A stretch of DNA of 64,000 nucleotides from Klebsiella pneumoniae. Its GTDB lineage: Bacteria > Myxococcota_A > UBA796 > GCA-2862545. The notes under the pieces were generated by a model. The model did no database searches. It was given only the letters and a program-made list of their open reading frames with translations, and was not told where the DNA came from. Both the position numbers and the translations under genes were made by a program. The stretch spans positions 1-64,000 of the forward strand of contig CAMASI010000001.1 of assembly GCA_945861065.1 (NCBI GenBank), given 5' to 3'. This document shows positions 1 to 64,000 of this stretch, in pieces (the first letter of the stretch is position 1; the number at the start of each line of letters is the position of its first letter).

Positions 1-123
1 TTAGCTCGAACGAACCGTCCCAATGGACTGCGCGACTGGACGTGGTGTGCGCTTTCAGGTGAAGCGCTCGACTACGCTGCCGCGGCGAATTGTCTAGGTG
101 CCAGGCTAATAGCTAACGGCTAA
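1..123 (+). CDS. Possible C-terminal end of a gene cut by the window edge
   Basis: Frame 1 is open from the first base to a TAA at 121-123 and reads about 40 residues, with two Cys residues and an ending LGARLIANG. The composition (DWTWC, GEALDY, AAAANC) looks like a folded C-terminus rather than random sequence, but no family is recognisable from so little. The stop lies inside a 14-bp tandem repeat. It could equally be a chance open frame. Confidence 0.3.
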   Translation, partial: LARTNRPNGLRDWTWCALSGEALDYAAAANCLGARLIANG

Positions 124-131
124 TAGCTAAC
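104..131. repeat. Two tandem copies of a 14-bp unit
   Basis: The unit GGCTAATAGCTAAC occurs at 104-117 and again at 118-131, followed by a further GGCT. Each copy contains the small palindrome GCTA-A-TAGC and stop codons in several frames. It sits in the gap between the possible left-edge gene and the DUF2058 gene. The role is unknown; it could be a small operator, a terminator relic or slippage. Confidence 0.7.
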
Positions 132-160
132 GGCTGCGCTTGTTTAAGGCCTAGACCTGG

Positions 161-781
161 TCAGGCTGTTTTCGAAGCAAGTCGTCGAAACCGTTCGATG
201 TCTTCTGGCGTCGCCCGACGTGCCCGAAACGACAACTCCTGCGTCTCGACCTGAAACGACAACTCCGGGGCTGAAATGCCCGTTGTGTCTTCCACGAAGT
301 GTCGAATCAGCGCCGGGGAAAGCTCTCGCAATCGAAGGGCCGCAATTCGGGCAACGATTTCGAATCGCCCCGATCCCGCACTCACGACGGCGAGTTCACC
401 GCATCGGAGCTGGTAAACCGCAGCCTCAGTGAGATTCATCCGCTGTACGGTCTTGCCGTCCGCGTCTACGAAACAAAACCGGTGAGGACCTGCAACCACC
501 TTTACACGATGTGCACCGACAAGCTGACGAATGCGCAGCGCGAGCTCGGTGCGGGCTCGCTCCTCCGCGACCCGATCGCGAACGTCACGCGCGGCAACCC
601 GCTTTTCTTCAGCCAGTCTCGTAGACACCTCAGCCGCAGCCTTCGCAGCCACATGCGCGCGCACCTTGTGGGCGTTGTCCTCCTTGCGCTCAGTTTTGAG
701 CTCTCGTTGCGCCTTGCTTACCTGCGCCTTGCTGGCCAGGCCCTTGGCGAGAAATGCGTCGCGTAGGCTCAACGGCCACAC
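161..781 (-). CDS. DUF2058 (YaiL-like) protein
   Basis: A 206-residue soluble protein that begins LSLRDAFLAKGLASKAQ and continues into a long Lys/Arg/Glu/Ala-rich helical stretch (about residues 20-85). A compact domain follows, containing HRFCFVDADGKTVQRMNLT. The order of short N-terminal motif, charged coiled-coil-like helix and small C-terminal domain is that of the DUF2058/YaiL family of proposed nucleoprotein-associated proteins of unknown biochemical role. The length is close to the family norm of about 180. The start is GTG; the TTG three codons later is an alternative. The gene is divergent from its right neighbour by about 50 bp. Confidence 0.7.
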   Translation of the reverse strand: MWPLSLRDAFLAKGLASKAQVSKAQRELKTERKEDNAHKVRAHVAAKAAAEVSTRLAEEKRVAARDVRDRVAEERARTELALRIRQLVGAHRVKVVAGPHRFCFVDADGKTVQRMNLTEAAVYQLRCGELAVVSAGSGRFEIVARIAALRLRELSPALIRHFVEDTTGISAPELSFQVETQELSFRARRATPEDIERFRRLASKTA

Positions 782-834
782 TCCGCGTTGGGCCTACGCC
801 GCGACAACGCGACATGCACGGGTGAGACGGTGCG

Positions 835-1524
835 GTGACCATCTACTTGGTGCGCCCCTACCCAATCGACCGGCTCGCCGAGGCCCAGCTTGCTTTGGTC
901 GCGGCGGTCAACGGCGACGTGAGGCCGATGAGCGCGTTGTACCGGGCCGCATCGGACGCGCTGGACCGACTGGACCCTGACGAGGTCATGCTCGCACGGG
1001 CTGCCTACCCGCTTGCGGGCGAACTGGACCGAACCGCGGCCCGAGCGGCCGTCGCCTGCGCGGCTTCGTGGGAGGAGACTGTGTCGGTAGGGTCCACGAT
1101 CCGCGACCCCGACCGTTTCCGGGGATTCGCTTGGCTTGCAGCGCAGGTCCGAGCCGGGTTGGCACCCGCAAATCCCGACATCGGCAGGATTCAGGCCTTT
1201 GCGCGGGGCGCGCCGTTGCCGCGAACAAGCGCGGCCGATTCTGCGTTGTACGCGATCGTGCCGGCCTTGATCGGGCTCGGTCCAGAGCTTGCCGACGAGT
1301 TGGTCGGCCCCTGCCCTCTGGCCGGCGACCCGGTGTGGAAACTTCTGGGCCTGACGGCACAAGATTGGGCCGGAATCGACCCGCTCGACGGCATCGCAGT
1401 GACGCCTCAAACCTGCCGGGCCGCGTATGCGACGGTGGACGGCGCCTGGCGAAACGCAGTGGCCCGCGGCGCTACCGACGGTTTGTTGGTCCGAATCGCC
1501 CCGCCGGAGGAACTCGAACGATGA
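835..1524 (+). CDS. Hypothetical protein, 229 aa
   Basis: The start is GTG. The protein is Ala- and Asp-rich and probably soluble, with no signal peptide, membrane segment or motif that I recognise. It contains two Cys-containing stretches (around PLAGDP and TPQTCRAAY). It has normal codon structure, faces the aldolase gene and is separated from that gene's end by only 17 bp. No function is assigned. Confidence 0.6.
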   Translation: MTIYLVRPYPIDRLAEAQLALVAAVNGDVRPMSALYRAASDALDRLDPDEVMLARAAYPLAGELDRTAARAAVACAASWEETVSVGSTIRDPDRFRGFAWLAAQVRAGLAPANPDIGRIQAFARGAPLPRTSAADSALYAIVPALIGLGPELADELVGPCPLAGDPVWKLLGLTAQDWAGIDPLDGIAVTPQTCRAAYATVDGAWRNAVARGATDGLLVRIAPPEELER

Positions 1525-1541
1525 CGCCGAAGCTCGGTCCC

Positions 1542-2204
1542 TTACAGCGCCCCACCGTCACGCTCGACAAAGCTCGCCCTCAACACCGCTAGTTCGCCTT
1601 CTGGCAACGGCACTGCGCCCCCAAACGCTCTCGCAGCCGCCAGCATCTTCGCCGCGTGCTCCACCCGTTCGATCGCCCCAACGGCTTCTGAAAGGGTCGC
1701 GCCCCAAGCGAGCGCCCCGTGCCTTGCGAGCAGAATCACCCGATGCTTCGCCAACAAACGCTCCACGGAGTCGCCAAGCGCGGGCGTGCCGGGTCGGCCG
1801 TAGGGCGCAATGGGCACGCGGCCTACCGCCAGGATCACTTCAGGAAGGCACGTTGCGTCCAACTGCTCGGCGAGCGGAAACGCGAGCGTAAACCCCACGG
1901 CGGTGGGCGGGTGCGCGTGCACCACCGCGCTCGCCTCAGGCACCGTTCGATACACACGAAGATGCAAGTCCAACTCGGTCGACGGCCGACCCCGCAGCAC
2001 GGTGCCGTCGAGACGAACCACCGCCACATCGTCAGCCGTCAGCCAAGCCTTGTGAACACCTGCGCCGGTCACCGCGACGTGCTGAGGATCGAGCCGCACG
2101 GACAGATTCCCATCCGCGGCCGCAAGAAGGTCCCTCCGCCAAAGCCGTTGTGCGGCAGCCCGGAGGGAACGATGAACCCCCAAAACGCCTACCGGTTCAT
2201 CCAT
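1542..2204 (-). CDS. Class II aldolase/adducin family protein (FucA-like)
   Basis: A 220-residue protein with the class II aldolase fold seen in L-fuculose-phosphate and rhamnulose-phosphate aldolases. Visible motifs are GNLSVR (residues 33-38, phosphate loop), STELDLH with probable catalytic Glu77, the zinc ligands H96 and H98 in HAHPP, and H162 in ARHGAL. All metal ligands are present, so it should be a zinc-dependent aldolase or a related epimerase or decarboxylase. The substrate cannot be read from sequence. The start ATG overlaps the end of the upstream gene by 16 bp, which suggests co-transcription. Confidence 0.85.
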   Translation of the reverse strand: MDEPVGVLGVHRSLRAAAQRLWRRDLLAAADGNLSVRLDPQHVAVTGAGVHKAWLTADDVAVVRLDGTVLRGRPSTELDLHLRVYRTVPEASAVVHAHPPTAVGFTLAFPLAEQLDATCLPEVILAVGRVPIAPYGRPGTPALGDSVERLLAKHRVILLARHGALAWGATLSEAVGAIERVEHAAKMLAAARAFGGAVPLPEGELAVLRASFVERDGGAL

Positions 2205-2737
2205 CCGCCCAATACCTCGCGATCGATCGCCGAGTACAGAGGCGCAATCTCTCCCATGGCGTCGGGATCCCGCACGTCCGCCAGAAGCATCACACGATGG
2301 CCTCCGTGCTCGCCGACAACCGTGATGGAGATTTCTTGAGGAACGGGAAGGCTCCCGTCAGGCAGACGCACGTCGGGCAAAATCGGCGTGACGGCCAAGC
2401 GTGAAGGAAGCGCGAAAAACCCGACTCCGTCCAACGCGGCCCGAACGCGAGCCATTCCCTGCGGCGTGACGGCGCCCACGCCCCGATCGTACAGGCTGCG
2501 CGGCGCGAGCTGTCGAATACGACCCGCCGAATCAACCTCCAAGTACCGCCCGTCGAACATGACACGAGACTTCTTACCGCTGGCGCCGTATCGAACCTCA
2601 AGCCACACACCGTCATCGAGCCGCACCTCGGTGTGCGCGGCAGGAAGTCCGGCAACGGCTCCCGCTGCGACCAACTCGCCGCCTCCGATCGCGCAGCCAA
2701 CCCACATCGCGGCCCACAGCATCGCACCCTCCCACAC
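2189..2737 (-). CDS. Hypothetical secreted protein, probable lipoprotein
   Basis: A 182-residue protein whose N-terminus is short and hydrophobic and ends in WVGC, a plausible lipobox with Cys15. The start is GTG with AGGA just upstream; the ATG at codon 6 is an alternative. The rest looks like a beta-rich periplasmic domain with no known family visible. It overlaps the following aldolase gene by 16 bp, so the two are probably translated together. Confidence 0.6.
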   Translation of the reverse strand: MWEGAMLWAAMWVGCAIGGGELVAAGAVAGLPAAHTEVRLDDGVWLEVRYGASGKKSRVMFDGRYLEVDSAGRIRQLAPRSLYDRGVGAVTPQGMARVRAALDGVGFFALPSRLAVTPILPDVRLPDGSLPVPQEISITVVGEHGGHRVMLLADVRDPDAMGEIAPLYSAIDREVLGGWMNR

Positions 2738-2847
2738 GATCCTACGCTCATTCGCCCACCGATCGCCACGCCCGCTTGAACGATCCGCCTAGGACAAGCC
2801 TTATGACCCCGCCACGTACTGCCAGTCGAAATCCGGCCGCGGCGCTG

Positions 2848-3204
2848 TCAAACTTTGACCCTCCGAGCTCCAAGAATTGCAAGGGGCACGAAAGTGAAAA
2901 AGCCAGCGACGGCAAACCAAGTCGGCTGCGGAATGAGTTGGAGGTTCGCCACGTGGCCGAAGGTGAAGAACACGCCCAGCCCGACGGCAAGTGGCGTCGC
3001 ACCCGTGGGGGCCAACCGCCCGATCACCGTGCCCCCTGCGACAGCGCCCACCACGCTTCCGGCCCACACCAGAAGAAGTGCACCGAGCGGGACTGGGCCC
3101 GCCGTCGGCGCTGCCGGGTACAGCAGGTCTGCGACCGCCTCGAAGGTCACCATCGCGCCTGCCGTGGCCAACGTGCCAGCGAACAACGCACCGAACTGCC
3201 GCAT
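2848..3204 (-). CDS. Small multi-pass membrane protein, 118 aa
   Basis: Four hydrophobic segments are visible (about residues 5-27, 37-62, 69-88 and 94-112) separated by short polar turns, so this is a small inner-membrane protein. No family signature is recognised. It is divergent from the DsbA-like lipoprotein gene across 74 bp. The 110 bp to its left, towards the previous minus-strand gene, shows nothing distinctive. Confidence 0.6.
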   Translation of the reverse strand: MRQFGALFAGTLATAGAMVTFEAVADLLYPAAPTAGPVPLGALLLVWAGSVVGAVAGGTVIGRLAPTGATPLAVGLGVFFTFGHVANLQLIPQPTWFAVAGFFTFVPLAILGARRVKV

Positions 3205-3278
3205 ATGACATCCAGGATGGCTCGACAGTAGCGAAGGCCAGCCCGAAATGCTATCCGCGGCGCGCTTCCGGAGCCCTT

Positions 3279-4340
3279 ATGCGCGCATTGTTTCTCGCCC
3301 TTATCGCCTGTGGCAGCCAACCCGGCGATGCCCTCACTTCTACGACGTCCGCGCTAGCGGCGCCGAGCGCCAACAGCAACGCCGGCGGCCTCGCCGACCC
3401 GATTGCCACTATCGGCTCGGACCCGGTCACCTTGTCGGAATTGGAAAAGCGGGCGGCACCGGGCCTCATCGCTGCGCAAACCCAGATGTACGAGGCTCGG
3501 CGGGTAGCGCTGGATGAACTCGTGATGGAAAAGCTTCTTGAGAAAGAAGCCGCAGCGCGCAGTGTCACCAAGGAAGCGCTGGTCGTTTCCGAGGTCGATG
3601 ACAAGATTACGGCCGTCACGGAAGCGGACATCACCGGCTTCTTTGAGCAAAACCAGCGCCAGATGAGGGGCGCGGACCTGGAATCCGTCCGTCCCAAGAT
3701 TCTCGACTTCTTGGGCGAGCAGAAGAAGGGCGAGCGTATGGCCCTATTTATTGAAGAGCTCAAGCAAAAACACGCCGTTACCGACAAGCTCGAGCAGCCC
3801 CGCATCCACGTCGAGGCCGGCGACAGCCCTCGGAAGGGCACGACCGCGGCCGCCATTCAAATCGTCGAATTCAGCGATTTCCAATGCCCCTATTGCACAC
3901 GCGGGAAAACCACGGTTGACGAGGTCCTTGCGAAATACGGCGAACAAGTATCCGTTGTTTTTCGCCATTTCCCCCTCCCCTTTCACGACCGCGCGATCCC
4001 CGCAGCCGAGGCCTCCGAGTGCGCACGTGAGAAGGGCAAGTTCTGGGAATACCACGATGCATTGTTCGCGAACCAGCAAGGGCTCACGGACGACGACTTC
4101 GCAAAGTACGCCAAGAACGTAGGCTTGGACGCGAAAGAATTCAAAGACTGCCTCGCATCGGGTCGCAATGCTGCACGGGTGCAGAAAGACCTGGAGGATG
4201 GCAAGACAGTCGGGATGAACGGAACTCCGGGCTTCTACATCAACGGAATCGTCATCACGGGCGCCCAGCCGATCGAAGAGTTCTCGAAGATTATCGACAA
4301 GGAGTTGGGGCGAATTGCCGCGACGAAGGGTACCCACTGA
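3279..4340 (+). CDS. DsbA-like thioredoxin-fold lipoprotein
   Basis: A 353-residue protein. The ATG at 3279 is chosen because it gives a lipoprotein signal (LALIAC, Cys11) and has GGAG five bases upstream; the longer open frame to 2991 has no signal and overlaps a gene on the other strand. Residues 40-170 are helical and charged and resemble the SurA/PpiC-type chaperone segment found before many DsbA domains. Residues 175-350 form a thioredoxin/DsbA domain with active site CPYC at 203-206, a cis-Pro loop (GTPGF) and the usual helical insertion. It probably acts in the periplasm as an oxidase or isomerase of disulfides. It lies 15 bp before the sulfatase lipoprotein gene. Confidence 0.85.
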   Translation: MRALFLALIACGSQPGDALTSTTSALAAPSANSNAGGLADPIATIGSDPVTLSELEKRAAPGLIAAQTQMYEARRVALDELVMEKLLEKEAAARSVTKEALVVSEVDDKITAVTEADITGFFEQNQRQMRGADLESVRPKILDFLGEQKKGERMALFIEELKQKHAVTDKLEQPRIHVEAGDSPRKGTTAAAIQIVEFSDFQCPYCTRGKTTVDEVLAKYGEQVSVVFRHFPLPFHDRAIPAAEASECAREKGKFWEYHDALFANQQGLTDDDFAKYAKNVGLDAKEFKDCLASGRNAARVQKDLEDGKTVGMNGTPGFYINGIVITGAQPIEEFSKIIDKELGRIAATKGTH

Positions 4341-4355
4341 CGTCGGAGTCTAGCT

Positions 4356-6932
4356 ATGTCCCTCCTTTGGATCGTCGCGGCTTGCGGAGGCGGTACAGAC
4401 CAACCCGCGCAACCGCCTCCTATCGGCGTGAACGGCGAATTTCCACGACTCTCGTCTGAAGAGAAGGGACAGAGTATTCCGCTTCACCGCACCGACGGTG
4501 TGGTGGACCTGAGCCGCGTCAGTCCAGCGCCGACCGGCACCGACGATACGTTTCAGGTGGTTCTCACCGAACTCGCCGGCAAAGAGGGGAAAGCGAGCCC
4601 GATTCGTTCCTACCGCGGCGACCTGCCATTTCCCGTTTCCGAAGAAGATGCCCGCTTCAGACCCGCCGATATGGCCGTATTCGTAGACGGCGTTGAGGCG
4701 CTCTATACGCGGTCACCCATGGCAAAACCCCACCGAACCACATGGCGCATTTCCAACGGAAAGCTGTCGCTCTCGAACAAGGGGGAGGTAGGAACAGTCG
4801 AGGTCCGCTACCCGGGTGTACAGCGAGCCTTGGACCGACACGACGTGAGGGCCTCTGAACTCACTCCACAGGACTTCGTGCGTTACGACCTGTCGATTTC
4901 GGGAACCACCCGACAAGGATTGATGTTGCCCGCGGGCGCGACCGCCTCCTTTGAGCTGACGGTGCCCACAACGCACCCGAAATTCCAGACGTTGCTCGCG
5001 CTAGAAGAAACACCGATTCCGAGCGCCACTTCGGATGGGGCAGTGGCCGTACTCCAAGTTGTTGCGGAAGGCGTGACCACGGAAGTCGCGCGAACGCAAA
5101 TCGCCACGGCTCGCAGCGACTTTGCGCCCTGGACCGTGGACCTGTCGGCGTGGGCGGGCGCCAAGGTCACGCTTCGACTTCAAACCGACTCGGGACCGAC
5201 GCCGGACTGGGACTGGTTGTTCTGGGCCAGCCCGACGGTGTCGGGGACAGCGCCGTCACCAGGAAAGCGCGTCGTCGTCATCGCTTTCGACACTACGCGT
5301 CCGGACCACATCGGATTCTATGGCTATGCCGGTGGCGCCACGCCCGAGTTGGACGCCATTGCGGCACAATCCGTAGTTTTCGATAAGTCCTGGAGCCAAG
5401 CTCCCCGAACTCGCCCGAGTTTTCGATCCGCGACCACGGGTCGCCTGCCGCTGGACGCCGTAGGAGCGACCAATCTGGGTCAATATTTTTCGCAAGCGGG
5501 TTGGGCGACGGCTGGGATTGTCGCCAACGTTCACCTTCAGCCCCGATTCGACTTTCATCGCGGCTACGACGTGTGGACGTACACGGGGGAGGAGGTCGCC
5601 GAGGTCCAGGTAGACCGCGCCGTGGAATGGCTTGCGAGCCAGACGGACCGAGATGCCATGCTTTTTCTTCACTTCATGGATCCCCACTTGCCGTACAAAG
5701 CGCCAGGCTCCTACGAGCAGCGCTTCGTGCCCGCGCCGAATCCGGAGTTGGCCACCTTCGAACGCACCGACATCCTCGCGAGGATGAAGGAGGACACGCT
5801 CACAGAGGCCGACCACACAGAAATCGTTGCGCGACATGATGGCGAAATGGCCTACCTGTCGAGCCAGGTCGGCAGGCTCTTCGCGGCTCTCGACGCCGCG
5901 CCGGGCGAAGCGTTCACCGTGGTGCATTCGGACCACGGCGAAGAATTTTGGGAGCACGCTGGGTTTGAACACAACCATTCGCTGTACGAAGAGACTGTAC
6001 GCACAGTGCTGTGGTTTCGTCCAAAAGGCGGCCTAAAACCAGGCTACCGGGTGCAGGCACCGGTTTCCCTGATCGACCTCGTACCCACCGTGCTCGACCT
6101 CGCGTCTTTTCCGGTCCCGCCCCAACTCGACGGCGTGTCCCTGAGAACTCTTCTCAACGGGAAGGGCACCTTAGCCGCCGCCCGCCCCCTGGGACTCGGC
6201 CACCTTCAATATGGCGTTCAGCGCTGGGGGGTCGTGAGCCAAGGGCACAAGTACGTGATCTACACGCTGTCCGGCCGGCAGCAGCTGTTCAATTTGGAGG
6301 TCGATCCGACTGAACTGAACGACCTTTCGGCAACCACAGATCTCAAGCCCTGGGTGGACGCGCTGGTTCGCTCCCACGCTGGTCAGGGGGATTCAGCTTG
6401 GACGCCCCTCGATGCTGGCCCAGGCTGGCGCATCCGCCTCACATTGGCCCCGAACTCAGCCCCGATCACCGTCGCCCTGCCGGCGGAGGCCAAACGCGCC
6501 GGCGTGTTGGACCCAGAAGCAGGGAAAGAATCCCCCGCCAACCAAGAGTGGGGCGAAGTGCCCGACGCCACCATGGCAGACGTCGGATCCGTTGTGCTGT
6601 CGGCGGATCGGCGCGCGATCACGATCACGCCGGGCACGCTCGGCCAGGGTGTCGTATGGGTCCGCTTTGACGCGACCACCCCAGCGGAGGGGGTCGCGCT
6701 CACGCGAGGCGCCATCATATTGACGGTCGCCGAAGGTAGAAAAGGCAACCCTCGTTGGGAAGAAGGCGAAGAAAAAATCATCGTTGAGCCCGGTACGGTA
6801 GTCGTTCCCCCCGCCGGCGAGTGGGCCCGTATGCAGGCCCAACGAAGTGCGGGGGGCGTTGCCGAATCCGACAGGGCTGAACTGATCCGCCTGGGCTATC
6901 TTCAGGAAGATCCACCGGAGGTCCACCAGTAA
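4356..6932 (+). CDS. Sulfatase-superfamily lipoprotein with Thr at the nucleophile position
   Basis: An 858-residue protein with lipobox VAAC (Cys10). Residues 20-300 are a beta-rich region without a recognised family. A sulfatase/alkaline-phosphatase-superfamily domain spans about 302-660: metal-site Asp312 in AFDTTRPDH, then PRTRPSFRS and a later metal site Asp526-His527 in DHGEEFWEH. At the position that holds the formylglycine Cys or Ser in true sulfatases it has Thr352 (TRPS). Thr nucleophiles occur in phosphoethanolamine transferases and related hydrolases, so phosphodiesterase or transferase activity is as likely as sulfatase activity. Residues 660-858 are an unassigned C-terminal region. 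It is probably co-transcribed with the DsbA-like gene 15 bp upstream. Confidence 0.85.
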   Translation: MSLLWIVAACGGGTDQPAQPPPIGVNGEFPRLSSEEKGQSIPLHRTDGVVDLSRVSPAPTGTDDTFQVVLTELAGKEGKASPIRSYRGDLPFPVSEEDARFRPADMAVFVDGVEALYTRSPMAKPHRTTWRISNGKLSLSNKGEVGTVEVRYPGVQRALDRHDVRASELTPQDFVRYDLSISGTTRQGLMLPAGATASFELTVPTTHPKFQTLLALEETPIPSATSDGAVAVLQVVAEGVTTEVARTQIATARSDFAPWTVDLSAWAGAKVTLRLQTDSGPTPDWDWLFWASPTVSGTAPSPGKRVVVIAFDTTRPDHIGFYGYAGGATPELDAIAAQSVVFDKSWSQAPRTRPSFRSATTGRLPLDAVGATNLGQYFSQAGWATAGIVANVHLQPRFDFHRGYDVWTYTGEEVAEVQVDRAVEWLASQTDRDAMLFLHFMDPHLPYKAPGSYEQRFVPAPNPELATFERTDILARMKEDTLTEADHTEIVARHDGEMAYLSSQVGRLFAALDAAPGEAFTVVHSDHGEEFWEHAGFEHNHSLYEETVRTVLWFRPKGGLKPGYRVQAPVSLIDLVPTVLDLASFPVPPQLDGVSLRTLLNGKGTLAAARPLGLGHLQYGVQRWGVVSQGHKYVIYTLSGRQQLFNLEVDPTELNDLSATTDLKPWVDALVRSHAGQGDSAWTPLDAGPGWRIRLTLAPNSAPITVALPAEAKRAGVLDPEAGKESPANQEWGEVPDATMADVGSVVLSADRRAITITPGTLGQGVVWVRFDATTPAEGVALTRGAIILTVAEGRKGNPRWEEGEEKIIVEPGTVVVPPAGEWARMQAQRSAGGVAESDRAELIRLGYLQEDPPEVHQ

Positions 6933-7013
6933 AACACGGGATCACGGGCCCGTCAGGCTGTTGTCATGGACGTGTCCGGACCGCATGCTACTGTAGTTGG
7001 GTCGGAGCTGTTC

Positions 7014-8204
7014 ATGACGCGATTTTCTATGAAACGTCGAACTCGCGGTGGCAACTACACCATGATCGTGGGCATCACGATTCCGGTGATTTTTGGTTTT
7101 ACTGCCATCGCGCTTGACATTGCCTACCTCGAACTTGCCAGGACCCAGGCCCAGAATGTGGCTGACGCCGCGTCGCACGCTGCGTTCGCCGTGTACCGTG
7201 ACACCCTGGATGTAGACCTCGGAATCGAGGCCGCCACCTACATCGTCGAACACAACAGTGTCGGCGATGGCTTGGGTACGCTCGCTGCCCTTGAGTATGG
7301 CGGATGGGACCCACTCGATGGCAACTTCTCGGTGGCCAACCCTTGGACCAACGCGGTCAAGGTCCAAGTCTCTCGGAGTGGAACGAACCACCTTCCGCCG
7401 TTGATGTCGGTGGTGTTCGGCAACGATGGATGGGACATTTTCTCCGACGCCGTCACCGCTGGAACTACGCGGGAGCTCATGGTGGTCCAAGACATCACGG
7501 GTTCGATGGCCACCCAGATGGACGACGCTCGCGCCGCCAACCTCGCGCTTCTCGACTACCTGATCAACAGCCCCTACCCGGACGACCAGGTTGGAATGGT
7601 CACCTTTGTGGGCGGCGTTCAGGACGTGCCGTGGAGCCCGTTGACCAAAGTGGAGGGCAACGAGGACGCGACAGAAGCCTTGTGGGCCACGTTGGACGTG
7701 TGCAACTGCAACGTGCCCTGGTACGAAGCAGCCTGCCAACTCAACCCGCCCGTTGAGGGCAACTCTGCTGACTACGACACGTGCTGGGAATGGTTTTGCG
7801 ACATCGAATATGGCAACATCAACGAAAATCCGCATATGCAGGATTGTTTTGAGGAGGGATCCCAGACCAATCCGGGCCCAGGTGTGAGCCAGGCAGTAGA
7901 CGAAATCCTGGCGAAAGGTGACCCCACCGCGTTTGAAGGCATCATCCTCGTCAGCGACGGTTTGCCCTGTTGTGGTGAGTTGGTGGCCGAGCGCGAGGCG
8001 GAGGGTATCGCCGCTGTGGACTACGCCTACGACAACGGCATTCATGTGTGGTCTATCGGCCTCAACGACGAAGGCGACGACTTCACCTACTTAGAGGGTC
8101 TCATCCGTGGCTACGGCCAGTTCTACGAGACCCCCGACTCCGACGAATTGGCAGGCATCATGCTCGATGTCGCCACCTCCATTCCCGTAATGTTGGTGCA
8201 ATGA
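7014..8204 (+). CDS. TadG-like protein with von Willebrand factor A domain
   Basis: The start ATG at 7014 is chosen for GGAG six bases upstream; an in-frame ATG at 6966 lacks one. The protein is 396 aa. The N-terminus is the typical Tad/Flp-associated pattern: basic residues, Gly, then a hydrophobic helix (about residues 17-40) ending in ELARTQAQNVADAAS. A VWA domain follows, with MIDAS motif DITGSM and SDGLPCC, and an insert rich in Cys and acidic residues. It is probably anchored in the inner membrane with the VWA domain outside. A perfect palindrome ACGGGCCCGT (6944-6953) and a TTGTCA hexamer (6961) lie upstream and may mark a terminator and promoter. Its stop overlaps the next start. Confidence 0.8.
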   Translation: MTRFSMKRRTRGGNYTMIVGITIPVIFGFTAIALDIAYLELARTQAQNVADAASHAAFAVYRDTLDVDLGIEAATYIVEHNSVGDGLGTLAALEYGGWDPLDGNFSVANPWTNAVKVQVSRSGTNHLPPLMSVVFGNDGWDIFSDAVTAGTTRELMVVQDITGSMATQMDDARAANLALLDYLINSPYPDDQVGMVTFVGGVQDVPWSPLTKVEGNEDATEALWATLDVCNCNVPWYEAACQLNPPVEGNSADYDTCWEWFCDIEYGNINENPHMQDCFEEGSQTNPGPGVSQAVDEILAKGDPTAFEGIILVSDGLPCCGELVAEREAEGIAAVDYAYDNGIHVWSIGLNDEGDDFTYLEGLIRGYGQFYETPDSDELAGIMLDVATSIPVMLVQ

Positions 8205-8629
8205 TGCGAATCATGTCTCGTCGTTCCCGCAAGGGCACAAATATCGTCGAGTTCGCGATGACCTTGCCGATGTTCATCCTGGTGATGTTCGCTCTGGTGG
8301 ACTTCGGTTGGTATTTCGGCGGCATGTCTATTCTTGATGCGGCTGTCACCGAAGGGTGTCGTGCGGCGTCGCTCGTCGATCCTCTGCTGGGTGACCCCGA
8401 GTTCACCGCCGAAACCATCATGACCGACTTTCTAGAGGCGATGCCCATCGTTGAATGTGGTGACGGCTGCGTCATCGACGCCACCATCGTCGGCGAAATT
8501 CCGGCCAAGAGCATTCAGTGCACGATCGTCAATGAGAGTCAGCCCATTCTTGGATGGGTGGCTTTGCCGACCCACCAAGCCACGTCCGCCCTGATGCGCT
8601 TCGAATGGCAGCGCGAGCAGGAGTTTTAA
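8201..8629 (+). CDS. TadE-like pseudopilin protein 1
   Basis: The start ATG at 8201 overlaps the TGA of the VWA gene (ATGATG), giving 142 aa. The pattern SRRSRKGTNIVEFAMTLP followed by a hydrophobic helix (about residues 18-38) is the TadE-like signature: a short basic leader, a Glu in the helix start and a membrane helix. The rest is a small extracytoplasmic domain with several Cys (VECGDGC). TadE proteins are minor pseudopilins of tight-adherence type pili. This gene is followed by a second TadE-like gene after 1 bp. Confidence 0.8.
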   Translation: MMRIMSRRSRKGTNIVEFAMTLPMFILVMFALVDFGWYFGGMSILDAAVTEGCRAASLVDPLLGDPEFTAETIMTDFLEAMPIVECGDGCVIDATIVGEIPAKSIQCTIVNESQPILGWVALPTHQATSALMRFEWQREQEF

Positions 8630-8630
8630 C

Positions 8631-9047
8631 ATGCGCCTATTTGTTCGTAAGACGCGCCGCGGCACGACACTCACCGAGTTCGCGCTGTGGATGCCCATCA
8701 TGTTGGTTCTGATGTCCGGGATGCTCGACATCACGTGGTTCATGACCCGCTTCCATGTCGTGCAGCGGGCCACACGCGACGGCGCACGAATTGGCGCCTC
8801 CCTATTTGAAGGGAACGCGGAATCGGGCGTGGTCATCATCCCGGAGGCCGAGGCGGCCACCAAGGAAATCCTCGAGCTCGCGAATATGCCCTGTGACATC
8901 GGTTGCCTCGTCACGGCGCGGGTCGAGTACGTTCCGTTCAAGGCAGTCATCGTCGAGGTCGACTACCCCCATGCCCCCATCGTCGGGATTGTTCCGATGC
9001 CCGAATTGATTCACACGGAATTCATTCTCGCAGCGGAGTTTCAATGA
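8631..9047 (+). CDS. TadE-like pseudopilin protein 2
   Basis: A 138-residue protein with a strong ribosome site (AGGAG, eight bases before ATG) inside the end of the preceding gene. It has the same architecture as its neighbour: KTRRGTTLTEFALWMP then a membrane helix (about residues 19-38) and a short external domain with a CDIGC motif. The two TadE-like proteins and the VWA protein probably form one envelope assembly. No Tad ATPase, platform protein or prepilin peptidase is nearby, so partners must be encoded elsewhere. Confidence 0.78.
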   Translation: MRLFVRKTRRGTTLTEFALWMPIMLVLMSGMLDITWFMTRFHVVQRATRDGARIGASLFEGNAESGVVIIPEAEAATKEILELANMPCDIGCLVTARVEYVPFKAVIVEVDYPHAPIVGIVPMPELIHTEFILAAEFQ

Positions 9048-9583
9048 GTCTGTGGCTGACGTTGGCAGTCGGATGCTGGGGGAGCAGCGAAGCTCCCTTA
9101 TTAGGCGGCGTGGAGGGCGCGACCTCTTATGTCGTCCCGGATCTCGACCCCTTAGACGGGGCACACGAAGCGAACGAGGCCATCGTTGCCAATCCTGCGG
9201 TGGGCGCGCTCCTCAGCCCGATCAAGAACGGCGGCCCGGCGTCGCCAGAGGGGACAACCGGCACCAACACGGCAGCGCCCGATCAAGGAACCCCTGACCC
9301 CTGGATCGTTTACTCCCCCGTGTCGGTTCCCACCGACGGCGATTCTACGACAGGGTCGTTCAGCTGGCCGTTTTCAACGAAGGGCACTCTGACGAAAGAG
9401 GAGGACGTCCCCGCGGAATCTGAGCTGCATGGATGGAAGGTTCCGCCGAGCCAAATGATCGACGACGAAGCACGGAGCGCAGCGTTTGTCCAACGGTTGG
9501 AGGCCCGCGGCGTCAATACCCGAGCCATCGCCGCCGCCGCAAAACGGCGCGCCGAAGCGGAGAAGGAAAAGAAGGAAAAATGA
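9044..9583 (+). CDS. Hypothetical lipoprotein in the Tad-like cluster
   Basis: The start ATG overlaps the previous stop (ATGA), giving 179 aa. The signal is very short, LTLAVGC with Cys11 as the lipid-bearing residue. The mature part is Gly/Pro/Ser/Thr rich and probably extended to about residue 120. A Lys/Glu/Ala-rich helix follows at the C-terminus (RRAEAEKEKKEK). No known family is seen. Its position between the TadE-like genes and a small soluble gene suggests a structural or assembly role in the same envelope machine. Confidence 0.65.
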   Translation: MSLWLTLAVGCWGSSEAPLLGGVEGATSYVVPDLDPLDGAHEANEAIVANPAVGALLSPIKNGGPASPEGTTGTNTAAPDQGTPDPWIVYSPVSVPTDGDSTTGSFSWPFSTKGTLTKEEDVPAESELHGWKVPPSQMIDDEARSAAFVQRLEARGVNTRAIAAAAKRRAEAEKEKKEK

Positions 9584-9834
9584 GCTTCGACGCGCGGCAG
9601 GCCGCCGTCGACCTACTCGACGAGTTGTGCGACGAGGGCGCGATCGAGTTGGCCCCGAATGCGAACCGAACCGCGGTAGCCGCGGATTTGGCAGAACTCA
9701 TCGCGGTACCGCTCGAACTGTCCGCGACAATCGATTGGATCGAAGGGTGGCTGTTCAGTAGCGACGACGTGTCAGAGGTGTTTGCGAACCGTTCGACGCT
9801 GGAGGCGATCTTCGAACGGGTTCGCGGGCGCTGA
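9580..9834 (+). CDS. Small acidic protein, 84 aa
   Basis: The start ATG at 9580 overlaps the preceding TGA (ATGA), with an A/G-rich ribosome site (AGGAAAAGAAGG). The product is all-helical in appearance, acidic and without a signal peptide, so it is probably cytoplasmic. No family is recognised. It is the last gene of the five-gene cluster, and its stop codon lies in the loop of a terminator-like hairpin. Confidence 0.6.
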   Translation: MSFDARQAAVDLLDELCDEGAIELAPNANRTAVAADLAELIAVPLELSATIDWIEGWLFSSDDVSEVFANRSTLEAIFERVRGR

Positions 9835-9855
9835 ACCCGCGGTGCTGCGCACCGC
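9817..9855. terminator. Two adjacent hairpins between convergent genes
   Basis: CGGGTTC (9817-9823) pairs perfectly with GAACCCG (9833-9839) across a 9-base loop that holds the stop codon of the upstream gene. Immediately next, GCGGTG (9839-9844) pairs with CACCGC (9850-9855) across a 5-base loop. There is no T-run, so a classical intrinsic terminator in either direction is not proven. Confidence 0.5.
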
Positions 9856-9862
9856 TGTCGGG

Positions 9863-10843
9863 TCAGATGAGTCCGAACACGTAGAACGCAAGCGACTCGA
9901 TGTGCTCGGAACAACCGCTGATGTCGGTCGGCGCAAGTTCGGGCTCAAAGTAGCCGTACGGGTCAATGACGACCTGATCACACACACGCTTGTCCACAAA
10001 CGTGTAGTTCGTCTCATTGACGGTCGTCCCGTCGAGACCCACAAAGCCCGAGACGACGTACGGCTCAAAGTCCGTGGCCCAAGCCGGTCCAACTGCCATC
10101 GCCAATTCCGCCGCATAGGTCGGCGTCATTGGGCCAATGCCGAACGTCCAAGGGAAGATCTGGATGAGGTCGTGAGGGTCCTTCCAACCGTACACGGCTG
10201 GGTCGGCCTGCCCACATGACGTGATGTGTGGCGCCAACGCCAAGTCGAACTGCCACGTCTGCCACATCGTGACCGCACCGGCGGGGTACAACGAGTAGGT
10301 AGCGGGATCGGTGAGCACCGCGTTGTCGTCCAAGTCATAGAAAGACGAACAAAGCAGGTTGAACATCGGGTCGAGGAAGTCGAAGACGACGACCGCTGGG
10401 TAGTCTCCCGAGGCGTAAAGCGTGCTGTCGTGCCAGTCCGTTCCCGACAGATTGCCGGCGAAGCCGATCCCCAAGTATTTCGGCTGAAACGCCACCATGG
10501 CGGGCGGTCCGTCGCCTACTAGGACTTCCGGCCACACACAAAGGGCGTCGCCCGTGTCCTCGGTTGTTGTCGTCGCGCCCGTTTCGCCCCAGATGGTGCC
10601 CGTGTCGCTATCAGCGTCGGAGTCGGAGTCACTATCGGAATCGCTGTCCGCATCTGAGTCGGCGTCGCTATCGGCGTCAGAATCCGAGTCGGAGTCGGAG
10701 TCGGAGTCCGTATCCGTATCGGTGATATTGGTGTCGGTCTCGACCGGCGTTCCGCCCGTGTCCAACGCAGGTTTGTCGGTCTCAAGAAGTTCAGCGCAAC
10801 CGAGAAGGCTGGCGGCAAGGATCGACGGAAGAACAAGGCGCAT
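9863..10843 (-). CDS. Lipoprotein with Ser-Asp repeat linker
   Basis: The third in-frame ATG is chosen (326 aa) because it directly precedes a good signal, ILAASLLGC, with the lipid-bearing Cys at residue 16; earlier starts add five residues. After the anchor comes a Thr/Asp linker and about 40 residues of alternating Ser-Asp/Ala-Asp (roughly residues 40-78). A folded C-terminal domain of about 220 residues with several Cys follows. SD repeats act as extended stalks in staphylococcal surface proteins. Here they would hold the unassigned C-terminal domain away from the outer membrane. The domain has no recognisable family. Confidence 0.75.
   Translation of the reverse strand: MRLVLPSILAASLLGCAELLETDKPALDTGGTPVETDTNITDTDTDSDSDSDSDSDADSDADSDADSDSDSDSDSDADSDTGTIWGETGATTTTEDTGDALCVWPEVLVGDGPPAMVAFQPKYLGIGFAGNLSGTDWHDSTLYASGDYPAVVVFDFLDPMFNLLCSSFYDLDDNAVLTDPATYSLYPAGAVTMWQTWQFDLALAPHITSCGQADPAVYGWKDPHDLIQIFPWTFGIGPMTPTYAAELAMAVGPAWATDFEPYVVSGFVGLDGTTVNETNYTFVDKRVCDQVVIDPYGYFEPELAPTDISGCSEHIESLAFYVFGLI
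10601..10725. repeat. Hexamer-type low-complexity repeat coding the Ser-Asp linker
   Basis: The segment is built from degenerate 6-bp units such as GTCGGA, GTCGCT and GTCACT on the plus strand, coding Ser-Asp and Ala-Asp dipeptides on the minus strand. Unit number should vary between strains by slippage or recombination, changing stalk length. Synonymous codon variation between copies suggests that the repeat is maintained by selection rather than freshly expanded. Confidence 0.8.
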
Positions 10844-10890
10844 CGTCACCATCCACAAGACCCCCAGCCGCTAACCAAGTCCACGCGCGC

Positions 10891-12495
10891 TCACCAAGAT
10901 TCGCGCGGCACGGCGCCCGCAGCCGTCAGGATCGACAACACCTCATCGAGGTCCTCGTGGGTAAACAGCAGGACCAGATCGCCCTCTCGAACGCCAGCAA
11001 GTGCACGAATCGCTGCTTCACGTTCGTTCGCTGCTACCAAGATCTGCGGCCCTCCTTCACGCTCAAGCCTCAGCCGCAACCGACCGGTCACCTCCCCTGG
11101 CACACGGCCTCGCAAGTGGCCCGACAACTCCTTGAGAATGACGCGCGCCGGATCCAAACGCAGGACGGCGTCTCCCAACGCGTCGATAAGCGCGTCGGTT
11201 CGGTCTCCCGCCTGTCCAACGACGACCGTGGTGCGCCCAGCCCACTGTGCAACCAACGGAACAAAGTGGGCGACCGCGTCAGGGGTGTGGCAATAGTCCA
11301 CCACCACACGGGCGCCACGCACATCAAAGAGGTTCATTCGTCCGCGATTGTCCGCGACAGATGCCGTGAATTCTCTGAGCGCTGCTCCGATTGCGGCGCG
11401 GGGCAGCCCCATCGCATGTGCCGTCAACGCGGCAGCCAACGCATTTTGTACGCCATGACGCAGCAAACCTCCAGCGGCAAATGCGAGTTCGGCTTCCGCG
11501 ACGAGCGGCTCACCGCAAAGCCACAAATGCCCGTCCAACGCATAGGCCTCCGCGCCAACGGAACTGCCATCGCGGAATCGAAGCACGGCCACGGTCGGAG
11601 GGTTCCGGCGGATCGAAGCTGCGAGGGCGTCGTCGTCCCCATTCACGACGAGCACGCCGTCGGGGGCCACCCCTCGAGCCACCGTGAGCTTCGCGTCTGC
11701 CATGTCGTGAATGTCGAACAGACCCCACTCTCCGAGGTGGTCCGCACTCACATTCGTCACGACGGCCGCCCGCGCCCCACCGCACACCAACCCGCGTCGC
11801 ATCATGCCACCGCGCGCCGTTTCGAGCACAGCAAAGGTGCATTCGGGGTGACGGAGAAGCAGCCGCGCCGCTTGCGGGCCCGTCCAATCGCCACGCGTCA
11901 GCCACTCGCCAGCGACCCAGATGCCGTCAGAGGACGTCTGACCGACCTGGAAACCGGCGAGCGTGGCCATCCGGGCAAGCAGCCGGGTTGTCGTGGTCTT
12001 TCCGTTCGTGCCAGTCACGAAGACAAAGGGGATCTGTCCAACACTGGGCAATTCGTCGGGAAGTGCCTCAGCATGAAAGCCGACCGCAACCGGTCCCATG
12101 CCGAAAACGACCTCGTCGCCCTCGACAAGACAGCTGCGACCGATGTCTGCGCTCGCAGCCACCGCGGCCCGCAGCCGAGGCCGCTCCAACTCCCGGATCG
12201 CCTCAGCGATTCGCTCTTCCCCGGGACCCAGACCGGCCGCCTGTTCGACGACGTCTGTTGCAGCGAGCGCAAGGTCCACAGGGCAAGCCAGTGCCACTGT
12301 CGCGCCTCCGGGCCACCGACGCACGGCCGTGTGACCGCTCCACCCCAAACGCCGCGCCAACTCCGATGCCGCCTGTTGCCATTGCGCCAGCCAGGCCTCG
12401 GCGTCTTCGCCCTCGAAGACGACCTCCGCCGCCGCGCCTGGGCCGTCGAGCACCATGTGGGGACCCGTGATTCGTCGGGACTGCTGAATTCGCAT
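10891..12495 (-). CDS. Mur ligase-type cyanophycin-synthetase paralogue without ATP-grasp domain
   Basis: A 534-residue protein. The ATG at 12495 overlaps the stop of cphA (ATGA), which fixes the start. Residues 1-150 resemble the cyanophycin synthetase N-domain (RRITGPHMVL compared with RTYVGPNQYA in CphA). The ATP-grasp domain is absent, and the sequence runs directly into a Mur ligase domain with P-loop TGTNGKTTTT (about 162-171), NVSADHLGEWG and a C-terminal DYCHTPDAV motif that is closer to MurE than to the GHNPAAV of CphA. It probably ligates an amino acid to a peptide and may process or extend cyanophycin-like material. CphA2, the known cyanobacterial variant, differs by retaining ATP-grasp. 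Confidence 0.8.
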   Translation of the reverse strand: MRIQQSRRITGPHMVLDGPGAAAEVVFEGEDAEAWLAQWQQAASELARRLGWSGHTAVRRWPGGATVALACPVDLALAATDVVEQAAGLGPGEERIAEAIRELERPRLRAAVAASADIGRSCLVEGDEVVFGMGPVAVGFHAEALPDELPSVGQIPFVFVTGTNGKTTTTRLLARMATLAGFQVGQTSSDGIWVAGEWLTRGDWTGPQAARLLLRHPECTFAVLETARGGMMRRGLVCGGARAAVVTNVSADHLGEWGLFDIHDMADAKLTVARGVAPDGVLVVNGDDDALAASIRRNPPTVAVLRFRDGSSVGAEAYALDGHLWLCGEPLVAEAELAFAAGGLLRHGVQNALAAALTAHAMGLPRAAIGAALREFTASVADNRGRMNLFDVRGARVVVDYCHTPDAVAHFVPLVAQWAGRTTVVVGQAGDRTDALIDALGDAVLRLDPARVILKELSGHLRGRVPGEVTGRLRLRLEREGGPQILVAANEREAAIRALAGVREGDLVLLFTHEDLDEVLSILTAAGAVPRESW

Positions 12496-15263
12496 CAATC
12501 CTCTGTGTCCACGGCGAGTCGCACGCCGCGGTGATCTCGAATGAAACGTTGCCCGCCTTCGGCGGTCTCCTCGACTTCGACGACGACGGGCGTGGGCGCG
12601 ACAGGCGCCTCCTCCCGTTTCCCGCCAAAGTAAATGATCTGTTTCCAACACCGGCTGACTTTGTCGCCAAAGATCAGCACCACGTCGCGCTGCGAGGCCG
12701 TGGACAGCGCGTGTTGGAGCGCCTCGACCTCTGAAGGAATCACAGTGATCCGGTCGGCGGACACCCCTTCGGCAGCAAGGGCCGCAGCCAGGCGGCGTGG
12801 CACATCGCCCGGAGGACGGCCCCTGCGATCGTCGTCTTCGCGCAGAATGAATTGGTCAAACGTGCGCGCGGCGCGACGGCCAATGGCATCGATGTCTACA
12901 TCCCTTCGGTCTCCTGGCGCCGCGAGCACCACCCTTCGAGCCCCGACCGCGCCTTCGGACAACCGGTCTACGAGGTCGCACATCGCAGACACCGCCGCGG
13001 GGTTGTGTCCATAGTCGAGAATCACCTTGAAACCATGATTGTCGTACACGTTCATGCGGCCCGGCGCCTGAAAGAACGTCGTGTCGAAGGTGCGAAGTCC
13101 ATGGCGTATGTCGTCGAGTTTCACGCCCATCGCGTACGCCATCCCAGCGGCAAACATCGCGTTCACCACGTTGTGCGCGGCACGCCCCTCCAGCGTCGCA
13201 GGAATCAAATGGGTCCACAACAAGGGGATGTGGGCGCCCTTGTCGTACAGCGTGATCATCTGCCCGTTCACCCCGGCCTCCAACGCAACGGCCCGTCCGC
13301 CGGCGCGTACATGCTCCCTCACCAGCATGTTGCTCGGCGAGGTGGTCACGTAGCAGATGTGTTTGGCGACGCTGTGTTCAGCCATCTGGTTGCACCGATG
13401 GTCATCGGCATTGAGTACAACGGTGTCGCGCGCCACTTCGATGGGAATTCGTTTGATTTCGGCGAGTTGATCGAGGGTGTCCACGCCGCGATTGCCGAGG
13501 TGATCCTCCGACACGTTCAGGCAACAGGAAACGTCCGGATGCCGAAATCCAAGTCCGGCCCGAAGGAGACCGCCCCTTGCCACCTCAAGGATCGCACAGT
13601 CCACGGTGGGGTCCTTGAGCACCATATGCGCGGCCACCGGACCCGTCATGTCCCCTTCCACCGTGCGTTGACCGTCCACATAAACGCCGTCGGTCGTCGT
13701 CATGCCCACGGTGCGACCGACCAACTTGTGGATGTGGGCCAGCATCCTTGTGGTCGTCGTCTTTCCATTTGTTCCGCTGATGGTGGCGATCGGGATGCGC
13801 GACGGTCGGCCCGGCGGGAAGAGCATGTCCAGAACTGCGCCAGCGACGTCGCGCGGTGTGCCTTCCGAAGGCGCCACGTGCATACGGAACCCAGGGGCGG
13901 CGTTGACCTCGCAGATGCCGCCTCCCACGTCTTTGTACGAGCGCGTGATGTCGGGGGACAAGAAGTCTACGCCACACACATCCAAACCCACCGCAGACGC
14001 CGCGCGCACAGCCATGTCGCGGTTGTCGGGGTGGATGACGTCGGTCACGTCGATGGCCGTCCCACCCGTGGACAGGTTGCCGGTGGTGCGAAGAAAAAAC
14101 ACATCGCCGACCGCGAGTACTGACGCCGGCGTGTGTCCGGCGTCGGCGAGTAGCCTCAACGCCTGTGCATCCATTTCCAAGCGCGTCAGCGTCTTTTCGT
14201 GCCCAACACCCCTTCGCGGGTCGCTGTTGATGATGTCCACAAGTTCGCCGATCGTATGAACACCGTCTCCGACCACATGACCGGGCACGCGCTTGCTGGC
14301 GGCGACCAAGCTGCCGTCTACGACCAACAGCCGGTGATCCAAGCCGACAATCATCTGCTCGACGAGCACGGTGCGGGCGTGTTCTCGTGCGCTCGTGTAG
14401 GCCGTTCGCACCTGTTCCTCGGTCGTCAGCCCAATGCTCACGCCGCGCCCGTGGTTGGCGTCTAGAGGTTTGACCACGACCGGATAGCCAATTCGCCTCG
14501 CGGCCCGGGCAGCTTCGTCCTCCCGAAACACCGAGGTCTGTTTTGGCACCGGCAAACCGATTTCGCCAAGGAGCTTGTTGGTCAGTTCCTTGTCCGACGC
14601 GATTTCCACCGCGATGTGACGCGTTTCGCTGGTGACTGTCGCCTGAATGCGGCGTTGATGCCGACCGTGTCCAAACTGAACCAAACTCGCATCGTTGAGG
14701 CGAATCCAGGGAATGTCCCTTTCGGCAGCGGCGCGAACCAAAGACAACGTGCTCGGACCAAATGCGCGCCGTTCCGCACCGCGCAAGAAACCCTCCATCT
14801 CCGCCTTGAAGTCAAAGTCGGCCGTGTCCCCAGCGCCGACCAGGTCCTTCGGCACCAAGGCGTGCAACGTCTCGAGCGCGAGCGTCGCGACCTGTTGCCC
14901 GATCCACGCGTCCTCGTATTCGTAGACCACATGGTATTGGCCGACGACGCCCGTCCCGCGGGTCTTGCCGAACGTCACACGGTTTCCGGCGAGATTCTGC
15001 ATCTCGATCGCCACATGTTCCATCACGTGGCCCATCCAGGTCCCGCCGTCCTCCGTCAACCTTCGGACGAAACCACCAGGTTCACCGTACGAACAGCCGT
15101 GCTCTCGCAACGTCGGCATCCAAGCCAACAACCCGTCGACGAAACCCGGCAGCGCGCCCGAAGGGTGATGCTCCAAGGCGCCGAGGTCCAGCGTCAGGCG
15201 GATGACGGGAAAACGCGCGTACTGGTTCGGGCCAACATACGTTCGCTGCTCAACGACGACCAT
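12495..15263 (-). CDS. cphA: Cyanophycin synthetase
   Basis: Makes the storage polymer multi-L-arginyl-poly-L-aspartate from Asp, Arg and ATP. The ATG at 15263 (922 aa) is chosen over an upstream GTG because VEQRTYVGPNQYAR matches the usual CphA N-terminus and GAGGG lies seven bases upstream. Order: N-domain 1-150, ATP-grasp about 200-470 (VVVKPLDANHGRGVS loop; CEVNAAPGFRMH metal site), Mur ligase from about 490 with P-loop SGTNGKTTTT (496-505), NVSEDHLGNRG, and a C-domain with DYGHNPAAV. Both active sites look complete. It follows a coupled minus-strand gene chain after 80 bp and is coupled to the Mur-ligase paralogue downstream. No cyanophycinase is in the window. Confidence 0.93.
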   Translation of the reverse strand: MVVVEQRTYVGPNQYARFPVIRLTLDLGALEHHPSGALPGFVDGLLAWMPTLREHGCSYGEPGGFVRRLTEDGGTWMGHVMEHVAIEMQNLAGNRVTFGKTRGTGVVGQYHVVYEYEDAWIGQQVATLALETLHALVPKDLVGAGDTADFDFKAEMEGFLRGAERRAFGPSTLSLVRAAAERDIPWIRLNDASLVQFGHGRHQRRIQATVTSETRHIAVEIASDKELTNKLLGEIGLPVPKQTSVFREDEAARAARRIGYPVVVKPLDANHGRGVSIGLTTEEQVRTAYTSAREHARTVLVEQMIVGLDHRLLVVDGSLVAASKRVPGHVVGDGVHTIGELVDIINSDPRRGVGHEKTLTRLEMDAQALRLLADAGHTPASVLAVGDVFFLRTTGNLSTGGTAIDVTDVIHPDNRDMAVRAASAVGLDVCGVDFLSPDITRSYKDVGGGICEVNAAPGFRMHVAPSEGTPRDVAGAVLDMLFPPGRPSRIPIATISGTNGKTTTTRMLAHIHKLVGRTVGMTTTDGVYVDGQRTVEGDMTGPVAAHMVLKDPTVDCAILEVARGGLLRAGLGFRHPDVSCCLNVSEDHLGNRGVDTLDQLAEIKRIPIEVARDTVVLNADDHRCNQMAEHSVAKHICYVTTSPSNMLVREHVRAGGRAVALEAGVNGQMITLYDKGAHIPLLWTHLIPATLEGRAAHNVVNAMFAAGMAYAMGVKLDDIRHGLRTFDTTFFQAPGRMNVYDNHGFKVILDYGHNPAAVSAMCDLVDRLSEGAVGARRVVLAAPGDRRDVDIDAIGRRAARTFDQFILREDDDRRGRPPGDVPRRLAAALAAEGVSADRITVIPSEVEALQHALSTASQRDVVLIFGDKVSRCWKQIIYFGGKREEAPVAPTPVVVEVEETAEGGQRFIRDHRGVRLAVDTED

Positions 15264-15342
15264 GCTGCTGCCCTCGTGCTCGTGGCTCCCTACGCCACCG
15301 GGACCCACATGGGTAGATCAGTCTCAAGCCAACTGGCACGCT

Positions 15343-15705
15343 TTAGGGCTTGCCCCACTCCGGGTACTCGTCGTATTTCAACGCGGAACCGCGAACGCGG
15401 TCCACCGGGTACTTCAACTCGGCAGCTCTGAGCTTCTCCAACAGCGCCGTCGTTGGATCAACCCCCGTGCGCTCACACAAGTTGAGCAGGCACAGCAGCA
15501 CATCCGCAATTTCTTCTTCGACCCTCTGTTTCCGCTCTGGTGTTGGCGGTTGCGGTCCGTCGTCGGCGCTCCACAAGAAGAGCTCGAGCAACTCGCCCGC
15601 CTCGACGCTGACGGCCATAGCGAGGTTGCGAGGGTTGTGAAACTGGCCCCACGCCCGGGCTTCGGAAAACTCGCGCACCCGCCCTTGGAGCTCCGCAAGC
15701 GTCAT
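15343..15705 (-). CDS. MazG-like nucleotide pyrophosphohydrolase
   Basis: A 120-residue protein whose ATG overlaps the stop of the START-like gene (ATGA). It shows the all-alpha NTP pyrophosphatase pattern of the dCTPase/MazG-like family: FHNPRNLAMAVSVEAGELLELF, then EEIADVLLCLLNL, giving the ExxE and ExxD magnesium ligands, and a C-terminal KYPVD motif typical of this family. It probably hydrolyses non-canonical or excess dNTPs as house-cleaning. It ends 80 bp before cphA and may be transcribed with it. Confidence 0.87.
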   Translation of the reverse strand: MTLAELQGRVREFSEARAWGQFHNPRNLAMAVSVEAGELLELFLWSADDGPQPPTPERKQRVEEEIADVLLCLLNLCERTGVDPTTALLEKLRAAELKYPVDRVRGSALKYDEYPEWGKP

Positions 15706-16352
15706 GGCGCGGACCGCCGTTTCGCTTCGCGCACCACGTCCGCAACGGTCTCGGGCAGCGTCTGTTTGGTAGCAGCATTCTGCACGACCACAGGAATGCT
15801 GCCGCCTGGATTCGTGCAAACGCGGTAGTCCACCCGCGTGCCCGCTGGCGTCTTTGCGAAGGTCCACCCGCCAATGTTGAGCGAGGGTTCCACCGCGGAA
15901 CTGTTCGCTGCGAGCACCGCGTCAAACTTCAGGTTGTGGGGGCCCCCACGCTCTCCCATCCGATCCCATTGCACGGTAGATCTTTCGGGGCTGGAGACAG
16001 CCGTCAATCGGAGGAACCAAAATCGATCCGACGCCATCGTCCAACCCGGTACGTCCAGGTACTGGTAGTACTCGACCCAGTCGGCGCCCTTCGCCAAAAC
16101 TTCCGAATCGCGAACGCCCGCCGTGGACCACCGCGTGCACGTCGGAATGTCGATGGCGACGCTCAGCAGCACTTGGGGCGCTACCGTCGTCACCATCTCG
16201 CCCCGAAAACACGCGACACCGTCGATGGACGTCTCGTAGACCGTGACTGTTCCCCCGTCGGTCGTCCGGGTAGAAATCTGTTTCCATGACGCGGCATTGA
16301 TGCTGGCATGGGTGGGCGCGCCGAAGGCGACGGAAAGCAGCGACAACCACAT
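15702..16352 (-). CDS. Secreted START/SRPBCC-type protein
   Basis: The ATG at 16352 is chosen because it gives a clean signal peptide (MWLSLLSVAFGAPTHA); the longer frame runs back into the upstream gene. The mature protein is about 200 residues with the helix-grip pattern of START proteins: central WVEYYQYLDVPGW, DRFWFLRL and the ending DYRVCTNPGGSIP followed by a long amphipathic helix. These domains bind lipids or other hydrophobic ligands. A secreted paralogue lies at 41562-42284. Its gene overlaps the MazG gene start by 4 bp. Confidence 0.75.
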   Translation of the reverse strand: MWLSLLSVAFGAPTHASINAASWKQISTRTTDGGTVTVYETSIDGVACFRGEMVTTVAPQVLLSVAIDIPTCTRWSTAGVRDSEVLAKGADWVEYYQYLDVPGWTMASDRFWFLRLTAVSSPERSTVQWDRMGERGGPHNLKFDAVLAANSSAVEPSLNIGGWTFAKTPAGTRVDYRVCTNPGGSIPVVVQNAATKQTLPETVADVVREAKRRSAP

Positions 16353-16375
16353 AAAGAACCCCCGAACTTCGACAG

Positions 16376-17839
16376 CTAACCCCCAGCCCCTGCCACCGCG
16401 TCCGCCTGATCGATGCGCGACACCACCCAATCGAAGTCGCCGGTCGTGACGACTGCGTCGCAGTGCCCGCAGACGCCGGTTTCAGCGATGCCCTCGATAG
16501 GCGCCGCGCACGACGGGCATTGTGCGGGATCGGTACCCGTTTTGCCTTTGCCGCCGGCCGTCCGAATCAGCGTCCACAGCTCTGAGTACTTGCGCGACGC
16601 TTTGGCATCGCCGCCCACAACACCCCCGGTGCTGTCTACGACGACATCCACATTTTCCGCCCAGACTCGGGCCGTCACGGTGTCGAACCAAGCGTCCTGA
16701 CCTGCGCCAACCACTTCGATGCGATGTACCTTGAGGTCCCGCACCTCGTTGCGCAGGCCTGCCGCTGCATAAGGCTCCGCGAGAAAACGCAGCCGCTGGT
16801 ACAACGAATCGGTCACAAAGGGGCGGACGGCAATCAAACGCCCAGTAGACCACGCACTTTGTGACGCAAGGAACACGGCGCGCACACGCTCGTCGAAGTT
16901 CTGAGGCGTCATGCCCGGGCAACGCGCCAAGAGGCTCCGCCAACTTCGGCCCAGATCAGCCGAAGAAACCGTGGGAACGGTCCAACTCGGTTCTTCTCCG
17001 CCGTGTTGTGCCAATACCGGTCCCGGAGCGGTTCGCAGGCCTTCCACGCGGACTGTGACGGCTTGCCAACTCTGTTCCCCGCGCGAAATCGACGTCCCAC
17101 AATTTCGGCAGGCTCCGTTGCGGTCGGTCTCGACCGGAGAGGCGCACGAAGGGCAGGATAGGCTCGTTACCCGGTTCGGGGGCCCGCTCTGAAGGCCATA
17201 GGGCCGTTGCAGTGTCCACACGAGCGTCGCCAGCTCGCTCCTCTCCCCTCGACGCCAGGACGTAGAAAGCGCCACGACCGCCCGTTCATGCGCCCCACTG
17301 CGAAAGATCTTGACCAACTGCGCGTTTCCAACCACGGCGCCTTGAACGCCCCCTTTCAACGCCGCAGAAAGGGCCGATTGGGCGGCGGGCGCAACAAAAG
17401 GCGCCAAGCTCTCCCAACTCCCGCTCGACGAAGCCTCCAACGAGCGGCGATGGATGAGGGACACCAGATCGAGAAATACGACGGCCGAAAAACCGCGGTC
17501 CTGTCCGGACGTAGGTGTGGGCGGGGCCACAGCCGGGCGCGGTGCCCACTTTTCGCCGCGACGCCCGTGGTGCCAGCCCGACGAATGCCGTTCGCGCGCA
17601 CGCAGCACCAGCACGACGCCGCCCACAAGCAGCAGCGGAACGCCGATGGACGGGTGCTCGATCGTGAGGCGGATCACAAGGTAGATCAACCAGGTCGCGT
17701 CGCCATCGCTGCCGCCTCCGCCACCGCCAAAATTAACCCCGCCGCCGCCGCCGCCGCCGCGAGAGCCGCCGCCACCCCAACCTTCGCCGCCGCCCATGCG
17801 GGCCAGGGCCTCGGCCACGACCAGGAGCAAAACGATCAC
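16376..17839 (-). CDS. TIM44-domain membrane protein with two zinc ribbons
   Basis: A 487-residue protein with an N-terminal hydrophobic segment, a Gly-rich run (about residues 16-43, coded by GCC repeats at 17690-17770), a second membrane helix (about 62-82) and a short basic tail. A first TIM44-like domain is at about 115-220, a zinc ribbon CPSC...CRNC at about 228-248, a second TIM44-like domain at about 290-440, and a second ribbon CPSC...CGHC at about 447-470. TIM44-like domains bind membranes in bacterial and mitochondrial proteins. The start overlaps the TPM gene stop (ATGA). The TIM44/TPM pairing suggests an envelope quality-control function, but that is inference. Confidence 0.78.
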   Translation of the reverse strand: MIVLLLVVAEALARMGGGEGWGGGGSRGGGGGGGVNFGGGGGGSDGDATWLIYLVIRLTIEHPSIGVPLLLVGGVVLVLRARERHSSGWHHGRRGEKWAPRPAVAPPTPTSGQDRGFSAVVFLDLVSLIHRRSLEASSSGSWESLAPFVAPAAQSALSAALKGGVQGAVVGNAQLVKIFRSGAHERAVVALSTSWRRGERSELATLVWTLQRPYGLQSGPPNRVTSLSCPSCASPVETDRNGACRNCGTSISRGEQSWQAVTVRVEGLRTAPGPVLAQHGGEEPSWTVPTVSSADLGRSWRSLLARCPGMTPQNFDERVRAVFLASQSAWSTGRLIAVRPFVTDSLYQRLRFLAEPYAAAGLRNEVRDLKVHRIEVVGAGQDAWFDTVTARVWAENVDVVVDSTGGVVGGDAKASRKYSELWTLIRTAGGKGKTGTDPAQCPSCAAPIEGIAETGVCGHCDAVVTTGDFDWVVSRIDQADAVAGAGG

Positions 17840-18420
17840 GTGCGAATCCGGGGCGCGTCCGCAAGTTCAACGCGCGGCCCTCCGCGCTGCGGGTCCACTG
17901 CCCCCAACATCGTGCCCAACTCGGCGAGTGCGGCACTCAAGCCAGCCGTCTCCCCCGTCGCCTCCACTTGACGCCAACGGGCGGGAGGAAGAACCGCAAG
18001 CAGACCCACGTCGGGAAGGACGCGTACCCTGCGCTCCGCAAGCGATTGGTACACCAACACACCGTTGCGGTGCGCCGTGGCGTGCACGGCTTCCTGATAA
18101 AAGGCGGCCGACGCAGACCGATCCACGGTAGCGGTCGTTTGGCGCAGCGGCAGCATCCTCACAATGGCGTCAGAAGTTCCCAACCACGCACCAACTAGGG
18201 CCGCCAACGGCAGCTCGATCAGCAGCACCAGGGGGGGTACATCGAAGGGAACCCACAAAGCGAACAGGTAGGTGAACCACGCGAACACCAAGCCCACGCC
18301 CATCGCCACGCCGTAGTACCGGTCCGACCTCGCCGCGACGACCACGACGATTTCGGCGTCTGTGCCTTCCTCCGCCGCGCGAACCGCGGCCTCAAGCGCC
18401 TCGGCCGGTTCCGCCCTCAC
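17836..18420 (-). CDS. TPM-domain membrane protein
   Basis: A 194-residue protein. The N-terminal stretch AVRAAEEGTDAEIVVVVAARSDRY matches the start of TPM (TLP18.3/Psb32/MOLO-1) domains. Two membrane helices (about residues 37-57 and 61-82) interrupt it, and the second half carries QSLAERRVRVLPDVGL, the usual TPM core strand. TPM domains have been linked to phosphatase activity and photosystem or receptor assembly; the role here is unknown. The gene is coupled at both ends: GTGA or ATGA overlaps with the hypothetical gene upstream and the TIM44 gene downstream. Confidence 0.75.
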   Translation of the reverse strand: MRAEPAEALEAAVRAAEEGTDAEIVVVVAARSDRYYGVAMGVGLVFAWFTYLFALWVPFDVPPLVLLIELPLAALVGAWLGTSDAIVRMLPLRQTTATVDRSASAAFYQEAVHATAHRNGVLVYQSLAERRVRVLPDVGLLAVLPPARWRQVEATGETAGLSAALAELGTMLGAVDPQRGGPRVELADAPRIRT

Positions 18421-18992
18421 TTGTGCCTGACCGGCATCGCCAACAAGCCAAGCGACGCCACCAAAGCGGCCTCTTCCGCGTCACACTCCGCATGGTACCA
18501 CTGTTGAACGTAGTTGCGCTGCGCCACCGTTGACAACTGCGTAGTCTCTGCGACCCCTACCGAAGCCAACGCGTCGCGAAAGGCCGGGTCATCCGGGTAG
18601 GCGTACATCACACCGTCGGCATCGAGCACCACTTGCTCTCCGCGCGCACCACGAAGCCACAGCTCCCCTCGAGCGTCTTCCCAAACCAACCCCCCCGACG
18701 CCTGCAGGGCGGCCACTACCCGTTCCGCAGGCAGGTCAAGCCCTACAAAATCGAGCGGCGGCGAACCATTCGGCTTCGGGTCAGCCCGGTCGATGACCCG
18801 ACGCCACAACACACCGATCGGCGCCTCAAGCGCGCCAAATACCGCGAGGTGCACATCGGCGAGCCGATCCGACGGCGTAGAAATGACCAGGCGCGTATTG
18901 CCCTTGGGATCGATTTCCGCCGCGAAACCGAGCGGCGGAACCCAGCCGTCCAACACACCGTCTTCCGACGTACTCGCTGCACGCGGCCTCAC
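18417..18992 (-). CDS. Hypothetical soluble protein, 191 aa
   Basis: The GTG start overlaps the stop of the DUF2505 gene (GTGA), and the stop overlaps the TPM gene start. No signal peptide or membrane segment is seen. The C-terminal third is helical with a conserved-looking QQWYHAECDAEEAALVASL stretch. The sequence suggests an alpha/beta domain but no family is recognised. It is one of a run of coupled genes, so it probably works with the TPM and TIM44 proteins. Confidence 0.6.
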   Translation of the reverse strand: MRPRAASTSEDGVLDGWVPPLGFAAEIDPKGNTRLVISTPSDRLADVHLAVFGALEAPIGVLWRRVIDRADPKPNGSPPLDFVGLDLPAERVVAALQASGGLVWEDARGELWLRGARGEQVVLDADGVMYAYPDDPAFRDALASVGVAETTQLSTVAQRNYVQQWYHAECDAEEAALVASLGLLAMPVRHK

Positions 18993-19516
18993 CGTTTGCT
19001 GTCCAGGTAGGCCTCAATCCCGCGATTGGTCTGCTCCAAGTTGGGCGTGATGAGGCTGACGATGAACTTCTCAAGCTGAGGTGCGATGCGTTTGGCGATG
19101 AAGCTCGGAATGCCCGGCAACTCAATGACGTCGATGCGCAATTCCCCCGTCAGCCGCACAAACGTGCGGGTGGGGCCATCCGCGACCAACTGGTTCTTTC
19201 CCTTACAATGTACGCGATCCGTAAAGGCGCGCGTCTTGATGGTCCAATCGCACCATGTGCCCTCCGTATGCCACGTTGCGAAGTCATCCCACCGAAGGTG
19301 TTCGGGCTTGAGGAAGCCCTGCGCGATGGCGGGAAGTTCGCGGTCGCCGACCCACTCGTTGTGAAGGGATACGCGCCCCTCGAATTCCTCGCGCTTGCGG
19401 ACGATGACCTCCCGAATGTCGGGAATGAACTTCGCCGCATCTGGAAGGTGATCCCGGTACGCATGGAACACAGCGTCCAGCGGGTGGGCGATTCGGGACT
19501 CGCTTCGGATCTCCAC
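18989..19516 (-). CDS. DUF2505 (SRPBCC-fold) protein
   Basis: The GTG at 19516 is chosen (175 aa). It has a perfect GGAGG five bases upstream, and the product then begins VEIRSESRIAHPLDAVFHAY, as DUF2505 proteins do. The longer open frame to 19750 would overlap the divergent protease gene. The domain is a START/polyketide-cyclase-like helix-grip fold with a long C-terminal helix (about 120-172). Family members are of unknown function and are thought to bind hydrophobic ligands. It is the first gene of the coupled minus-strand chain that leads to the MazG gene. The 163-bp divergent gap to its right must hold both promoters; none is obvious by eye. Confidence 0.78.
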   Translation of the reverse strand: MEIRSESRIAHPLDAVFHAYRDHLPDAAKFIPDIREVIVRKREEFEGRVSLHNEWVGDRELPAIAQGFLKPEHLRWDDFATWHTEGTWCDWTIKTRAFTDRVHCKGKNQLVADGPTRTFVRLTGELRIDVIELPGIPSFIAKRIAPQLEKFIVSLITPNLEQTNRGIEAYLDSKR

Positions 19517-19679
19517 GGCGACCTCCGGAGCCCGCGCCCATAACGCAAGGGGCTGCCCCGTCTCGGTTGCGGCAAATCTGTCGCATACATCGAATTGACG
19601 TCCCTTGTAGGCCCATTTTCGCGACCATGGGGTCGGCACGACACTTGCGGTAGCCTCCTCCCACCAAACGGAGACGCCC

Positions 19680-21185
19680 GTGACCATTCCGAACCTCCTC
19701 CTCCTCTCGTTTGGCTGCACCGACAGCGGCCTCGGCATCACCGAATCCAACGGACCGCTTCTTCACGTCCCGGGAGACGTCATCGAAGGGGAGTTCGTCA
19801 TCTACGCAGACGTGAACAGCAGCGTCGCCCACGACCTCGGCATCGAGCAGATCGACTTCAACGACGTGCTCGGCGCGGGTCTGTATGAAGCGACAGCGCC
19901 CATTGAATTGTCCACCCTCGCAGCCGCCCTGCGAACCCATCTGCGCGGCGAGTTGGTCGTGGAGAACAACCGCCCTCGTGCGCTGTTCGCCGACCCCTAC
20001 CGCAGCCTTCAATGGAATCTCGACACCCTCGACATCGAAGCGGCCTGGACGGTCACCAAGGGTGCTGGAGCGACCGTCGCGGTGATCGACAGCGGCGTCA
20101 GCTCCGCCGGCGAAGACACCCCAGTCAACCTTAAACTCGGGTGGGACTTCGTCGGCAATGATGCGAAGCCGACCGATGAGAACGGCCACGGCACCCACGT
20201 CGCGGGCACGATCGCCCAGGCGACCGACAACGGCCTCGGCGTTTCGGGCGTCGCACCGCAGGCGACCGTGCTCGCAGTTCGGGCCATGGATGCGAACGGC
20301 AGCGGCAGCGCCTGGGGCATCGCGCAGGCCATCACCTACGCGGTCGACCAGGGGGCAGACGTCATCAACCTTTCGCTCGGCAGTGCGTGGTCTACGGCCA
20401 TCGAGGAAGACGCGATCGACTACGCCTTCGACAAGGGCGTCATCGTCGTGGCAGCCTCAGGCAACAGCGGGACCGGAACCGTGGACTACCCTGCGGCCTA
20501 CGAGTCCGTCATCTCGGTCGGGGCAACCCGTGCCGACAACACCGTCGCACCGTACAGCAACACGGGAGCGGCGCTGGACCTCGTCGCGCCCGGCGGCGAC
20601 ATGACCCGCGACAACAACGGAGACGGCTACGCGGACGGCATCCTCCAGGAAACCTTCGCCGGTTCCTCGTGGGGCTACGAGTTCTATGAGGGCACGTCGA
20701 TGGCTGCGCCTCATGTCGCCGCCGTCGCCGCCTTGCTGATCTCCGCAGGCGCCAACCCCTCCGACGTTCGCGGTCTGCTGCAGACCACGGCGACAGACCA
20801 GGGCAGTTCGGGTTGGGACAAGAAATACGGCTGGGGCTTGGTCAACCCCGTGGCAGCTCTGGCCGCACTCGGCGCTGCGCCCGGTTCTGCACCGCCAGCG
20901 GCCGAAGAACCCGCGCCACCCCCCGCGGACACGACAGCGCCCGTGGTGAGTGGCGTAGACGGCAGTCGGTCCGGCACGTCGCTCGTTTTGTGGTGGGACA
21001 CGAACGAGCCCGCCGGATCGTGGATCGACTTCGAGGACTACGGTGTGTTCGGCGACGGCACGTTGGTCACGCACCACGAACTGAGCTTCACCATCTCGAC
21101 GTCCTCGACCTACGTGTTCACAATCATCGCCGACGATGGGTCCGGAAACGAAGGCACCAGTGGGCCATGGGTGACGTACCCCTAG
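19680..21185 (+). CDS. Subtilisin-like (S8) serine protease lipoprotein
   Basis: A 501-residue protein with GTG start and GGAG seven bases upstream. The signal LLLLSFGC gives a lipid-bearing Cys13. Residues 25-115 look like an inhibitor-type propeptide. The catalytic domain (about 118-400) has Asp137 (VIDSG), His170 (NGHGTHVAGT), the oxyanion Asn in ASGNSG, and Ser340 (GTSMAAPH), so the triad is complete. A Pro/Ala-rich linker (about 403-420) leads to a roughly 80-residue fibronectin/Ig-like C-terminal domain. It is probably a surface or periplasmic protease involved in nutrient scavenging or processing. It is divergent from the DUF2505 gene. Confidence 0.92.
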   Translation: MTIPNLLLLSFGCTDSGLGITESNGPLLHVPGDVIEGEFVIYADVNSSVAHDLGIEQIDFNDVLGAGLYEATAPIELSTLAAALRTHLRGELVVENNRPRALFADPYRSLQWNLDTLDIEAAWTVTKGAGATVAVIDSGVSSAGEDTPVNLKLGWDFVGNDAKPTDENGHGTHVAGTIAQATDNGLGVSGVAPQATVLAVRAMDANGSGSAWGIAQAITYAVDQGADVINLSLGSAWSTAIEEDAIDYAFDKGVIVVAASGNSGTGTVDYPAAYESVISVGATRADNTVAPYSNTGAALDLVAPGGDMTRDNNGDGYADGILQETFAGSSWGYEFYEGTSMAAPHVAAVAALLISAGANPSDVRGLLQTTATDQGSSGWDKKYGWGLVNPVAALAALGAAPGSAPPAAEEPAPPPADTTAPVVSGVDGSRSGTSLVLWWDTNEPAGSWIDFEDYGVFGDGTLVTHHELSFTISTSSTYVFTIIADDGSGNEGTSGPWVTYP

Positions 21186-21244
21186 TGCCAATGCGCTGGC
21201 AAACCGCGCACCCGTCGCGTAGGGGCACCGCGAGGGCAACGACG

Positions 21245-21832
21245 ATGTGGTGGATCACAGCAGCGCTAGCAGCCGACGGCACCCTAGACGAGCCAGTGCC
21301 GCCGTCTGGCCATCGTTCCGCCCGCGCTGGCCATGCCCTGTCCATCGTCGGCGAGATCGTTGCCCTAGCCGCCACCCCGCTGCTTGCGGCCGGCACCACA
21401 GGCGCGACATTTTCGGCCATCGAAGACCCCGTGCAGCCGCTCGAGTCGCCCTGGAACGCTTTGATGTACACGGGGCTTGCCTTGGCCGGCGTCGGCGCTC
21501 CGTTGACCATCGCTGGCGCCGAACTCGAGGCCTCGGGTCGAAAGGCGATGGGCCAAACCGTCAGTTCTCATGGCGACGTGGCCGCGTGGGCCTCGTTCGG
21601 CGTCGCCGTCAGCCTCCTCACCGTCGCGATTCCGGTGGCGAATACCGTGGGCCAGGATCACCCCTCGGCTCGGCCAATCGTCGTCGGTTCCGCGGGCCTC
21701 GTGAGCACGACCTTGTGGTTCTGTTCCTTGGGCCTCGGGGCGGGGTTTCGTGGCAGCCAACGAGAGGCCGGTGCTTTGTCCGTGACCTTCGTCCCCTCAC
21801 CCCAGGGTGGCGCCATCGCGATGCGCTGGTAG
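21245..21832 (+). CDS. Multi-pass membrane protein, 195 aa
   Basis: The ATG at 21245 is chosen for GAGGG eight bases upstream and the hydrophobic WWITAALAADG start; an in-frame ATG at 21191 adds 18 polar residues. Four hydrophobic segments can be seen (about residues 31-52, 70-92, 110-135 and 145-170). No family motif is recognised. It starts about 60 bp after the protease and is followed by another small membrane protein after 7 bp. Confidence 0.6.
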   Translation: MWWITAALAADGTLDEPVPPSGHRSARAGHALSIVGEIVALAATPLLAAGTTGATFSAIEDPVQPLESPWNALMYTGLALAGVGAPLTIAGAELEASGRKAMGQTVSSHGDVAAWASFGVAVSLLTVAIPVANTVGQDHPSARPIVVGSAGLVSTTLWFCSLGLGAGFRGSQREAGALSVTFVPSPQGGAIAMRW

Positions 21833-21839
21833 GCTCGGC

Positions 21840-22100
21840 GTGGCGAAACCTTCTTTTGCTCGCAACGCCGTGTCCGGCTGCGGGTGCGCCACGGGCTGCT
21901 TGGGCGCGTTTGGCGGAATGATCGCCTCCGCGCTGCTGGCGCTGGCGCCATTCGGCCAGGTGACCGCTTCTGAGGCGGTCTGGCTGCGCTGGTTCGCGGT
22001 CCCCGTGCTTGTAGTCTGCGTCATCGCCATGCTCGTCGGACCGATCGGGTGGATTGGGGGGCTCCTCCTCGACCCCGCGGAGGGCGAAGCGGACCCCTGA
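21840..22100 (+). CDS. Small membrane protein, 86 aa
   Basis: The GTG at 21840 is favoured because it lies just after the previous stop and starts VAKPSFARNAVSG. Two strongly hydrophobic segments (about residues 20-42 and 50-75) flank a short polar loop. A Cys-rich start (GCGCATGC) is notable and could bind metal or form disulfides. No family is recognised; it is probably expressed with the membrane protein upstream. Confidence 0.5.
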   Translation: MAKPSFARNAVSGCGCATGCLGAFGGMIASALLALAPFGQVTASEAVWLRWFAVPVLVVCVIAMLVGPIGWIGGLLLDPAEGEADP

Positions 22101-22155
22101 TGCGCGTTGCGCGAACAGTGGGATACCTGCGCGCGAGCGCCCAGAGGAGCTGCGG

Positions 22156-22854
22156 ATGGCTGGACAGTCCGGGATCGAACCCGGAACCGAGATCGTGGCC
22201 CTGCTGCAGCGGTTGCAGACCTCGAGTTCCTTCGTGGTCGCGCGCCTGAACAAGCTGGCGGAAGAGTTGGAGGCCACGCGTGTGCCTGCAGACGAACGAG
22301 GTCGGCTGCTCCGCCTCGTCGACGAAGCCACCGCCGGCCTAGAAGACGTCGGACATGCGGTACGCCGCCTCAAGGCGCTGTCGTGGCAGCGGGCCGACCC
22401 CGCTGACATCGAAGACGGCGATGACACCTGGGAGTCCACGGGTGCCGGCGCCCGCATCCTCGTTGTCGACGATGAAACGCAGATTCTGGAATCCGTTCGC
22501 ACGGCACTGAGAAGCTACGAAGTATCGATCGTCGCGAGCGGCCTGCGCGCAAAGGAGTTGCTCGCATCGGGCGCCGCGTTCGACCTCGTCATCGTGGACA
22601 TCCTAATGCCCGACTTCTCGGGAATCGCGTTGCACGAGTGGTTGGTCGCCAATCGCCCGGAGCTCGCGCGCCGGCTGTTGTTCATGACCGCCGGTGCCTT
22701 CAGCACGAAGGTTCGCGACTTTTTGGCCTCCGTCACAAACCCGGTCCTTCACAAGCCCTTTGACACCAAGACACTTCGGTGGATGGTCGCTCAAAAACTG
22801 AGAGAAGACGAGAAGGCTGCGGCCACGTGGCGGGGCTCCCCGCCCAAGGCGTGA
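22156..22854 (+). CDS. Response regulator with N-terminal helical region
   Basis: The ATG at 22156 is chosen for GAGGAG seven bases upstream (232 aa). Residues 10-75 are helical and coiled-coil-like. Residues 95-220 form a receiver domain: acidic ILVVDDET, phospho-acceptor Asp in VDILMPDFSG, Thr in LLFMTAG and Lys in HKPF. All conserved positions are present. There is no DNA-binding output, so it probably acts through protein contacts with a kinase elsewhere. Its stop overlaps the GTG of the following hydrolase gene. Confidence 0.82.
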   Translation: MAGQSGIEPGTEIVALLQRLQTSSSFVVARLNKLAEELEATRVPADERGRLLRLVDEATAGLEDVGHAVRRLKALSWQRADPADIEDGDDTWESTGAGARILVVDDETQILESVRTALRSYEVSIVASGLRAKELLASGAAFDLVIVDILMPDFSGIALHEWLVANRPELARRLLFMTAGAFSTKVRDFLASVTNPVLHKPFDTKTLRWMVAQKLREDEKAAATWRGSPPKA

Positions 22855-23651
22855 CCGCAAACAACGCCCCTCTCCGTACCGAAACGGTGGGTACGGGCCC
22901 AAGAATTGCCTGGTTCTTGCACGGTATTTTCGGGCAAGGCCGGAACTGGCGAAGCTTTGCCGTCAAATGGCTCAGCAACAATCCCGATTTTCGGGCCGTC
23001 TTGCCAGACCTGCGCGGACATGGTGGGTCGTTGGGGGCAGCGCCGCCCCACAACCTCGCGACTTGCGCGGCCGATCTCGAAGCCCTTCCCGCCCCCGACC
23101 TCGTGGTGGGACACAGCTTTGGCGGCAAGGTCGCGCTCACCTGGGCAGCGCTCAGACAGTTTCAGGGCAACCTCGTGATCGTGGACGCGCCCCCCGGCGT
23201 GGTGCCCATGGACCGGGCGACGACGGAGGCCGATCCCCGTCACGTGCTGACCCTGCTTCGCTCCGCCCCCAACGACCGGGCGGCCGCCCGCGCACACCTT
23301 CTGGCGGCAGGCCTCGGACCCGTCGTTGTGGACTGGCTTCTTCTTTCGCTTCAGCGCGAGGGCAATGGCTGGGAATGGCAGTACGACCTGGACGCCATCC
23401 ATGGCCTACTGAATAGTTATTTCACGACAAACTGCTGGCCTGCGTTGGACCTACCCAGAAGCCCGCCTGCGATCCTGGTCATTGCCGGTCGGGGTGGACG
23501 CTGGACAGCGGAAGAGCTGTCTCACGCTGGATTGTGCCCGGGCGTTCGCCCGGTGATGCTGCCGTCCGCCGGACATTGGGTGCATGTGGACGCACCCGAC
23601 GCCCTACGCTCCGTGCTGGACGCAGCGGTGTCGCCAACAGCAGCAGCTTGA
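22851..23651 (+). CDS. Alpha/beta hydrolase
   Basis: The GTG at 22851 overlaps the preceding stop (GTGA), giving 266 aa. Alpha/beta hydrolase features: HGIFGQGRNW (oxyanion loop), LPDLRGHGGS, nucleophile elbow GHSFGGK and a late PSAGHWVH with the catalytic His. The fold resembles the MenH/epoxide hydrolase-type esterases such as YbfF. It has no signal peptide, so it is cytoplasmic; the substrate is unknown. Translational coupling to the response regulator suggests shared expression. Confidence 0.82.
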   Translation: MTANNAPLRTETVGTGPRIAWFLHGIFGQGRNWRSFAVKWLSNNPDFRAVLPDLRGHGGSLGAAPPHNLATCAADLEALPAPDLVVGHSFGGKVALTWAALRQFQGNLVIVDAPPGVVPMDRATTEADPRHVLTLLRSAPNDRAAARAHLLAAGLGPVVVDWLLLSLQREGNGWEWQYDLDAIHGLLNSYFTTNCWPALDLPRSPPAILVIAGRGGRWTAEELSHAGLCPGVRPVMLPSAGHWVHVDAPDALRSVLDAAVSPTAAA

Positions 23652-23682
23652 CAGCCCGGCAATAAGCGGTTCAACCGCCAGT

Positions 23683-23982
23683 ATGTGGTGCTTCGCCGTC
23701 ACCCTTGCAGCCGCAGAGCCCTTGGCCGCCGATCAGCGCCTGGTGCTTGCCCGCACGTTTGACCGAGACCGCAACCACGCACTCGACCGCGACGAACTCC
23801 GCGATCTTGGGCGCCTCGCACCCACAGGACACGCGGACCTCTTGGGCTGGTGTGTAGGCGCCATCCTTGACCCAAAGGGGCATGGCGTTTCCTTGCCCGA
23901 TGCCCCCACCGCAGCCCGAACGACCTGCGACGACAAGGCGGTCTCCGAACCCTTCCTGACCGCTTGGACGTCGCCCCGCTGA
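23683..23982 (+). CDS. Small secreted EF-hand protein
   Basis: A 99-residue protein. The start ATG is followed by a short signal-like stretch (CFAVTLAAAEPLAA). Residues 28-38 carry a canonical EF-hand loop, DRDRNHALDRDE, with Asp, Asp, Asn and Glu at the calcium positions. Two Cys (WCVG and TTCDD) could form a disulfide. A calcium-binding periplasmic protein is likely, though the partner is unknown. It lies 32 bp after the hydrolase gene. Confidence 0.55.
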   Translation: MWCFAVTLAAAEPLAADQRLVLARTFDRDRNHALDRDELRDLGRLAPTGHADLLGWCVGAILDPKGHGVSLPDAPTAARTTCDDKAVSEPFLTAWTSPR

Positions 23983-24045
23983 CGTCTGACGAAAAGTAGA
24001 CGACCCACCGCCTCAAACAAGTGTAGGAGAGGGTCGGCGGGACTC

Positions 24046-26379
24046 ATGCGGTTTTTTCTCGTATTTGGGCTTGGTTGTTCGGGAACACCTGATCCAGCCA
24101 CGGACACGACCAACGGCGGCGCTGGAGGCGACGGCGGTGCAGGTGCGGGGGCCGGAGGCAACGGCGGTGCGGGTGGCAGCGGTGGAAGCACCGGTCAACC
24201 GTGCGCAGTTCTGAACGCCCCAGGCACCGCCGCTGGTTTCGCGGTCTCCCTGCTCGCGGACCCCGTGGACGGACCTCTCGAAGATCGGGTGCTGCGCAGC
24301 CGGCTCGTGGAATTTACCAGCGCCGCGGGCACAGTGGCCGTGACCGGAGGCTTCACGCTCTCCGACGAAAACGGAACCACACCGACCGAGCTCTCCGGAG
24401 ATGGAACCCTCTACGTACGAGCGACCGGACCCGGAACCGGTGAGCTGACGGTTTCAGGGGCCTGCGAATCAGTGACCTTGTCGCTGCTCGCTTCTGCCGA
24501 CCCTGGGCTAGCCGCACGTAGTTTCGCAAGCGAACCGGGGTTTGAACCCGTAAACACGTTCCTGATCAACGAGGAGATTCACGTCGCAGTGGACTCGACG
24601 CGCCACGCCGACCGTTCGGGCGTCACCGCCGTCGCGCACCTGACACCACACCGGGCCATGGCCGAGTGGCTCGCAGACCCTACCATCCAGGCCACGGCGT
24701 CCGTGACAACGACGGTTGGAACTGGCACGGTCGACACGTGGCCGTTCAACCCGGCCGACATCGAATTGGATCCCGACGCCATCGTGAACCTGTTCGACGT
24801 GGTCATAGACTTCGACGGAAATGGTCAAATGGACCCCGGCGACTTGCTGGACGGCGGCGACAGCCCTGGCCTCGCCATTGCGGCGGACCTCGGTGAGCTC
24901 GGCCCACACACTCCCATCGTTGAAGAATGGGAATCGAGCTACTGGATTACCCAGCGCGTGTACTGGCCCGAGGACATCGACACGATGGGAAAACTCCCCG
25001 TCGTCGTGATTTCTCACGGAAATGGTCACAATTATTGGTGGTACGACTACCTTGGAAATCACCTCGCCAGTTGGGGCTATGTCGTCATGTCCCACCGCAA
25101 TGACACGGTGCCGGGGACAATCACTGCCGCGGTGACTACCGTCAACAACACAGAAGCTTTCCTCGCAGACCCGTCCGCGGTGGGAAGCGGAATTCTCGTC
25201 GATCATCTCGACAGCCACAACCTCGCGTTTGTCGGACACAGTCGCGGGGGGGAAGGCGTCGTGATTGCCTACGACGCGGTCTACGACGGTGTCGCGGCCC
25301 CCTCGACATTCTCCGCTTCAGATATCAAAGTCGTGGCGTCAATTGCCCCGGTCGTATTTGAAGACCCGGTAGCCACCAGCAACCCCCACGAGGCTGTTTA
25401 TTACACGATTGCCGGCAGTCGTGACGGTGACGTCACCGGGTCCGTGAATAACGGAGACGTCATGTGGTACCGTATGCAGGCCAACGCGCTCAATGACCGC
25501 GTCGTCACGTATGTGCACGGGGCCGACCACAACGATTTCAATTGTTGCGGAGCCGAGGACAACACGTGGGGTACCACAGGGTCTGGCGAAATCATCGGTC
25601 GGGTGCCAGCACAGAGCGTCGCCAAAGTGCAGCTGCTCGCGCTGTTCGAAACGTACCTGAAAGGCACATTTGGTGTGTCGGACTTCCTGACGCGTGACCC
25701 CACGCTTTTCCGGCTTCCGACAGTAACCCCAGTGTACGCGTCGAGTTTTGTGCCCGCCAGCTGGGCCGACACCTACGTGATCGACGACTTCCAACTGGAC
25801 AACGACCCCCTCGTTTCCTCTTCCGGTGGCGGCGTGTCCAGCACCGTGCTGAACCTCGTCGAGGGCACGATGCAGGACAAAGACGCGACATTTACGTTCG
25901 AGGAATTGGACCCGTTCAGTGGATTCACGCAATCCGATAATGACGGCAATCCGCAACGCGGCATCGTTTTCGACTGGCTCGAAGGCACGCCCGCGACCCT
26001 ACTGTTCGACGTCGTGGCCGGGGACGTAAGCGGCTGGCGTTACGTCACGCTGCGGGCTGCCCAGGGTCCACGGCACCCCACCACGTTGGAATTGGACGCA
26101 GACTTGAGCTTTGGCCTCAGCTTGCTCGACGCGCACGGCAAATCCGTCACCGTAGACACCGCGAGCTACGCCCTCGTGCCTACCCCGTACAAACGATCCA
26201 ACGACGGAAACGCGACGGGTTGGGCCGCAGAATTCGCGACAATTCGAATCCCCCTGAGCGCCTTTGACGGCGTTGCGGGGCTGGACTTGACCCAAGTCAC
26301 AGGGGTGCGCCTGGACTTCGGTTCCACGGGAACAGCGGCTGGCCGTCTCGGGTTGGACGATTTGGCATTTACGAACTGA
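24046..26379 (+). CDS. Large lipoprotein with alpha/beta hydrolase domain
   Basis: A 777-residue protein with signal FLVFGLGC (Cys11). A Gly/Ala-rich linker follows (about residues 23-48, coded by a GGC/GGT repeat), then a beta-rich region. The central alpha/beta hydrolase domain (about 300-560) has VISHGNGHNYWW, the nucleophile motif GHSRGGE and a late HGADHNDF with the likely catalytic His. This is the pattern of PAF-acetylhydrolase, cutinase and polyester-type hydrolases. A calcium-loop-like DFDGNGQMDPGD lies before the domain. The C-terminal part (about 575-777) resembles a carbohydrate-binding beta-sandwich. It is probably a surface esterase or lipase acting on polymer or lipid. Confidence 0.8.
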   Translation: MRFFLVFGLGCSGTPDPATDTTNGGAGGDGGAGAGAGGNGGAGGSGGSTGQPCAVLNAPGTAAGFAVSLLADPVDGPLEDRVLRSRLVEFTSAAGTVAVTGGFTLSDENGTTPTELSGDGTLYVRATGPGTGELTVSGACESVTLSLLASADPGLAARSFASEPGFEPVNTFLINEEIHVAVDSTRHADRSGVTAVAHLTPHRAMAEWLADPTIQATASVTTTVGTGTVDTWPFNPADIELDPDAIVNLFDVVIDFDGNGQMDPGDLLDGGDSPGLAIAADLGELGPHTPIVEEWESSYWITQRVYWPEDIDTMGKLPVVVISHGNGHNYWWYDYLGNHLASWGYVVMSHRNDTVPGTITAAVTTVNNTEAFLADPSAVGSGILVDHLDSHNLAFVGHSRGGEGVVIAYDAVYDGVAAPSTFSASDIKVVASIAPVVFEDPVATSNPHEAVYYTIAGSRDGDVTGSVNNGDVMWYRMQANALNDRVVTYVHGADHNDFNCCGAEDNTWGTTGSGEIIGRVPAQSVAKVQLLALFETYLKGTFGVSDFLTRDPTLFRLPTVTPVYASSFVPASWADTYVIDDFQLDNDPLVSSSGGGVSSTVLNLVEGTMQDKDATFTFEELDPFSGFTQSDNDGNPQRGIVFDWLEGTPATLLFDVVAGDVSGWRYVTLRAAQGPRHPTTLELDADLSFGLSLLDAHGKSVTVDTASYALVPTPYKRSNDGNATGWAAEFATIRIPLSAFDGVAGLDLTQVTGVRLDFGSTGTAAGRLGLDDLAFTN

Positions 26380-26390
26380 TGGAGACGACC

Positions 26391-26909
26391 ATGCTCATTC
26401 CCCTTCTGTCTGCCCTTGCGGGTGCTGCCGACCCCGCCGACGCCGACGTGGTTTGGGCTCGGCCCTTCACGGTCGCGGAACCCTATGTATGGACGATGCG
26501 CGGCGACCATCCACTCGTGACGTCGGGCTGGATCGTACAACTTCGTGTCGAACCGATTCGGATGCGACCTACACAATTGCGGCAGCCCTTGTTGTTCGTC
26601 GACGACCGCCCCGTGCGACCCGTCAATTTCGACGACGTCAATGGCTGCTTGGTGGCCGTTGTGTCCTCCGACACACCATTGGACCAGGCGACGCTGTTCT
26701 GGTCGGCGCCCTCTCTACCAGAACGCCTGTCGGCCGCGGACGGAGAAACCGAGCGAACCCAGGCTCGTGCGCTAGGTCTCGGCGGCCTGGATCGCGTTCG
26801 CTGGTCCGCCGCAGTCGCCAACGGCGGAGGCGCGATCGCCGCACAAGATGAAGCTGGCGTGATGGCAATTGCCCAGGCGCGCGCTGCCACCTGTTCATCC
26901 CAGCCCTAA
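26391..26909 (+). CDS. Hypothetical secreted protein, 172 aa
   Basis: The second ATG (26391) is favoured because GGAG lies eight bases upstream and the product begins with a signal peptide (LIPLLSALAGAADPADA); the first ATG at 26379 overlaps the previous stop. The mature part has beta-rich character at the N-terminus and a helical Ala-rich C-terminus. No family is recognised. Co-expression with the hydrolase lipoprotein is likely. Confidence 0.55.
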   Translation: MLIPLLSALAGAADPADADVVWARPFTVAEPYVWTMRGDHPLVTSGWIVQLRVEPIRMRPTQLRQPLLFVDDRPVRPVNFDDVNGCLVAVVSSDTPLDQATLFWSAPSLPERLSAADGETERTQARALGLGGLDRVRWSAAVANGGGAIAAQDEAGVMAIAQARAATCSSQP

Positions 26910-26933
26910 GGACCTGTCGCAACGCTCTTAGGG
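26904..26933. terminator. 7-bp hairpin at the end of the secreted-protein gene
   Basis: CCCTAAG (26904-26910, containing the gene's TAA) is perfectly repeated inverted as CTTAGGG (26927-26933), separated by 16 bases. It overlaps the left arm of the longer inverted repeat that follows. It could act as a terminator or a post-transcriptional stabiliser. There is no T-run. Confidence 0.4.
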
Positions 26934-27092
26934 CCCGCGTCAGAATAAACGATCCAGCTCGCGGGCGGTGAGGCGCCGCGAGGGCAAGGCGCCCGACGCA
27001 GGCTAGGCCTGTGTCCTGCCCAGGAGGGCGACGCCGCCATCGCGGATGAATCGCCGCCCGAAGCGGAGCGTTATTTTGATGCGGGCCCTTAG
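26927..27092. repeat. 166-bp element with imperfect terminal inverted repeats (MITE-like)
   Basis: The left arm at 26927-26951 and the right arm at 27069-27092 are inverted copies differing at three positions plus one indel; both carry the core AGGGCCCGC followed by an AT-rich stretch. A second inner pair (CGGGCGGTG at 26962 and CGCCGCCCG at 27052) makes the whole segment foldable into one long imperfect hairpin. The interior is GC-rich with no long reading frame. It fills the gap between two convergent genes, and its right end carries the stop codon of the minus-strand gene. It may be a non-autonomous mobile element or a bidirectional terminator. Confidence 0.65.
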
Positions 27093-28051
27093 TACCTCAG
27101 ACCGAGCGAGAAGCCCGCGTTGTCCCCTAAGACGACGCCCCAAGTCAGCGTCCCCGCGCCCACAGCCAGCACAGCGACGGACCCTAGGACGAGCGCGTTG
27201 GTGGTGTCTCGGGCGGCTTGGGCATCCCCAAGCGTCGTGGCGTCGTCAAACCGTGCACGTTGTGTCGACGAAACCCAGTACAACGTCGTCGCCGCGGCCA
27301 CACCGACACCCCCGGCGACCATCAGCGGGGTCTTTTCCCACGGGCGCTGTCGCTGCAGAACAACCGCGGATCCACCACTGCTAGGTGACGGTTGGACAGG
27401 AGGTCGGGCGTCTCGGGATTCTTTTTCTTGAGGCGCAACAGGCGGTGCTTTGGCCACCGGTACGTCCGCTTTGCTCTTGCCCTTTTCAACCACCGGCGTC
27501 GGCACCACCACGCCCCATGTGGGGAAAGCCACGCCGTCGATCACTGCGCCCTGCCAGTTGTTGCCAGGATTGAACTGATACAGGTGAACGGCGTCCGGAC
27601 GCGCCCGAGGGGCTTCCAACTTCCTGCCATCCAGCACATGCTGCCCAACAGCAAACACGCCTTGCCCGGCGACCGGCGGCGCCCCAGACGTCTCTCGCAT
27701 CTCATTCCAAGCGATCAGCAGCCCGTGACGGGCGGGCAACTCATCGATTCCGTACTGGAACGACGCGTCCACGTCCACCGCGGTGCGCAGCCATTTTCGC
27801 GCGCGGGCTGCGTCCTCAACGACGTAGGCCGACGCGACTGCGCGCCAGGTGCGACCGACCAGGATTCCGGGCAAGGGTGAGTCCAGGCAGGGCAACGATT
27901 GTTCCATCGCTTTTGCGGTGCCAGTCGCGACGCCCGTATCCCCAGCGCGAAGACCCTCCTCCACGCGAACTAAGTCGGCAAGGAGTCCGTCCACCGTGTA
28001 AGGAACCTCACACGCAGCCCAACCCACCCGAATGGCCAGAGAAATCCACAC
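27089..28051 (-). CDS. Hypothetical secreted protein with C-terminal membrane helices
   Basis: A 320-residue protein with GTG start. A short hydrophobic N-terminus (SLAIRVGWAA) could be a signal peptide. Residues 20-130 are helical and Ala-rich with a TPR-like feel, and a Pro/Lys-rich linker spans about 190-240. Two membrane helices sit at about 249-268 and 285-312. The general layout (helical periplasmic part, linker, membrane segments) recalls the protein at 52723-53541 but I see no clear sequence match. Function unknown. The 137 bp between it and the next gene to the right holds nothing I recognise. Confidence 0.6.
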   Translation of the reverse strand: MWISLAIRVGWAACEVPYTVDGLLADLVRVEEGLRAGDTGVATGTAKAMEQSLPCLDSPLPGILVGRTWRAVASAYVVEDAARARKWLRTAVDVDASFQYGIDELPARHGLLIAWNEMRETSGAPPVAGQGVFAVGQHVLDGRKLEAPRARPDAVHLYQFNPGNNWQGAVIDGVAFPTWGVVVPTPVVEKGKSKADVPVAKAPPVAPQEKESRDARPPVQPSPSSGGSAVVLQRQRPWEKTPLMVAGGVGVAAATTLYWVSSTQRARFDDATTLGDAQAARDTTNALVLGSVAVLAVGAGTLTWGVVLGDNAGFSLGLRY

Positions 28052-28188
28052 GTGGGAGCGCTAACGCCGGCACACCCGAGCGGCCCCACAGCCGTGAACC
28101 GCGCAGATGACCGACTTACCAGCGGTGCGCAAGTGTGTTGAGCCTAGCACAGCCAGCGACAACGGATCAACGCGCTTGCCCGCCGCTG

Positions 28189-30885
28189 TCAGCGGTCCAG
28201 CGACCTCCCCACCAACGTCACCAGGACACCGAGTCCGGCGATATCGCCGGCGGCTACGGCCTCCTCGAGCTGTCCGCCCAAGCGAGAGATCTCGGGAAAT
28301 CCATACGGCGTTCCGCTTCCTTTCATCGAGTGTCCCATGCGGCCGATTTCGGAAAGCACGCCCCGTTCCAGCGCGAGTCGCATCGCCTCGACATCCTTCC
28401 GACGGTTTTGAATGTAGGTCGGCACGAGGTCGGCGATGTCCGGATCGACGTTGGGTAGCGGCGTCTCAGACGTCACGGCCGCCAACGGCTCCCCGGAAAC
28501 CGAGGTCCGTAAACAGGCTGAAACTGCCTCGATAAAATCCATCTTGATAATCGGCTTGGCTAAATAGGCTGTGCACCCCGCGGCCAAACAACGCGCCTTC
28601 GCCGCTTGGCCCGAATGACCCGTGACGGCAAGAATCGGCAGCCCCATATGCTGCGGAAAAGAGCGAAGTACCCGCGCAGCCTGAAACCCATCCATGACGG
28701 GCATTTCCATGTCCAGTACAACAAGATCAATCGGGTTCTGTCGGACAGCGCGAATCACCTCCTCCCCGTTCGTCGCAACCAACACTTCGGCACCGGCCGC
28801 GACCAGTCTTTCCCGCATGAGCGCCCTGTTATCGGGATCGTCGTCAGCAACTAGAATCGTCGGAACCAACCGTACCCAACGTTCAACCACGCCCAAAAGC
28901 CGGTCCCGGCTCACCGGCTTCGTCAGGAAGTCGTCCATTCCAGCGCGCACACAACGCTGCCGAACTGCATCTGTCGCATGGGCAGTAAAGGCCACGATCG
29001 CCCTCCGCCCCCGCTGCAACATCACCTCGTCAGACCGAATGTGCGCCGTGGCCTCAATCCCGTCCATCACGGGCATGTGCACGTCCATAAGGATGACGTC
29101 AAACGCCTGGGTGCGCGCCTTCAAAACGCCGTCTCGGCCATCGTGAGCGACCACCACACGATGACCCGCGGACTCGAGAATTGCGAGTGCGACCTGCTGA
29201 TTGTCGGCGCTGTCTTCAACGACCAGCACGTCTGCGCCTCGATGAAGGCGCACACCGTCTGGAGGCTGCGGCGCACGCGCCTTGCCCCGCGTGGGTGTCG
29301 TGGGCGCGGAAAGCGACTCGTCGAGCGTGGAAGTCGGCCATCGCATTGTTGACCCCGCACTGCCGTCGACAGCAGCGATGAGCGCCGCGAGGCGCGGAGG
29401 CCGCACCAACATCGCTTCGAACGTGCCCTCACCTCCCGCGAAACTCCTCGTCGGATCCACGCAAAGGATTCGCCTCACGCCGCGACGAGAGGCGCGCACC
29501 TGCACCATCGCCGCCGCACCCTCGGGGTCGTCTAAATCTTGGTCCACCACGACCGCGTCCGGAGAGAAACCCGCATCCAACAACTGCTTCACCTCTGCGG
29601 CGCTCGTGGCGCTTGCCACCTTGGCGCCAGATTCCTTCGACGCCTCGACCATCCAAGCCCTCGCAATTGGGTGCGGATCGGCCACAATAACAGCGAGTCC
29701 GGCCAAGCGGCCCTCAAAGGCAGACGGCGCAACCGTACACGCCATTGGTATCCGCACCCTGAACATGCTCCCGCGACCGACTTCACTTCGCAGTTCGATC
29801 TTCCCCCCCATAAGTAGCACCAGCGAACGCGTAATGGAGAGGCCGAGACCGGTGCCGCTGACCCTCCCGGTTGGGTTGTGGGCGGCCCGATAGAATTTCG
29901 AGAAAATGAGCCCTTGGTCTCGCGTCGAGATTCCTACCCCAGTGTCGATGATCGCAAGGACCATTTCGTGCCCGGAGGCGTCGTCGTCTCTAGGCCGAAA
30001 CCTAAGCCGAACAACCACCTCGCCCTGTTGAGTGTATTTAATCGCGTTCGACAGCAAATTCATGACTATTTGCCGGAGGCGGTGCACGTCGCCCATGACC
30101 TCTACGGCGGCACCCGGTGTGACGTCGCACAAGAGGCGCAACCCCTTGCGCGAGGCGGAAACAGCCAAGAATTCCACGACTTCTTCGACGACGTCGACAA
30201 TCGAACAAGGTGCAGACTCCAGATCCATCTGTCCCGCTTCAATCTTCGAGAAGTCGAGAATATCGGTAATCAGGTAAAGCAACGCCTCCGTATTCATTCG
30301 GACCGTTTGTAGGAGTCGACGCTGCCGGACCGTGAGCTCTGTGTCCAAGGTCAGCTCGGTCATACCAATAATTGCGTTGAGCGGCGTACGAATTTCGTGG
30401 CTAATATGGGCCAGAAAATCCGACTTCGCCTGGCTCGCAGCCTCGGCCGCGTCTTTTGACCGAGCGAGCAGGGCCGCGGCACGCCGACGCTCGGTCGTTT
30501 CTCGTGCGCACACCGCGAGCCCACGGGGCTGCCCATTTACAACCATCGGAGTGACAAAAATATCGAAACTCAGGGCCCCCTCGCCGACGCCGCTCACCCA
30601 CTCATGCCGCACCGTGTCCCCCGCGAGGCCTCGGGCATACACTGTGCGCCATTCTGCTTGGGAGCCGGGCACGTGGCAGTCCAAGACGGACACGCCCGGC
30701 AGCGGGCGGCGTTGCAATCCCGCGAGGTCGGCGAAGGCCTGATTGAATGCAATTAGCCGTAAGTCGCCGTCCAAGGACCATACGGGGTCCACGACATGTT
30801 CCAACAGGGCGTGGTGATCACCCAGCCTCAGTTGCCCCTCAGCGTCGTCTGCCGATGGGCCGCCGCCCGCGCCTTTTCGACTCAC
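28189..30885 (-). CDS. Hybrid sensor histidine kinase (PAS-HisKA-HATPase-REC-REC-REC-Hpt)
   Basis: An 898-residue protein; the GTG start overlaps the regulator's stop (GTGA). PAS-type sensor at about 22-140, phospho-acceptor His163 in SHEIRTPLN, and ATPase at about 265-382 with N-box NLLSNAIKYT, G1 DTGVGIS and G2 GTGLGLS. A degenerate receiver follows at about 395-505, with Asp448 kept but the conserved Lys replaced by Arg495. Two complete receivers have Asp601 and Asp725. A C-terminal Hpt domain has His852 in GHSMKGSG. There is no transmembrane segment, so sensing is cytoplasmic. It is the last gene of the ATP-grasp/regulator operon, and its natural target is the adjacent NtrC-type regulator. 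Confidence 0.93.
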   Translation of the reverse strand: MSRKGAGGGPSADDAEGQLRLGDHHALLEHVVDPVWSLDGDLRLIAFNQAFADLAGLQRRPLPGVSVLDCHVPGSQAEWRTVYARGLAGDTVRHEWVSGVGEGALSFDIFVTPMVVNGQPRGLAVCARETTERRRAAALLARSKDAAEAASQAKSDFLAHISHEIRTPLNAIIGMTELTLDTELTVRQRRLLQTVRMNTEALLYLITDILDFSKIEAGQMDLESAPCSIVDVVEEVVEFLAVSASRKGLRLLCDVTPGAAVEVMGDVHRLRQIVMNLLSNAIKYTQQGEVVVRLRFRPRDDDASGHEMVLAIIDTGVGISTRDQGLIFSKFYRAAHNPTGRVSGTGLGLSITRSLVLLMGGKIELRSEVGRGSMFRVRIPMACTVAPSAFEGRLAGLAVIVADPHPIARAWMVEASKESGAKVASATSAAEVKQLLDAGFSPDAVVVDQDLDDPEGAAAMVQVRASRRGVRRILCVDPTRSFAGGEGTFEAMLVRPPRLAALIAAVDGSAGSTMRWPTSTLDESLSAPTTPTRGKARAPQPPDGVRLHRGADVLVVEDSADNQQVALAILESAGHRVVVAHDGRDGVLKARTQAFDVILMDVHMPVMDGIEATAHIRSDEVMLQRGRRAIVAFTAHATDAVRQRCVRAGMDDFLTKPVSRDRLLGVVERWVRLVPTILVADDDPDNRALMRERLVAAGAEVLVATNGEEVIRAVRQNPIDLVVLDMEMPVMDGFQAARVLRSFPQHMGLPILAVTGHSGQAAKARCLAAGCTAYLAKPIIKMDFIEAVSACLRTSVSGEPLAAVTSETPLPNVDPDIADLVPTYIQNRRKDVEAMRLALERGVLSEIGRMGHSMKGSGTPYGFPEISRLGGQLEEAVAAGDIAGLGVLVTLVGRSLDR

Positions 30886-32330
30886 GAATCCGCAATCTTA
30901 TATTTCTTGAGCTTTCTGTACAGGGTCGTTCTTGGAATTCCAAGCTGGCGAATCACTTCGCTCATGTTGCCGCTGGTCGCCTGAATTGCCGCCTCAATTA
31001 GACTTTTCTCAGATTCATCGCGAGTAATCGGAGTTCTCGGGGCTAGAAAAGTGGGTTCCTGCGACCCGTGCCGAGAATCCGATTGGTGCGTTTGCGCTGG
31101 GATTGGCGTTCCCATTCCCTGGATGGCATCACGAATGCGCCTTGGAAGGTCCTCCAGTCGCACCTCGTCCGAAAGGCTGGCGACCAAAGCGCGTTCCACG
31201 GCGTTCTGGATTTCACGCACGTTCCCCGGCCAACTGTATTTCTGGATCGCCGCGACCGCCGACTCCGAAAATCGCGCCCTCGGCCGATCGTGTCGCGCCG
31301 CAAAGTCTGCCAGAAAATGTTGCCCCAAAAGTACCGTGTCCTCGGGCCGGTCCCGTAGCGGCGGGATTTCGAGCTCAAAAACTGCTAGTCGGTAAAATAG
31401 ATCCTCACGGAAGCGCCCCTTCCGCACAGAGGCGTGCAAGTCCTCGTTGGTTGCACACACGATGCGGACGTCTACTTCAATCTCTTCGTTCCCCCCGACC
31501 CGATAAAACCGTCGTTCCTGAAGCACCCGCAGGAGCTTCGCTTGCAACCCAAACGACAGCTCTCCCACCTCATCCAAAAAGAGCGTCCCTTTGTCGGCCT
31601 GCTCAAAACGGCCCGACCGCCGTCCCGCGGCGCCCGTAAATGCACCCTTCTCGTGTCCGAAGAGCTCAGTCTCTTGAAGCGTATCGGGTATCGCCGCGCA
31701 GTTGATGGCAACGAAGGGCCGATCGCGTCGATTCGAATTCGAGTGGATGGCCCTCGCAACAAGTTCTTTGCCCGTGCCACTCTCGCCCGTGACCAGGACG
31801 GTGACATCGCTTGGGCCGACCCTATCCAGCTGTCGGTACACCCGACGCATCGCCGGAGATACGCCGATGATTCCGGCGTACGCGCTGCCGCCGTCCCCGC
31901 GTTCCGCCGCACGCAAGGTCCGAGAGTGCACGTTGTGATCGATGGCGGCTTTCACCGCGGCGACCAGGCGTGTGCGATCCACGGGTTTGGTCAGGTAGTC
32001 GTAAGCGCCGACCTGGATGGCGCGAACCGCCTTCGGAACACCCGCATCGGCCGTCAACATCAGAACCGGAACGTGCGGATGCCGTCCTCGAACCCACTCC
32101 AGTACCGTCATGCCACCAATGCCCTCCATATGGAGGTCCAACAGAATGGCATCTGGAATGATTCGGTCAAGCGCGAACAACAAGCTTGCGCCGTCGTCGT
32201 AACCCTCCGCTTGGATTCCGGCGCGTTCCAGCCAACGTTGCACCAGAATCCGGTGGCTCTCATCGTCATCTACGACGAGAACGACCGGAAGGTACGTACC
32301 CTCCACTGGCCCAAGCCCGGGCGCCGCCAT
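30882..32330 (-). CDS. NtrC-family sigma54-dependent response regulator
   Basis: A 482-residue protein. Receiver domain at residues 15-130 with phospho-acceptor Asp65, Thr93 and Lys115. The AAA+ sigma54-interaction domain (about 153-390) has Walker A GESGTGKE (182-189), the sigma54-contact loop GAFTGA (229-234) and Walker B LFLDEVGEL. The C-terminal Fis-type HTH (about 440-478) ends LGIPRTTLYRKLKKYKI. It activates sigma54 promoters on phosphorylation. The gene overlaps the hybrid kinase gene and follows the second ATP-grasp gene after 60 bp. The targets may be the ligase operon itself and the giant lipoprotein gene divergent from it. Confidence 0.93.
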   Translation of the reverse strand: MAAPGLGPVEGTYLPVVLVVDDDESHRILVQRWLERAGIQAEGYDDGASLLFALDRIIPDAILLDLHMEGIGGMTVLEWVRGRHPHVPVLMLTADAGVPKAVRAIQVGAYDYLTKPVDRTRLVAAVKAAIDHNVHSRTLRAAERGDGGSAYAGIIGVSPAMRRVYRQLDRVGPSDVTVLVTGESGTGKELVARAIHSNSNRRDRPFVAINCAAIPDTLQETELFGHEKGAFTGAAGRRSGRFEQADKGTLFLDEVGELSFGLQAKLLRVLQERRFYRVGGNEEIEVDVRIVCATNEDLHASVRKGRFREDLFYRLAVFELEIPPLRDRPEDTVLLGQHFLADFAARHDRPRARFSESAVAAIQKYSWPGNVREIQNAVERALVASLSDEVRLEDLPRRIRDAIQGMGTPIPAQTHQSDSRHGSQEPTFLAPRTPITRDESEKSLIEAAIQATSGNMSEVIRQLGIPRTTLYRKLKKYKIADS

Positions 32331-32390
32331 CCACTCTCCCCGTCTACAGTCCCAGACTTCCCGCCCCGACTAACACGACGGCGAGCCTGT

Positions 32391-33620
32391 TCAGTGTGCC
32401 CACACCCGCAAGTTGGCGCCAATATCGTCGAGAATCGCCCTGACGACGTCGTAGTCCGGATGGCGGACACAAACGTAGGCGTTCGCAAGGTAGCCAGCTT
32501 CAACGGGTTGGGTCCGTTGTCCCACGGCCGGAAGGTGCATGCGGAAGATCAAGCTCCCATACTTGCGCTGCACTTCGTCCAGACCTGAATAGCCCGCAAT
32601 CGTGCCGTCCTGGTTGGGCCTGAGCGCAACGAGCCCCGCAGCGTACTGACGGCTAGGCCGCTCCGCTACTTTGCCCCAAACCAGGGCTCTCGCCCATTCG
32701 GTGTACAGGTCGAAGTCGTTGGCCGCGCAATAGGTGTCCCACCAGTTGCAGCCGGGAGGGCGCGCGCCAATCTCGCTAAAATACAGGCCTTTGGCGCCTG
32801 CAAACCACTCCATATGGGTCGCAGTTGTCGAAAGGCCCAATTCCGCCACCACACGGCGACCGAAGGCCCGCAATTCGCTGTACCCCGGGGCGTCGATGCG
32901 ATTGGTCGCAATCATCTGCGGCGAAACAGCCCGGTCCCTCATTCCTTCAAGAACGTTGGGATAATAGTGGGTGACTGCCTCAAATACGACTTCGCCGTGG
33001 CAGGTAAGCGTATCGAAATACCCCTCATGCCCGGCAATGAACTCTTCCATTGTGAAGTAGCGTTCGTGTTTGTCCAGCCCCGTTTCTCGCAACGCGGCCC
33101 AAAGCCCCTTGTCGTCGTCGATCCGATAGGTTGACGCGGCGCCAGCCCCATCTCTGGGCTTGAGAATGACCGGATAGCCCTGCTCGCGCACAAACCCCAC
33201 CGCATCTTCCGCACGATTGACGATGGCATTCGCCGCACAAGGAATTCCTTTTTGGCGCAGTTCTTGCTTCATGACGAACTTGTCGCGGCAGTAATTTACG
33301 GTGCTCGACGATAGCCCCGGGATCCCGGTCCGTTCGCGCACGTGCGCGGTCGCAAGCACATGGGCCTCGACGGTCGCCTCCAATCTGTCCACCCAGGGTC
33401 CCCGCGCCTGGATGCGCCTGACCGCCTCGGTCATCGAATCGACGTCACCCAATGCCGGAACGGACTCGTAGCCGTCCAATAGCTCGCGAATCTCGGGATC
33501 GAGCCGATCGACCGGCGTGTCGCCGAGCCCGGTTACCCGGGCGCCTACGTTTTTTAGACCGCGGACAAACCGGCGTTGATTCGCCGGAAAATTCGGGGCC
33601 ACCATGATGACGTGCGGCAT
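32391..33620 (-). CDS. ATP-grasp ligase (amino-acid/peptide ligase type)
   Basis: A 409-residue protein; the ATG at 33620 has AAGGAG eight bases upstream, and the product begins PHVIMVAPNFPANQRRF. Residues 1-105 are a pre-ATP-grasp Rossmann-like domain. Residues 115-310 are the ATP-grasp fold: VILKPRDGAGAAST (lysine and glycine-rich loop), the FTMEEFIAGHEGYFD strand with acidic ligands, and FSEIGARPPG with the metal-binding Glu and Arg. The closing domain (about 320-409) is typical of carboxylate-amine ligases such as L-amino-acid ligases and carnosine synthase. It probably forms an amide bond with ATP hydrolysis; the substrate is unknown. It sits 11 bp after a second ATP-grasp gene. Confidence 0.82.
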   Translation of the reverse strand: MPHVIMVAPNFPANQRRFVRGLKNVGARVTGLGDTPVDRLDPEIRELLDGYESVPALGDVDSMTEAVRRIQARGPWVDRLEATVEAHVLATAHVRERTGIPGLSSSTVNYCRDKFVMKQELRQKGIPCAANAIVNRAEDAVGFVREQGYPVILKPRDGAGAASTYRIDDDKGLWAALRETGLDKHERYFTMEEFIAGHEGYFDTLTCHGEVVFEAVTHYYPNVLEGMRDRAVSPQMIATNRIDAPGYSELRAFGRRVVAELGLSTTATHMEWFAGAKGLYFSEIGARPPGCNWWDTYCAANDFDLYTEWARALVWGKVAERPSRQYAAGLVALRPNQDGTIAGYSGLDEVQRKYGSLIFRMHLPAVGQRTQPVEAGYLANAYVCVRHPDYDVVRAILDDIGANLRVWAH

Positions 33621-33631
33621 CGATTGACTCC

Positions 33632-34888
33632 TTAGGGTACGACTAATCCAAGGCGGTCGCGCTCGGTCTTGCACCAAAAACGCACCAAGCCAAAGAAATG
33701 GTCGGTAAATGACTCCACTTCGTGGGCAGGATAGAGCGCGGCGACCTTTGCCCGAATGATTTCTCTCATGGCCGGGCTAGAGAACACATCTACAGCGATC
33801 TCATCCAGGTGGGAAAGGTGCTTCGCGCAAAATTCGTCGAATCGGTCCGAATCGAAATGTTTCTTTGCGAGTTCGTCATACACGTCAAGCTGCGCATCCA
33901 GGTCGAGCTCCGGATTGCGCGCCGCGAGGAACGTGTCCCAATCCAGGTTCAAGCGGAACGGGCGTCGGGTTGCTGCACAAAATACGGACCAGCGAACCAG
34001 GGCGCGAACAAGCCACGGCCAGTGATAATGGAGACTGGTCACTTGGCTGTCTGGGCACGCATTGGCAAAGTCAATTGCGGTCAGCTGACCGTCTGCTCGT
34101 AGCATTTCGCACGAGTTGAAATCCCACCCAAAAAAAGCGTTGATCGTTCGGCAAATCCGCGTTGCCCTGCGCCAGCCTTCACCGTCGATGAATCCAAAGT
34201 CGACGACATACCGGGCGTGTAAGGGCTGCGCTGGGTCGTATTTGACGATGTTGACCTGGGGTCCCACACCGATTGCCCGGATGAACAGGTCCCAGTCGCG
34301 AACACCAGCCTGCAAGTGATGCACCCGCTTTCCCGACTCGTCGTAGGCGACCTTGAGTTCGGCCGCGTTGTCTACTTTGCGTACGCCAACCCAGCCGCCA
34401 CCGTCGTAGGGCTTGAAAAACGCCGGGTAGCCGACCGATGCGCCAACGCCGTCCAAGTCGAAGAGCTTGTTGTAACGCTGCACCGTCACAGACCAGTCGC
34501 CGTCCTCGTCGTACTCTTTGGGCGGCAACATCCACGTGCGAGGGATCGGCAATCCGAGCTTCATCATCGCGACGTAGGAAGTATGCTTCTCGTTCGCCTG
34601 GATAGACCACGGGTTGTTCAACACGTAGGTTCCGTCCGCGAGGGTAATCTTCTTGATCCACTCCCGCGTCGTCTGGAACCAATGCGTAAGCCGATCCACA
34701 ACGACGTCGTATTTACGAGGTCCTTCAAGGTCGAAGGGCTCGACCGTGACGCGGTCTACGTCAAAGCGGATGCGCTCCCCGTCGATCTCGATGTCCAGGT
34801 CGAGGCGACGCATCAACTCTTCGTAGGCGGCAGGCCAACACAGGTCCGCCCCCAAGGACAAACCGATTCGCCGTGTGTTCGCTGCCAT
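33632..34888 (-). CDS. ATP-grasp fold protein, first gene of the ligase operon
   Basis: A 418-residue protein. The ATG at 34888 is chosen because MAANTRRIGLSLGADLCWP begins a clean domain and GGGGTG lies upstream; the longer frame crosses the divergent promoter region. Residues 1-75 form the N-domain with DYVVVDRLTHWF-like sequence. The ATP-grasp core (about 90-300) has NPWSIQANEKHTSY, FFKPYDGGGWVGV (nucleotide-binding lysine and Gly loop) and the putative metal site AIDFANACPDSQ. Such proteins ligate carboxylates to amines via acyl phosphate. The C-terminal 100 residues are helical and unassigned. It is paired with the second ATP-grasp gene, so a two-step peptide or amide synthesis is plausible. 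Confidence 0.75.
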   Translation of the reverse strand: MAANTRRIGLSLGADLCWPAAYEELMRRLDLDIEIDGERIRFDVDRVTVEPFDLEGPRKYDVVVDRLTHWFQTTREWIKKITLADGTYVLNNPWSIQANEKHTSYVAMMKLGLPIPRTWMLPPKEYDEDGDWSVTVQRYNKLFDLDGVGASVGYPAFFKPYDGGGWVGVRKVDNAAELKVAYDESGKRVHHLQAGVRDWDLFIRAIGVGPQVNIVKYDPAQPLHARYVVDFGFIDGEGWRRATRICRTINAFFGWDFNSCEMLRADGQLTAIDFANACPDSQVTSLHYHWPWLVRALVRWSVFCAATRRPFRLNLDWDTFLAARNPELDLDAQLDVYDELAKKHFDSDRFDEFCAKHLSHLDEIAVDVFSSPAMREIIRAKVAALYPAHEVESFTDHFFGLVRFWCKTERDRLGLVVP

Positions 34889-35004
34889 GTTCACCCCGAG
34901 GGGCGGCGCCGCTATCCCAGGGCGGCGCCAAGCGCGACGGCGGTCCGTTCGACGTCGCGTTACGATGTAGGCGCCGCGAGCGTTCCATCGCATCCGGAGG
35001 CCAG
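34889..35004. promoter_or_regulatory. Divergent promoter region with repeated GCGGCGCC sites
   Basis: The 116-bp gap separates the ATP-grasp operon from the giant lipoprotein gene. The 10-mer GGGCGGCGCC occurs at 34901-34910 and 34920-34929 in direct orientation 19 bp apart, about two helical turns. An inverted GGCGCCGC copy lies at 34970-34977. That arrangement is typical of a regulator-binding site serving both genes. A ribosome site CCGGAGG precedes the right-hand start. No convincing -35/-10 or sigma54 -24/-12 box is seen by eye. Confidence 0.5.
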
Positions 35005-38000
35005 ATGTTCCGACCCATGACTCCCGCCTTGGTGTTTCTTGCCGGGTGCGGCGGCCGTTGGGATCCGCCCCTGATTCTGTTGGGACCCACGGGCGCAGAC
35101 ACCGAGGACGACCTGGCCGTGGCAATCCTGGACCGGCAAGGGGCACCCGACCGAGCTGTTCCGACGTTCCAGTGGTTCAATGAAGGGGCGCTTCAGGTGG
35201 ACCTCTTGGGCCCTGTGGTACCTGCCGACCGGACCACACGCGGTGAAACGTGGGAGGTCCGGGTCGGATGGGACGGTTCCTCGAGCAACCCGGCGATCAC
35301 CTCACTCACAATCGCCAATGCGCCACCGGTCGCTTCCGTCGTTATCGACCCGCCCGCCCCGTCCGGCGACGACGCCCTTGTCGCCAAGGCCGAAGGCACC
35401 GATCCCGACGGCGACAGCGTGAGCTTCGCTTGGAGTTGGAAACGCAACGGCGTAAGCACTTCAGAACTCGGATCTGTGATCGCAGCCAGCGAGACCGACG
35501 AGCAGGACCTTTGGGAGGTCACCGTGGTACCCACGGATGGCAGAGTCGATGGCGCCCCTGTCGTCAGCTCAGTCATCGTCGGAAACCACGCTCCGACCGT
35601 CCAATCGGTCTACCTCGGGCCGGAACCCGCCTATGAGATGAGTGTGCTCACCGCCGAGGCGGAAATCAGCGACCCCGACGGCGACGCCACCACGACCACC
35701 TACAGCTTCGACGTCAACGGCGCGATGGCGCAGGACGGCCCAGCAAACTCCTTGACCGGCGCATCCTTTTCACGGGGGGACACCGTCGTCGCCACGGTCG
35801 TTACGAGCGACGGAGAGTTTCAAACGTCAGGCACGTCCAACACGGTCGTGATCGACAATTCAGGCCCGGTCGTTAGCGGTCTCGTCTTATCGCCGTCGGA
35901 CCCCCGGGAAAGCGACGTCGTGCAGTGCAGTTGGGCGACCGTGGTTGACCCAGACGGTGATGCGATCAGCGCCACCACGTTGAGTTGGCTCGTCAACGGT
36001 ACCTTGGTTCAGGTGGGTGGCTCCCTGGACGGAACTGCGTTCGACAAGGGTGACCTCGTCGCCTGCGACGTGCAAGCCACGGACGTGGACGGGGCAGTCG
36101 GCCCGACCTCTACGGCGTTGACCGTTGCCGACAACACCCCGCCATTGGCGCTCTCCGCGACCCTTTCCACAACGTCTCCCGACGGCTCCGCCCCGGTCAC
36201 CGTTTCAGGCGTCGCCACAGATGCCGACGATGACGCAATCACGTGGTTTTGGACGTGGCGCGTAGACGGCGTGATCGTTTCGAACGGCGACACCCTCACC
36301 GTGGACAAGTTTACGAAGGGCGCGACCATCATTGCCGAAGGTTTACCTTCGGATGACGAAGAGCCCGGAAACTCGGTATTTTCGAACGCGGCCGTCGCGA
36401 CGAATTCCGCCCCGTTGGTCGAGGCTTCCATCAGCCCCAATCCGCCGGTCACCGACGACGTTGTCACCGCGACCTGGTCTGCCTCAGATGCCGACGGAGA
36501 CCCGCTAACGGTGCAGCGTTGGTGGACCGTGGCCGGCCTTCGCGTGCTCGAAGATGTCGACCAAATCGACGGCTCCTTCATTGCTAAGGGACAGGAGGTT
36601 GCTTTCCACGCTTTCGCAAACGATGGCGTTGTGGACGGACCAGAAACAATTGTGTCGGCCATCGTCGCCGACACGGCGGCTTCGGTCTCCGCGGCCACTG
36701 TGGAGCCTAGTCCGCTCACGGTCACAGAGGTCGCATCCTGCGCGCCAATCGGCTGGTCCGACCTCGACGGCGACGAGCCGGCTTTTACTGTGGAATGGCG
36801 GGTCAACGGCCTCATCGTGGCCGACACGCTCACACTGGCGTCGCCTGCATTCGTGCGCGACGATGTCGTGAGTTGTATCCTTACCCCGGATACCGGCGTC
36901 GCCGGAATTCCGGTGGAAAGCCCTGCAGTGGTGGTAGGAAATGCCGCGCCAAGTGCCCCGGTCGCTGTAATTGCACCGAGCACCTCGATCTGGGGCCATG
37001 AGGATCTGGTCTGCGCCTTGGCGGCGCCAGCAATCGACGCTGACGGGGACACCGTCACTTACGACGTCCATTGGTCTACACCCACCGAAGGGGATGTGCT
37101 CGGCACAGAGACGGTTCAGCCCAACGACACGATTGCCGCCGGCCAAACGTTGGACGCACGCACATGGACCTGCACGTTGTTCTCGAACGACGGCACCGAT
37201 TCCACCCCGAGCGCACCTGTCTCCGTAACGCCCGAGCCCGCAGGCGGGAATCTCCTACTCATCATTGCAGACGATTTAGGCGTAGACAAGGTGGGCGCCT
37301 ACGGCGAGCACCCCGACCCGCCACCCACGCCCGCACTCGATCGCTTGGCCGCAGACGGCATGTTCTTCCGCAACGCGTACGCTTCCACAGTTTGCGCACC
37401 CACGAGGGCCAACCTCTTTACTGGCCGCCATGGGCACAGAACCGGCGTAGGAAAGATCATCGACGTTTGGACCTATGATTACGCGCTTCCCGACACGGAA
37501 GTCGGTTTGCCCCTGATGATCGCATCTTCCACCTATTTCGACTACTCGAATAGCCACATCGGAAAATGGCATTTGGGCAGCGCCGCAGACGGTCCCACCT
37601 ACCCAGATCACTTCGGTTTTGAGTGGTATCAGGGCTCGCTCGGCAATCTCGGCGACCCCAGCACGATTGGGACCCTAGGTGCGAGGGACTATTTTAATTG
37701 GGAACGGAACGATAACGGCGTGGTCGAAATCAACGAAAACTACGCCACTGTGGAATCCACGGATGCCGCGCTGGCCCGTATGGATGAGCTTGACGAGCCG
37801 TGGGTTATTTGGCTGGCGTACAACGCACCGCACGAGCCACTTCATGTCCCTCCCGCCTACCTTCACAGCTACGCTGGACTCGATGAGTCCAGTTCGGACT
37901 ATGAAAAGTATCAGGCCATGGTGGAGTCATTAGACAGCGAAATCGGGCGGCTCATGGCATCCATGGACCCCGCGGTGCTCTCAGACACCAACGTGTTTTT

Positions 38001-41000
38001 CATGGGGGACAACGGTACGCCAAAACATGGCATCAGTCCTCCCTTCGATCCCGAAAAAGGAAAAGGCAGCGTCCGAGAGGGCGGTGTCAACGTCCCGCTC
38101 ATCGTCATGGGTCCATTGGTCTCCGTACCCGGTTCCGAATCCGAGGCGTTCGTCCACGCAGTGGATATCTTCGCGACATTTGCTGCAATCGTTGGTGTAG
38201 ATGTTCGAGAAATCGTACAGCAGGACCTCAACGGCAATGATTTTCCGATCCACATAGATGGCGTCTCAATCCTCCCCTACCTGTCAGATCCGAGCCGAGA
38301 GGGCGCGAACGACACCGCCTTCGTCGAGCGCTTCGAGCCAAACGGAGACGGCCCCTTTGAGGCTTGGTCCCGCGCCCTAAGGGAGGAAAAGTATAAGCTT
38401 ATGCGAACGGATCAAAATGGGTTTGCTGTCGAAGAATTCTTCGACATCAGCTCGTCGCCCGTGGAGGTCACCGAGGATGAGTTGCTCGCTGCGGGCCCGT
38501 TGGACCCGGAAGCCCAGGAAGCCTACGACCGGTTGAGCGAAACGCTTGACGCCCATGAAATCGAAATCGCATTTGAGGTGCCCGAACACCCGCCCGAAGC
38601 CTGGTTGGTCCTTATCGATCCGTCTCCAGCCTACGCCAGCGCCACCCTCACCTGCCTCCCTGTCGGGGTCCGGGATTCGGATGGAGATGACCTCACCTTC
38701 CGCTTCGACTGGTCCGTCGACGGGGTGGATGTCGCAGAACACGGCGCTGAACTCGTTCCGAGCCATTTCGCCCTGGGGTCGGAGGTGGCCTGCACCGTCA
38801 CACCGAACGACGGCTTGGTCGACGGGCAATCGGCAGTCGGAACAGTGATCATCGGCAACGCGGCGCCCACCCTATTCGGTGCCGCGCTTCTTCCCGAGAA
38901 GGCGGACGCGAGCACCGTGTTCACTTGCTTACCGGCCGGCCTGGAGGACCTGGATGGCGACCCCATCACGTTGACGTACACTTGGCGCGTCGGTCCCGGC
39001 TTGCTCCTGGACACGGGTCCCACGCTCCAGGCGGCGTTTGTGGACGGCGACGAGGTGCAATGCGGTATCGTTGCGTCAGACGGCAAGGATTCGACCCCGG
39101 AAGTTCGCTCCAACACCGTCAATATTCTCAACGACCGGCCTGAACCTCCTACGGTAGAAATACTCCCACCTTCGCCGGTGCCCGGCGTGGATGATTTGTG
39201 GTGCGCCGTCGTCGCCGACGCCGTGGATGCCGATGGGGACCCGTTAGCCTACGGCTTCTCGTGGACGTTGGACGGGGAGGTTTATGTCGGCCCTACGGCC
39301 ACGACGCTGGTCCTTGGCGACACCATACCTGCGTCCGAAACAGAGTCTGACCAGGGTTGGGTCTGCCAAGTTCTTACCTGGGACACTAAAGAAATCGGGG
39401 ACCCCGCCTTTGCGTCTGTTTGGCTTTGGGACATTGAGCCCGACGTTTGGCCCACCGGACTCGATTTCCGACCGGTGAATTCAACCTGCTTGGCGGGTGC
39501 GCGTCCTTCCAGCGGAACGGCGGTGGACCTGGTTGTAGCGTACTCGTTGGTATTAGATCAGCCCATTTCGATGCACCACCCGCCGAACGATGATTCGTAC
39601 TGGTACGTGATCCTCCAAGGGGGCGAAATCGTCCGTTTCGAGAATTCTCCCGACACGGAAGTGTTTACGGTTTCGCTCGATATTCATGACCTTGTGCACA
39701 ACCTCCCAGGTGCTCAGGCAGGCCTGTTGGGAATGGCCTTCGATCCGGACTTCGACATCACCGGCGAAATATTGGTTTTCTATTCGACGCCGCCCGGAGA
39801 CGAGGTCTTCCAGAGCACCTCCCGGATTAGCCGATTCACCTCCTTTGACGGCGGCGTCACCTTCGACCCCACCACCGAGGAGGTTCTCTTCGAGCTGGAT
39901 CAAGAGTACGAATATGACAAAGGAGGGCAGATCGCCTTCGACGACGAGGGCTATTTCTGGTTTTCCCATGGCGACGGCGGCGGTGAGCTCGATCCGTACG
40001 GGCACGGGCAGGACACTTTCAGCTTTTTCTCGAAGATCCTGCGAGTAGACCTTCAAACAGGCTACCCCTGGGGAATCCCCGATGACAACCCGTTCGCCGA
40101 CGGCGTGGAAGGGCTGCCCGAAATTTGGGCGTACGGCTTTCGCAACCCGTGGCGGTGGTCATTCGACCCGTCTGGCGATTTGTGGGTGGGCGACGTGGGC
40201 TCGGACCAGGTTGAAGAAATCAGCCTGATTTCCAGGGGCGGAAACGCCGGTTGGTCGATCACTGAAGGTTCCCAGTGTGTCACTGAACCCTGCAGCACGG
40301 TGGGCCTCACCCCCCCGGCCGTTGAATGGTCTCATGATGGCGAATCGGCGGCCGTCATTGGCGGTCTGGTTTACCAAGGCGGCCTCATTCCGGACTTGAA
40401 CGGCGCCTATTTGTATACGGACTACTTCGGTGGGGGCCCGCTCAACGCCATTCGGAAGTCGGGCGGAGCGTTCGTCACCGAAACGCTGATGCCGTTCACA
40501 GGTAGGCGTTTGGTCTCCTTCGCGGAAGACAAGTCCAACGAGGTCTTCGCCGTGGACCACGAGTCTGGGCAGATTTTCGTGCTTGTTCCTGCGGACCCGG
40601 TGGCCGACAGTTTCCCGGGTACGCTATCGCAGACCGGTTGCGTCGATCCTACGAACGCTACGTTGCCGGCCGCAGGGCTGATTCCTTTTGACGTCACGAC
40701 CGCGAGGTGGTCCGACGGTGCCGATGCGACGCGCTACCTCGCGCTGCCCCAGGGCACGACGCTCGGGCTTTTGGACGACGAGGACCTGGATTTTCCGCCC
40801 GGGACCGTCCTGATGAAGACGTTCGAAATTGGCGGATCCCCGGTTGAGACCCAACTGCTGATGCGCCACGACGATGGGGAGTGGGCCGGGTACAGTTACG
40901 AATGGAACGAGGACGGCACAGACGCTGACCTGCTCGTGGACTCGAAAACCAAGGAGTTCGGTGGCCAGGAGTGGGCATACCCATCAAGGGGGAACTGCCT

Positions 41001-41517
41001 GGAATGCCATACCGATGCAGCCCATAGGGCCCTGGGACCGGAGGTGCTCCAACTCAATAAGGAGTGGCTCTACCCAAACGGCCGCGTGGCCAACCAGATC
41101 GAGACCTGGCGCCACATCGGCCTTTTCACCGACGACCCTGGTGCGGCAGACTCCCTGCCTGCGCTCACGGGTTTGGACGAGTTGGCCGCCCCCGTAGAAG
41201 ATCGGGCGCGCTCTTACCTGCACGCAAACTGCGCGCATTGCCATACCGCAGGCGGTACCGGGAGCGGGCCCGCTGATTTCCACTACTTCGCAGCGGACCC
41301 TACGTACTGCGACGTCGCTCCCTTCGGGTCCGACCTAGGCGCCGGACCAGAGGCCCGCATTTTCGCGCCGGAGCAACCTGAGAACAGCGTTCTATACCTA
41401 AGAATGGTCGACCTCGGGTCCAAGCGCATGCCACCGTTAGCGACCTCCATCCTGGACGCGGAGGTGTTGGGCCTCATCGAGGAGTGGATAGCTACAACCA
41501 GTACCTGCACCTTCTGA
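35005..41517 (+). CDS. Giant lipoprotein: PKD-like repeats, sulfatase, PQQ sugar dehydrogenase and dihaem cytochrome
   Basis: A 2170-residue protein; the ATG at 35005 has GGAGG upstream and gives lipobox FLAGC (Cys15). Order: seven PKD/Ig-like repeats each with a D-x-DGD-type loop (about 70-745); a sulfatase domain (about 748-1190) with IIADDLG, the formylglycine motif CAPTR (Cys797), IGKWHLG and MGDNGT; three more repeats (about 1199-1480); a sorbosone/glucose-dehydrogenase-type PQQ beta-propeller (about 1490-1866) with LLGMAFDPDF and YGFRNPWRWSFDP; and a C-terminal module of the TIGR03806/HNE_0200 type with two haem motifs, CLECH (1998-2002) and CAHCH (2076-2080). It probably acts at the cell surface on sulfated sugars: desulfation, then oxidation with electron transfer to the attached haems. 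I know of no described protein with this order. Confidence 0.88.
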   Translation: MFRPMTPALVFLAGCGGRWDPPLILLGPTGADTEDDLAVAILDRQGAPDRAVPTFQWFNEGALQVDLLGPVVPADRTTRGETWEVRVGWDGSSSNPAITSLTIANAPPVASVVIDPPAPSGDDALVAKAEGTDPDGDSVSFAWSWKRNGVSTSELGSVIAASETDEQDLWEVTVVPTDGRVDGAPVVSSVIVGNHAPTVQSVYLGPEPAYEMSVLTAEAEISDPDGDATTTTYSFDVNGAMAQDGPANSLTGASFSRGDTVVATVVTSDGEFQTSGTSNTVVIDNSGPVVSGLVLSPSDPRESDVVQCSWATVVDPDGDAISATTLSWLVNGTLVQVGGSLDGTAFDKGDLVACDVQATDVDGAVGPTSTALTVADNTPPLALSATLSTTSPDGSAPVTVSGVATDADDDAITWFWTWRVDGVIVSNGDTLTVDKFTKGATIIAEGLPSDDEEPGNSVFSNAAVATNSAPLVEASISPNPPVTDDVVTATWSASDADGDPLTVQRWWTVAGLRVLEDVDQIDGSFIAKGQEVAFHAFANDGVVDGPETIVSAIVADTAASVSAATVEPSPLTVTEVASCAPIGWSDLDGDEPAFTVEWRVNGLIVADTLTLASPAFVRDDVVSCILTPDTGVAGIPVESPAVVVGNAAPSAPVAVIAPSTSIWGHEDLVCALAAPAIDADGDTVTYDVHWSTPTEGDVLGTETVQPNDTIAAGQTLDARTWTCTLFSNDGTDSTPSAPVSVTPEPAGGNLLLIIADDLGVDKVGAYGEHPDPPPTPALDRLAADGMFFRNAYASTVCAPTRANLFTGRHGHRTGVGKIIDVWTYDYALPDTEVGLPLMIASSTYFDYSNSHIGKWHLGSAADGPTYPDHFGFEWYQGSLGNLGDPSTIGTLGARDYFNWERNDNGVVEINENYATVESTDAALARMDELDEPWVIWLAYNAPHEPLHVPPAYLHSYAGLDESSSDYEKYQAMVESLDSEIGRLMASMDPAVLSDTNVFFMGDNGTPKHGISPPFDPEKGKGSVREGGVNVPLIVMGPLVSVPGSESEAFVHAVDIFATFAAIVGVDVREIVQQDLNGNDFPIHIDGVSILPYLSDPSREGANDTAFVERFEPNGDGPFEAWSRALREEKYKLMRTDQNGFAVEEFFDISSSPVEVTEDELLAAGPLDPEAQEAYDRLSETLDAHEIEIAFEVPEHPPEAWLVLIDPSPAYASATLTCLPVGVRDSDGDDLTFRFDWSVDGVDVAEHGAELVPSHFALGSEVACTVTPNDGLVDGQSAVGTVIIGNAAPTLFGAALLPEKADASTVFTCLPAGLEDLDGDPITLTYTWRVGPGLLLDTGPTLQAAFVDGDEVQCGIVASDGKDSTPEVRSNTVNILNDRPEPPTVEILPPSPVPGVDDLWCAVVADAVDADGDPLAYGFSWTLDGEVYVGPTATTLVLGDTIPASETESDQGWVCQVLTWDTKEIGDPAFASVWLWDIEPDVWPTGLDFRPVNSTCLAGARPSSGTAVDLVVAYSLVLDQPISMHHPPNDDSYWYVILQGGEIVRFENSPDTEVFTVSLDIHDLVHNLPGAQAGLLGMAFDPDFDITGEILVFYSTPPGDEVFQSTSRISRFTSFDGGVTFDPTTEEVLFELDQEYEYDKGGQIAFDDEGYFWFSHGDGGGELDPYGHGQDTFSFFSKILRVDLQTGYPWGIPDDNPFADGVEGLPEIWAYGFRNPWRWSFDPSGDLWVGDVGSDQVEEISLISRGGNAGWSITEGSQCVTEPCSTVGLTPPAVEWSHDGESAAVIGGLVYQGGLIPDLNGAYLYTDYFGGGPLNAIRKSGGAFVTETLMPFTGRRLVSFAEDKSNEVFAVDHESGQIFVLVPADPVADSFPGTLSQTGCVDPTNATLPAAGLIPFDVTTARWSDGADATRYLALPQGTTLGLLDDEDLDFPPGTVLMKTFEIGGSPVETQLLMRHDDGEWAGYSYEWNEDGTDADLLVDSKTKEFGGQEWAYPSRGNCLECHTDAAHRALGPEVLQLNKEWLYPNGRVANQIETWRHIGLFTDDPGAADSLPALTGLDELAAPVEDRARSYLHANCAHCHTAGGTGSGPADFHYFAADPTYCDVAPFGSDLGAGPEARIFAPEQPENSVLYLRMVDLGSKRMPPLATSILDAEVLGLIEEWIATTSTCTF

Positions 41518-41536
41518 CCGTCGCATGCAGCGCCGA

Positions 41537-41567
41537 CCCTAACCGCGAACGACCACCGAGCTTAGGG
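41537..41567. terminator. Inverted repeat at a convergent junction
   Basis: CCCTAA (41537-41542) is matched by TTAGGG (41562-41567), the second arm being the stop codon and last Pro codon of the minus-strand gene. The loop is 19 bases. It resembles the hairpin at 26904-26933 but the arms partly reflect Pro-stop codons, so it may be a coincidence. Confidence 0.3.
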
Positions 41568-42284
41568 AACGATCGGACAGTTCGGCGTCGCTTGTGCCAG
41601 CCTGACCATTCCTTCGATCGCATCAGGGATCCCCGAGGCCGCGAAGCGGCTGGCGACCGAAGCCGGAACGTTTCCGCCAGGATCTGACCACGCGTGGTAC
41701 TCGACGAGCGTCTGGGTAGGACCCAGGGCGACCAGGAACCATGAGCCGCGCGTAAACGCCACGCGGACCCCAATCAGGGACATTGCCGCGACCGGCTCCG
41801 GGAGTTCCAATGGCCCCGCCACGCTTTCCCAGATCGTTTCCCGTACCCGGCCGCCCGACGCAGCGTGCAACGGCTCGTTGACGGTCTGATCCACGACCCA
41901 CCATCGATCCGAAACGATCGACATCGGCAGATACTGAAATACCCTCCGATGCGTCGCACACGGCGTTCCGGACAGGACCTGAGCGTGCCGCAACGCGGAA
42001 AAGGACGGTTTCTGTGCGTCGTCGGCCAACGCAGCCGCCAGCCGCTGAATGGAGACGTCTGCGACCGCCACACCCCACCCAAGACGCGACGCTGACCCTG
42101 CCATCACTTCCAGCCCGGTTACAATCTCACCCTTCGCCGCTCTTAGGAGTGCGTCCTCCTGGATGTCGGGGCGCTCCGTGGCAATGCGGATCCGACGGAG
42201 CGAAATCACCTCCGCCAAGCGCACACGGAGCACCTCTGCGTCTATTGCCCCAGCCAAGGCGTTCGCGATCCAAAAGGTCCACAT
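41562..42284 (-). CDS. Secreted START/SRPBCC-type protein, paralogue of 15702-16352
   Basis: A 240-residue protein with a signal-like start (WTFWIANALAGAIDA). The central block, SDRWWVVDQTVN and ESVAGPLELPEP, and the C-terminal EYHAWSDPGGNVPASVASRF followed by an amphipathic helix match the START-domain layout and the end of the secreted START-like protein at 15702. It binds an unknown hydrophobic ligand, probably in the periplasm. It is divergent from the methyltransferase gene. A perfect 12-bp palindrome lies six bases before its start codon. Confidence 0.65.
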   Translation of the reverse strand: MWTFWIANALAGAIDAEVLRVRLAEVISLRRIRIATERPDIQEDALLRAAKGEIVTGLEVMAGSASRLGWGVAVADVSIQRLAAALADDAQKPSFSALRHAQVLSGTPCATHRRVFQYLPMSIVSDRWWVVDQTVNEPLHAASGGRVRETIWESVAGPLELPEPVAAMSLIGVRVAFTRGSWFLVALGPTQTLVEYHAWSDPGGNVPASVASRFAASGIPDAIEGMVRLAQATPNCPIVP

Positions 42285-42289
42285 GGACT

Positions 42290-42301
42290 CACGTTAACGT
42301 G
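42290..42301. promoter_or_regulatory. Perfect 12-bp palindrome, operator candidate
   Basis: CACGTTAACGTG lies in the 100-bp divergent gap between the START-like gene and the methyltransferase gene, six bases upstream of the START-like start codon. A separate C-run/G-run hairpin (about 42310-42332) is next to it. A perfect palindrome of this length in a divergent gap suggests a dimeric repressor or activator site. No consensus is known to me for it. Confidence 0.45.
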
Positions 42302-42384
42302 GTGTCAGGCCCCCCCCAAAATCCGTGGGTGGGGGTTGCCACGGCAGGCGGGCCTCAGTAGACGTCCGCTCCGCTGGAGCGCCC

Positions 42385-43233
42385 ATGAGCAGCACTCAGG
42401 CCCAGATCGATCAAAGTTACAGCCTGTCGAACGAGTTCTTTGCACTGTGGCTCGACCGCAACATGCACTACACGTCGGCGGTTTATGACCACGAGGGTCA
42501 GTCGCTAGAAGACGCTCAAGAGAACAAGTCCCTCGTTCTCTACAAACTGGCTGAGTTGGGTCCAGACAAGACCGTCGCCGATATCGGTTGTGGCTGGGGC
42601 AGCACGATGGACGTCATCGTGCGCCGGGGCATCCGGGAGGCGCACGGAATTACGTTGTCCACGGAACAGTACCAGTGGTGCCTCGACCGCAAGCTGCCTA
42701 GAACGAAATATTTCCTCACGGATTATGCGGATTACGTGCCGGAAGTCCCGTACGACGGTCTGGTAAGCGTGGAGATGATCGACCACCTGGTCAGCCCTGC
42801 GCAGGCGCGCGCGGGCCTCGCAGTGGACATCTATCGAGGGTACTTCAACCGCTTGGCCAAATGGGTCAAACCCGGGGCCGCCTTCGGTTTCCAGGCCATT
42901 CTTCGCAACCGCATTCCGCGCAAGCGTGCCGACCTTGAAGACCTCGCGTTTACGGCCGATGTGATTTTTCCTGGCGGACTCAATCCCCGCTTGGAGGAGC
43001 TCGTGCAAGCCGTGTATCCGCACTGGGAAATTGAAGAGTTGTATACCCGTCGCCCCGACTACCTCAAGACAACGGCAGAATGGCTACGCCGCTTCGAACT
43101 GCATGTGGACGAAATTCAGGAGAAATGGGGACCCACGGTCGTTAGCGATTATCGCCGTTACCTTCAGACCTGTGTTCGAGCGTTCGAGCACCATTGGTCT
43201 GGAGATGTTCAAATGAAACTTCGCCGTATTTGA
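42385..43233 (+). CDS. Cyclopropane-fatty-acid synthase-type SAM methyltransferase
   Basis: A 282-residue protein; the ATG at 42385 has GGAGC upstream, and the first codons match the family start. Signature elements: SNEFFALWLDRNMHYTSAVY, the CFA/mycolic-acid methyltransferase entry motif; SAM-binding VADIGCGWGS (about 64-73); GITLSTEQYQW; and a VSVEMIDHL motif close to the family's VSIEMFEH. It transfers a methyl or methylene group from SAM to a lipid acyl chain, or to a related substrate. The closest functional label is CFA/mycolic acid synthase-like. It lies 11 bp before a DNA-binding protein gene, so the two may be co-expressed. Confidence 0.85.
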   Translation: MSSTQAQIDQSYSLSNEFFALWLDRNMHYTSAVYDHEGQSLEDAQENKSLVLYKLAELGPDKTVADIGCGWGSTMDVIVRRGIREAHGITLSTEQYQWCLDRKLPRTKYFLTDYADYVPEVPYDGLVSVEMIDHLVSPAQARAGLAVDIYRGYFNRLAKWVKPGAAFGFQAILRNRIPRKRADLEDLAFTADVIFPGGLNPRLEELVQAVYPHWEIEELYTRRPDYLKTTAEWLRRFELHVDEIQEKWGPTVVSDYRRYLQTCVRAFEHHWSGDVQMKLRRI

Positions 43234-43243
43234 GGAGAGAGAA

Positions 43244-44203
43244 ATGATCGTAGATCGTGCCCGCGTGGAACGCGTGGAAAAACTAGGGCGCGTGCTGGAT
43301 GGGTTGATTGGCCCCCCCACGACCGTTCCCGTGCTCGCACAGAGGTTGGGTCTTGCAGTGAAGGAGGTACGGGAGTCACTCGCGGAACTCCAACAGCTCG
43401 GAAAGGTCCAACGTGACGACGTGGGTCGTTTCATGGCAAGCGTCGGTCCAGACGGCGTTGTGCAACCGCCGTCGCCCCCTCCCGTTCAAAAGCGGCGTCG
43501 CGTGGTGCGAGCGCAGTTTCAGGTTCGAGTTCCATTCCCTCCGGCACCCGTGGTACCGGCCGCGGAAGCAGCTCCTGTCGCCCGCGTCGCGACGGTCGTA
43601 CCCGTCGCACCCGTCGCGACCCTTGTACCCGCCGCGCCAAGGGCCGTGGCCGTCGCGCCTGTGGCGGTGGCGCCCGCTGCCGGTAGCGAACCGGCCAAAT
43701 CCGACGTCAACGCCGTGTCCGGCGCCCCAGGTCGTTCCTCCTCTCGCCTGACCCCGTTTCTCCACCTGCTCGGCGTAAAGTCCGACCGCGAAGTTGCAGA
43801 GCTGGCGGGCCTTCAGCGCGACACCGTCAAGAAATGGCGTCAGGATCACGGAATCGCGGCAAAGAGTGTCGCAGCGCGCCGCGCGGAGGCTCCTGCCGCC
43901 GAGCAAAAACCGACGTCCCCCGTCAAAGCAGTGGTACCCGTCAAGACCGCGCCGATCGAGAAGCCTACGCTGGATTCTCCGGCTGCGGCTCCCGAAAAAA
44001 CCCAGGCACCTGTCCCACAAAGCACAGCGCCTGCGGCTCCCATGGTGACACGCCTTTGGGTCGCGGCTTTCGACCGTGCTGGTGTGGAGACCCGCGAGAA
44101 CATCCTTGCACGAGACGCCGCCGAGGCCATTCGCCTCGCCGAACACCTCGGTGGAACGCTGCTCTCCGTGACGATTGGCCTGCGCGTCGTGATCGCGGGC
44201 TAA
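43244..44203 (+). CDS. HTH protein with winged-helix N-terminus and Ala/Pro/Val-rich linker
   Basis: A 319-residue protein with a strong ribosome site (GAGGAGAGAGAA). Residues 5-65 are a winged-helix-like domain (VPVLAQRLGLAVKEVRESLAEL). A Pro/Val/Ala linker with PVAPVA repeats spans about 75-155. A second HTH unit at about 175-205 reads GVKSDREVAELAGLQRDTV then KKWRQDHGIA. A Pro-rich segment and a small C-terminal module (LWVAAFDRAGVETRENILAR) follow. The second HTH unit and the C-terminal module resemble those of the protein at 56540-57085. It is probably a DNA-binding regulator; targets unknown. Confidence 0.65.
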   Translation: MIVDRARVERVEKLGRVLDGLIGPPTTVPVLAQRLGLAVKEVRESLAELQQLGKVQRDDVGRFMASVGPDGVVQPPSPPPVQKRRRVVRAQFQVRVPFPPAPVVPAAEAAPVARVATVVPVAPVATLVPAAPRAVAVAPVAVAPAAGSEPAKSDVNAVSGAPGRSSSRLTPFLHLLGVKSDREVAELAGLQRDTVKKWRQDHGIAAKSVAARRAEAPAAEQKPTSPVKAVVPVKTAPIEKPTLDSPAAAPEKTQAPVPQSTAPAAPMVTRLWVAAFDRAGVETRENILARDAAEAIRLAEHLGGTLLSVTIGLRVVIAG

Positions 44204-44227
44204 GAGGCGTACGGCGGTCGCGAACCA

Positions 44228-44265
44228 CCCCCCATCCCAAGCGAGGGTGGGGCTTGGCGCGCCAA
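44228..44265. terminator. Nested palindromes between convergent genes
   Basis: Three inverted repeats overlap: CCCCATCCC/GGGTGGGG (44230-44238 and 44245-44252, one bulge), CCAAGC/GCTTGG (44237-44242 and 44252-44257), and the perfect 12-bp palindrome TTGGCGCGCCAA (44254-44265). They fill most of the 64-bp gap between the HTH gene and lon, which point at each other. A bidirectional terminator is the simplest explanation. Confidence 0.5.
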
Positions 44266-44267
44266 TG

Positions 44268-46691
44268 TCAGGCCTGCGCAGGCTCCGCGGTCGCAGCCTT
44301 GGTCTGCCGACGCATCAGCAACGCAACACGCGCCGATTCGATGTTCTCCGCCCCCAGCACCGTGGTGAGGACTTCCGACATTTTCGACACGTACTTGAAC
44401 TCGAGGTCGCGCTTGACTTCTTCAGGCACTTCGATGAGATCCTTGCGGCATTTTTCCGGCAGCAGGACCGTGCGAATCCCTGCACGATGCGCGGCCAGGA
44501 CCTTCTCCTTGACGCCGCCGACTGGCAACACCGCACCTCGCAGGGTGATCTCGCCGGTCATCGCGACCTTTGGATCCACGGGAATCCCGGTCAGCAAACT
44601 CGTCATCGCGGTGATCATCGTCACACCTGCAGAGGGCCCGTCTTTGGGAATGCCCCCGCTCGGCACATGCACGTGCAGGTCCAGGCGTTCGAGTTCGTCG
44701 TCGTCCACGCCAAACTCCGCCGCCGAGGCGCGCAGCCAACTGCGGGCCACGGACACGGACTCCTTCATGACGTCGCCCAGACTGCCGGTCAGCGTCAAGT
44801 TCCCTTTCCCCTTCATTTTCGTCGCTTCGATGAAGAGGATGTCGCCCCCGCTTGCCGTCCACGCAAGGCCCGTCGCGACCCCAGGCACGCTGGTCCGCTC
44901 CGCCACTTCTGGTAGGAAATGCAGGGGTCCCCGAATCTCCTCAACGAGCTCCGGCGTGACGACAACTTGGGTCCGACGCTCCGCCGCGATTTCTCGCGCC
45001 GTCCACCGACAAACGGCCGCCAACTCTCGCTTGAGATTGCGAACACCCGCCTCTCGTGTGTAACTCTCGATCACCTTGTCCAACGCCTCCGGCATCAGCT
45101 CGACCTGTTCAGCCGTAAGGCCGTGGTCCTCAAGGCATTCCGGCCACAAATAACGCCGCGCAATCTGGCGCTTTTCGCCAAGCGTGTAGCCAGCGATGCG
45201 GATGACTTCCATGCGGTCGAGCAGAGGACCCGGAATCGTGTCGGGCACGTTGGCAGTCGCGATAAACAACACCTTGGACAGGTCGAACGTCACGTCCAAG
45301 TAATGATCGGAGAAGCTGTCGTTCTGCTCGGGGTCCAAGACCTCCAAGAGCGCACTCGAGGGATCCCCGCGATAGTCCGCGCCCAATTTGTCGATTTCGT
45401 CGAGCACGAAAACAGGATTGTTAGTTCCAGCTTTCTTGAGGCCCTTCACGACCTTGCCTGGCATGGAGCCAATGTAGGTCCTGCGGTGTCCGCGAATCTC
45501 GGCCTCGTCGCGTACGCCTCCCAGACTGATCCGGTGCAGTTTGCGGCCCAGCGCACGTGCCACGCTCTTGGCAAGGCTGGTTTTTCCAACACCGGGCGGA
45601 CCCACGAGGCACAGGATGGGGCCTTTCATGTCCTGCTTGAGTTTACGAACTGCCAAGTATTCCAAGATACGCTGTTTGACCTTCTCAAGGCCATGATGGT
45701 CCTCGTCGAGGATCCGTTCGGCTTCCACGACGTCAAACCTGTCCTTTGACGACACGCTCCAAGGCAATTCCGTCAGCCAGTCCAAATAGGTACGGCTCAC
45801 GGTGTACTCCGCGGCACCCGGACTCATCCGACTCATGCGTTTGAGTTCTTTGAGCGCGACATCCTCGGATTCCTTCGGCATCCGGCTCCGCTTGATGGCC
45901 TTCTTCAGGTCTTCAAACTCTTCTTGACGCTCGTCGACTTCGCCTAGTTCTTTTTGAATTGCCTTGAGCTGCTCGCGCAGGAAGTATTCCCGCTGAGCCT
46001 TGTCCATTTCTCCCTTCACTTCCGTCTGGATCTTGTTCGACAGCTCCAGAACCTGAATCTCCTTGTTCAGCAAGGCGATTACCTTTTCCATTCGGTCTTT
46101 GGTTCCGAACGTTTCGAGCAAGTCCTGCTTCTCATCGGCGGCAATGCTCAGATTGCTCGCCACGATGTCGGCGAGCACACCTGGCTCATCAATACTGCGA
46201 ACAAGGAAATTCGCTTCCGAGGGAATTTGGGGCGACAGATCGATAATCTTCTGCGCGAGTTCACGAAGCTGACCCATCATGGCTTCGGCCTCAGGACCGC
46301 CTTTCTGAGGACGGATGACCTCGATGTCCGCTCGCAGGTAGTTTCCGGTCTGCGTCCAGCCCTTGATCCGCGCACGGGCCAGTCCCTGAATGATGACGTT
46401 GAGCTTGTTCCCCGGCACCTTCACCATCTTGAGAATCTTGACGATCGTCCCAACCGAATGCAGGTCGTCGGGCTCGGGGTTCTCGGTCTTCGGGTCGCGT
46501 TGCGCAAAGATGCCGAGGAATTTCTCCTCGGTCGCCAGGGCCTCCTCAACGCTTTTGACGCTCTTCTTCCGACCCACATTGATCGGAAACGCGAGCACGG
46601 GAAAAATCACCGTGTTTCGAATCGCCAGGATCGGAATCTCCAAGGAGTCCGGAAGGGTCATACTCGTCTCTGTTGGAACGTCTTGGGGCAT
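44268..46691 (-). CDS. lon: Lon ATP-dependent protease
   Basis: An 807-residue protein, the usual length. LAN substrate-binding domain at about 16-210 (IPILAIRNTVIFP), a helical coiled-coil region, and AAA+ module with Walker A GPPGVGKTS and Walker B FVLDEIDK. The C-terminal Ser-Lys protease domain has Ser687 in PKDGPSAG and Lys730 in VKEK, a separation of 43 residues as in E. coli Lon. It degrades misfolded and regulatory proteins in the cytoplasm. The ATG has GAGGAA close upstream. I see no clear heat-shock promoter or CIRCE element in the gap upstream. Confidence 0.96.
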   Translation of the reverse strand: MPQDVPTETSMTLPDSLEIPILAIRNTVIFPVLAFPINVGRKKSVKSVEEALATEEKFLGIFAQRDPKTENPEPDDLHSVGTIVKILKMVKVPGNKLNVIIQGLARARIKGWTQTGNYLRADIEVIRPQKGGPEAEAMMGQLRELAQKIIDLSPQIPSEANFLVRSIDEPGVLADIVASNLSIAADEKQDLLETFGTKDRMEKVIALLNKEIQVLELSNKIQTEVKGEMDKAQREYFLREQLKAIQKELGEVDERQEEFEDLKKAIKRSRMPKESEDVALKELKRMSRMSPGAAEYTVSRTYLDWLTELPWSVSSKDRFDVVEAERILDEDHHGLEKVKQRILEYLAVRKLKQDMKGPILCLVGPPGVGKTSLAKSVARALGRKLHRISLGGVRDEAEIRGHRRTYIGSMPGKVVKGLKKAGTNNPVFVLDEIDKLGADYRGDPSSALLEVLDPEQNDSFSDHYLDVTFDLSKVLFIATANVPDTIPGPLLDRMEVIRIAGYTLGEKRQIARRYLWPECLEDHGLTAEQVELMPEALDKVIESYTREAGVRNLKRELAAVCRWTAREIAAERRTQVVVTPELVEEIRGPLHFLPEVAERTSVPGVATGLAWTASGGDILFIEATKMKGKGNLTLTGSLGDVMKESVSVARSWLRASAAEFGVDDDELERLDLHVHVPSGGIPKDGPSAGVTMITAMTSLLTGIPVDPKVAMTGEITLRGAVLPVGGVKEKVLAAHRAGIRTVLLPEKCRKDLIEVPEEVKRDLEFKYVSKMSEVLTTVLGAENIESARVALLMRRQTKAATAEPAQA

Positions 46692-46736
46692 GTTTCCTCG
46701 TTCGTGACGCAGGGGATTCGAGCACTGTTTGATACT

Positions 46737-46856
46737 CTAGGCACCACCCTTCGGACGGCAACCGACTTTCCTGTACCTCAACCAAGCCCACACTTGAATG
46801 ATCGTGACGGCGAGGCCGACCGCAGCGGCTTCGGGCAATCCGAACTGGACGGTCAC
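46737..46856 (-). CDS. Candidate single-helix membrane microprotein, 39 aa
   Basis: A GTG at 46856 overlaps the stop of the CoA-transferase-family gene (GTGA) and opens a 39-codon frame ending in TAG. The product has one hydrophobic helix (about residues 6-26) followed by a basic tail (LRYRKVGCRPKGG), the usual positive-inside pattern of small bacterial membrane proteins. The overlap favours it being real, but there is no family match or independent evidence. It lies 45 bp upstream of the lon start. Confidence 0.4.
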   Translation of the reverse strand: MTVQFGLPEAAAVGLAVTIIQVWAWLRYRKVGCRPKGGA

Positions 46857-47935
46857 GCGATGACCTTCGCGGCGCGCCACGCGGCAATCCGTTCCGGCGC
46901 GACGGACGCCTCTGCGAGCAAGGCGTCGGTGTCGGAGCCCAACGCTGGGATTCGCCCAGAAGCCCACCCCTCCCAGGCCAATGGCGGGCGCACCCAGGAG
47001 ACGCCGTCCAAGGACACGACAGAACCCCGTTCCACATGGTGTGGAAACGCCGCGGCTTCGGTGGCACTGAGAACAGGCGTCACACAAGCCTCTATCCAAT
47101 TCTCTGCCACGGATTGCCGGGAGAGGCCCGCCAGCGTGTGATCCACTTCGGCACGACCCGCCCCGCCTCGTTTCTCAAGCTCGGCCTGGAATCTCGGTTC
47201 CAACGCGCCGATCGCAACAACACCGTCTGCGGTCGGCGCCAACCGGTAAACGTCGCTGCCACCCGTCAGCAGTTCTTTTGCAGGATGTGGCGGGTGGCCT
47301 TGGGCTGAGGCCATGGCCAACATCGGCGCAACGGCCGCCAACGCAGCGTCCGACAGTGCGAGGTCAAGCACCGCGCCACGACCCGTCCCCGTCCGTTGAA
47401 CCAAGGCCGACGCAACACCCATCGCCGCCATCGACCCGCCCAACACGTCTGCAACTTGCAGGGGCAGCGGATCAAGGCCGGCGCCTGCAGCGAGCGCGCC
47501 ACTCACCGACACGAAATTGATGTCGTGTCCGGGTCGATTCCGCCACGGACCCGCTTGGCCCCATCCCGACAGCCTCGCCACAATCACGCCCCGAGCCGCC
47601 AACGCCTCAGGGTCGAAGCCGAGTTGCTCAAACACCCCAGGTCGAAAGCCCTCCATCACGACGTCTACGTTTTTGACCAACTCCGCGAGCACGTCCGGAG
47701 CGCACCTGTGCCGGAAGTCGAGTGCGATCGACCGCGCGCCTCGACGCATCGCACCGAACCACGCGCCTACCCCATCCACAATTGGCGGAATCCACCGCGT
47801 TGAATCCCCGTGACCCATCGGTTCCACGACATCCACCGAGGCGCCTTGTCCCAGCAAAAGCCAGGATGCGTAGGGGCCCGGAAGCAGCCGGGTCAGGTCG
47901 AGCACACGAATGCCAGCCAGCGGACGCTGCGTCAA
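46853..47935 (-). CDS. Alpha-methylacyl-CoA racemase-like family III CoA transferase
   Basis: A 360-residue protein. The TTG at 47935 is chosen because GGAGG lies nine bases upstream and the product starts TQRPLAGIRVLDLTRLLPGPY, as the family does; the longer frame to 48004 overlaps the divergent gene. Key features are EPMGHGDSTR, the AMACR-type pair His137 (RPGHDINF) and Asp163 (QVADVLGGSM), and the C-terminal swapped helices. Racemases in this group use His and Asp to epimerise 2-methylacyl-CoA; transferases have Asp alone. The presence of both suggests racemase chemistry in branched-chain lipid metabolism. Confidence 0.8.
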   Translation of the reverse strand: MTQRPLAGIRVLDLTRLLPGPYASWLLLGQGASVDVVEPMGHGDSTRWIPPIVDGVGAWFGAMRRGARSIALDFRHRCAPDVLAELVKNVDVVMEGFRPGVFEQLGFDPEALAARGVIVARLSGWGQAGPWRNRPGHDINFVSVSGALAAGAGLDPLPLQVADVLGGSMAAMGVASALVQRTGTGRGAVLDLALSDAALAAVAPMLAMASAQGHPPHPAKELLTGGSDVYRLAPTADGVVAIGALEPRFQAELEKRGGAGRAEVDHTLAGLSRQSVAENWIEACVTPVLSATEAAAFPHHVERGSVVSLDGVSWVRPPLAWEGWASGRIPALGSDTDALLAEASVAPERIAAWRAAKVIA

Positions 47936-47985
47936 AGGCGCTGTCCTCCACGCACCTGTGCTAGCGTGACGGGGCGGGGAAACAC

Positions 47986-48837
47986 ATGACCATTGGGCCG
48001 GCACAGGCCATCTGGGTCGTCTCAGACGGGACGGGTGAGACGGGTGAGCGCGTCATGAAGGCGGCGCTCGAACAATTCAACGGGCACGCCGTCGACGTCC
48101 GGCGAATCGGCGAGGTGACTGCCCCGGAAACGCTTGGCCGGGTCCTGCGTCGCGCCCGCGCGGAAGGCGCCTTCGTCATGTCCACGCTGGTACAACCCGA
48201 CATGCGCGCGCGAGGCAGTCAGTTGGCCCGTGAACTGGACGTGCCCTACGTGGACCTGATCGGCGATTTACTGACGCGACTCGGCGGATGGCTCACGGAA
48301 GCGCGTTTCGTCGGAGAGCCGGGCCGAATGCACCGCGCGGACGCCTCCTATTTTCAACGAATCGACGCACTCGAATTCACGGTTCGTGCCGACGACGGAC
48401 AAGAGCCCCGGATGCTCCTCGAAGCAGACATCGTATTGCTGGGTGTCTCCAGAACCGGAAAGACGCCCCTGTCTACCTACCTGGCGCAGATCAAAGGCTA
48501 CAAAGTCAGCAATGTGCCCCTTGTACTCGATCGGCCGCTGCCCGCGGCATTGGCGCAGGTCGACGACCACCGGGTATTTGGCCTCACCATCGAGCCAGAC
48601 GCGTTGCTCGGCATTCGCCGGATGCGACTTTCGGGGATGCAGATGGTGGGGAGGGGCAGCTACGCTGACCGTGACTACGTCCTCGCGGAACTCGAATACG
48701 CAGAAGCGCTGTTCCGAAGTCATCCGGGATGGCCCGTGATCGACGTCACCGGCCGGGCCGTGGAGGAGACGGCGCATACAGTCATAGAGGTGCTCCGAGA
48801 CCGCGGCATCCAGGCACGAGGAGCGTCGCCAAGCTAG
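47986..48837 (+). CDS. ppsR: PEP synthase / PPDK regulatory kinase-pyrophosphorylase (DUF299)
   Basis: A 283-residue protein of the PDRP family. N-terminal IWVVSDGTGETGE and the P-loop-like GVSRTGKT (153-160) are the two diagnostic motifs. These enzymes phosphorylate and dephosphorylate a Thr near the catalytic His of PEP synthase or pyruvate phosphate dikinase, using ADP and Pi, and so switch gluconeogenic carbon flow. The target enzyme gene is not in the window. The gene is divergent from the AMACR-like gene and lies 9 bp before the Ser/Thr kinase gene. Confidence 0.9.
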   Translation: MTIGPAQAIWVVSDGTGETGERVMKAALEQFNGHAVDVRRIGEVTAPETLGRVLRRARAEGAFVMSTLVQPDMRARGSQLARELDVPYVDLIGDLLTRLGGWLTEARFVGEPGRMHRADASYFQRIDALEFTVRADDGQEPRMLLEADIVLLGVSRTGKTPLSTYLAQIKGYKVSNVPLVLDRPLPAALAQVDDHRVFGLTIEPDALLGIRRMRLSGMQMVGRGSYADRDYVLAELEYAEALFRSHPGWPVIDVTGRAVEETAHTVIEVLRDRGIQARGASPS

Positions 48838-48846
48838 ACCCGTGCC

Positions 48847-50685
48847 GTGATCGGCGCGACACTCGACAAGTACGAAGTGCTGCAGAAGCTGGGCGAAGGC
48901 GGCATGGCCACCGTCTACCTTGGTCGCCACGGCACCCTTAATCGCGACGTCGCGATCAAGGTGCTCCACCCCCACCTGTCATCGTCACCGCGCAACCGCA
49001 AGAGGTTTGCCGCGGAAGCGCGCGCCATCGAACGCCTCCGGCACCCGAACATCCTGGAGATCTTCGACTATTCAGGGATCGAAGCCTCCGATTGCTACAT
49101 CGTCACGGAGTACGTCCACGGCTCCACGCTCGCCGCCTTGCTCCGAGACCATGGTCGCCTTCCGCCCGAACTCACGTGCTTACTCGGGATCGACATCGCA
49201 GACGCTCTTTCCTATGCCCATCATGGGGGCATCCTACACCGGGACATCAAACCCGAAAACGTGATGCTCCGACCCGACGGCTGCGTCAAACTCATGGATT
49301 TCGGAATCGCCCGCTTTCTGGACGAGTCCCACGTCACGATGACCGGCGCTCTCGTGGGAAGCCCAGCATTCATGAGCCCGGAGCAGGCGACGGAGGGGAA
49401 CGTCGATCAGCGCTCAGACATCTTCTCGCTCGGAACCATGTTGTTCCATCTCGTCACCGGGTCGCTTCCGTTCGCCGGTAGCAACCCGTCCGTGATCCTG
49501 AAGAACGTCATCGAGGGTCGCAGGCCCACCGTACTGGAACTGGCCCCTGCATGCAGCGCGCTTCTGGCCGACGTGATCGAGAGGTCGATGTCGCCCCGAC
49601 CTGACGACCGGTTCAACAGCGCAAGCGAAGTTCGGACCGCGCTCAGAGCCGCACTCGACGAAATTGGTTTGGACGCCTCCGACCCTGCGTGGTCGGTGGC
49701 TGCTTGGCTCGCCGATCCGGGGACCTGGGATCGCGCCCTGGAAACGCGCCTCCGGACCACGTTGCTCGATCTCGGCCGCGGGCAAATGGCGAAAGGCGAG
49801 CCCCTGGCTGCATTACGTTTGTTGAACCGGTTGCTGGCCATTGACGAGGGAAACGCCGAAGTGCTGGCCCTCGTGCAAAACCTGCACCGACCCACGAAAC
49901 CCGTCCGCAAAAGCGTCGCGGTTTGGGTAGGCGGTTTGGCGTTGGTCCTTGTCACGCTTGGCGGAGTTGCATGGTGGACCGCGGGAACGGACCCGTTGCC
50001 ATCGCCTACAACGGTGAGCGCGACACGCACACCGGCGTCGCCCAACACCGTTCCCGGGGAACCGAACTCAATCGCCCCAGGCGGCGAAATCGGTGGATTG
50101 GGTGCCGCTTCCTTGGCCCTTCCCATCGAGGCAACCGCCGCGGTCGAACAGCCGGTGAGCGTGTCCACCGGGCGGGAGTTCCGTCGCCCTGTCCCGGACG
50201 AACTTGCTGTGCTGCCGCCGCAACCAGCGCAACCACCTGCGCCCGCACGTGTGCGATTCGTCACGCCGTTTTCCGCCTTCATCTACAAGAATGGCCGCGT
50301 GCTAGGCGACGTAAGGCAGCGTGAGTCCTTCCTATTGGAGGCCGGCCACCATGAGCTGATCGCGCGCGGCGACGCGGTGGAAGACCTGCCATTCACGCTG
50401 GACCTTGAACCGGCGAGCGACGTCGAGTGGGACCTCAACCTGTTGCCACGACCAGCGCGTCTGCATCTGGACGCCACGTGGCCCGCCGCCTGCCTGGTCA
50501 AGCTCGATGGTGCTGACGCAGGCCTTGTCGGTTCATTGCCCAGGTCCGCTGACGGGGGCGTCATCCTCGCGATTTCACGTCCTTTGGAACAGCACGACGT
50601 GACGGTGACCTGCGACGGCGTCGCGACGAAACGTCACTGGGATCGGTTCACTTCGGTCGACGTCGCATACCCCAGTCGACCGTGA
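48847..50685 (+). CDS. Transmembrane Ser/Thr protein kinase with PEGA-like tail
   Basis: A 612-residue protein with GTG start. Kinase domain 8-275: glycine loop LGEGGMATVY, Lys38 (VAIK), Glu57, catalytic Asp133 (HRDIKPEN), Asp151 (DFG) and SPEQ. All catalytic residues are present. A helical region reaches about 345, then one transmembrane helix (about 356-378), a Pro/Thr-rich linker and two PEGA-like beta domains (about 455-610) outside the cell. It probably senses an envelope signal and phosphorylates cytoplasmic targets, of which the FHA-containing regulator at the end of this gene run is one candidate. Confidence 0.93.
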   Translation: MIGATLDKYEVLQKLGEGGMATVYLGRHGTLNRDVAIKVLHPHLSSSPRNRKRFAAEARAIERLRHPNILEIFDYSGIEASDCYIVTEYVHGSTLAALLRDHGRLPPELTCLLGIDIADALSYAHHGGILHRDIKPENVMLRPDGCVKLMDFGIARFLDESHVTMTGALVGSPAFMSPEQATEGNVDQRSDIFSLGTMLFHLVTGSLPFAGSNPSVILKNVIEGRRPTVLELAPACSALLADVIERSMSPRPDDRFNSASEVRTALRAALDEIGLDASDPAWSVAAWLADPGTWDRALETRLRTTLLDLGRGQMAKGEPLAALRLLNRLLAIDEGNAEVLALVQNLHRPTKPVRKSVAVWVGGLALVLVTLGGVAWWTAGTDPLPSPTTVSATRTPASPNTVPGEPNSIAPGGEIGGLGAASLALPIEATAAVEQPVSVSTGREFRRPVPDELAVLPPQPAQPPAPARVRFVTPFSAFIYKNGRVLGDVRQRESFLLEAGHHELIARGDAVEDLPFTLDLEPASDVEWDLNLLPRPARLHLDATWPAACLVKLDGADAGLVGSLPRSADGGVILAISRPLEQHDVTVTCDGVATKRHWDRFTSVDVAYPSRP

Positions 50686-51155
50686 CCTCCATGTCCGGAT
50701 CCCTGGCTCGGCCGTTGCTCGGATTCCTTACGGAACGCAGTCCTCAGCTACGTCCTTGCCCTTGGCACGTGCTGTGCATGGTCCTACTCCCGGGCTGCCT
50801 TTATGTAGAGCCCATCTGGAGACCGGTCGTGAACGCCCCACCCGAGATCATCCGCCCCGAAGCGTACCTTGGTGACGACATCGCCATCGACCTTTCGATT
50901 ACATCTGGGATGACTGTCGTGGTCGTGGAGCCGGACGGTGACGACGTCGATATCGTGTGGCTGCAACCTCCGCCTTCGCTGTTGTACGAAGAGAACGCAA
51001 CGGCAGAAGACGGCACCTTCACCAGCTCCATCACCGTCCTCAACCGCGAGGACGCCTCGTTGAACGGCAAGAGGTTCGAGTGCGACGTGATCGACGAGGC
51101 CATCCCAGCAAACGTGCAGACCATTTCCTTCGAATTCATCACGGGTGTCCAATGA
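50682..51155 (+). CDS. Small lipoprotein with one PKD-like domain
   Basis: A 157-residue frame; the GTG at 50682 overlaps the kinase stop, and an ATG three codons later is an alternative. A lipobox MVLLPGC lies at about residues 33-39, so the signal peptide is long, or the true start is internal. The mature part is a single Ig/PKD-like beta-sandwich with VEPDGDDVDIVW, close to the D-x-DGD repeats of the giant lipoprotein, and one Cys. It may be the extracellular partner of the kinase sensor domain. Confidence 0.6.
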   Translation: MTSMSGSLARPLLGFLTERSPQLRPCPWHVLCMVLLPGCLYVEPIWRPVVNAPPEIIRPEAYLGDDIAIDLSITSGMTVVVVEPDGDDVDIVWLQPPPSLLYEENATAEDGTFTSSITVLNREDASLNGKRFECDVIDEAIPANVQTISFEFITGVQ

Positions 51156-52672
51156 GCCTGACCGTCGTCCGATGCCTCGGTGTCGCCGCAGCCCTGGTGG
51201 CTGTGGGTACAGGTTGTGCGTCGAGCGACTCAAAGGACCTTGCGTCCTCCGGCCCGGCTGACGAGGCCTTTTCGGGTTCAAACGCACCCACAGTGGGACC
51301 CGCCGACACCCTCCGGGTCAACGTCTTGCCGTCCACCTCCCAATATTCGGACGGCGAATGGCGCGCCCTGCCCCAAACCGTCACCACGATCGACCGGTCA
51401 GCGTTGGCGGCGAGCCTTGCAGAACTCCGGATTTCTGCGCCGATAGAACTTGTCGGTCACGTCACCGGTACGGCCACGACACCGTGGCGCGACGCGATCC
51501 TCCCCTCGACTTCCGGCCCAGTCGATGCGCTGCTGAGTTGGACAAGGACGAATGCAATCGAGGCGGCCCTCGCAGGGACTGACGTAGACGGAGCGTTCAG
51601 CACCTGGGTGATTCCGGGCGGAGAACGCTACCAAGTCGCGGTCGTACCGACGGACCCGATGATTCCGCCTCTTGTTGGCTTCGAATTGTTCAGCACGGAC
51701 TCGCGAGACTTCGACATTGAACTCGGTGTCGGCGTGTCGGTGTGGGGCACCGTGACGCTCGACGACGTGCCGAGCACGGAGGGCCACCGCGTTCGCGCTG
51801 TGGACCCCAATGGCGTCACGACCGCCGAGACCCTCGTGGACGCTGACGGCTGGTACCAATTGCGGCTTCCGCCTGGTGTCTGGTCGATCGAGAGCCTGGG
51901 CCGAGACCATGGGTTGGACCCCGTTCTCACCGAGGAGTTGGCCACAATCGGAGCTGAAGGCCTGCGCGTGGATTTTGACTACGGCTCCCTTTCGTTGGTG
52001 TCCTTGCGCGGCAGAGTCACTGCAAACGGAGCCAACCTGGACTTCGCGAACGTTCGCTTCGTGTCCACTGCGCTGGCAGGCCTTGCCAACGCCAGCTTGA
52101 CCGTGGATGCAGTGACCTCAGGAGGCAACGTCAGCGCGACACTTTCTGCCGGTACGTACGACGTCGAAGTGTGGCCCGATCCCGACGGCAATGCCTTCGC
52201 GCCCGCGCGGTTGGAAGGTGTCATCGTCGTAGACGGCGCCGTGATGCCGGACATCGACTTGGCGCTCCCCGTGGTCACCGAGTTCCTTGCCGCACGTGTC
52301 GACGACAATTCGGTGCTGCCCGCGACCGCGGTCACGTGCATTGAAGTCGGGTTCGGCGGCCGCGTCTTCACCGGGGAAACCGGGCAGGATGGGCTGCTCA
52401 TGCTGGACCTCCCACCCACGCCTTTGGACTGCACGTTCTTACCGCCTTCGGATTCTGGCCTCCCGCGCAAACGCATTCCGAGTCTGGTGCCCGCAGCCGC
52501 AGTCCCAGTCCCGATGGACACTGGAACGCAGATGACCGGCTCGGTGCTGCTCGACGGCGTCCCCGAATCGTTTGCGGTGGTTGAGATTCGGGACGGTGAA
52601 GACAACAGCCTCATTGCCGCATCCGTCACCAGCGAGGACGGTAGCTTCTCCGTGCTCGTCCCCCTCGAATAG
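51152..52672 (+). CDS. Lipoprotein with Ig/carboxypeptidase-regulatory-like repeats
   Basis: The ATG at 51152 overlaps the preceding stop (ATGA), giving 506 aa. Signal VAAALVAVGTGC with Cys22. The mature protein is beta-rich and built from roughly four to five repeats of 80-90 residues. They show patterns such as VSVWGTVTLDDVPSTEG and DADGWYQLRLPPGVW, as in carboxypeptidase-regulatory/transthyretin-like domains. Few Cys and no catalytic motif are seen, so a structural or sensory surface role is likely. It is probably in one transcript with the kinase and the small lipoprotein. Confidence 0.7.
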   Translation: MSLTVVRCLGVAAALVAVGTGCASSDSKDLASSGPADEAFSGSNAPTVGPADTLRVNVLPSTSQYSDGEWRALPQTVTTIDRSALAASLAELRISAPIELVGHVTGTATTPWRDAILPSTSGPVDALLSWTRTNAIEAALAGTDVDGAFSTWVIPGGERYQVAVVPTDPMIPPLVGFELFSTDSRDFDIELGVGVSVWGTVTLDDVPSTEGHRVRAVDPNGVTTAETLVDADGWYQLRLPPGVWSIESLGRDHGLDPVLTEELATIGAEGLRVDFDYGSLSLVSLRGRVTANGANLDFANVRFVSTALAGLANASLTVDAVTSGGNVSATLSAGTYDVEVWPDPDGNAFAPARLEGVIVVDGAVMPDIDLALPVVTEFLAARVDDNSVLPATAVTCIEVGFGGRVFTGETGQDGLLMLDLPPTPLDCTFLPPSDSGLPRKRIPSLVPAAAVPVPMDTGTQMTGSVLLDGVPESFAVVEIRDGEDNSLIAASVTSEDGSFSVLVPLE

Positions 52673-52722
52673 GGTTCCGGGCACGACCGCCTTGGCCTTG
52701 CCGCGTTGCACCGGGCTGCTAG

Positions 52723-53541
52723 GTGCGATCCGTGTGGCAACTCTTCACGGCAATCGCTGTTGCCGATGATCCCCCATCGGTAGTCGCGGGTGACCCCAAC
52801 GACCCCGTGTCCGGCGACTTCGGCACCGCGCTCACAGCGGCAAAGCAGTTCTTTTTCCGCGGGCAACACGTAGAGGCCCAGCGACGCCTGTCTGCACTCA
52901 ACGTTCGTTTGTTGAAGGGAGAAGCCGTACCGGTAGAGCTTCGCAACGATTGTCGCGCATGGCTCGGAGAGGTGCTTTTTCGCTTGGAACAAACCGACGA
53001 AGCCCGTTCCGTCTTTCGCCAACTGTTGGAGGAAGACTCGTCCTGGCCAATCGACGAGTACCAACACTCGGTTGAGGTCGTCGCGGTGTTTTACGACGTT
53101 CGTCGGCAAGTCGTTGCTGAACAGGAACAAACGCAACCGACGAGCCCCGCCGCGTCCCCCCGCGTGCCAGCATGGACGCTCCTTCCATTTGGGATCGCGC
53201 AATTCATCGATCAACGTCCCGCCGCAGGCACGACTCACCTCGCCGTTCAGCTTGCGTTCGCGACCACATCCGTCATCGCCTTCGCGGAACTCAAACGCAC
53301 CAATGTCTCCGACATCGGCCATCCCGAAGGGTGGACCACAGTCCAAATCGCCCGAAACCAACAGGTGCAACGCTGGGCAGTGCAATGGCCCGCCACTGCG
53401 CTGTTCTATGGCTCCGCCGTTGTGGGAATCCTGGAGGCCCGCGGCTCGTACCGGAAACACCGTTCGTCGATCGGCGTGGCCCTGCTTGCCACTGAGTACG
53501 GCGGCGGACTCCGCATCGTTGGAACGACCGATCGCGATTAG
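52723..53541 (+). CDS. TPR-like protein with membrane helices
   Basis: A 272-residue protein with GTG start and a hydrophobic N-terminus (WQLFTAIAVA). Residues 30-125 are helical and resemble one or two TPR units (FFFRGQHVEAQRRL, EVLFRLEQTDEARSVFRQLL). Hydrophobic segments follow at about 145-195 and 220-240. No enzyme motif is recognised. It lies between the lipoprotein gene and the sigma54 activator gene in the same direction, so it may link the envelope to that regulator. Confidence 0.6.
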   Translation: MRSVWQLFTAIAVADDPPSVVAGDPNDPVSGDFGTALTAAKQFFFRGQHVEAQRRLSALNVRLLKGEAVPVELRNDCRAWLGEVLFRLEQTDEARSVFRQLLEEDSSWPIDEYQHSVEVVAVFYDVRRQVVAEQEQTQPTSPAASPRVPAWTLLPFGIAQFIDQRPAAGTTHLAVQLAFATTSVIAFAELKRTNVSDIGHPEGWTTVQIARNQQVQRWAVQWPATALFYGSAVVGILEARGSYRKHRSSIGVALLATEYGGGLRIVGTTDRD

Positions 53542-53559
53542 CTCGTCGCGGGAGCGTTG

Positions 53560-55356
53560 ATGCCCTTCTTGCGTTGCGAGCACACCCTGCGGAAAACCGC
53601 CTTCGACTACGTTGTGCGCAAGCCGCTGACGTCGCTCGGGCGCGCTGCCCAAAATGACGTGGTCCTCGACGACCCCATGATTGCCCAGACCGCTGCCAGC
53701 TTGGTGCGGACGGCCACCGGGTACCAGGTTTCTTCTACAGACGCGCGCTCCGGCGAACTGTACGTCAATGGGAAACGGACCCGTTCCTCAGCGTTGGCGC
53801 TCGGCGACAAACTGATGATCGGTGCCTACCAGATTTCATTCAACGAGGGTGAGCCAGACGCATTGAATGCGGCGACCGCGGACAGCCCAACGCTTGGGCT
53901 TGCCGAACTGGAAGCACTGGTGGAACTTTCCGACGACCTGATGCGCGACACGACGCCTGCGCGGGTGTTCCAGGCCTTGTTGCAGGGCCTCGTCAGGCTC
54001 ACCCGCGCAGAGAAGGGATTCATCATCGTGCTCAAGGACGGCGCCCGTCACTTGGCGGCTAGCCACAACGTGCGGGACGAAGTGCTTGACATCGGCAAGG
54101 TCAGCGACACCGTGATCGACCAAGTCGTCGAACACCTCAGGCCGTTGATCATCTCCGACGCGGTGCATGACCAGCGATTCGGGCGGGCGCGCTCCGTCGT
54201 AGACCTCAAACTCTCGTCCGTGATGTGCGTTCCACTCATCTACCGAAAGGATCTGCTCGGCGTCATCTACCTGGGCAATGACACGGTCACGGACCTGTTC
54301 ACCGAGCGAGACCTGGCGTTGCTGAAAATCTACGCGTCTCAGGCCAGCCTGGTTGTGCACCACGCGCTCTTGCTCAACCAGTTGCAACTCGACAACCGCA
54401 ACCTGCGCACGCAACTCGAGAACGCCTCACAGGGAGAGATGCTCGGTAACTGCGCCTCTATGAAACGAATGTTTCAGATTCTACGAAGAATCGCACCCAC
54501 AGACGTATCGGTTCTCGTACTGGGCGAAACCGGCACGGGAAAAGAACTGGTCGCTAGAGAGCTGCACAAACTCTCCCCCCGCAAGAGTGGCCCGTTCGTG
54601 GCCATCAATTGTGGTGCCATCCCGGAGAACCTGCTGGAAAGCGAGTTGTTCGGCCATCGACGCGGCAGCTTCACCGGCGCCGTGGCCGACAAGGTAGGCA
54701 AACTCGAAGCCGCCCAGGGCGGAACACTTTTCCTTGATGAGATCGGCGAAATGCCGATGAACCTGCAGGTCAAACTCCTCCGGGTTCTTCAGGAGCGCGT
54801 CATCGAGCGCGTCGGCGACTTGCAGGGACGACCCATCGACATTCGTGTGGTTGCGGCCACCAACAAGGACCTGCAGGAGCGCATTCGGACAGGCGCCTTT
54901 CGCGAGGACCTCTATTATCGGCTCAACGAAATCAGCGTCATGCTGCCGCCCTTACGCGACCGCGACGACGACGTGATCGTGCTCGCCCGGTACATCCTGG
55001 GCCGCGCGCGCGAACAATACGCCAACACCCGCGTACAAGGCTTCACCAACCAAGCGTTTACCGCCATGAAGGCATTTCCATGGCCCGGCAACGTCAGGGA
55101 GTTGGAAGCCCGTGTGCGGAAAGCCGTCATCATGTCGGACCGGCCGCTCCTCAACCCCGACGACCTAGGGCTGGACGCTGGGGCGCGCAGAGACGTGCTT
55201 CCCCTCGCTGAAGCCGCCGAAGAATGGAAGGTCGACTACATCAAAAAGGTGCTGGAGATGAACGGGGGAAACAAGGCGCAAACCGCGCGCGACCTCGGCG
55301 TAGATGCACGAACGATTTTCCGGTACGTAGAAAAGATGGACGGAGCCGAAGACTAG
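53560..55356 (+). CDS. FHA-GAF-sigma54 activator
   Basis: A 598-residue protein; the second start codon (ATG at 53560) is preferred over the TTG before it. Residues 1-95 resemble an FHA domain (Arg28, Asn71-Gly72), but the usual Ser and His of the phosphothreonine pocket are not visible (IAQTAAS at their place). A GAF domain is at about 120-275. AAA+ domain at about 297-530: Walker A GETGTGKE (322-329), sigma54-contact loop GSFTGA (369-374, Ala replaced by Ser) and Walker B LFLDEIGEM. Fis-type HTH at the C-terminus. A kinase-regulated activator of sigma54 promoters is the expected role. Its TAG shares CTAG with the coaE stop on the other strand. Confidence 0.92.
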   Translation: MPFLRCEHTLRKTAFDYVVRKPLTSLGRAAQNDVVLDDPMIAQTAASLVRTATGYQVSSTDARSGELYVNGKRTRSSALALGDKLMIGAYQISFNEGEPDALNAATADSPTLGLAELEALVELSDDLMRDTTPARVFQALLQGLVRLTRAEKGFIIVLKDGARHLAASHNVRDEVLDIGKVSDTVIDQVVEHLRPLIISDAVHDQRFGRARSVVDLKLSSVMCVPLIYRKDLLGVIYLGNDTVTDLFTERDLALLKIYASQASLVVHHALLLNQLQLDNRNLRTQLENASQGEMLGNCASMKRMFQILRRIAPTDVSVLVLGETGTGKELVARELHKLSPRKSGPFVAINCGAIPENLLESELFGHRRGSFTGAVADKVGKLEAAQGGTLFLDEIGEMPMNLQVKLLRVLQERVIERVGDLQGRPIDIRVVAATNKDLQERIRTGAFREDLYYRLNEISVMLPPLRDRDDDVIVLARYILGRAREQYANTRVQGFTNQAFTAMKAFPWPGNVRELEARVRKAVIMSDRPLLNPDDLGLDAGARRDVLPLAEAAEEWKVDYIKKVLEMNGGNKAQTARDLGVDARTIFRYVEKMDGAED

Positions 55357-55949
55357 GGCGGCGACCGAGTAGGTCCAAGCCAAGCGTCAACCTGGCGAAG
55401 AAGGGCGTCCTGGTCTCCATCGTTGCGAAACAATGCGGTCGCGACGGCTTCCTTTGTCGCAAGCGGAAGCTGAGCCGCCACTAGGCCCCTCGCCACGGCT
55501 TCGTCCCCGCCATCTCGGCCTAGAAGCCGCACCAGTTGCTGCTCTGGGGTACACGTCACCACGATCAGCTCCTGGTAGAGGCGATGGCTGCCTGTTTCCA
55601 CGAGAAGCGCGGCCTCGACGACAGCCATGGACGCACCTTCCAGGGTGCGATCGGCAAGCCATTGTGCGATGTGTTTCCGAATTTCCGGGTGCGTCAGGCT
55701 GTCTAGCCGGCTCCGAGCTGACGGGTCCCGCGCGATCAGCGCCCGAAGGGCGACGCGGTCGACCGAACCGTCCGAAGCAAGGGCCGAGGGGAATGCGCCC
55801 GCAACGGCGTCATGCAGCGGCAACCCGGGCTGCATGAGGTCCCGGCTGACACGATCGGCATCAAGGACGGCAACGCCCCGAGCGCGGAGGTGCTTGGCAA
55901 CCGTGGACTTACCCGTCGCAATTCCTCCGGTCAGCCCCACAACCCGCAC
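55353..55949 (-). CDS. coaE: Dephospho-CoA kinase
   Basis: A 198-residue protein that phosphorylates the 3'-hydroxyl of dephospho-CoA, the last step of CoA synthesis. P-loop GGIATGKS (8-15), LDADRVSRDL, LTHPEIR and PLLVE-like VEAALLVETG are all family motifs. The length is normal. It lies just downstream of apt on the same strand (3 bp) and ends in a 4-bp overlap with the convergent FHA activator gene. Confidence 0.93.
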   Translation of the reverse strand: MRVVGLTGGIATGKSTVAKHLRARGVAVLDADRVSRDLMQPGLPLHDAVAGAFPSALASDGSVDRVALRALIARDPSARSRLDSLTHPEIRKHIAQWLADRTLEGASMAVVEAALLVETGSHRLYQELIVVTCTPEQQLVRLLGRDGGDEAVARGLVAAQLPLATKEAVATALFRNDGDQDALLRQVDAWLGPTRSPP

Positions 55950-55952
55950 AGG

Positions 55953-56471
55953 TCAGTACACGACGAGGCTGCGGACGGGGACAGCGAGCCGATCCCGACC
56001 CGACAAGAATCCGAGTTCCACGAGGAAGCAGCAACCGACGACCACGCCGCCCAGCTGTTGGATCAACTCGACCGTGGCCTGGGCCGTTCCCCCCGTGGCC
56101 AGAAGGTCGTCCACCACAAGCACGCGTTGCCCTGGCACGATGGCGTCCGAGTGAATCTCGAGCGACGCCGTCCCGTATTCGAGACCATAGTCCACGCGAA
56201 CAACTTCGTGGGGAAGTTTGCCCCGCTTGCGGGCAGGTACAAAACCGGCACCCATTGAATCGACCAACGCCGCCGCGAAGATGAAGCCCCTCGACTCCAT
56301 GCCGACCAACAAATCCACCGGTGGCCAGCCCTCCGCCATCCATCGAATCACCCGACGAAACAGATCCGGCTCTGCCAAGGCGGGTGTGATGTCTTTGAAG
56401 AGAATCCCAGGCTTTGGAAAGTCCGGTACGTCTCGGATCTTCGCCGCGACATCCTTGGCAAGGTCCCCCAT
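55953..56471 (-). CDS. apt: Adenine phosphoribosyltransferase
   Basis: A 172-residue protein. The ATG at 56471 gives the standard N-terminus (DLAKDVAAKIRDVPDFPKPG); a longer frame to 56537 adds a basic tail with no support. Type I PRTase motif VLVVDDLLATGGTA (117-130) binds PRPP, and LVGMESRGFIF and PARKRGKLP are typical of Apt. It salvages adenine to AMP. It lies 3 bp upstream of coaE and is divergent from the HTH gene. Confidence 0.94.
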   Translation of the reverse strand: MGDLAKDVAAKIRDVPDFPKPGILFKDITPALAEPDLFRRVIRWMAEGWPPVDLLVGMESRGFIFAAALVDSMGAGFVPARKRGKLPHEVVRVDYGLEYGTASLEIHSDAIVPGQRVLVVDDLLATGGTAQATVELIQQLGGVVVGCCFLVELGFLSGRDRLAVPVRSLVVY

Positions 56472-56539
56472 CTTGGCTCCCCGGCAACGTGCGCACGCGC
56501 CGTTCCCCAGGCTACACCGGCCAAGCCGAGGAGGCACGT

Positions 56540-57085
56540 GTGGCCAAGAGGAGTCTGTTCGACATCATCCGCGACCACAAGGAGGACGTCGGTGTCTTGA
56601 CGGACCGCGAGCTTTCACGAAAAATCGGGGTCAGTTGGCGGGCGATCTGGAAATACCGCGCTCGGTACGACATCGCGGCGCGCTCTCGGTCTGGGCCCGA
56701 TGGCAGGCCCCCCTTCGCCGGACGCCAAGCACGAATACTGGACGCCCACCGCGCCTTGCTCGGCACGGTGCCCGATCCCGACGTAGCCACCCAGACCGGC
56801 GTGAGCGCGTCCTTCATCTTTCGTTACCGTCAACACCACGGAATCGCGGGATTCGATTGGAATCAGCACCTCGCTGAGAACGGTCGTCGTGTGACCGCGC
56901 CACCCGCCGTCCCCGCAACGCCAATGCGCGCCACTTCCCAGGATTCCGGCCCCCGGCGCATCGAATTGTTCAGGATTCACACCGGCGACGTGTTCAGTTT
57001 CGTTGCGGCACCTACGTTGGCTGAAGCGATTCTCATCCAGCCCGACGCAGATCGGGCGGAACGGTTCGATAGCGCCTGGCTCTGA
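56540..57085 (+). CDS. Double-HTH protein sharing a module with 43244-44203
   Basis: The GTG at 56540 has a perfect GGAGG five bases upstream (181 aa). Two tandem HTH units are visible: GVLTDRELSRKIGVSWRAIW then KYRARYDIAA (about 18-48), and GTVPDPDVATQTGVSASFIF then RYRQHHGIAG (about 77-107). Both match the HTH unit of the protein at 43244. A small C-terminal module (IELFRIHTGDVFSF) is also shared. It is probably a DNA-binding protein. The next gene, surE, begins 1 bp after its stop. Confidence 0.65.
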   Translation: MAKRSLFDIIRDHKEDVGVLTDRELSRKIGVSWRAIWKYRARYDIAARSRSGPDGRPPFAGRQARILDAHRALLGTVPDPDVATQTGVSASFIFRYRQHHGIAGFDWNQHLAENGRRVTAPPAVPATPMRATSQDSGPRRIELFRIHTGDVFSFVAAPTLAEAILIQPDADRAERFDSAWL

Positions 57086-57086
57086 C

Positions 57087-57839
57087 ATGCGGCTGCTTCT
57101 CAGCAACGACGACGGCATCGCAGCCGACGGGCTCGCAGCCCTCGCCGCCGCACTCGCACCGTTGGGAAGCGTGTACGTTGTGGCGCCCGAACATGAGCAG
57201 TCGGCGAAGAGCCACGCGCTGACGCTGAGAGAACCCCTTCGTGTTCGAAGCGTAGGGAACAACCGTTGGGCCGTCTCCGGCACCCCGGCGGACTGCGTGT
57301 ACGTGGCACTCCACCATTTGCTGGCCGAGCCTCCGGACATCGTGGTCTCGGGCATCAACCACGGTGCGAATCTTGGAAACGACGTGCACTACTCAGGTAC
57401 TGTGGCGGCGGCGCGCGAGGCCTGTCTGCACGGTCGCCAGGCGATCAGTGTTTCCTTGAGACGAGCGGACGCCGCGGGCTTGCCCAACTGGGACACCGCC
57501 GCGCACGTCGCGGCGCGCGTCGTGGACGCTGTTTCGCGCCATCCCCTGGCAGCGCTGGTCCACCTCAACGTCAACGTGCCCGACATTCCCCTCTCCGACC
57601 TTCGCGGAATTCGCGCGACCTCTCTCGGCGAGCGACGCTACCAACCGCTGGTGGACGCGCGCCAAGACCCGCGAGGCGTCACCTACTTGTGGATCGGGGG
57701 TCCCCACATCGAGTTCAACGGCGACCCATCCTCCGACGGACGCGCCGTCGACCAGGGCTGGGCCTCCGCGACCCCCCTCGACGCCTACCCAAACCACGCC
57801 GACTCGTTGCACGCCCTTCGGTCGTGGACCGACGACTAG
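57087..57839 (+). CDS. surE: 5'-nucleotidase/exopolyphosphatase SurE
   Basis: A 250-residue protein; the ATG at 57087 begins RLLLSNDDGIAADGL, the usual SurE start, with metal-binding Asp8 and Asp9. GTPADCVYVAL and VSGINHGANLGNDVHYSGTV complete the active site. The metal-dependent phosphatase hydrolyses nucleoside 5'- and 3'-monophosphates and is linked to stress survival. Its TAG falls in the left arm of a 128-bp inverted repeat. Confidence 0.94.
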   Translation: MRLLLSNDDGIAADGLAALAAALAPLGSVYVVAPEHEQSAKSHALTLREPLRVRSVGNNRWAVSGTPADCVYVALHHLLAEPPDIVVSGINHGANLGNDVHYSGTVAAAREACLHGRQAISVSLRRADAAGLPNWDTAAHVAARVVDAVSRHPLAALVHLNVNVPDIPLSDLRGIRATSLGERRYQPLVDARQDPRGVTYLWIGGPHIEFNGDPSSDGRAVDQGWASATPLDAYPNHADSLHALRSWTDD

Positions 57840-57963
57840 AGCGGTGAGCGTTCAGGTTGAGGGGAGGAGCCGAGGCGAGCACCGAAGGGAGCGGGCTGCA
57901 TCGCCCGTGACCGAGGAGCGCAGCCCGGCGACACTGCATCAACCTGAACGGGCGCCGCTCTAG
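57836..57963. repeat. 128-bp inverted repeat carrying both convergent stop codons
   Basis: Left arm 57836-57860 and right arm 57939-57963 are inverted copies with 22 of 25 bases identical (outer CTAGAGCGG and inner GTTCAGGTTGA perfect, three mismatches between). The TAG of surE and the TAG of the convergent gene occupy mirror positions in the outer ends. The 78-bp interior holds a further hairpin, GGGCTGC (57893-57899) with GCAGCCC (57920-57926). It could be a bidirectional terminator, a protein-binding site or the remnant of a small mobile element. Confidence 0.7.
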
Positions 57964-58790
57964 GCCTGGCACCAAGGTTCTAGCGGGCACGACGGGCAAA
58001 TATGCGCCACACGGTACCCCCGGCAATCCCCCGACATGCCGAGATGGGTCAGGGCGAAATCGAACCGAACCGGGTCTACGGGGTCGATCTGCCGCAACGC
58101 GTCCGTGATTTCTTCGGCCGTGCGCCAATCGTTCACTTTGCGCTTGGTAAACCCGAGGAAACGAGCGACCCGGCCGAGATGCGTGTCTACCGGTACGAGC
58201 AGGTCCCTTGTCGTGAGCGACGTCCACAGCCCCAAATCCACGCCATCCTCCGGGCGCACCACCCAGCGAAGGAAGAGCAGGCCTCGCTTGCAGGCGGAGC
58301 CATCCACGGGTGACGGCCACAACGCCCGGAGCCCGTGTGGGAGCGCGTTGACAGGGTTGCCGGTCGCTGAGACCAGGGCAGCCACCAATCGACTCAGGGC
58401 CGACGCAGCCGACCCGCCGCCTGCGACAGCCTCCAACGACGACGCCTCCCGTCGGACCCGACCCACCGCCACAGCGGCTTGCACCAGGTCGCTCCCGCGC
58501 GTCCAACGCCAAGATAGGTTCCCCACTGCCTCGCGATCCGCAGCCGTCATCTCGTCGCAAAGCGCAGCAGGTCCTCCCCGCGTATCGGCGTACGAGAACA
58601 GCGCTGCGAGCACCGCTCCAAACCCCTCGGCGCGGCCAAAGGCGAGGGTTGAAGACAACCACGCCGCCACTTCCCGGTCGTCTGCCGACCGATATCTTCG
58701 CGGCCACTGCACTGGATCAACCGCCAACCGCGCCGCCAGGTCGGTGTGAGCGATGACCTCGTTCAATGCGGCCGCGAGCGTGTTCGTCAT
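57960..58790 (-). CDS. TIGR02757/DUF2400 family protein
   Basis: A 276-residue protein. VAAWLSSTLAFGRAEGF near residue 41 and VPVDTHLGRVARFLGF (about 198-213) are the conserved blocks of this helix-hairpin-helix relative of DNA glycosylases. The C-terminus holds four Cys in the spacing of a [4Fe-4S] cluster (GDCRGY, ICPSCPLEPWC). The function of the family is unknown; nucleic-acid binding is inferred. The start overlaps the stop of the hydrolase gene (ATGA). Confidence 0.82.
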   Translation of the reverse strand: MTNTLAAALNEVIAHTDLAARLAVDPVQWPRRYRSADDREVAAWLSSTLAFGRAEGFGAVLAALFSYADTRGGPAALCDEMTAADREAVGNLSWRWTRGSDLVQAAVAVGRVRREASSLEAVAGGGSAASALSRLVAALVSATGNPVNALPHGLRALWPSPVDGSACKRGLLFLRWVVRPEDGVDLGLWTSLTTRDLLVPVDTHLGRVARFLGFTKRKVNDWRTAEEITDALRQIDPVDPVRFDFALTHLGMSGDCRGYRVAHICPSCPLEPWCQA

Positions 58791-59644
58791 GCGCCTGTTT
58801 CGCGGCTCGTCCGAGTTGCGAAACTGCGGATTTCGTCGACCAAGAGGCTCGGCGTATCCAGGTACGGACAGTGACCCATATCAGGTGTAGCAACTTCTGC
58901 GTGAACCGGCATGGCCTCCTTCCACCGTTCGAAATGGTGCTTCGGCAGGAGGCGGTCCGACCGGCCCCACAACAACCGAACCGGCATCAGCAACGCCCCA
59001 ACTTGTTCGTTCGTGACAAGGTCCTTCACCGTGATCGAACGAAGCAACGCCTGAATGTTCGGCGCCATCACTTTGCGTCGGATCACCCCCGCCAACAACC
59101 AGCCGATCCCGGTGTCTCGTCGATGGAGATTGTCGAAGAAACGCGCCCCATCCGACCGATCCTTAAGTTGGAATCGGGAAACGAATGCGACCAGTTCCGC
59201 CGGAGATTCCGGTGCTCCCCCAGGCGAATTCAACAACAACGCCAGGACCCTCTCGGGGCGGCGCTGAGCGTACCGGAAAGCGGCAAGGGCACCGAGGCTA
59301 TTGCCGTACACGATGCTGGGCTTTTCCACGAGACGTTCCAACACTTCAAACAAGCCAACCGTCAGCGCACGCGCGTCCATGACCTCGGGCACATCCGAAG
59401 CCCCATGGCCCGGTAGGTCTGGCACGACAATTCTTCGAAACGACCGGCGCAGGAACGGAAGCACCATCCAAAAGTGCCCTCCATGCGCGGAAATGCCGTG
59501 GAGCACGACGAGATCGGGGCCTCGCCCGCCTTCGAAGACCAGCGACCGCACTCGGCCCACCGCGGTCTGCGTCCAAACTGGACGAAAGCCAAAGAGGCGC
59601 AACACGCCGCCGGTGAAGGCGTCCCAAATCGGTAACCAATTCAC
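58787..59644 (-). CDS. Alpha/beta hydrolase
   Basis: The GTG at 59644 overlaps the antiporter stop (GTGA), giving 285 aa. Motifs: LHGISAHGGHFW (oxyanion), VPDLPGHGASD, nucleophile elbow GNSLGA, LLWGRSDRLLP with the acid, and DMGHCPYLD with the His. The N-terminal hydrophobic stretch (FTGGVLRLFGFRPVW) could tether it to the membrane. Substrate unknown. The next gene overlaps its stop (ATGA). Confidence 0.8.
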   Translation of the reverse strand: MNWLPIWDAFTGGVLRLFGFRPVWTQTAVGRVRSLVFEGGRGPDLVVLHGISAHGGHFWMVLPFLRRSFRRIVVPDLPGHGASDVPEVMDARALTVGLFEVLERLVEKPSIVYGNSLGALAAFRYAQRRPERVLALLLNSPGGAPESPAELVAFVSRFQLKDRSDGARFFDNLHRRDTGIGWLLAGVIRRKVMAPNIQALLRSITVKDLVTNEQVGALLMPVRLLWGRSDRLLPKHHFERWKEAMPVHAEVATPDMGHCPYLDTPSLLVDEIRSFATRTSRETGA

Positions 59645-61149
59645 GTCTGGGCCCGACGAGGCACGCGGCCAAGCCGTGTCACCGCGAGCACGCCGAGTAT
59701 CAAGGCCAGCCAAACCAAACCCAGGGAGGTGGTGGGGCCAAGCAAGAAGCCCATCCCGCTCAACACGGCCATGGCGACCGCGTACGGAAGTTGGGTTCTC
59801 GTGTGCGCCATCACATCGCAGCCCGAACCGACCGAAGCCAGCACGGTCGTGTCGCTGATGGGGCTCGCGTGATCGCCAAACAGAGCGCCGTCCATGACCG
59901 CCGCCACCGTCAGGACCACGATCAGGGGGTCAGACCCACCGATCGACGCCGCCACAGGCACCGCCACCGGGAGAAGCGCGCCCATCGTGAACCACGACGA
60001 ACCCGTGGAAAAGCTCATCAAGCAGCCCGCTGCGAACGCAAGAACCGGGATTGCGGTAGGCTGAACGACACGGTCCAAGACGCCCGCGACCCAACGAGGC
60101 GCTGCGGAGGCCTCCACGAGGTCGCCCAACGTCCAGGCGAGCAACAGGATTCCGAGGGGCTCCGCGACGGACCTGACACCTGACGCAATCGCATTGCCGA
60201 TTTCGTCTCCGTCCAGCGCCCCCTGCATACGAACCAGCACCAGAGCGGCCGCGACAGCAACCGCCGACGCCGCCGACAGCGCTGCCGCAGTATCGGCAGC
60301 TGCGAGCCAGCTGGATTGGGGGCCACCGTCCGAGCGGAAGAAGCCGGACAAGGCGAGCCCGACCACGCTGCCCAACGTCAATACGGTGAGCGGAATTCCG
60401 GCAAGCCAAGCCCGCCGTGCAGGGGGCGTGGCAGAAGAAATGGACCCGTCCGGGACCGCTGCCTCCTCGGCCGCAGCCATGGGACCAAAGTCACGACCGG
60501 ACCAAGCGATCGCCGCAACCATCAGGACGGCGACGCCAGGGTACAGCCGCCACGGCAACGTCGCCACCAGCAACTCGATTCCGCGCGTCGGCAACCCGGC
60601 CACTCTTGCCGCGTCATCGAGCAGGCCGATTTGGAAACCCACCCACGTCGACACAAGCGCAACCGACGCGATCGGCGCCGCAGTGCTGTCCACGATGAAG
60701 GCCAGTTTCGCGCGGCTCACACCTGTTCGATCCGCGACGGGCGCCATGGCTGTGCCGGTCACCAAACAAGAGGAGTAGTCGTCAAAAAACACGAGCAGAC
60801 CGGCTGCCAGGGCGGCGAATTGCCCACCGCGACGGTTGCGCGCATACGGCTCAATGCTGCGAACGAGCGCCCGGGTCCCTCCCGCCCTGGACATGATGAC
60901 AACAAGCGTCGCCACCAAGGCGCTGAACGCACACAGCAGCAGGTTGTCGCGGTCCACGACATTTTCGATGACGATTCGCGTCAGCGAAGACGCAGCGGTG
61001 AGCGGATCGCCAGGTACCGCACATAGCGCTGAAAGGACAACGCCTGCCAAAAGCGAAGGAAGAACGCGGCGACTCAGGAATGCCAGAAGGACCGCAACCG
61101 CCGGTCCCCACAAAACAAGTCCACCATCAGGTGAGAACAAGCCGCTCAC
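59641..61149 (-). CDS. NhaC-type Na+/H+ antiporter
   Basis: A 502-residue inner-membrane protein with about twelve hydrophobic segments. FFDDYSSCLVTGTAMAPVADR and DSTAAPIASVALVSTWVGF are signature stretches of the NhaC family, and the CLMSFSTGSSWFTMGAL and GDHASPISDTT blocks lie in the second half. It exchanges sodium for protons or may carry an organic substrate (some relatives exchange malate/lactate or tyrosine). It heads a three-gene coupled run with the hydrolase and the TIGR02757 gene. Confidence 0.87.
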   Translation of the reverse strand: MSGLFSPDGGLVLWGPAVAVLLAFLSRRVLPSLLAGVVLSALCAVPGDPLTAASSLTRIVIENVVDRDNLLLCAFSALVATLVVIMSRAGGTRALVRSIEPYARNRRGGQFAALAAGLLVFFDDYSSCLVTGTAMAPVADRTGVSRAKLAFIVDSTAAPIASVALVSTWVGFQIGLLDDAARVAGLPTRGIELLVATLPWRLYPGVAVLMVAAIAWSGRDFGPMAAAEEAAVPDGSISSATPPARRAWLAGIPLTVLTLGSVVGLALSGFFRSDGGPQSSWLAAADTAAALSAASAVAVAAALVLVRMQGALDGDEIGNAIASGVRSVAEPLGILLLAWTLGDLVEASAAPRWVAGVLDRVVQPTAIPVLAFAAGCLMSFSTGSSWFTMGALLPVAVPVAASIGGSDPLIVVLTVAAVMDGALFGDHASPISDTTVLASVGSGCDVMAHTRTQLPYAVAMAVLSGMGFLLGPTTSLGLVWLALILGVLAVTRLGRVPRRAQT

Positions 61150-61189
61150 CCGCTACGTATAGCGCGCGAGGGCCAAGGAGCCCGATCCC

Positions 61190-61726
61190 ATGATTCTCCT
61201 GCCGTTGTCCCTGGCAATCGCGTTCGTCATCGCCGTTTTGGCACTACCCGTTGTGGGGATGCTCACCGACCCTGCCAACTGGAAGCCATCCGCGCCTCCG
61301 TCCCCCGAACCGCAACGGGCCGCGTTTCCCGTCGGCAAGGGGTTCAAACCCCTCGACCTCGGGCCCGACCTGACGCGCTGGCCCAGCGAGACGCCGTGGA
61401 CCCATTCGCCAGCGCCGGAGCCCCCGTGGCCATCTCACACGTGGAACGATCCCCATTTCGGCCTGTCCGCCAGGAAAAAGGCGCCCGTTCCGGCAGCTCC
61501 CACGCCGTTGGAACCCATCTTCACGGTCCCGGAGCCGGAAGTCGTCGTCGAAAAGGTCAAGGCCGTGGTGTCCGCGGCGAAAAACCGGCGCGCACCGACA
61601 CCAGACGAAGTGGACCAGATGCTCGAAAACATCGGGCTTTCGGCAACAATTACCCAGATCCGCACCCAAACGGGTTGGGAGTTCAAAGACGTCGTTGCTT
61701 TCCTTCAGAAACAGCGACGCTCCTAG
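61190..61726 (+). CDS. Membrane-anchored hypothetical protein, 178 aa
   Basis: The ATG has AAGGAG eight bases upstream. One N-terminal transmembrane helix (ILLPLSLAIAFVIAVLALPVV, residues 2-22) precedes a long Pro-rich segment (about 30-110). The C-terminal part (about 120-178) is helical with a conserved-looking TPDEVDQMLENIGL then ITQIRTQTGWEF. No family is recognised. It could be a scaffold or an adaptor. It ends two bases from the convergent gene. Confidence 0.55.
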   Translation: MILLPLSLAIAFVIAVLALPVVGMLTDPANWKPSAPPSPEPQRAAFPVGKGFKPLDLGPDLTRWPSETPWTHSPAPEPPWPSHTWNDPHFGLSARKKAPVPAAPTPLEPIFTVPEPEVVVEKVKAVVSAAKNRRAPTPDEVDQMLENIGLSATITQIRTQTGWEFKDVVAFLQKQRRS

Positions 61727-61728
61727 AT

Positions 61729-62415
61729 TCACCGACTGGGCGTCATGCTTGTGCGTAAGTTGGCGTTGTACGCGGTCACTCGCTCGGTCGCCTCGTCAAG
61801 CGACAGCGTCTCTGCCGGACGTAAGGCAAGACGCCTCGCTTTGGCCGCAGGAAAACTGCCCCCAATCGCACCGCCGATGAGGGCAATCACGCCGCCCGTC
61901 GTCACCTGGCTCCACGTCGCGCATTGCTGCACGGTGCGCGCGTTGCCCATACCGACCAACCCACCGACGCCGGCCACTGCGCCCACGACAGCGGCGCCGT
62001 AAAGCCCCTGGGCGGCAGATCGGCTGCGCTGGATTTGGTGCTCCAACGCCATGCGCGCGGGCTCATCCCCAGTCAGGTCCAGGAATGACGGGACATCGAT
62101 GCGCACGGGCCCTCGAAAGACGGCCCAATCGTCGGTTCGGTACACGACCGGAGGACTGATCACGCCGACGCGGCCCCAGCCCCAGCCCCACGACGTGACG
62201 GTGCCGGGCGTAGAATAAAACTCGGAGACATTCCGGATCGACAACGCCATCGACTGGTATTGTTCGTCGGCCCAGTCGTTCCTCGACGGCGCGCCCTCAG
62301 GGCTTGGCGGCGGCGCTGAATCCAGCGGAATGGCCAACGGACGGTCAGAGGTCTCACGACCGTCCTCCGCGGCCTCTTGGGCAAAGCTCAACGCAGCTAA
62401 GAGCAGGAGGGTCAT
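61729..62415 (-). CDS. Hypothetical secreted/membrane protein, 228 aa
   Basis: The ATG at 62415 is chosen because it starts a signal peptide (TLLLLAALSFAQ); the longer frame runs into the hexokinase gene. The mature protein is polar to about residue 125, with WGWGWGRVGV near 76-85. A hydrophobic Gly/Ala-rich segment (about 138-160) and a second one (about 175-192) follow. The tail is helical. No family is recognised. It lies 8 bp after the hexokinase gene. Confidence 0.55.
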   Translation of the reverse strand: MTLLLLAALSFAQEAAEDGRETSDRPLAIPLDSAPPPSPEGAPSRNDWADEQYQSMALSIRNVSEFYSTPGTVTSWGWGWGRVGVISPPVVYRTDDWAVFRGPVRIDVPSFLDLTGDEPARMALEHQIQRSRSAAQGLYGAAVVGAVAGVGGLVGMGNARTVQQCATWSQVTTGGVIALIGGAIGGSFPAAKARRLALRPAETLSLDEATERVTAYNANLRTSMTPSR

Positions 62416-62423
62416 GCCAAGCG

Positions 62424-63533
62424 CTAACCTGCCCCTGGTCGGTCCGACACAGCGGCGAGCGCCGCGCCCAGCGCGTTGGCATCGGGAATTGGTGTCAGAA
62501 CCTCGACAGTTGTGCCGAGCGACCGCAGCGACCGCTGAAAGCGCATCCGCCACGACACGTTGCAAAACAGGCTCCCTTCGCCCACGAGCCTGACCGGTTT
62601 GTCTACGTGCTTCGAGGCCCCAGCCACCGCAGCCGCCACCAAATCCGCAGACCGCCCAACAACCGCGTCCGCAAGCGTGTCGCCTTGGTCCGCCGCTTCT
62701 ACGACGTCGCCCGCATGCGCCACCGAACGGGTACCACCGGCACCCACGTACAGCTCCGCCATCGTGTACCCCGCCACCGCTTTCTCAATTCGCTGGAAAC
62801 CAGGCCGATCGGCCGCGTCAATCGCCGCGTCGACCTCCGTCAACGGCCCAGGATCAAAGGCCCCACTTTCGAGGTTCACCACATGCCGGACCGAGCGCGC
62901 CGAATGGAGCTTTCCGATCCGTCGTTCCGGAACAGCGATGGCGATGTTGTGCCCCGTTCCGACGACGAGTCCGATCCAGCCGGACAGGCCCGGCCGGACC
63001 GTCGCACCGGCGAGCAAGGCGGCGACGGTGTCGTTGAGCACTCGGATGGGCCGGTCACCCACCAGACGGGCAAGTGCTTCACCCACCAATCCGAGCTCGC
63101 CCACGACAGGAAACGACTTCGTCCAGGCGATGTGCTTCGCGTCACCGGAAGGGGTCGCTTCGGCCGGGAAGGACCATACCCAACCGATTGGCAGGTCACC
63201 CGGTGCGTTCAGCTCGCGAATCAGCGAGGCATGCACGCCTAGGAACGAATCGATCGGCAACGGACCCGGTCGTGGCACCCGCCAAGGCTCCGAGCGGGCG
63301 ACCACGCCCCGGTGAAGGTCCACCCACAAGGCGCGGACCCAGGTCCCGCCGGTATCGAGCACAATTGCTTGGCCGCCAACAACGCCGTCGGGCACAAACT
63401 GCCAGGAAGGGAGGCAGCGCACCGCGCCAGGAGATTCTGCGGGCGTGGCGAGCAGGCCCCGTCGGACGTGTTCCGTCAGCGAATCGCGAACCTGCACCAG
63501 GCGGGACGTCTGGAGCGTGAACGGCTCTTTCAC
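62424..63533 (-). CDS. Eukaryotic-type hexokinase
   Basis: A 369-residue protein; the GTG overlaps the kinase stop (GTGA). It shows the hexokinase family order rather than the ROK family: phosphate-1 VLDTGGTWVRAL (about 58-69), WSFPAEATPSGD, KSFPV, catalytic Asp in LNDTVAALLAG, VVGTGHNIAI, the glucose-loop NLESGAFDPGPLTEVD, EKAVAGYTMAELY and a late GEGSLF. It phosphorylates hexoses with ATP. Eukaryotic-type hexokinases are uncommon in bacteria. At 369 residues it is smaller than typical eukaryotic hexokinases of about 50 kDa. Confidence 0.75.
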   Translation of the reverse strand: MKEPFTLQTSRLVQVRDSLTEHVRRGLLATPAESPGAVRCLPSWQFVPDGVVGGQAIVLDTGGTWVRALWVDLHRGVVARSEPWRVPRPGPLPIDSFLGVHASLIRELNAPGDLPIGWVWSFPAEATPSGDAKHIAWTKSFPVVGELGLVGEALARLVGDRPIRVLNDTVAALLAGATVRPGLSGWIGLVVGTGHNIAIAVPERRIGKLHSARSVRHVVNLESGAFDPGPLTEVDAAIDAADRPGFQRIEKAVAGYTMAELYVGAGGTRSVAHAGDVVEAADQGDTLADAVVGRSADLVAAAVAGASKHVDKPVRLVGEGSLFCNVSWRMRFQRSLRSLGTTVEVLTPIPDANALGAALAAVSDRPGAG

Positions 63534-64000
63534 CGCAGGCCGTGCAACGTGGACGCGTCTGCCAAGACGTCTTCATCGAAGGTCGCCATGCGCTCATCCG
63601 GCGTAGGCGAGGCAGTGTCAATCGAGCTCCACGCCTCCGCCACCGCTTCCGCCATCGCCCGCGCCGAGGGGTAGCGGTCCGCGGCCCGGTGCGCGGTCGA
63701 ACGGCGAACGACTGGGCGCACCGCCGGCGGCAACCGTTCGAGCACCGAGGGGTCGAGGCTAGCCATGGCCAAGTCGAAGGGCCGGCCGCCGGTCATCAGG
63801 ATGTACAAGGTGGCACCGAGGCCGTAAATGTCCGCCGGCGTGCCCGCGCGACGGGGGTCCAAGCGCTGTTCCGGCGCCATGTACGCGAGCGTGCCCAGCG
63901 TATCGCCAGTGCCTGTGATTCGAGGGCCCGCGTCTTGTGCCAACACCCGCGCGATCCCGAAGTCGGACAGCTTGATGTGCAGGTCGCCGTCCAGAAGCAT
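63530..64000 (-). CDS. Ser/Thr protein kinase, C-terminal part (cut by window edge)
   Basis: The frame is open to the right edge and 156 residues are visible. It shows kinase subdomains from the catalytic region onward: KLSDFGIARVL with the DFG Asp, activation-segment end LAYMAPEQR, PADIYGLGATLYILMTGG and the closing RAADRYPSARAM. The N-terminal lobe and catalytic loop lie outside. No transmembrane helix follows the kinase domain, so this appears to be a soluble kinase. Its TGA overlaps the hexokinase GTG. Confidence 0.9.
   Translation of the reverse strand: MLLDGDLHIKLSDFGIARVLAQDAGPRITGTGDTLGTLAYMAPEQRLDPRRAGTPADIYGLGATLYILMTGGRPFDLAMASLDPSVLERLPPAVRPVVRRSTAHRAADRYPSARAMAEAVAEAWSSIDTASPTPDERMATFDEDVLADASTLHGLR

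Follow-up and report, generated by a model that had tools for sequence, protein, structure and literature searches.

The window analysed here, a stretch of 64,000 nucleotides, carries on its minus strand a gene (cphA) for cyanophycin synthetase, which makes the bacterial nitrogen-storage polymer cyanophycin, directly followed by a second gene, labelled PAR in this work, which encodes a CphA-derived companion protein. The features of the pair are:

12495 to 15263, minus strand: cphA, full-length cyanophycin synthetase of 922 aa with N, ATP-grasp and Mur domains (translation and domain matches)
14784 to 15263, minus strand: CphA residues 1-160, N domain (Pfam, PF18921)
15015 to 15029, minus strand: CphA motif H79-x-x-E82-H83 (sequence; motif described in PMC9262961)
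13806 to 14618, minus strand: CphA residues 216-486, ATP-grasp region, missing from PAR (domain matches)
12498 to 12638, minus strand: CphA residues 876-922, C-terminal tail with a variable linker (clade alignment)
12498 to 12545, minus strand: last 16 residues of CphA, conserved motif (here IRDHRGVRLA) and acidic end, with the terminal Asp codon at 12498-12500
12495 to 12497, minus strand: cphA stop codon, whose final A also opens the PAR start codon (TGATG)
10891 to 12495, minus strand: PAR, CphA-derived companion of 534 aa without ATP-grasp (translation, domains, family and tree)
12145 to 12465, minus strand: PAR residues 11-117, N domain with the predicted fold of the CphA1 N domain, HxxEH missing (profiles, model and motif count)
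12076 to 12183, minus strand: PAR residues 105-140, remnant of the CphA pre-ATP-grasp segment (profile E 1e-4; reversed profile, 0.19)
10894 to 12039, minus strand: PAR residues 153-534, complete Mur ligase domain of the CphA type, in which the catalytic residues are kept (domains and alignment)

The cphA gene runs from an ATG at 15263 to a stop at 12497-12495, and its product is complete as judged by a score of 1103 bits against TIGR02068 (cut-off 850). The HxxEH motif in its N domain is a zinc-peptidase motif that makes primers in CphA1 N domains, according to PMC9262961. PAR extends from an ATG at 12495-12493 to a stop at 10893-10891, with AGAGG four bases upstream of the ATG. This layout, together with the one-base stop/start overlap, indicates that the two genes are probably translationally coupled. 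Just downstream of PAR and on its strand lies a gene for a predicted lipoprotein whose long linker is made of Asp/Ser repeats (9863-10858). Elsewhere in the window (28189-32330), a hybrid sensor histidine kinase gene overlaps a gene for an NtrC-type response regulator. The genome probably belongs to a myxobacterial lineage, since it has eight MYXO-CTERM matches above cut-off, compared with none in 14 control genomes.

Domain composition and descent of PAR

In PAR, only Mur_ligase_M and Mur_ligase_C exceeded the Pfam cut-off, and none of its three domain matches belonged to an ATP-grasp family, the domain for Asp addition in CphA1, compared with several of the 15 matches of CphA. The domain searches of both proteins thus bear out an earlier sequence-only reading of this DNA, in which PAR had been described as having a complete Mur ligase domain and no ATP-grasp. 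PAR is 36% identical to the neighbouring CphA over 391 columns, and since it also belongs to a conserved family, this likeness is not due to chance.

The sequence-only reading had further proposed that PAR keeps the start of the CphA-type N domain. Residues 1-150 gave no match to the Pfam CphA N-domain model. In profile-profile comparisons, the first ~50 residues aligned with the start of the CphA N domain (E 2.7e-6; reversed control E 0.32) and residues ~100-140 with the segment preceding ATP-grasp (E 1e-4; reversed control 0.19), the reversed-profile controls having a probability of at most 0.3%. An AlphaFold2 model of residues 1-152, built from the single sequence (pLDDT 57, core 67-80), was compared with 995 PDB chains using VIA-align, and ranks 1-7 were all occupied by CphA1, six of them at Z 7.1-7.3 and one at 5.8, values that are middling by the tool's own note, with the next rows at 5.4. 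The alignments covered 98-101 residues and mapped onto CphA1 residues 1-161. Foldseek returned no match to this model at E < 0.001, and a single-sequence model of the whole of PAR was poor (pLDDT 40) and was left unused. Based on the profiles and the fold comparison, residues 1-150 are homologous to the CphA N domain, in agreement with the proposal. The HxxEH peptidase motif was found in none of 58 PARs. As judged from its sequence, PAR reads as an N domain, a pre-ATP-grasp stub and a Mur domain, that is, as a CphA minus ATP-grasp and minus the peptidase motif, which retains one of the two bond-forming halves of the synthetase.

The NCBIfam model scoring best against PAR was that of cyanophycin synthetase (TIGR02068, 281.8 bits over the Mur part), while the best MurE model reached 96.1 bits; scores against the murE model (86.3 bits, cut-off 257.3) and the folC model (36.4 bits, cut-off 162.65) were below cut-off. 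Trees were built with FastTree. In a Mur-domain tree of 134 sequences, which omits L099 and L107_1 (CphAs whose P-loop motif could not be read), PAR formed a single clade of 47 sequences (support 0.991) that sits next to all CphAs (support 0.87); MurE lies outside. The model scores and the separate clade rule out an assignment of PAR to MurE or FolC. PAR has in common with MurE (UDP-MurNAc-tripeptide ligases) the Mur ligase fold and the ATP-binding motifs, but differs in its CphA-type N domain as well as in its clade and scores. The motif DYCHTPDA, which had been called MurE-like, is present in PAR as a private variant: N takes the place of its T in 44 of the 47 family members, and the family consensus is DFAHNP. 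A scan of the genome_contigs collection revealed MurE-like relatives only, at 23-30% identity, except for one 36-residue piece at 50%; a search of viral contigs gave one weak match, which was left unused.

Among known systems, PAR resembles CphA1 (PDB 7LG5, 7LGQ and 7WAC) in its predicted N-domain fold, its full-length Mur domain and its cyanophycinase neighbourhood, but differs by the absence of ATP-grasp and HxxEH and by changed residues near the presumed amino-acid pocket. PMC9262961 describes the cyanobacterial CphA2 as a CphA paralogue that polymerises beta-Asp-Arg dipeptides and lacks the peptidase motif of the N domain; PAR shares this lack. The activity of CphA2 needs ATP-grasp, whereas PAR keeps the Mur site instead; the earlier suggestion that PAR represents the opposite deletion fits the descriptions of an enzyme working via its ATP-grasp side in PMC9262961 and PMC9427784.

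Other proteins with the N domain fused straight to the Mur domain were also found. A 622-aa CphA form without ATP-grasp in Legionella adelaidensis (WP_058462805.1; L124 4236-6104, plasmid NZ_LR134428.1) has an intact N domain with HxxEH, and its gene adjoins those for cyanophycinase and isoaspartyl peptidase, with no cphA beside it. Three of 247 genomes of a Bacteroidota-like class encode N-Mur proteins without ATP-grasp (L157, L158 and L159) and carry a full CphA on another contig; the class was reached via a locus labelled Thalassobius (G282), and its Bacteroidota type is a guess from the CphA sequence. Coverage of the CphA model jumps from 202-208 to 479-481 in the Legionella form, L157 and L158, and from 166 to 487 in L159. 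Unlike PAR, these proteins are nested inside other CphA clades, and the Legionella form retains HxxEH. The nesting implies independent losses of ATP-grasp, with the same cut made several times. Two further CphA-like variants were observed. At L188 (2940-7245), an 829-aa CphA-like protein, with a match that ends inside the Mur domain, is encoded in tandem with a 660-aa N-Mur protein, and the same genome also carries CphA plus PAR. A plasmid of Deinococcus taeanensis (L122, 4621-7137) encodes an 838-aa CphA-like protein, annotated as a Mur ligase family protein, whose match to the CphA model is interrupted in the ATP-grasp part.

Distribution and paired inheritance

A sample of 282 genomes spanning the window's phylum contained PAR in 46 cases, as 43 full-length rows and three fragments (contig breaks or insertion), and all 46 also encode CphA. 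About 24 further genomes have CphA without PAR (both genome counts were read by eye from the results table). In addition, PAR occurs in three of 385 genomes of an alphaproteobacterial class and six of 321 of a second proteobacterial class, the classes being those of the genomes behind loci L056 and L049. The survey considered the best five candidates per genome in the window's phylum and the best three to four in proteobacteria, and absences are to be read as soft. PAR is also found on plasmids of two Ruegeria, Shinella zoogloeoides and a 'Roseateles', where it is annotated as 'Mur ligase family protein'.

In 42 of the 46 genomes, PAR lies directly downstream of cphA on the same strand; in two (G038 and G260) it is on another contig, and in two the arrangement is cut by a contig end. 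Of these 42 junctions, 13 show a one-base overlap and 40 a gap of 49 bases or less. The same order, cphA then PAR, is present in all nine proteobacterial genomes and on the four plasmids. A common gene order is cyanophycinase, cphA, PAR. Within the window's phylum, an S51 peptidase (cyanophycinase family) is encoded upstream at no fewer than 15 of 45 loci and an amidohydrolase at no fewer than 11 of 45. Cyanophycinase over the curated cut-off was detected in 23/23 PAR genomes tested, 6/7 CphA-only genomes and 0/7 genomes without CphA. One PAR (L063) is shortened by a stop near residue 490. The neighbourhood in Ruegeria suggested a link with lysine genes, which was not evident in gene lists (length and first residues) for nine other proteobacterial loci. 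By these comparisons, PAR is a conserved CphA-derived family without ATP-grasp, tied to cyanophycin operons. Neither the companion nor the CphA tail described below is mentioned in the literature searched, which included few subscription papers and does not establish their absence from print.

The PAR and CphA trees mirror each other, with many common groups including the proteobacterial pairs with L094, and the pairwise distances are correlated (0.82 for 40 pairs; 0/5000 permutations as high). Parsimony on a 66-sequence CphA tree required four changes in PAR presence, fitting a history of one gain and a few losses. PAR is under purifying selection (dN/dS 0.09-0.30 in 11 pairs, compared with 0.05-0.13 for CphA), and its protein sequence changes two to four times faster than that of CphA (dN).

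The C-terminal tail of CphA

The CphAs of the PAR-carrying clade extend beyond the Mur domain by a flexible tail of 47-94 residues, consisting of a variable linker, a motif of approximately [VI]xDxRGV[RL][LI]A, an acidic stretch and a final Asp. Motif and terminal Asp were present in all 67 CphAs of this clade (support 0.987), and terminal Asp in none of the 49 outside it. These counts come from a CphA tree of 116 sequences, for which columns with less than 25% gaps were used, so that the tail itself was excluded; the tree omits L111 (the L195 gene), L218 and L103 (contig-end cuts) and L017 (partial). At the last position pairwise identity reaches 1.00; going back over the four preceding ones, it is 0.22, 0.16, 0.64 and 0.12. 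The terminal Asp is encoded by both GAC (37) and GAT (12), and of the 319 gene calls in the neighbourhood, 18 have Asp as their last residue. HxxEH is found in 60 of 61 clade CphAs, the exception being L090, which, as L091, is truncated by the region limits of the analysis.

PAR is missing beside 13 of the 67 tailed CphAs: several lineages have retained CphA but lost PAR, which is thus dispensable. Conversely, both genomes with an unlinked PAR (G038 and G260) have tail-less CphAs (L225 and L226), and PAR seems to have outlived its own CphA partner there. On the evidence of the tree, tail and PAR arose on the same branch, yet are separable. We also considered whether the terminal Asp is a by-product of the ribosome-binding site and start overlap of PAR. 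This is ruled out by its retention in the 13 CphAs without PAR downstream and where the gap between cphA and PAR is 44 to 183 bases, although the acidic residue four from the CphA end may partly be due to this overlap.

CphA1 elongates chains from a C-terminal Asp, with (beta-Asp-Arg)-Asp as the minimal primer, and a C-terminal Asp has been observed beside zinc in the CphA1 N-domain site (both from PMC9262961). As CphA1 extends a C-terminal Asp, the tail is a possible built-in primer.

Ligase site and possible function of PAR

The P-loop lysine, the Mg-binding Glu225, His253, Lys269, Asn351, Arg386, His403 and Arg432 are kept in all 47 PARs, and Asp252 in 46. These residues were matched by motif to SuCphA1 D585/H586 and TeCphA1 K499 and E558, their roles being taken from the literature. 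Other positions differ from CphA: Arg787 (71/71 CphAs) is Ser or Thr in 42/47 PARs, Asp867 (69/71) is His in 42/47, and Asp810 (67 Asp and 3 Glu among 71) has no Asp majority in PARs and adjoins an insertion. Conversely, PAR Arg234 is invariant (47/47), and its CphA counterpart at position 569 is Ala, Ser or Glu. From MurE structures (GDR, DNPR and GKGHE motifs), we take CphA 787, 810 and 867 to lie around the incoming amino acid; a literature search for support of this donor-pocket assignment found none. The counterpart of Asp810 is Val in the three Bacteroidota-like proteins without ATP-grasp and Asp in the Legionella form, which hints that loss of ATP-grasp is accompanied by change at this position.

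The sequence-only reading had suggested that PAR might add or exchange a type of residue in a cyanophycin-like polymer, or be no more than a partner subunit. Because the ligase residues are kept and the presumed donor-pocket residues are changed, a ligase of altered specificity is the likeliest function of PAR; the combination favours, without proving, an active enzyme. PAR would be a catalytically intact Mur-type amide ligase derived from cyanophycin synthetase, minus ATP-grasp and the N-domain peptidase site. Whereas CphA polymerises Asp and Arg, PAR would act beside it in cyanophycin metabolism, unable to lengthen the backbone, and would couple a non-Arg amino acid or an amine to an Asp carboxylate in the polymer, at its end or in a precursor. 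We propose this role tentatively, rating its chances at close to even. The loss of PAR from CphA-bearing lineages, its faster evolution and the shortened L063 form speak against it. The origin of PAR, its domain loss, pairing and co-inheritance with CphA, purifying selection, and its kept catalytic and changed pocket residues are read from the sequences themselves; from these we infer an active PAR with cyanophycin or a piece of it as acceptor and a donor other than Arg.

PAR could instead be a regulatory or structural partner: it would assemble with CphA into mixed oligomers, by way of the Mur or N domains, and adjust activity, the use of primer or the size of granules, its own chemistry being secondary. 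Tight gene coupling and mirrored trees are consistent with such a role, as is an N domain retained without its peptidase motif, like a polymer-holding surface, and the faster evolution of PAR may be of the kind that relaxed or non-catalytic partners show. However, the core ligase residues are kept in 46-47 of 47 PARs, and two PARs occur away from CphA, in genomes whose CphA has no tail and falls outside the clade of the usual partners; we regard a mere partner as unlikely, if a serious contender.

The tail allows a further model, in which clade CphA and PAR would constitute a self-primed synthase of two enzymes, with polymer growing from the tail Asp and PAR capping, starting or re-decorating it with a non-Arg residue. 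The tail would then prime cyanophycin as glycogenin primes glycogen. We consider this model rather unlikely; equally conceivable is a milder form, in which the tail is a product mimic whose terminal Asp plugs the zinc site of the N-domain peptidase.

Another alternative is that PAR is a starter enzyme acting on the C-terminal Asp of the tail, which then becomes a covalent primer. The appearance of tail and PAR on one shared branch among the CphAs, the invariance of the terminal Asp (67/67; identity 1.00 against 0.22 one position earlier) and the use by CphA of a chain with terminal Asp as acceptor (PMC9262961) agree with this. Against it, 13 tailed CphAs occur without PAR, the two unlinked PARs co-occur with tail-less CphAs, and the clade keeps the primer-making HxxEH (60/61), so that there is no obvious need for another way of priming. 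We judge a starter enzyme to be quite unlikely.

It is improbable that PAR is a second Arg ligase, providing more side-chain loading or making beta-Asp-Arg from free amino acids as primer. Its nearest known enzyme is the Mur domain of CphA, and PAR retains the GDR and RGR arginines, but near-invariant CphA positions beside these arginines are altered in PAR, one of them also in the three Bacteroidota-like proteins without ATP-grasp. That PAR is an ordinary peptidoglycan or folate ligase located here by accident, for which the Mur ligase fold could be cited, is hardly credible given its 281.8 bits with TIGR02068, where the best MurE model reaches 96.1, its separate clade next to CphA and another MurE-like gene on contig 74 of the same genome.

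How cyanophycin chains start in cells, and how their composition and length are controlled, is understood only in part. The paired evolution of PAR and CphA across distant bacteria points to a two-enzyme route to make or modify cyanophycin. With the pair spread over one phylum and two classes of proteobacteria, the cyanophycin of many bacteria may differ from the textbook polymer or be controlled in another way. The invariant C-terminal Asp of CphA is the most testable surprise, as it makes the priming question directly accessible to experiment, and CphA or PAR could be of use in making modified polyamides.

Follow-up and report, generated by a model that had tools for sequence, protein, structure and literature searches.

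The closest described relatives of the protein analysed here each share a part of it. Stand-alone bacterial GSDH-dihaem proteins possess the same propeller-dihaem pair, are roughly 34-48% identical to our protein over ~690 amino acids and, like it, keep both CxxCH motifs and the Arg-Asn pair, but they have no sulfatase on the chain and retain the catalytic histidine that our protein lacks. The fungal CcPDH (AA8-AA12-CBM1) combines a GSDH-type propeller with a cytochrome in a single secreted protein, and is a natural propeller-cytochrome enzyme by which L-fucose is oxidized with PQQ and the haem reduced (PMC4133262, PMC4332668); it differs by its b-type cytochrome, its domain order, the lack of a sulfatase and the presence of the catalytic histidine (PMC6881789). 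In an engineered fusion of aldose sugar dehydrogenase and cytochrome b562 the electrons also pass from PQQ to haem (PMC12011955), and since this fusion and CcPDH (PMC4133262) both show propeller-to-haem transfer, a redox coupling of this kind is plausible. HHIP, whose propeller is the closest solved one in both profile and fold comparisons, is an animal protein without haem, with His-Asp in place of Arg-Asn and a histidine where our protein has an aspartate. The S1 sulfatases of the carrageenan/GalNAc type (6bia, 6b0j, 9fo1, 1fsu) have the fold, the formylglycine motif and the catalytic residues in common with our sulfatase, but are stand-alone enzymes. The PSCyt (Planctomycete-specific cytochrome) proteins are multi-domain cytochromes c whose genes often adjoin sulfatase genes; their other domains are different, and in that account the sulfatase is a neighbouring gene and not a part of the same chain (PMC5615132).

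The window, that is, the whole stretch of 64,000 nucleotides that was analysed, belongs to a metagenome-assembled genome of 147 contigs and encodes a sulfatase, a GSDH propeller and a dihaem cytochrome on one chain. The modules themselves are known and their combination is new; no description of a sulfatase-GSDH-cytochrome fusion came up in literature searches of an open library. The features of the locus are as follows.

34996..35000, + strand: Shine-Dalgarno-like GGAGG, 4 nt 5' of the start codon (sequence)
35005..41517, + strand: CDS of the 2170-aa lipoprotein, in the order Ig-like repeats, sulfatase, Ig-like repeats, GSDH propeller, dihaem cytochrome (ORF, Pfam, TIGR03806, full-length orthologue)
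35005..35049, + strand: signal sequence with lipobox L-A-G-C15, residues 1-15 (sequence; lipobox in both orthologues)
35068..37239, + strand: N-terminal stalk with some eight Ig/FnIII-like domains, each ~90 aa long, residues 22-745 (motifs, predicted fold)
37249..38544, + strand: S1-type sulfatase, residues 749-1180, Pfam match 749-1065 (Pfam, structural relatives, active-site alignment)
37393..37407, + strand: formylglycine motif C797-A-P-T-R (sequence)
38587..39438, + strand: three Ig-like repeats between sulfatase and propeller, ~residues 1195-1478 (sequence, motifs)
39556..40590, + strand: GSDH-type six-blade propeller, HHIP-like, residues 1518-1862, Pfam match 1518-1806 (Pfam, Foldseek, profiles)
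39916..39918, + strand: codon GAC for Asp1638, at the sGDH His144 position, His in 52/52 relatives (alignment)
40141..40146, + strand: Arg1713-Asn1714, kept, equivalents of the sGDH Arg228-Asn229 that surround the PQQ ketones (alignment)
40615..41493, + strand: dihaem cytochrome region related to TIGR03806, residues 1871-2163 (TIGR03806 profile)
40996..41010, + strand: haem-attachment motif CLECH, 1998-2002 (sequence, alignment)
41230..41244, + strand: haem-attachment motif CAHCH, 2076-2080 (sequence, alignment)
41428..41430, + strand: Met2142, kept in all aligned dihaem relatives (alignment)

The model we propose, to which we give a probability of about 50%, is that of a cell-envelope lipoprotein that arose by a single fusion, in which the sulfatase would be working and the oxidation is probably disabled or changed, while its orthologues would oxidize sugars with PQQ.

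The gene runs from an ATG at 35005 to a stop codon at 41517 in a single frame without internal stop, its ribosome site is strong, and its GC3 pattern is unbroken and homogeneous over the whole length. A metagenome assembly in 147 contigs might in principle join separate genes or produce a false frame, but the same order of modules is found in the independent assembly of G001, another genome of the same genus, whose full-length orthologue is 55% identical and has conserved neighbours on both sides, and again in a genome of another genus, G014, in which the gene is split over two contigs with an exact in-frame overlap of 22 nt. These two copies and the even GC3 rule out an artefact for the architecture as a whole, and we regard its likelihood as practically nil. 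The coordinates, length and motifs given by the initial annotation were all recovered when the frame and the motif positions were read again, its claim that the three modules lie on one chain is borne out by the recurrence of the order in G001 and, across the contig end, in G014, and neither of the outcomes it had set against itself, an assembly join or the failure of the GSDH or haem profiles, occurred.

The search for proteins of the same order that it had suggested yielded these two orthologues; the fusion is limited to three of 379 genomes from the phylum. As a stand-alone protein, the GSDH-dihaem pair is widespread there. In the tree of the redox half, the three fused copies group together in a 100/100 clade that excludes the stand-alone GSDH-dihaem paralogues of G001 and G014. 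This shows a single origin of the fusion, which would have arisen in one bacterial family when a repeat-sulfatase lipoprotein was joined to a GSDH-dihaem protein. Long open frames around GSDH-dihaem matches were also read in G047, G081 and similar genomes, and several candidates were discarded: the 1610-aa frame of G047 has upstream only a low-complexity, Arg-rich and apparently non-coding segment and no sulfatase, in the protein of G081 the dihaem part is followed by Cys-rich CGDG repeats, again with no sulfatase, and the C89 sulfatase of G014 ends before any GSDH. A wider scan of contigs with two peptide patterns returned the G001 contig and distant sulfatases, and says little on other phyla.

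At the N-terminus, the LAGC lipobox ends at Cys15, as annotated, after a short hydrophobic stretch, in the manner of bacterial lipoproteins, and the orthologues have MTGC (G001) and VSAC (G014) at this place; the lipobox suggests a surface location. Seven of the approximately eight stalk domains carry a D-x-DGD-type motif (starting at 133, 223, 315, 406 (DADDD), 495, 586 and 678), the first one, a beta domain in the predicted model, is without it, and three more motifs start at 1224, 1315 and 1408 in the linker between sulfatase and propeller. The seven plus three motifs that had led to the description "PKD-like" are thus present, but the repeats match no Pfam PKD model at E 0.1; we have dropped that assignment in favour of an Ig/FnIII-like fold, as the repeats are predicted to form a tandem beta-sandwich (pLDDT 92) with Foldseek matches to fibronectin and GhpA fragments. 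The N-terminal lipid and this stalk would keep the enzymatic parts at a distance from the membrane.

The sulfatase half looks complete. Pfam Sulfatase matches residues 749-1065 (E 1.4e-39, 136.7 bits, cut-off 25), the CAPTR motif announced at 797 is in place, and the ten positions checked (D756, D757, C797, R801, K854, H856, H943, D1002, N1003 and K1020) are all present and are kept in 24-25 of 25 relatives. The closest solved relatives are carrageenan and GalNAc sulfatases. Judged by these residues the active site is intact, and the enzyme would remove sulfate from a glycan or a sulfated sugar. As for its maturation, the window genome has 14 FGE-domain matches, the nine best of which were read and all lack the usual Cys motif; FGE motif patterns, probably too strict and used without a positive control, gave no match in 15 genomes, and no anaerobic maturase (anSME) scored above the cut-off. 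No polysaccharide-use genes adjoin 35005-41517.

At the other end of the chain, the TIGR03806 profile, which describes the SO2930-family dihaem cytochromes, covers residues 1871-2163 over the whole model (E 1.7e-68), with a score of 231 bits that lies under the curated cut-off of 313.3, so that the region is related to this family and is not assigned to it; the model also matches all 32 GSDH-fused kin. The predicted region with CLECH and CAHCH is confirmed as TIGR03806-like. Met2142 is likely the axial ligand of the second haem, by its conservation in the alignment, and Ccm-type cytochrome c maturation genes are present in all three fusion genomes.

The GSDH-type propeller claimed by the initial annotation is supported by Pfam GSDH (residues 1518-1806, E 1.2e-29, 104.1 bits, cut-off 25) and by a six-blade fold, for which Foldseek places HHIP first and also matches the PQQ sugar dehydrogenases 3a9g, 2g8s and 1c9u. 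In the profile comparison, too, HHIP leads with 181 bits, ahead of E. coli Asd (136) and sGDH (123). The resemblance to HHIP, whose HHIP-C fragment binds heparin (PMC8660895), and the missing catalytic histidine raise the possibility that the propeller is a non-enzymatic glycan binder docking the sulfatase on sulfated glycans, the haems having another redox or a structural role. We consider this unlikely: HHIP has no Arg-Asn, while the bacterial GSDH family keeps the pair almost without exception, and full conservation of the haem motifs, and of Met2142, points to selection for electron transfer.

The initial annotation had gone further and seen a machine that desulfates a glycan and then oxidizes the freed sugar through the PQQ propeller, with reduction of the haems of the same chain. 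Several elements of this proposal stand: the sulfatase site, the one-chain order, held together in two genera, the propeller-dihaem pair and the ccm genes. The Arg-Asn of the PQQ site is kept, the fused trio has an arginine at the sGDH Arg406 register (set by eye), which most of its kin lack (only 3 of 26 have R), and fungal GSDH-type enzymes oxidize L-fucose, a sugar common in sulfated glycans (PMC4133262). It is the oxidation step that fails to find support in this protein. Asp1638 is unique at its position among 53 aligned sequences, both fused orthologues and the other GSDH protein of the window genome having the histidine. No clear counterpart of sGDH Lys377, which binds the PQQ carboxylate, was seen in the C-terminal part, which aligns poorly to sGDH, although CcPDH lacks this lysine and yet binds PQQ (PMC6881789). 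PqqC was not found in the three fusion-bearing genomes, nor did PqqE exceed the cut-off in them, when the same search gave 527 bits in G086; this absence is compatible with the use of external PQQ. Finally, GSDH enzymes act on a free reducing end, and desulfating a polymer alone creates none. Because the catalytic histidine is lost, the desulfate-then-oxidize machine is doubtful in the window species, and we consider it unlikely there.

An aspartate can act as the base in other quinoproteins, such as methanol dehydrogenase. The catalytic histidine is itself missing in more than 25% of AA12 sequences (PMC6881810). For these two reasons Asp1638 is no proof of inactivity; it also rests on a single assembled base, one C-to-G error being enough to give the same codon. 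The second departure at a near-invariant position, Arg1791Gln, would together with His1638Asp fit a gene in decay, in which the redox half is becoming a pseudogene and selection acts on the sulfatase only, as would L028, a G014 paralogue with the same sulfatase type whose frame stops after repeats without reaching a GSDH half. Such decay appears improbable against 2170 open codons, two intact haem motifs and seven departures at conserved positions, no more than the five and seven of the G001 and G014 orthologues.

In the model that we prefer, a fused lipoprotein for sulfated sugars whose sulfatase works, the redox half of the orthologues is probably a dehydrogenase that scavenges PQQ, and its counterpart in the window species is probably altered or inactive. 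The propeller of the G001 and G014 proteins would bind PQQ taken from the surroundings and oxidize the C1 of an aldose, and the electrons would flow to the two haems and from there to a carrier. The replacement of His1638 by Asp in the window species has probably inactivated or altered this oxidation, so that the protein would serve mainly for desulfation and its propeller may do no more than bind glycan. A more tentative version, which we find rather doubtful, is that in the orthologues at least the protein is a single-chain surface machine whose S1 sulfatase feeds the PQQ propeller and its two haems, and that the change to Asp keeps the activity or shifts the substrate in the window protein.

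In conclusion, if the orthologues do desulfate and oxidize, they would offer a compact route to sulfated sugars with electrons delivered straight into respiration, and a testable case of the coupling of a hydrolase to a quinohaemoprotein. Two close orthologues that differ naturally by His/Asp are a ready test of whether this branch needs the GSDH base, and a caution that not every GSDH match should be called PQQ-dependent.

The product of the fusion gene is a lipoprotein in which a sulfatase, a GSDH propeller and a dihaem cytochrome are carried on one chain, with the following layout.

Layout of the fusion gene and its product (method in brackets)
34996-35000, + strand: ribosome site GGAGG, ahead of the coding sequence (sequence)
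35005-41517, + strand: fusion coding sequence, 2170 aa, single frame (translation)
Residues 749-1065: sulfatase domain (Pfam)
Residues 1518-1806: GSDH propeller (Pfam)
Residues 1871-2163: TIGR03806-like dihaem region (NCBIfam)

The motifs listed in the initial annotation were all recovered at their positions: lipobox Cys15, CAPTR at 797, CxxCH at 1998 and 2076, and the seven plus three D-x-DGD-type motifs, one of which reads DADDD. The GSDH and haem modules that it had called were both matched by the domain search; the TIGR03806 score (231 bits) is below the curated cut-off of 313, and the model is matched by 32/32 aligned GSDH-fused proteins. No PKD profile is matched by its PKD-like repeats. 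The first four repeat domains are predicted to be tandem beta-sandwiches (pLDDT 92) with a fold resembling fibronectin type III and the bacterial grappling-hook protein GhpA, and comparable repeats are found in many further lipoproteins from this order.

Since the window comes from a metagenome-assembled genome of 4.45 Mb in 147 contigs, an assembly artefact had to be ruled out. A full-length orthologue in the same genus (G001; contig SXOB01000042.1 of a MAG labelled Proteobacteria bacterium isolate F1-120-MAGs212) has 55% identity, the identical domain order and no stop, and its flanking genes correspond to those of the window on both sides. In G014, which belongs to a different genus within the family, contig C45 stops within the linker repeats where contig C323 starts; the two ends have 22 identical bases and a common reading frame (TPPVVEI), and the contigs, which we infer to be two pieces of one fused gene, together read repeats-sulfatase-repeats-GSDH-dihaem. 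These two copies rule out an artefact, and the single-chain order proposed initially is borne out.

The ten active-site positions of the sulfatase are intact and are kept in 24-25 of 25 relatives; among solved structures, those of carrageenan and GalNAc sulfatases come nearest. The three fusion genomes each contain several Cys-type sulfatases, and with the strict patterns used no canonical FGE or anaerobic maturase was recognised: of the FGE-domain proteins in the window genome, the nine best lack the usual Cys motif, and no anaerobic maturase scored above cut-off. A second sulfatase gene in the window (4356-6932, + strand, 858 aa, PF00884 E 1.9e-27) gave neither a GSDH nor a cytochrome hit with Pfam. 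The formylglycine motif is broken in three sulfatase relatives, L007 of the window's own genome (CQAGR), L098 (GSASR) and L103 (CSAAR), which may be inactive.

The AlphaFold model of residues 1481-2170 (pLDDT 88, pTM 0.70) matches the animal protein HHIP best, followed by the PQQ enzymes Asd and sGDH, in agreement with the profile ranking (HHIP 181 bits, E. coli Asd 136, sGDH 123). HHIP carries His-Asp at the PQQ-adjacent pair, whereas the bacterial proteins carry Arg-Asn, the pair being kept in 32/32 of one GSDH-dihaem alignment and the Asn in 25/26 of another. In this family (alignments A2 and A7) HHIP is the closest solved structure, yet the His and the Arg-Asn pair typical of PQQ enzymes are kept. 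At position 1638, the site of sGDH His144, which is considered the catalytic base (PMC6881810), the window protein has Asp (GAC), and Arg1791 is also replaced, by Gln. His occupies position 1638 in 52/52 relatives (the 31 others of the 32-protein alignment and 21 further), among them both fused orthologues (codon CAC in G001) and the second GSDH protein encoded in the window genome. The equivalent His is conserved in the fungal CcPDH (PMC6881789), and a putative catalytic His is reported for all members of an alignment that includes HHIP (PMC4133262). Because some AA12 proteins have lost the His (PMC6881810), Asp1638 makes activity of the window propeller less likely without excluding it.

Every relative that has the dihaem part keeps both CxxCH motifs and Met2142; no invariant Met or His remains in the GSDH-dihaem alignment as sixth ligand of the first haem. 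Cytochrome c assembly proteins are encoded by all three fusion genomes. Searches of the same three gave no PqqC-type protein and no PqqE scoring above cut-off (genome G086 reached 527 bits in the PqqE search), so that PQQ, if used by the orthologues, must be taken up. An engineered fusion and CcPDH indicate that a propeller can oxidise an aldose and reduce haem (PMC12011955, PMC4133262). Another unusual partner is seen in genome G081 (L024:7645-12999), where a GSDH-dihaem protein is followed by a very long CGDG..EQCDDGN Cys-rich repeat array.

Across 63 genomes of the order and 379 of the phylum, in each of which only the few best candidates were scored, so that rare paralogues could escape, the fusion was found in these three alone. 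The three form a 100/100 clade in the tree of 32 GSDH-dihaem regions, outside which fall the stand-alone paralogues of G001 and G014. The sulfatase tree groups them at 96/93 with one G014 paralogue without GSDH (L028:3267-6959, contig C89; repeats-sulfatase-repeats, stopping ahead of any GSDH half), which is sister to the fused sulfatase of G014. Both trees fit a fusion that arose once, with a later duplication and loss in G014. Each module is already known, and the GSDH-dihaem pairing is common; a sulfatase on the same chain was found neither in the open literature nor in the other phylum genomes searched. As far as tested within the 379 genomes, it is a new combination of known modules confined to one family.

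The neighbours of the fusion gene (two-component regulators, an ATP-grasp pair, a cyclopropane-synthase-like methyltransferase and Lon protease) do not point to a polysaccharide locus. The adjoining, divergently transcribed ATP-grasp-like pair (32391-35146, - strand) is 74-78% identical to its G001 counterparts and belongs to no known family. Farther away, two neighbouring Mur-ligase/ATP-grasp proteins (10891-15308, - strand), one with a cyanophycin-synthase N-terminal domain, may form a cyanophycin-type polymer locus.

Of the surface machine initially proposed to desulfate and then oxidise a sugar, the single-chain order, the sulfatase site and the haem motifs stand, and the oxidation step in the window protein is called into question by Asp1638. 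In the working that we propose, the lipid anchor and the repeat stalk would hold the enzymes off the membrane and the sulfatase would take a sulfated sugar or glycan as its substrate. The propeller of the G001 and G014 orthologues would oxidise an aldose with scavenged PQQ and reduce the haems. In the window species this step would have been changed or lost, and glycan binding may be all that the propeller still does, in the manner of HHIP-C, which binds heparin (PMC8660895).
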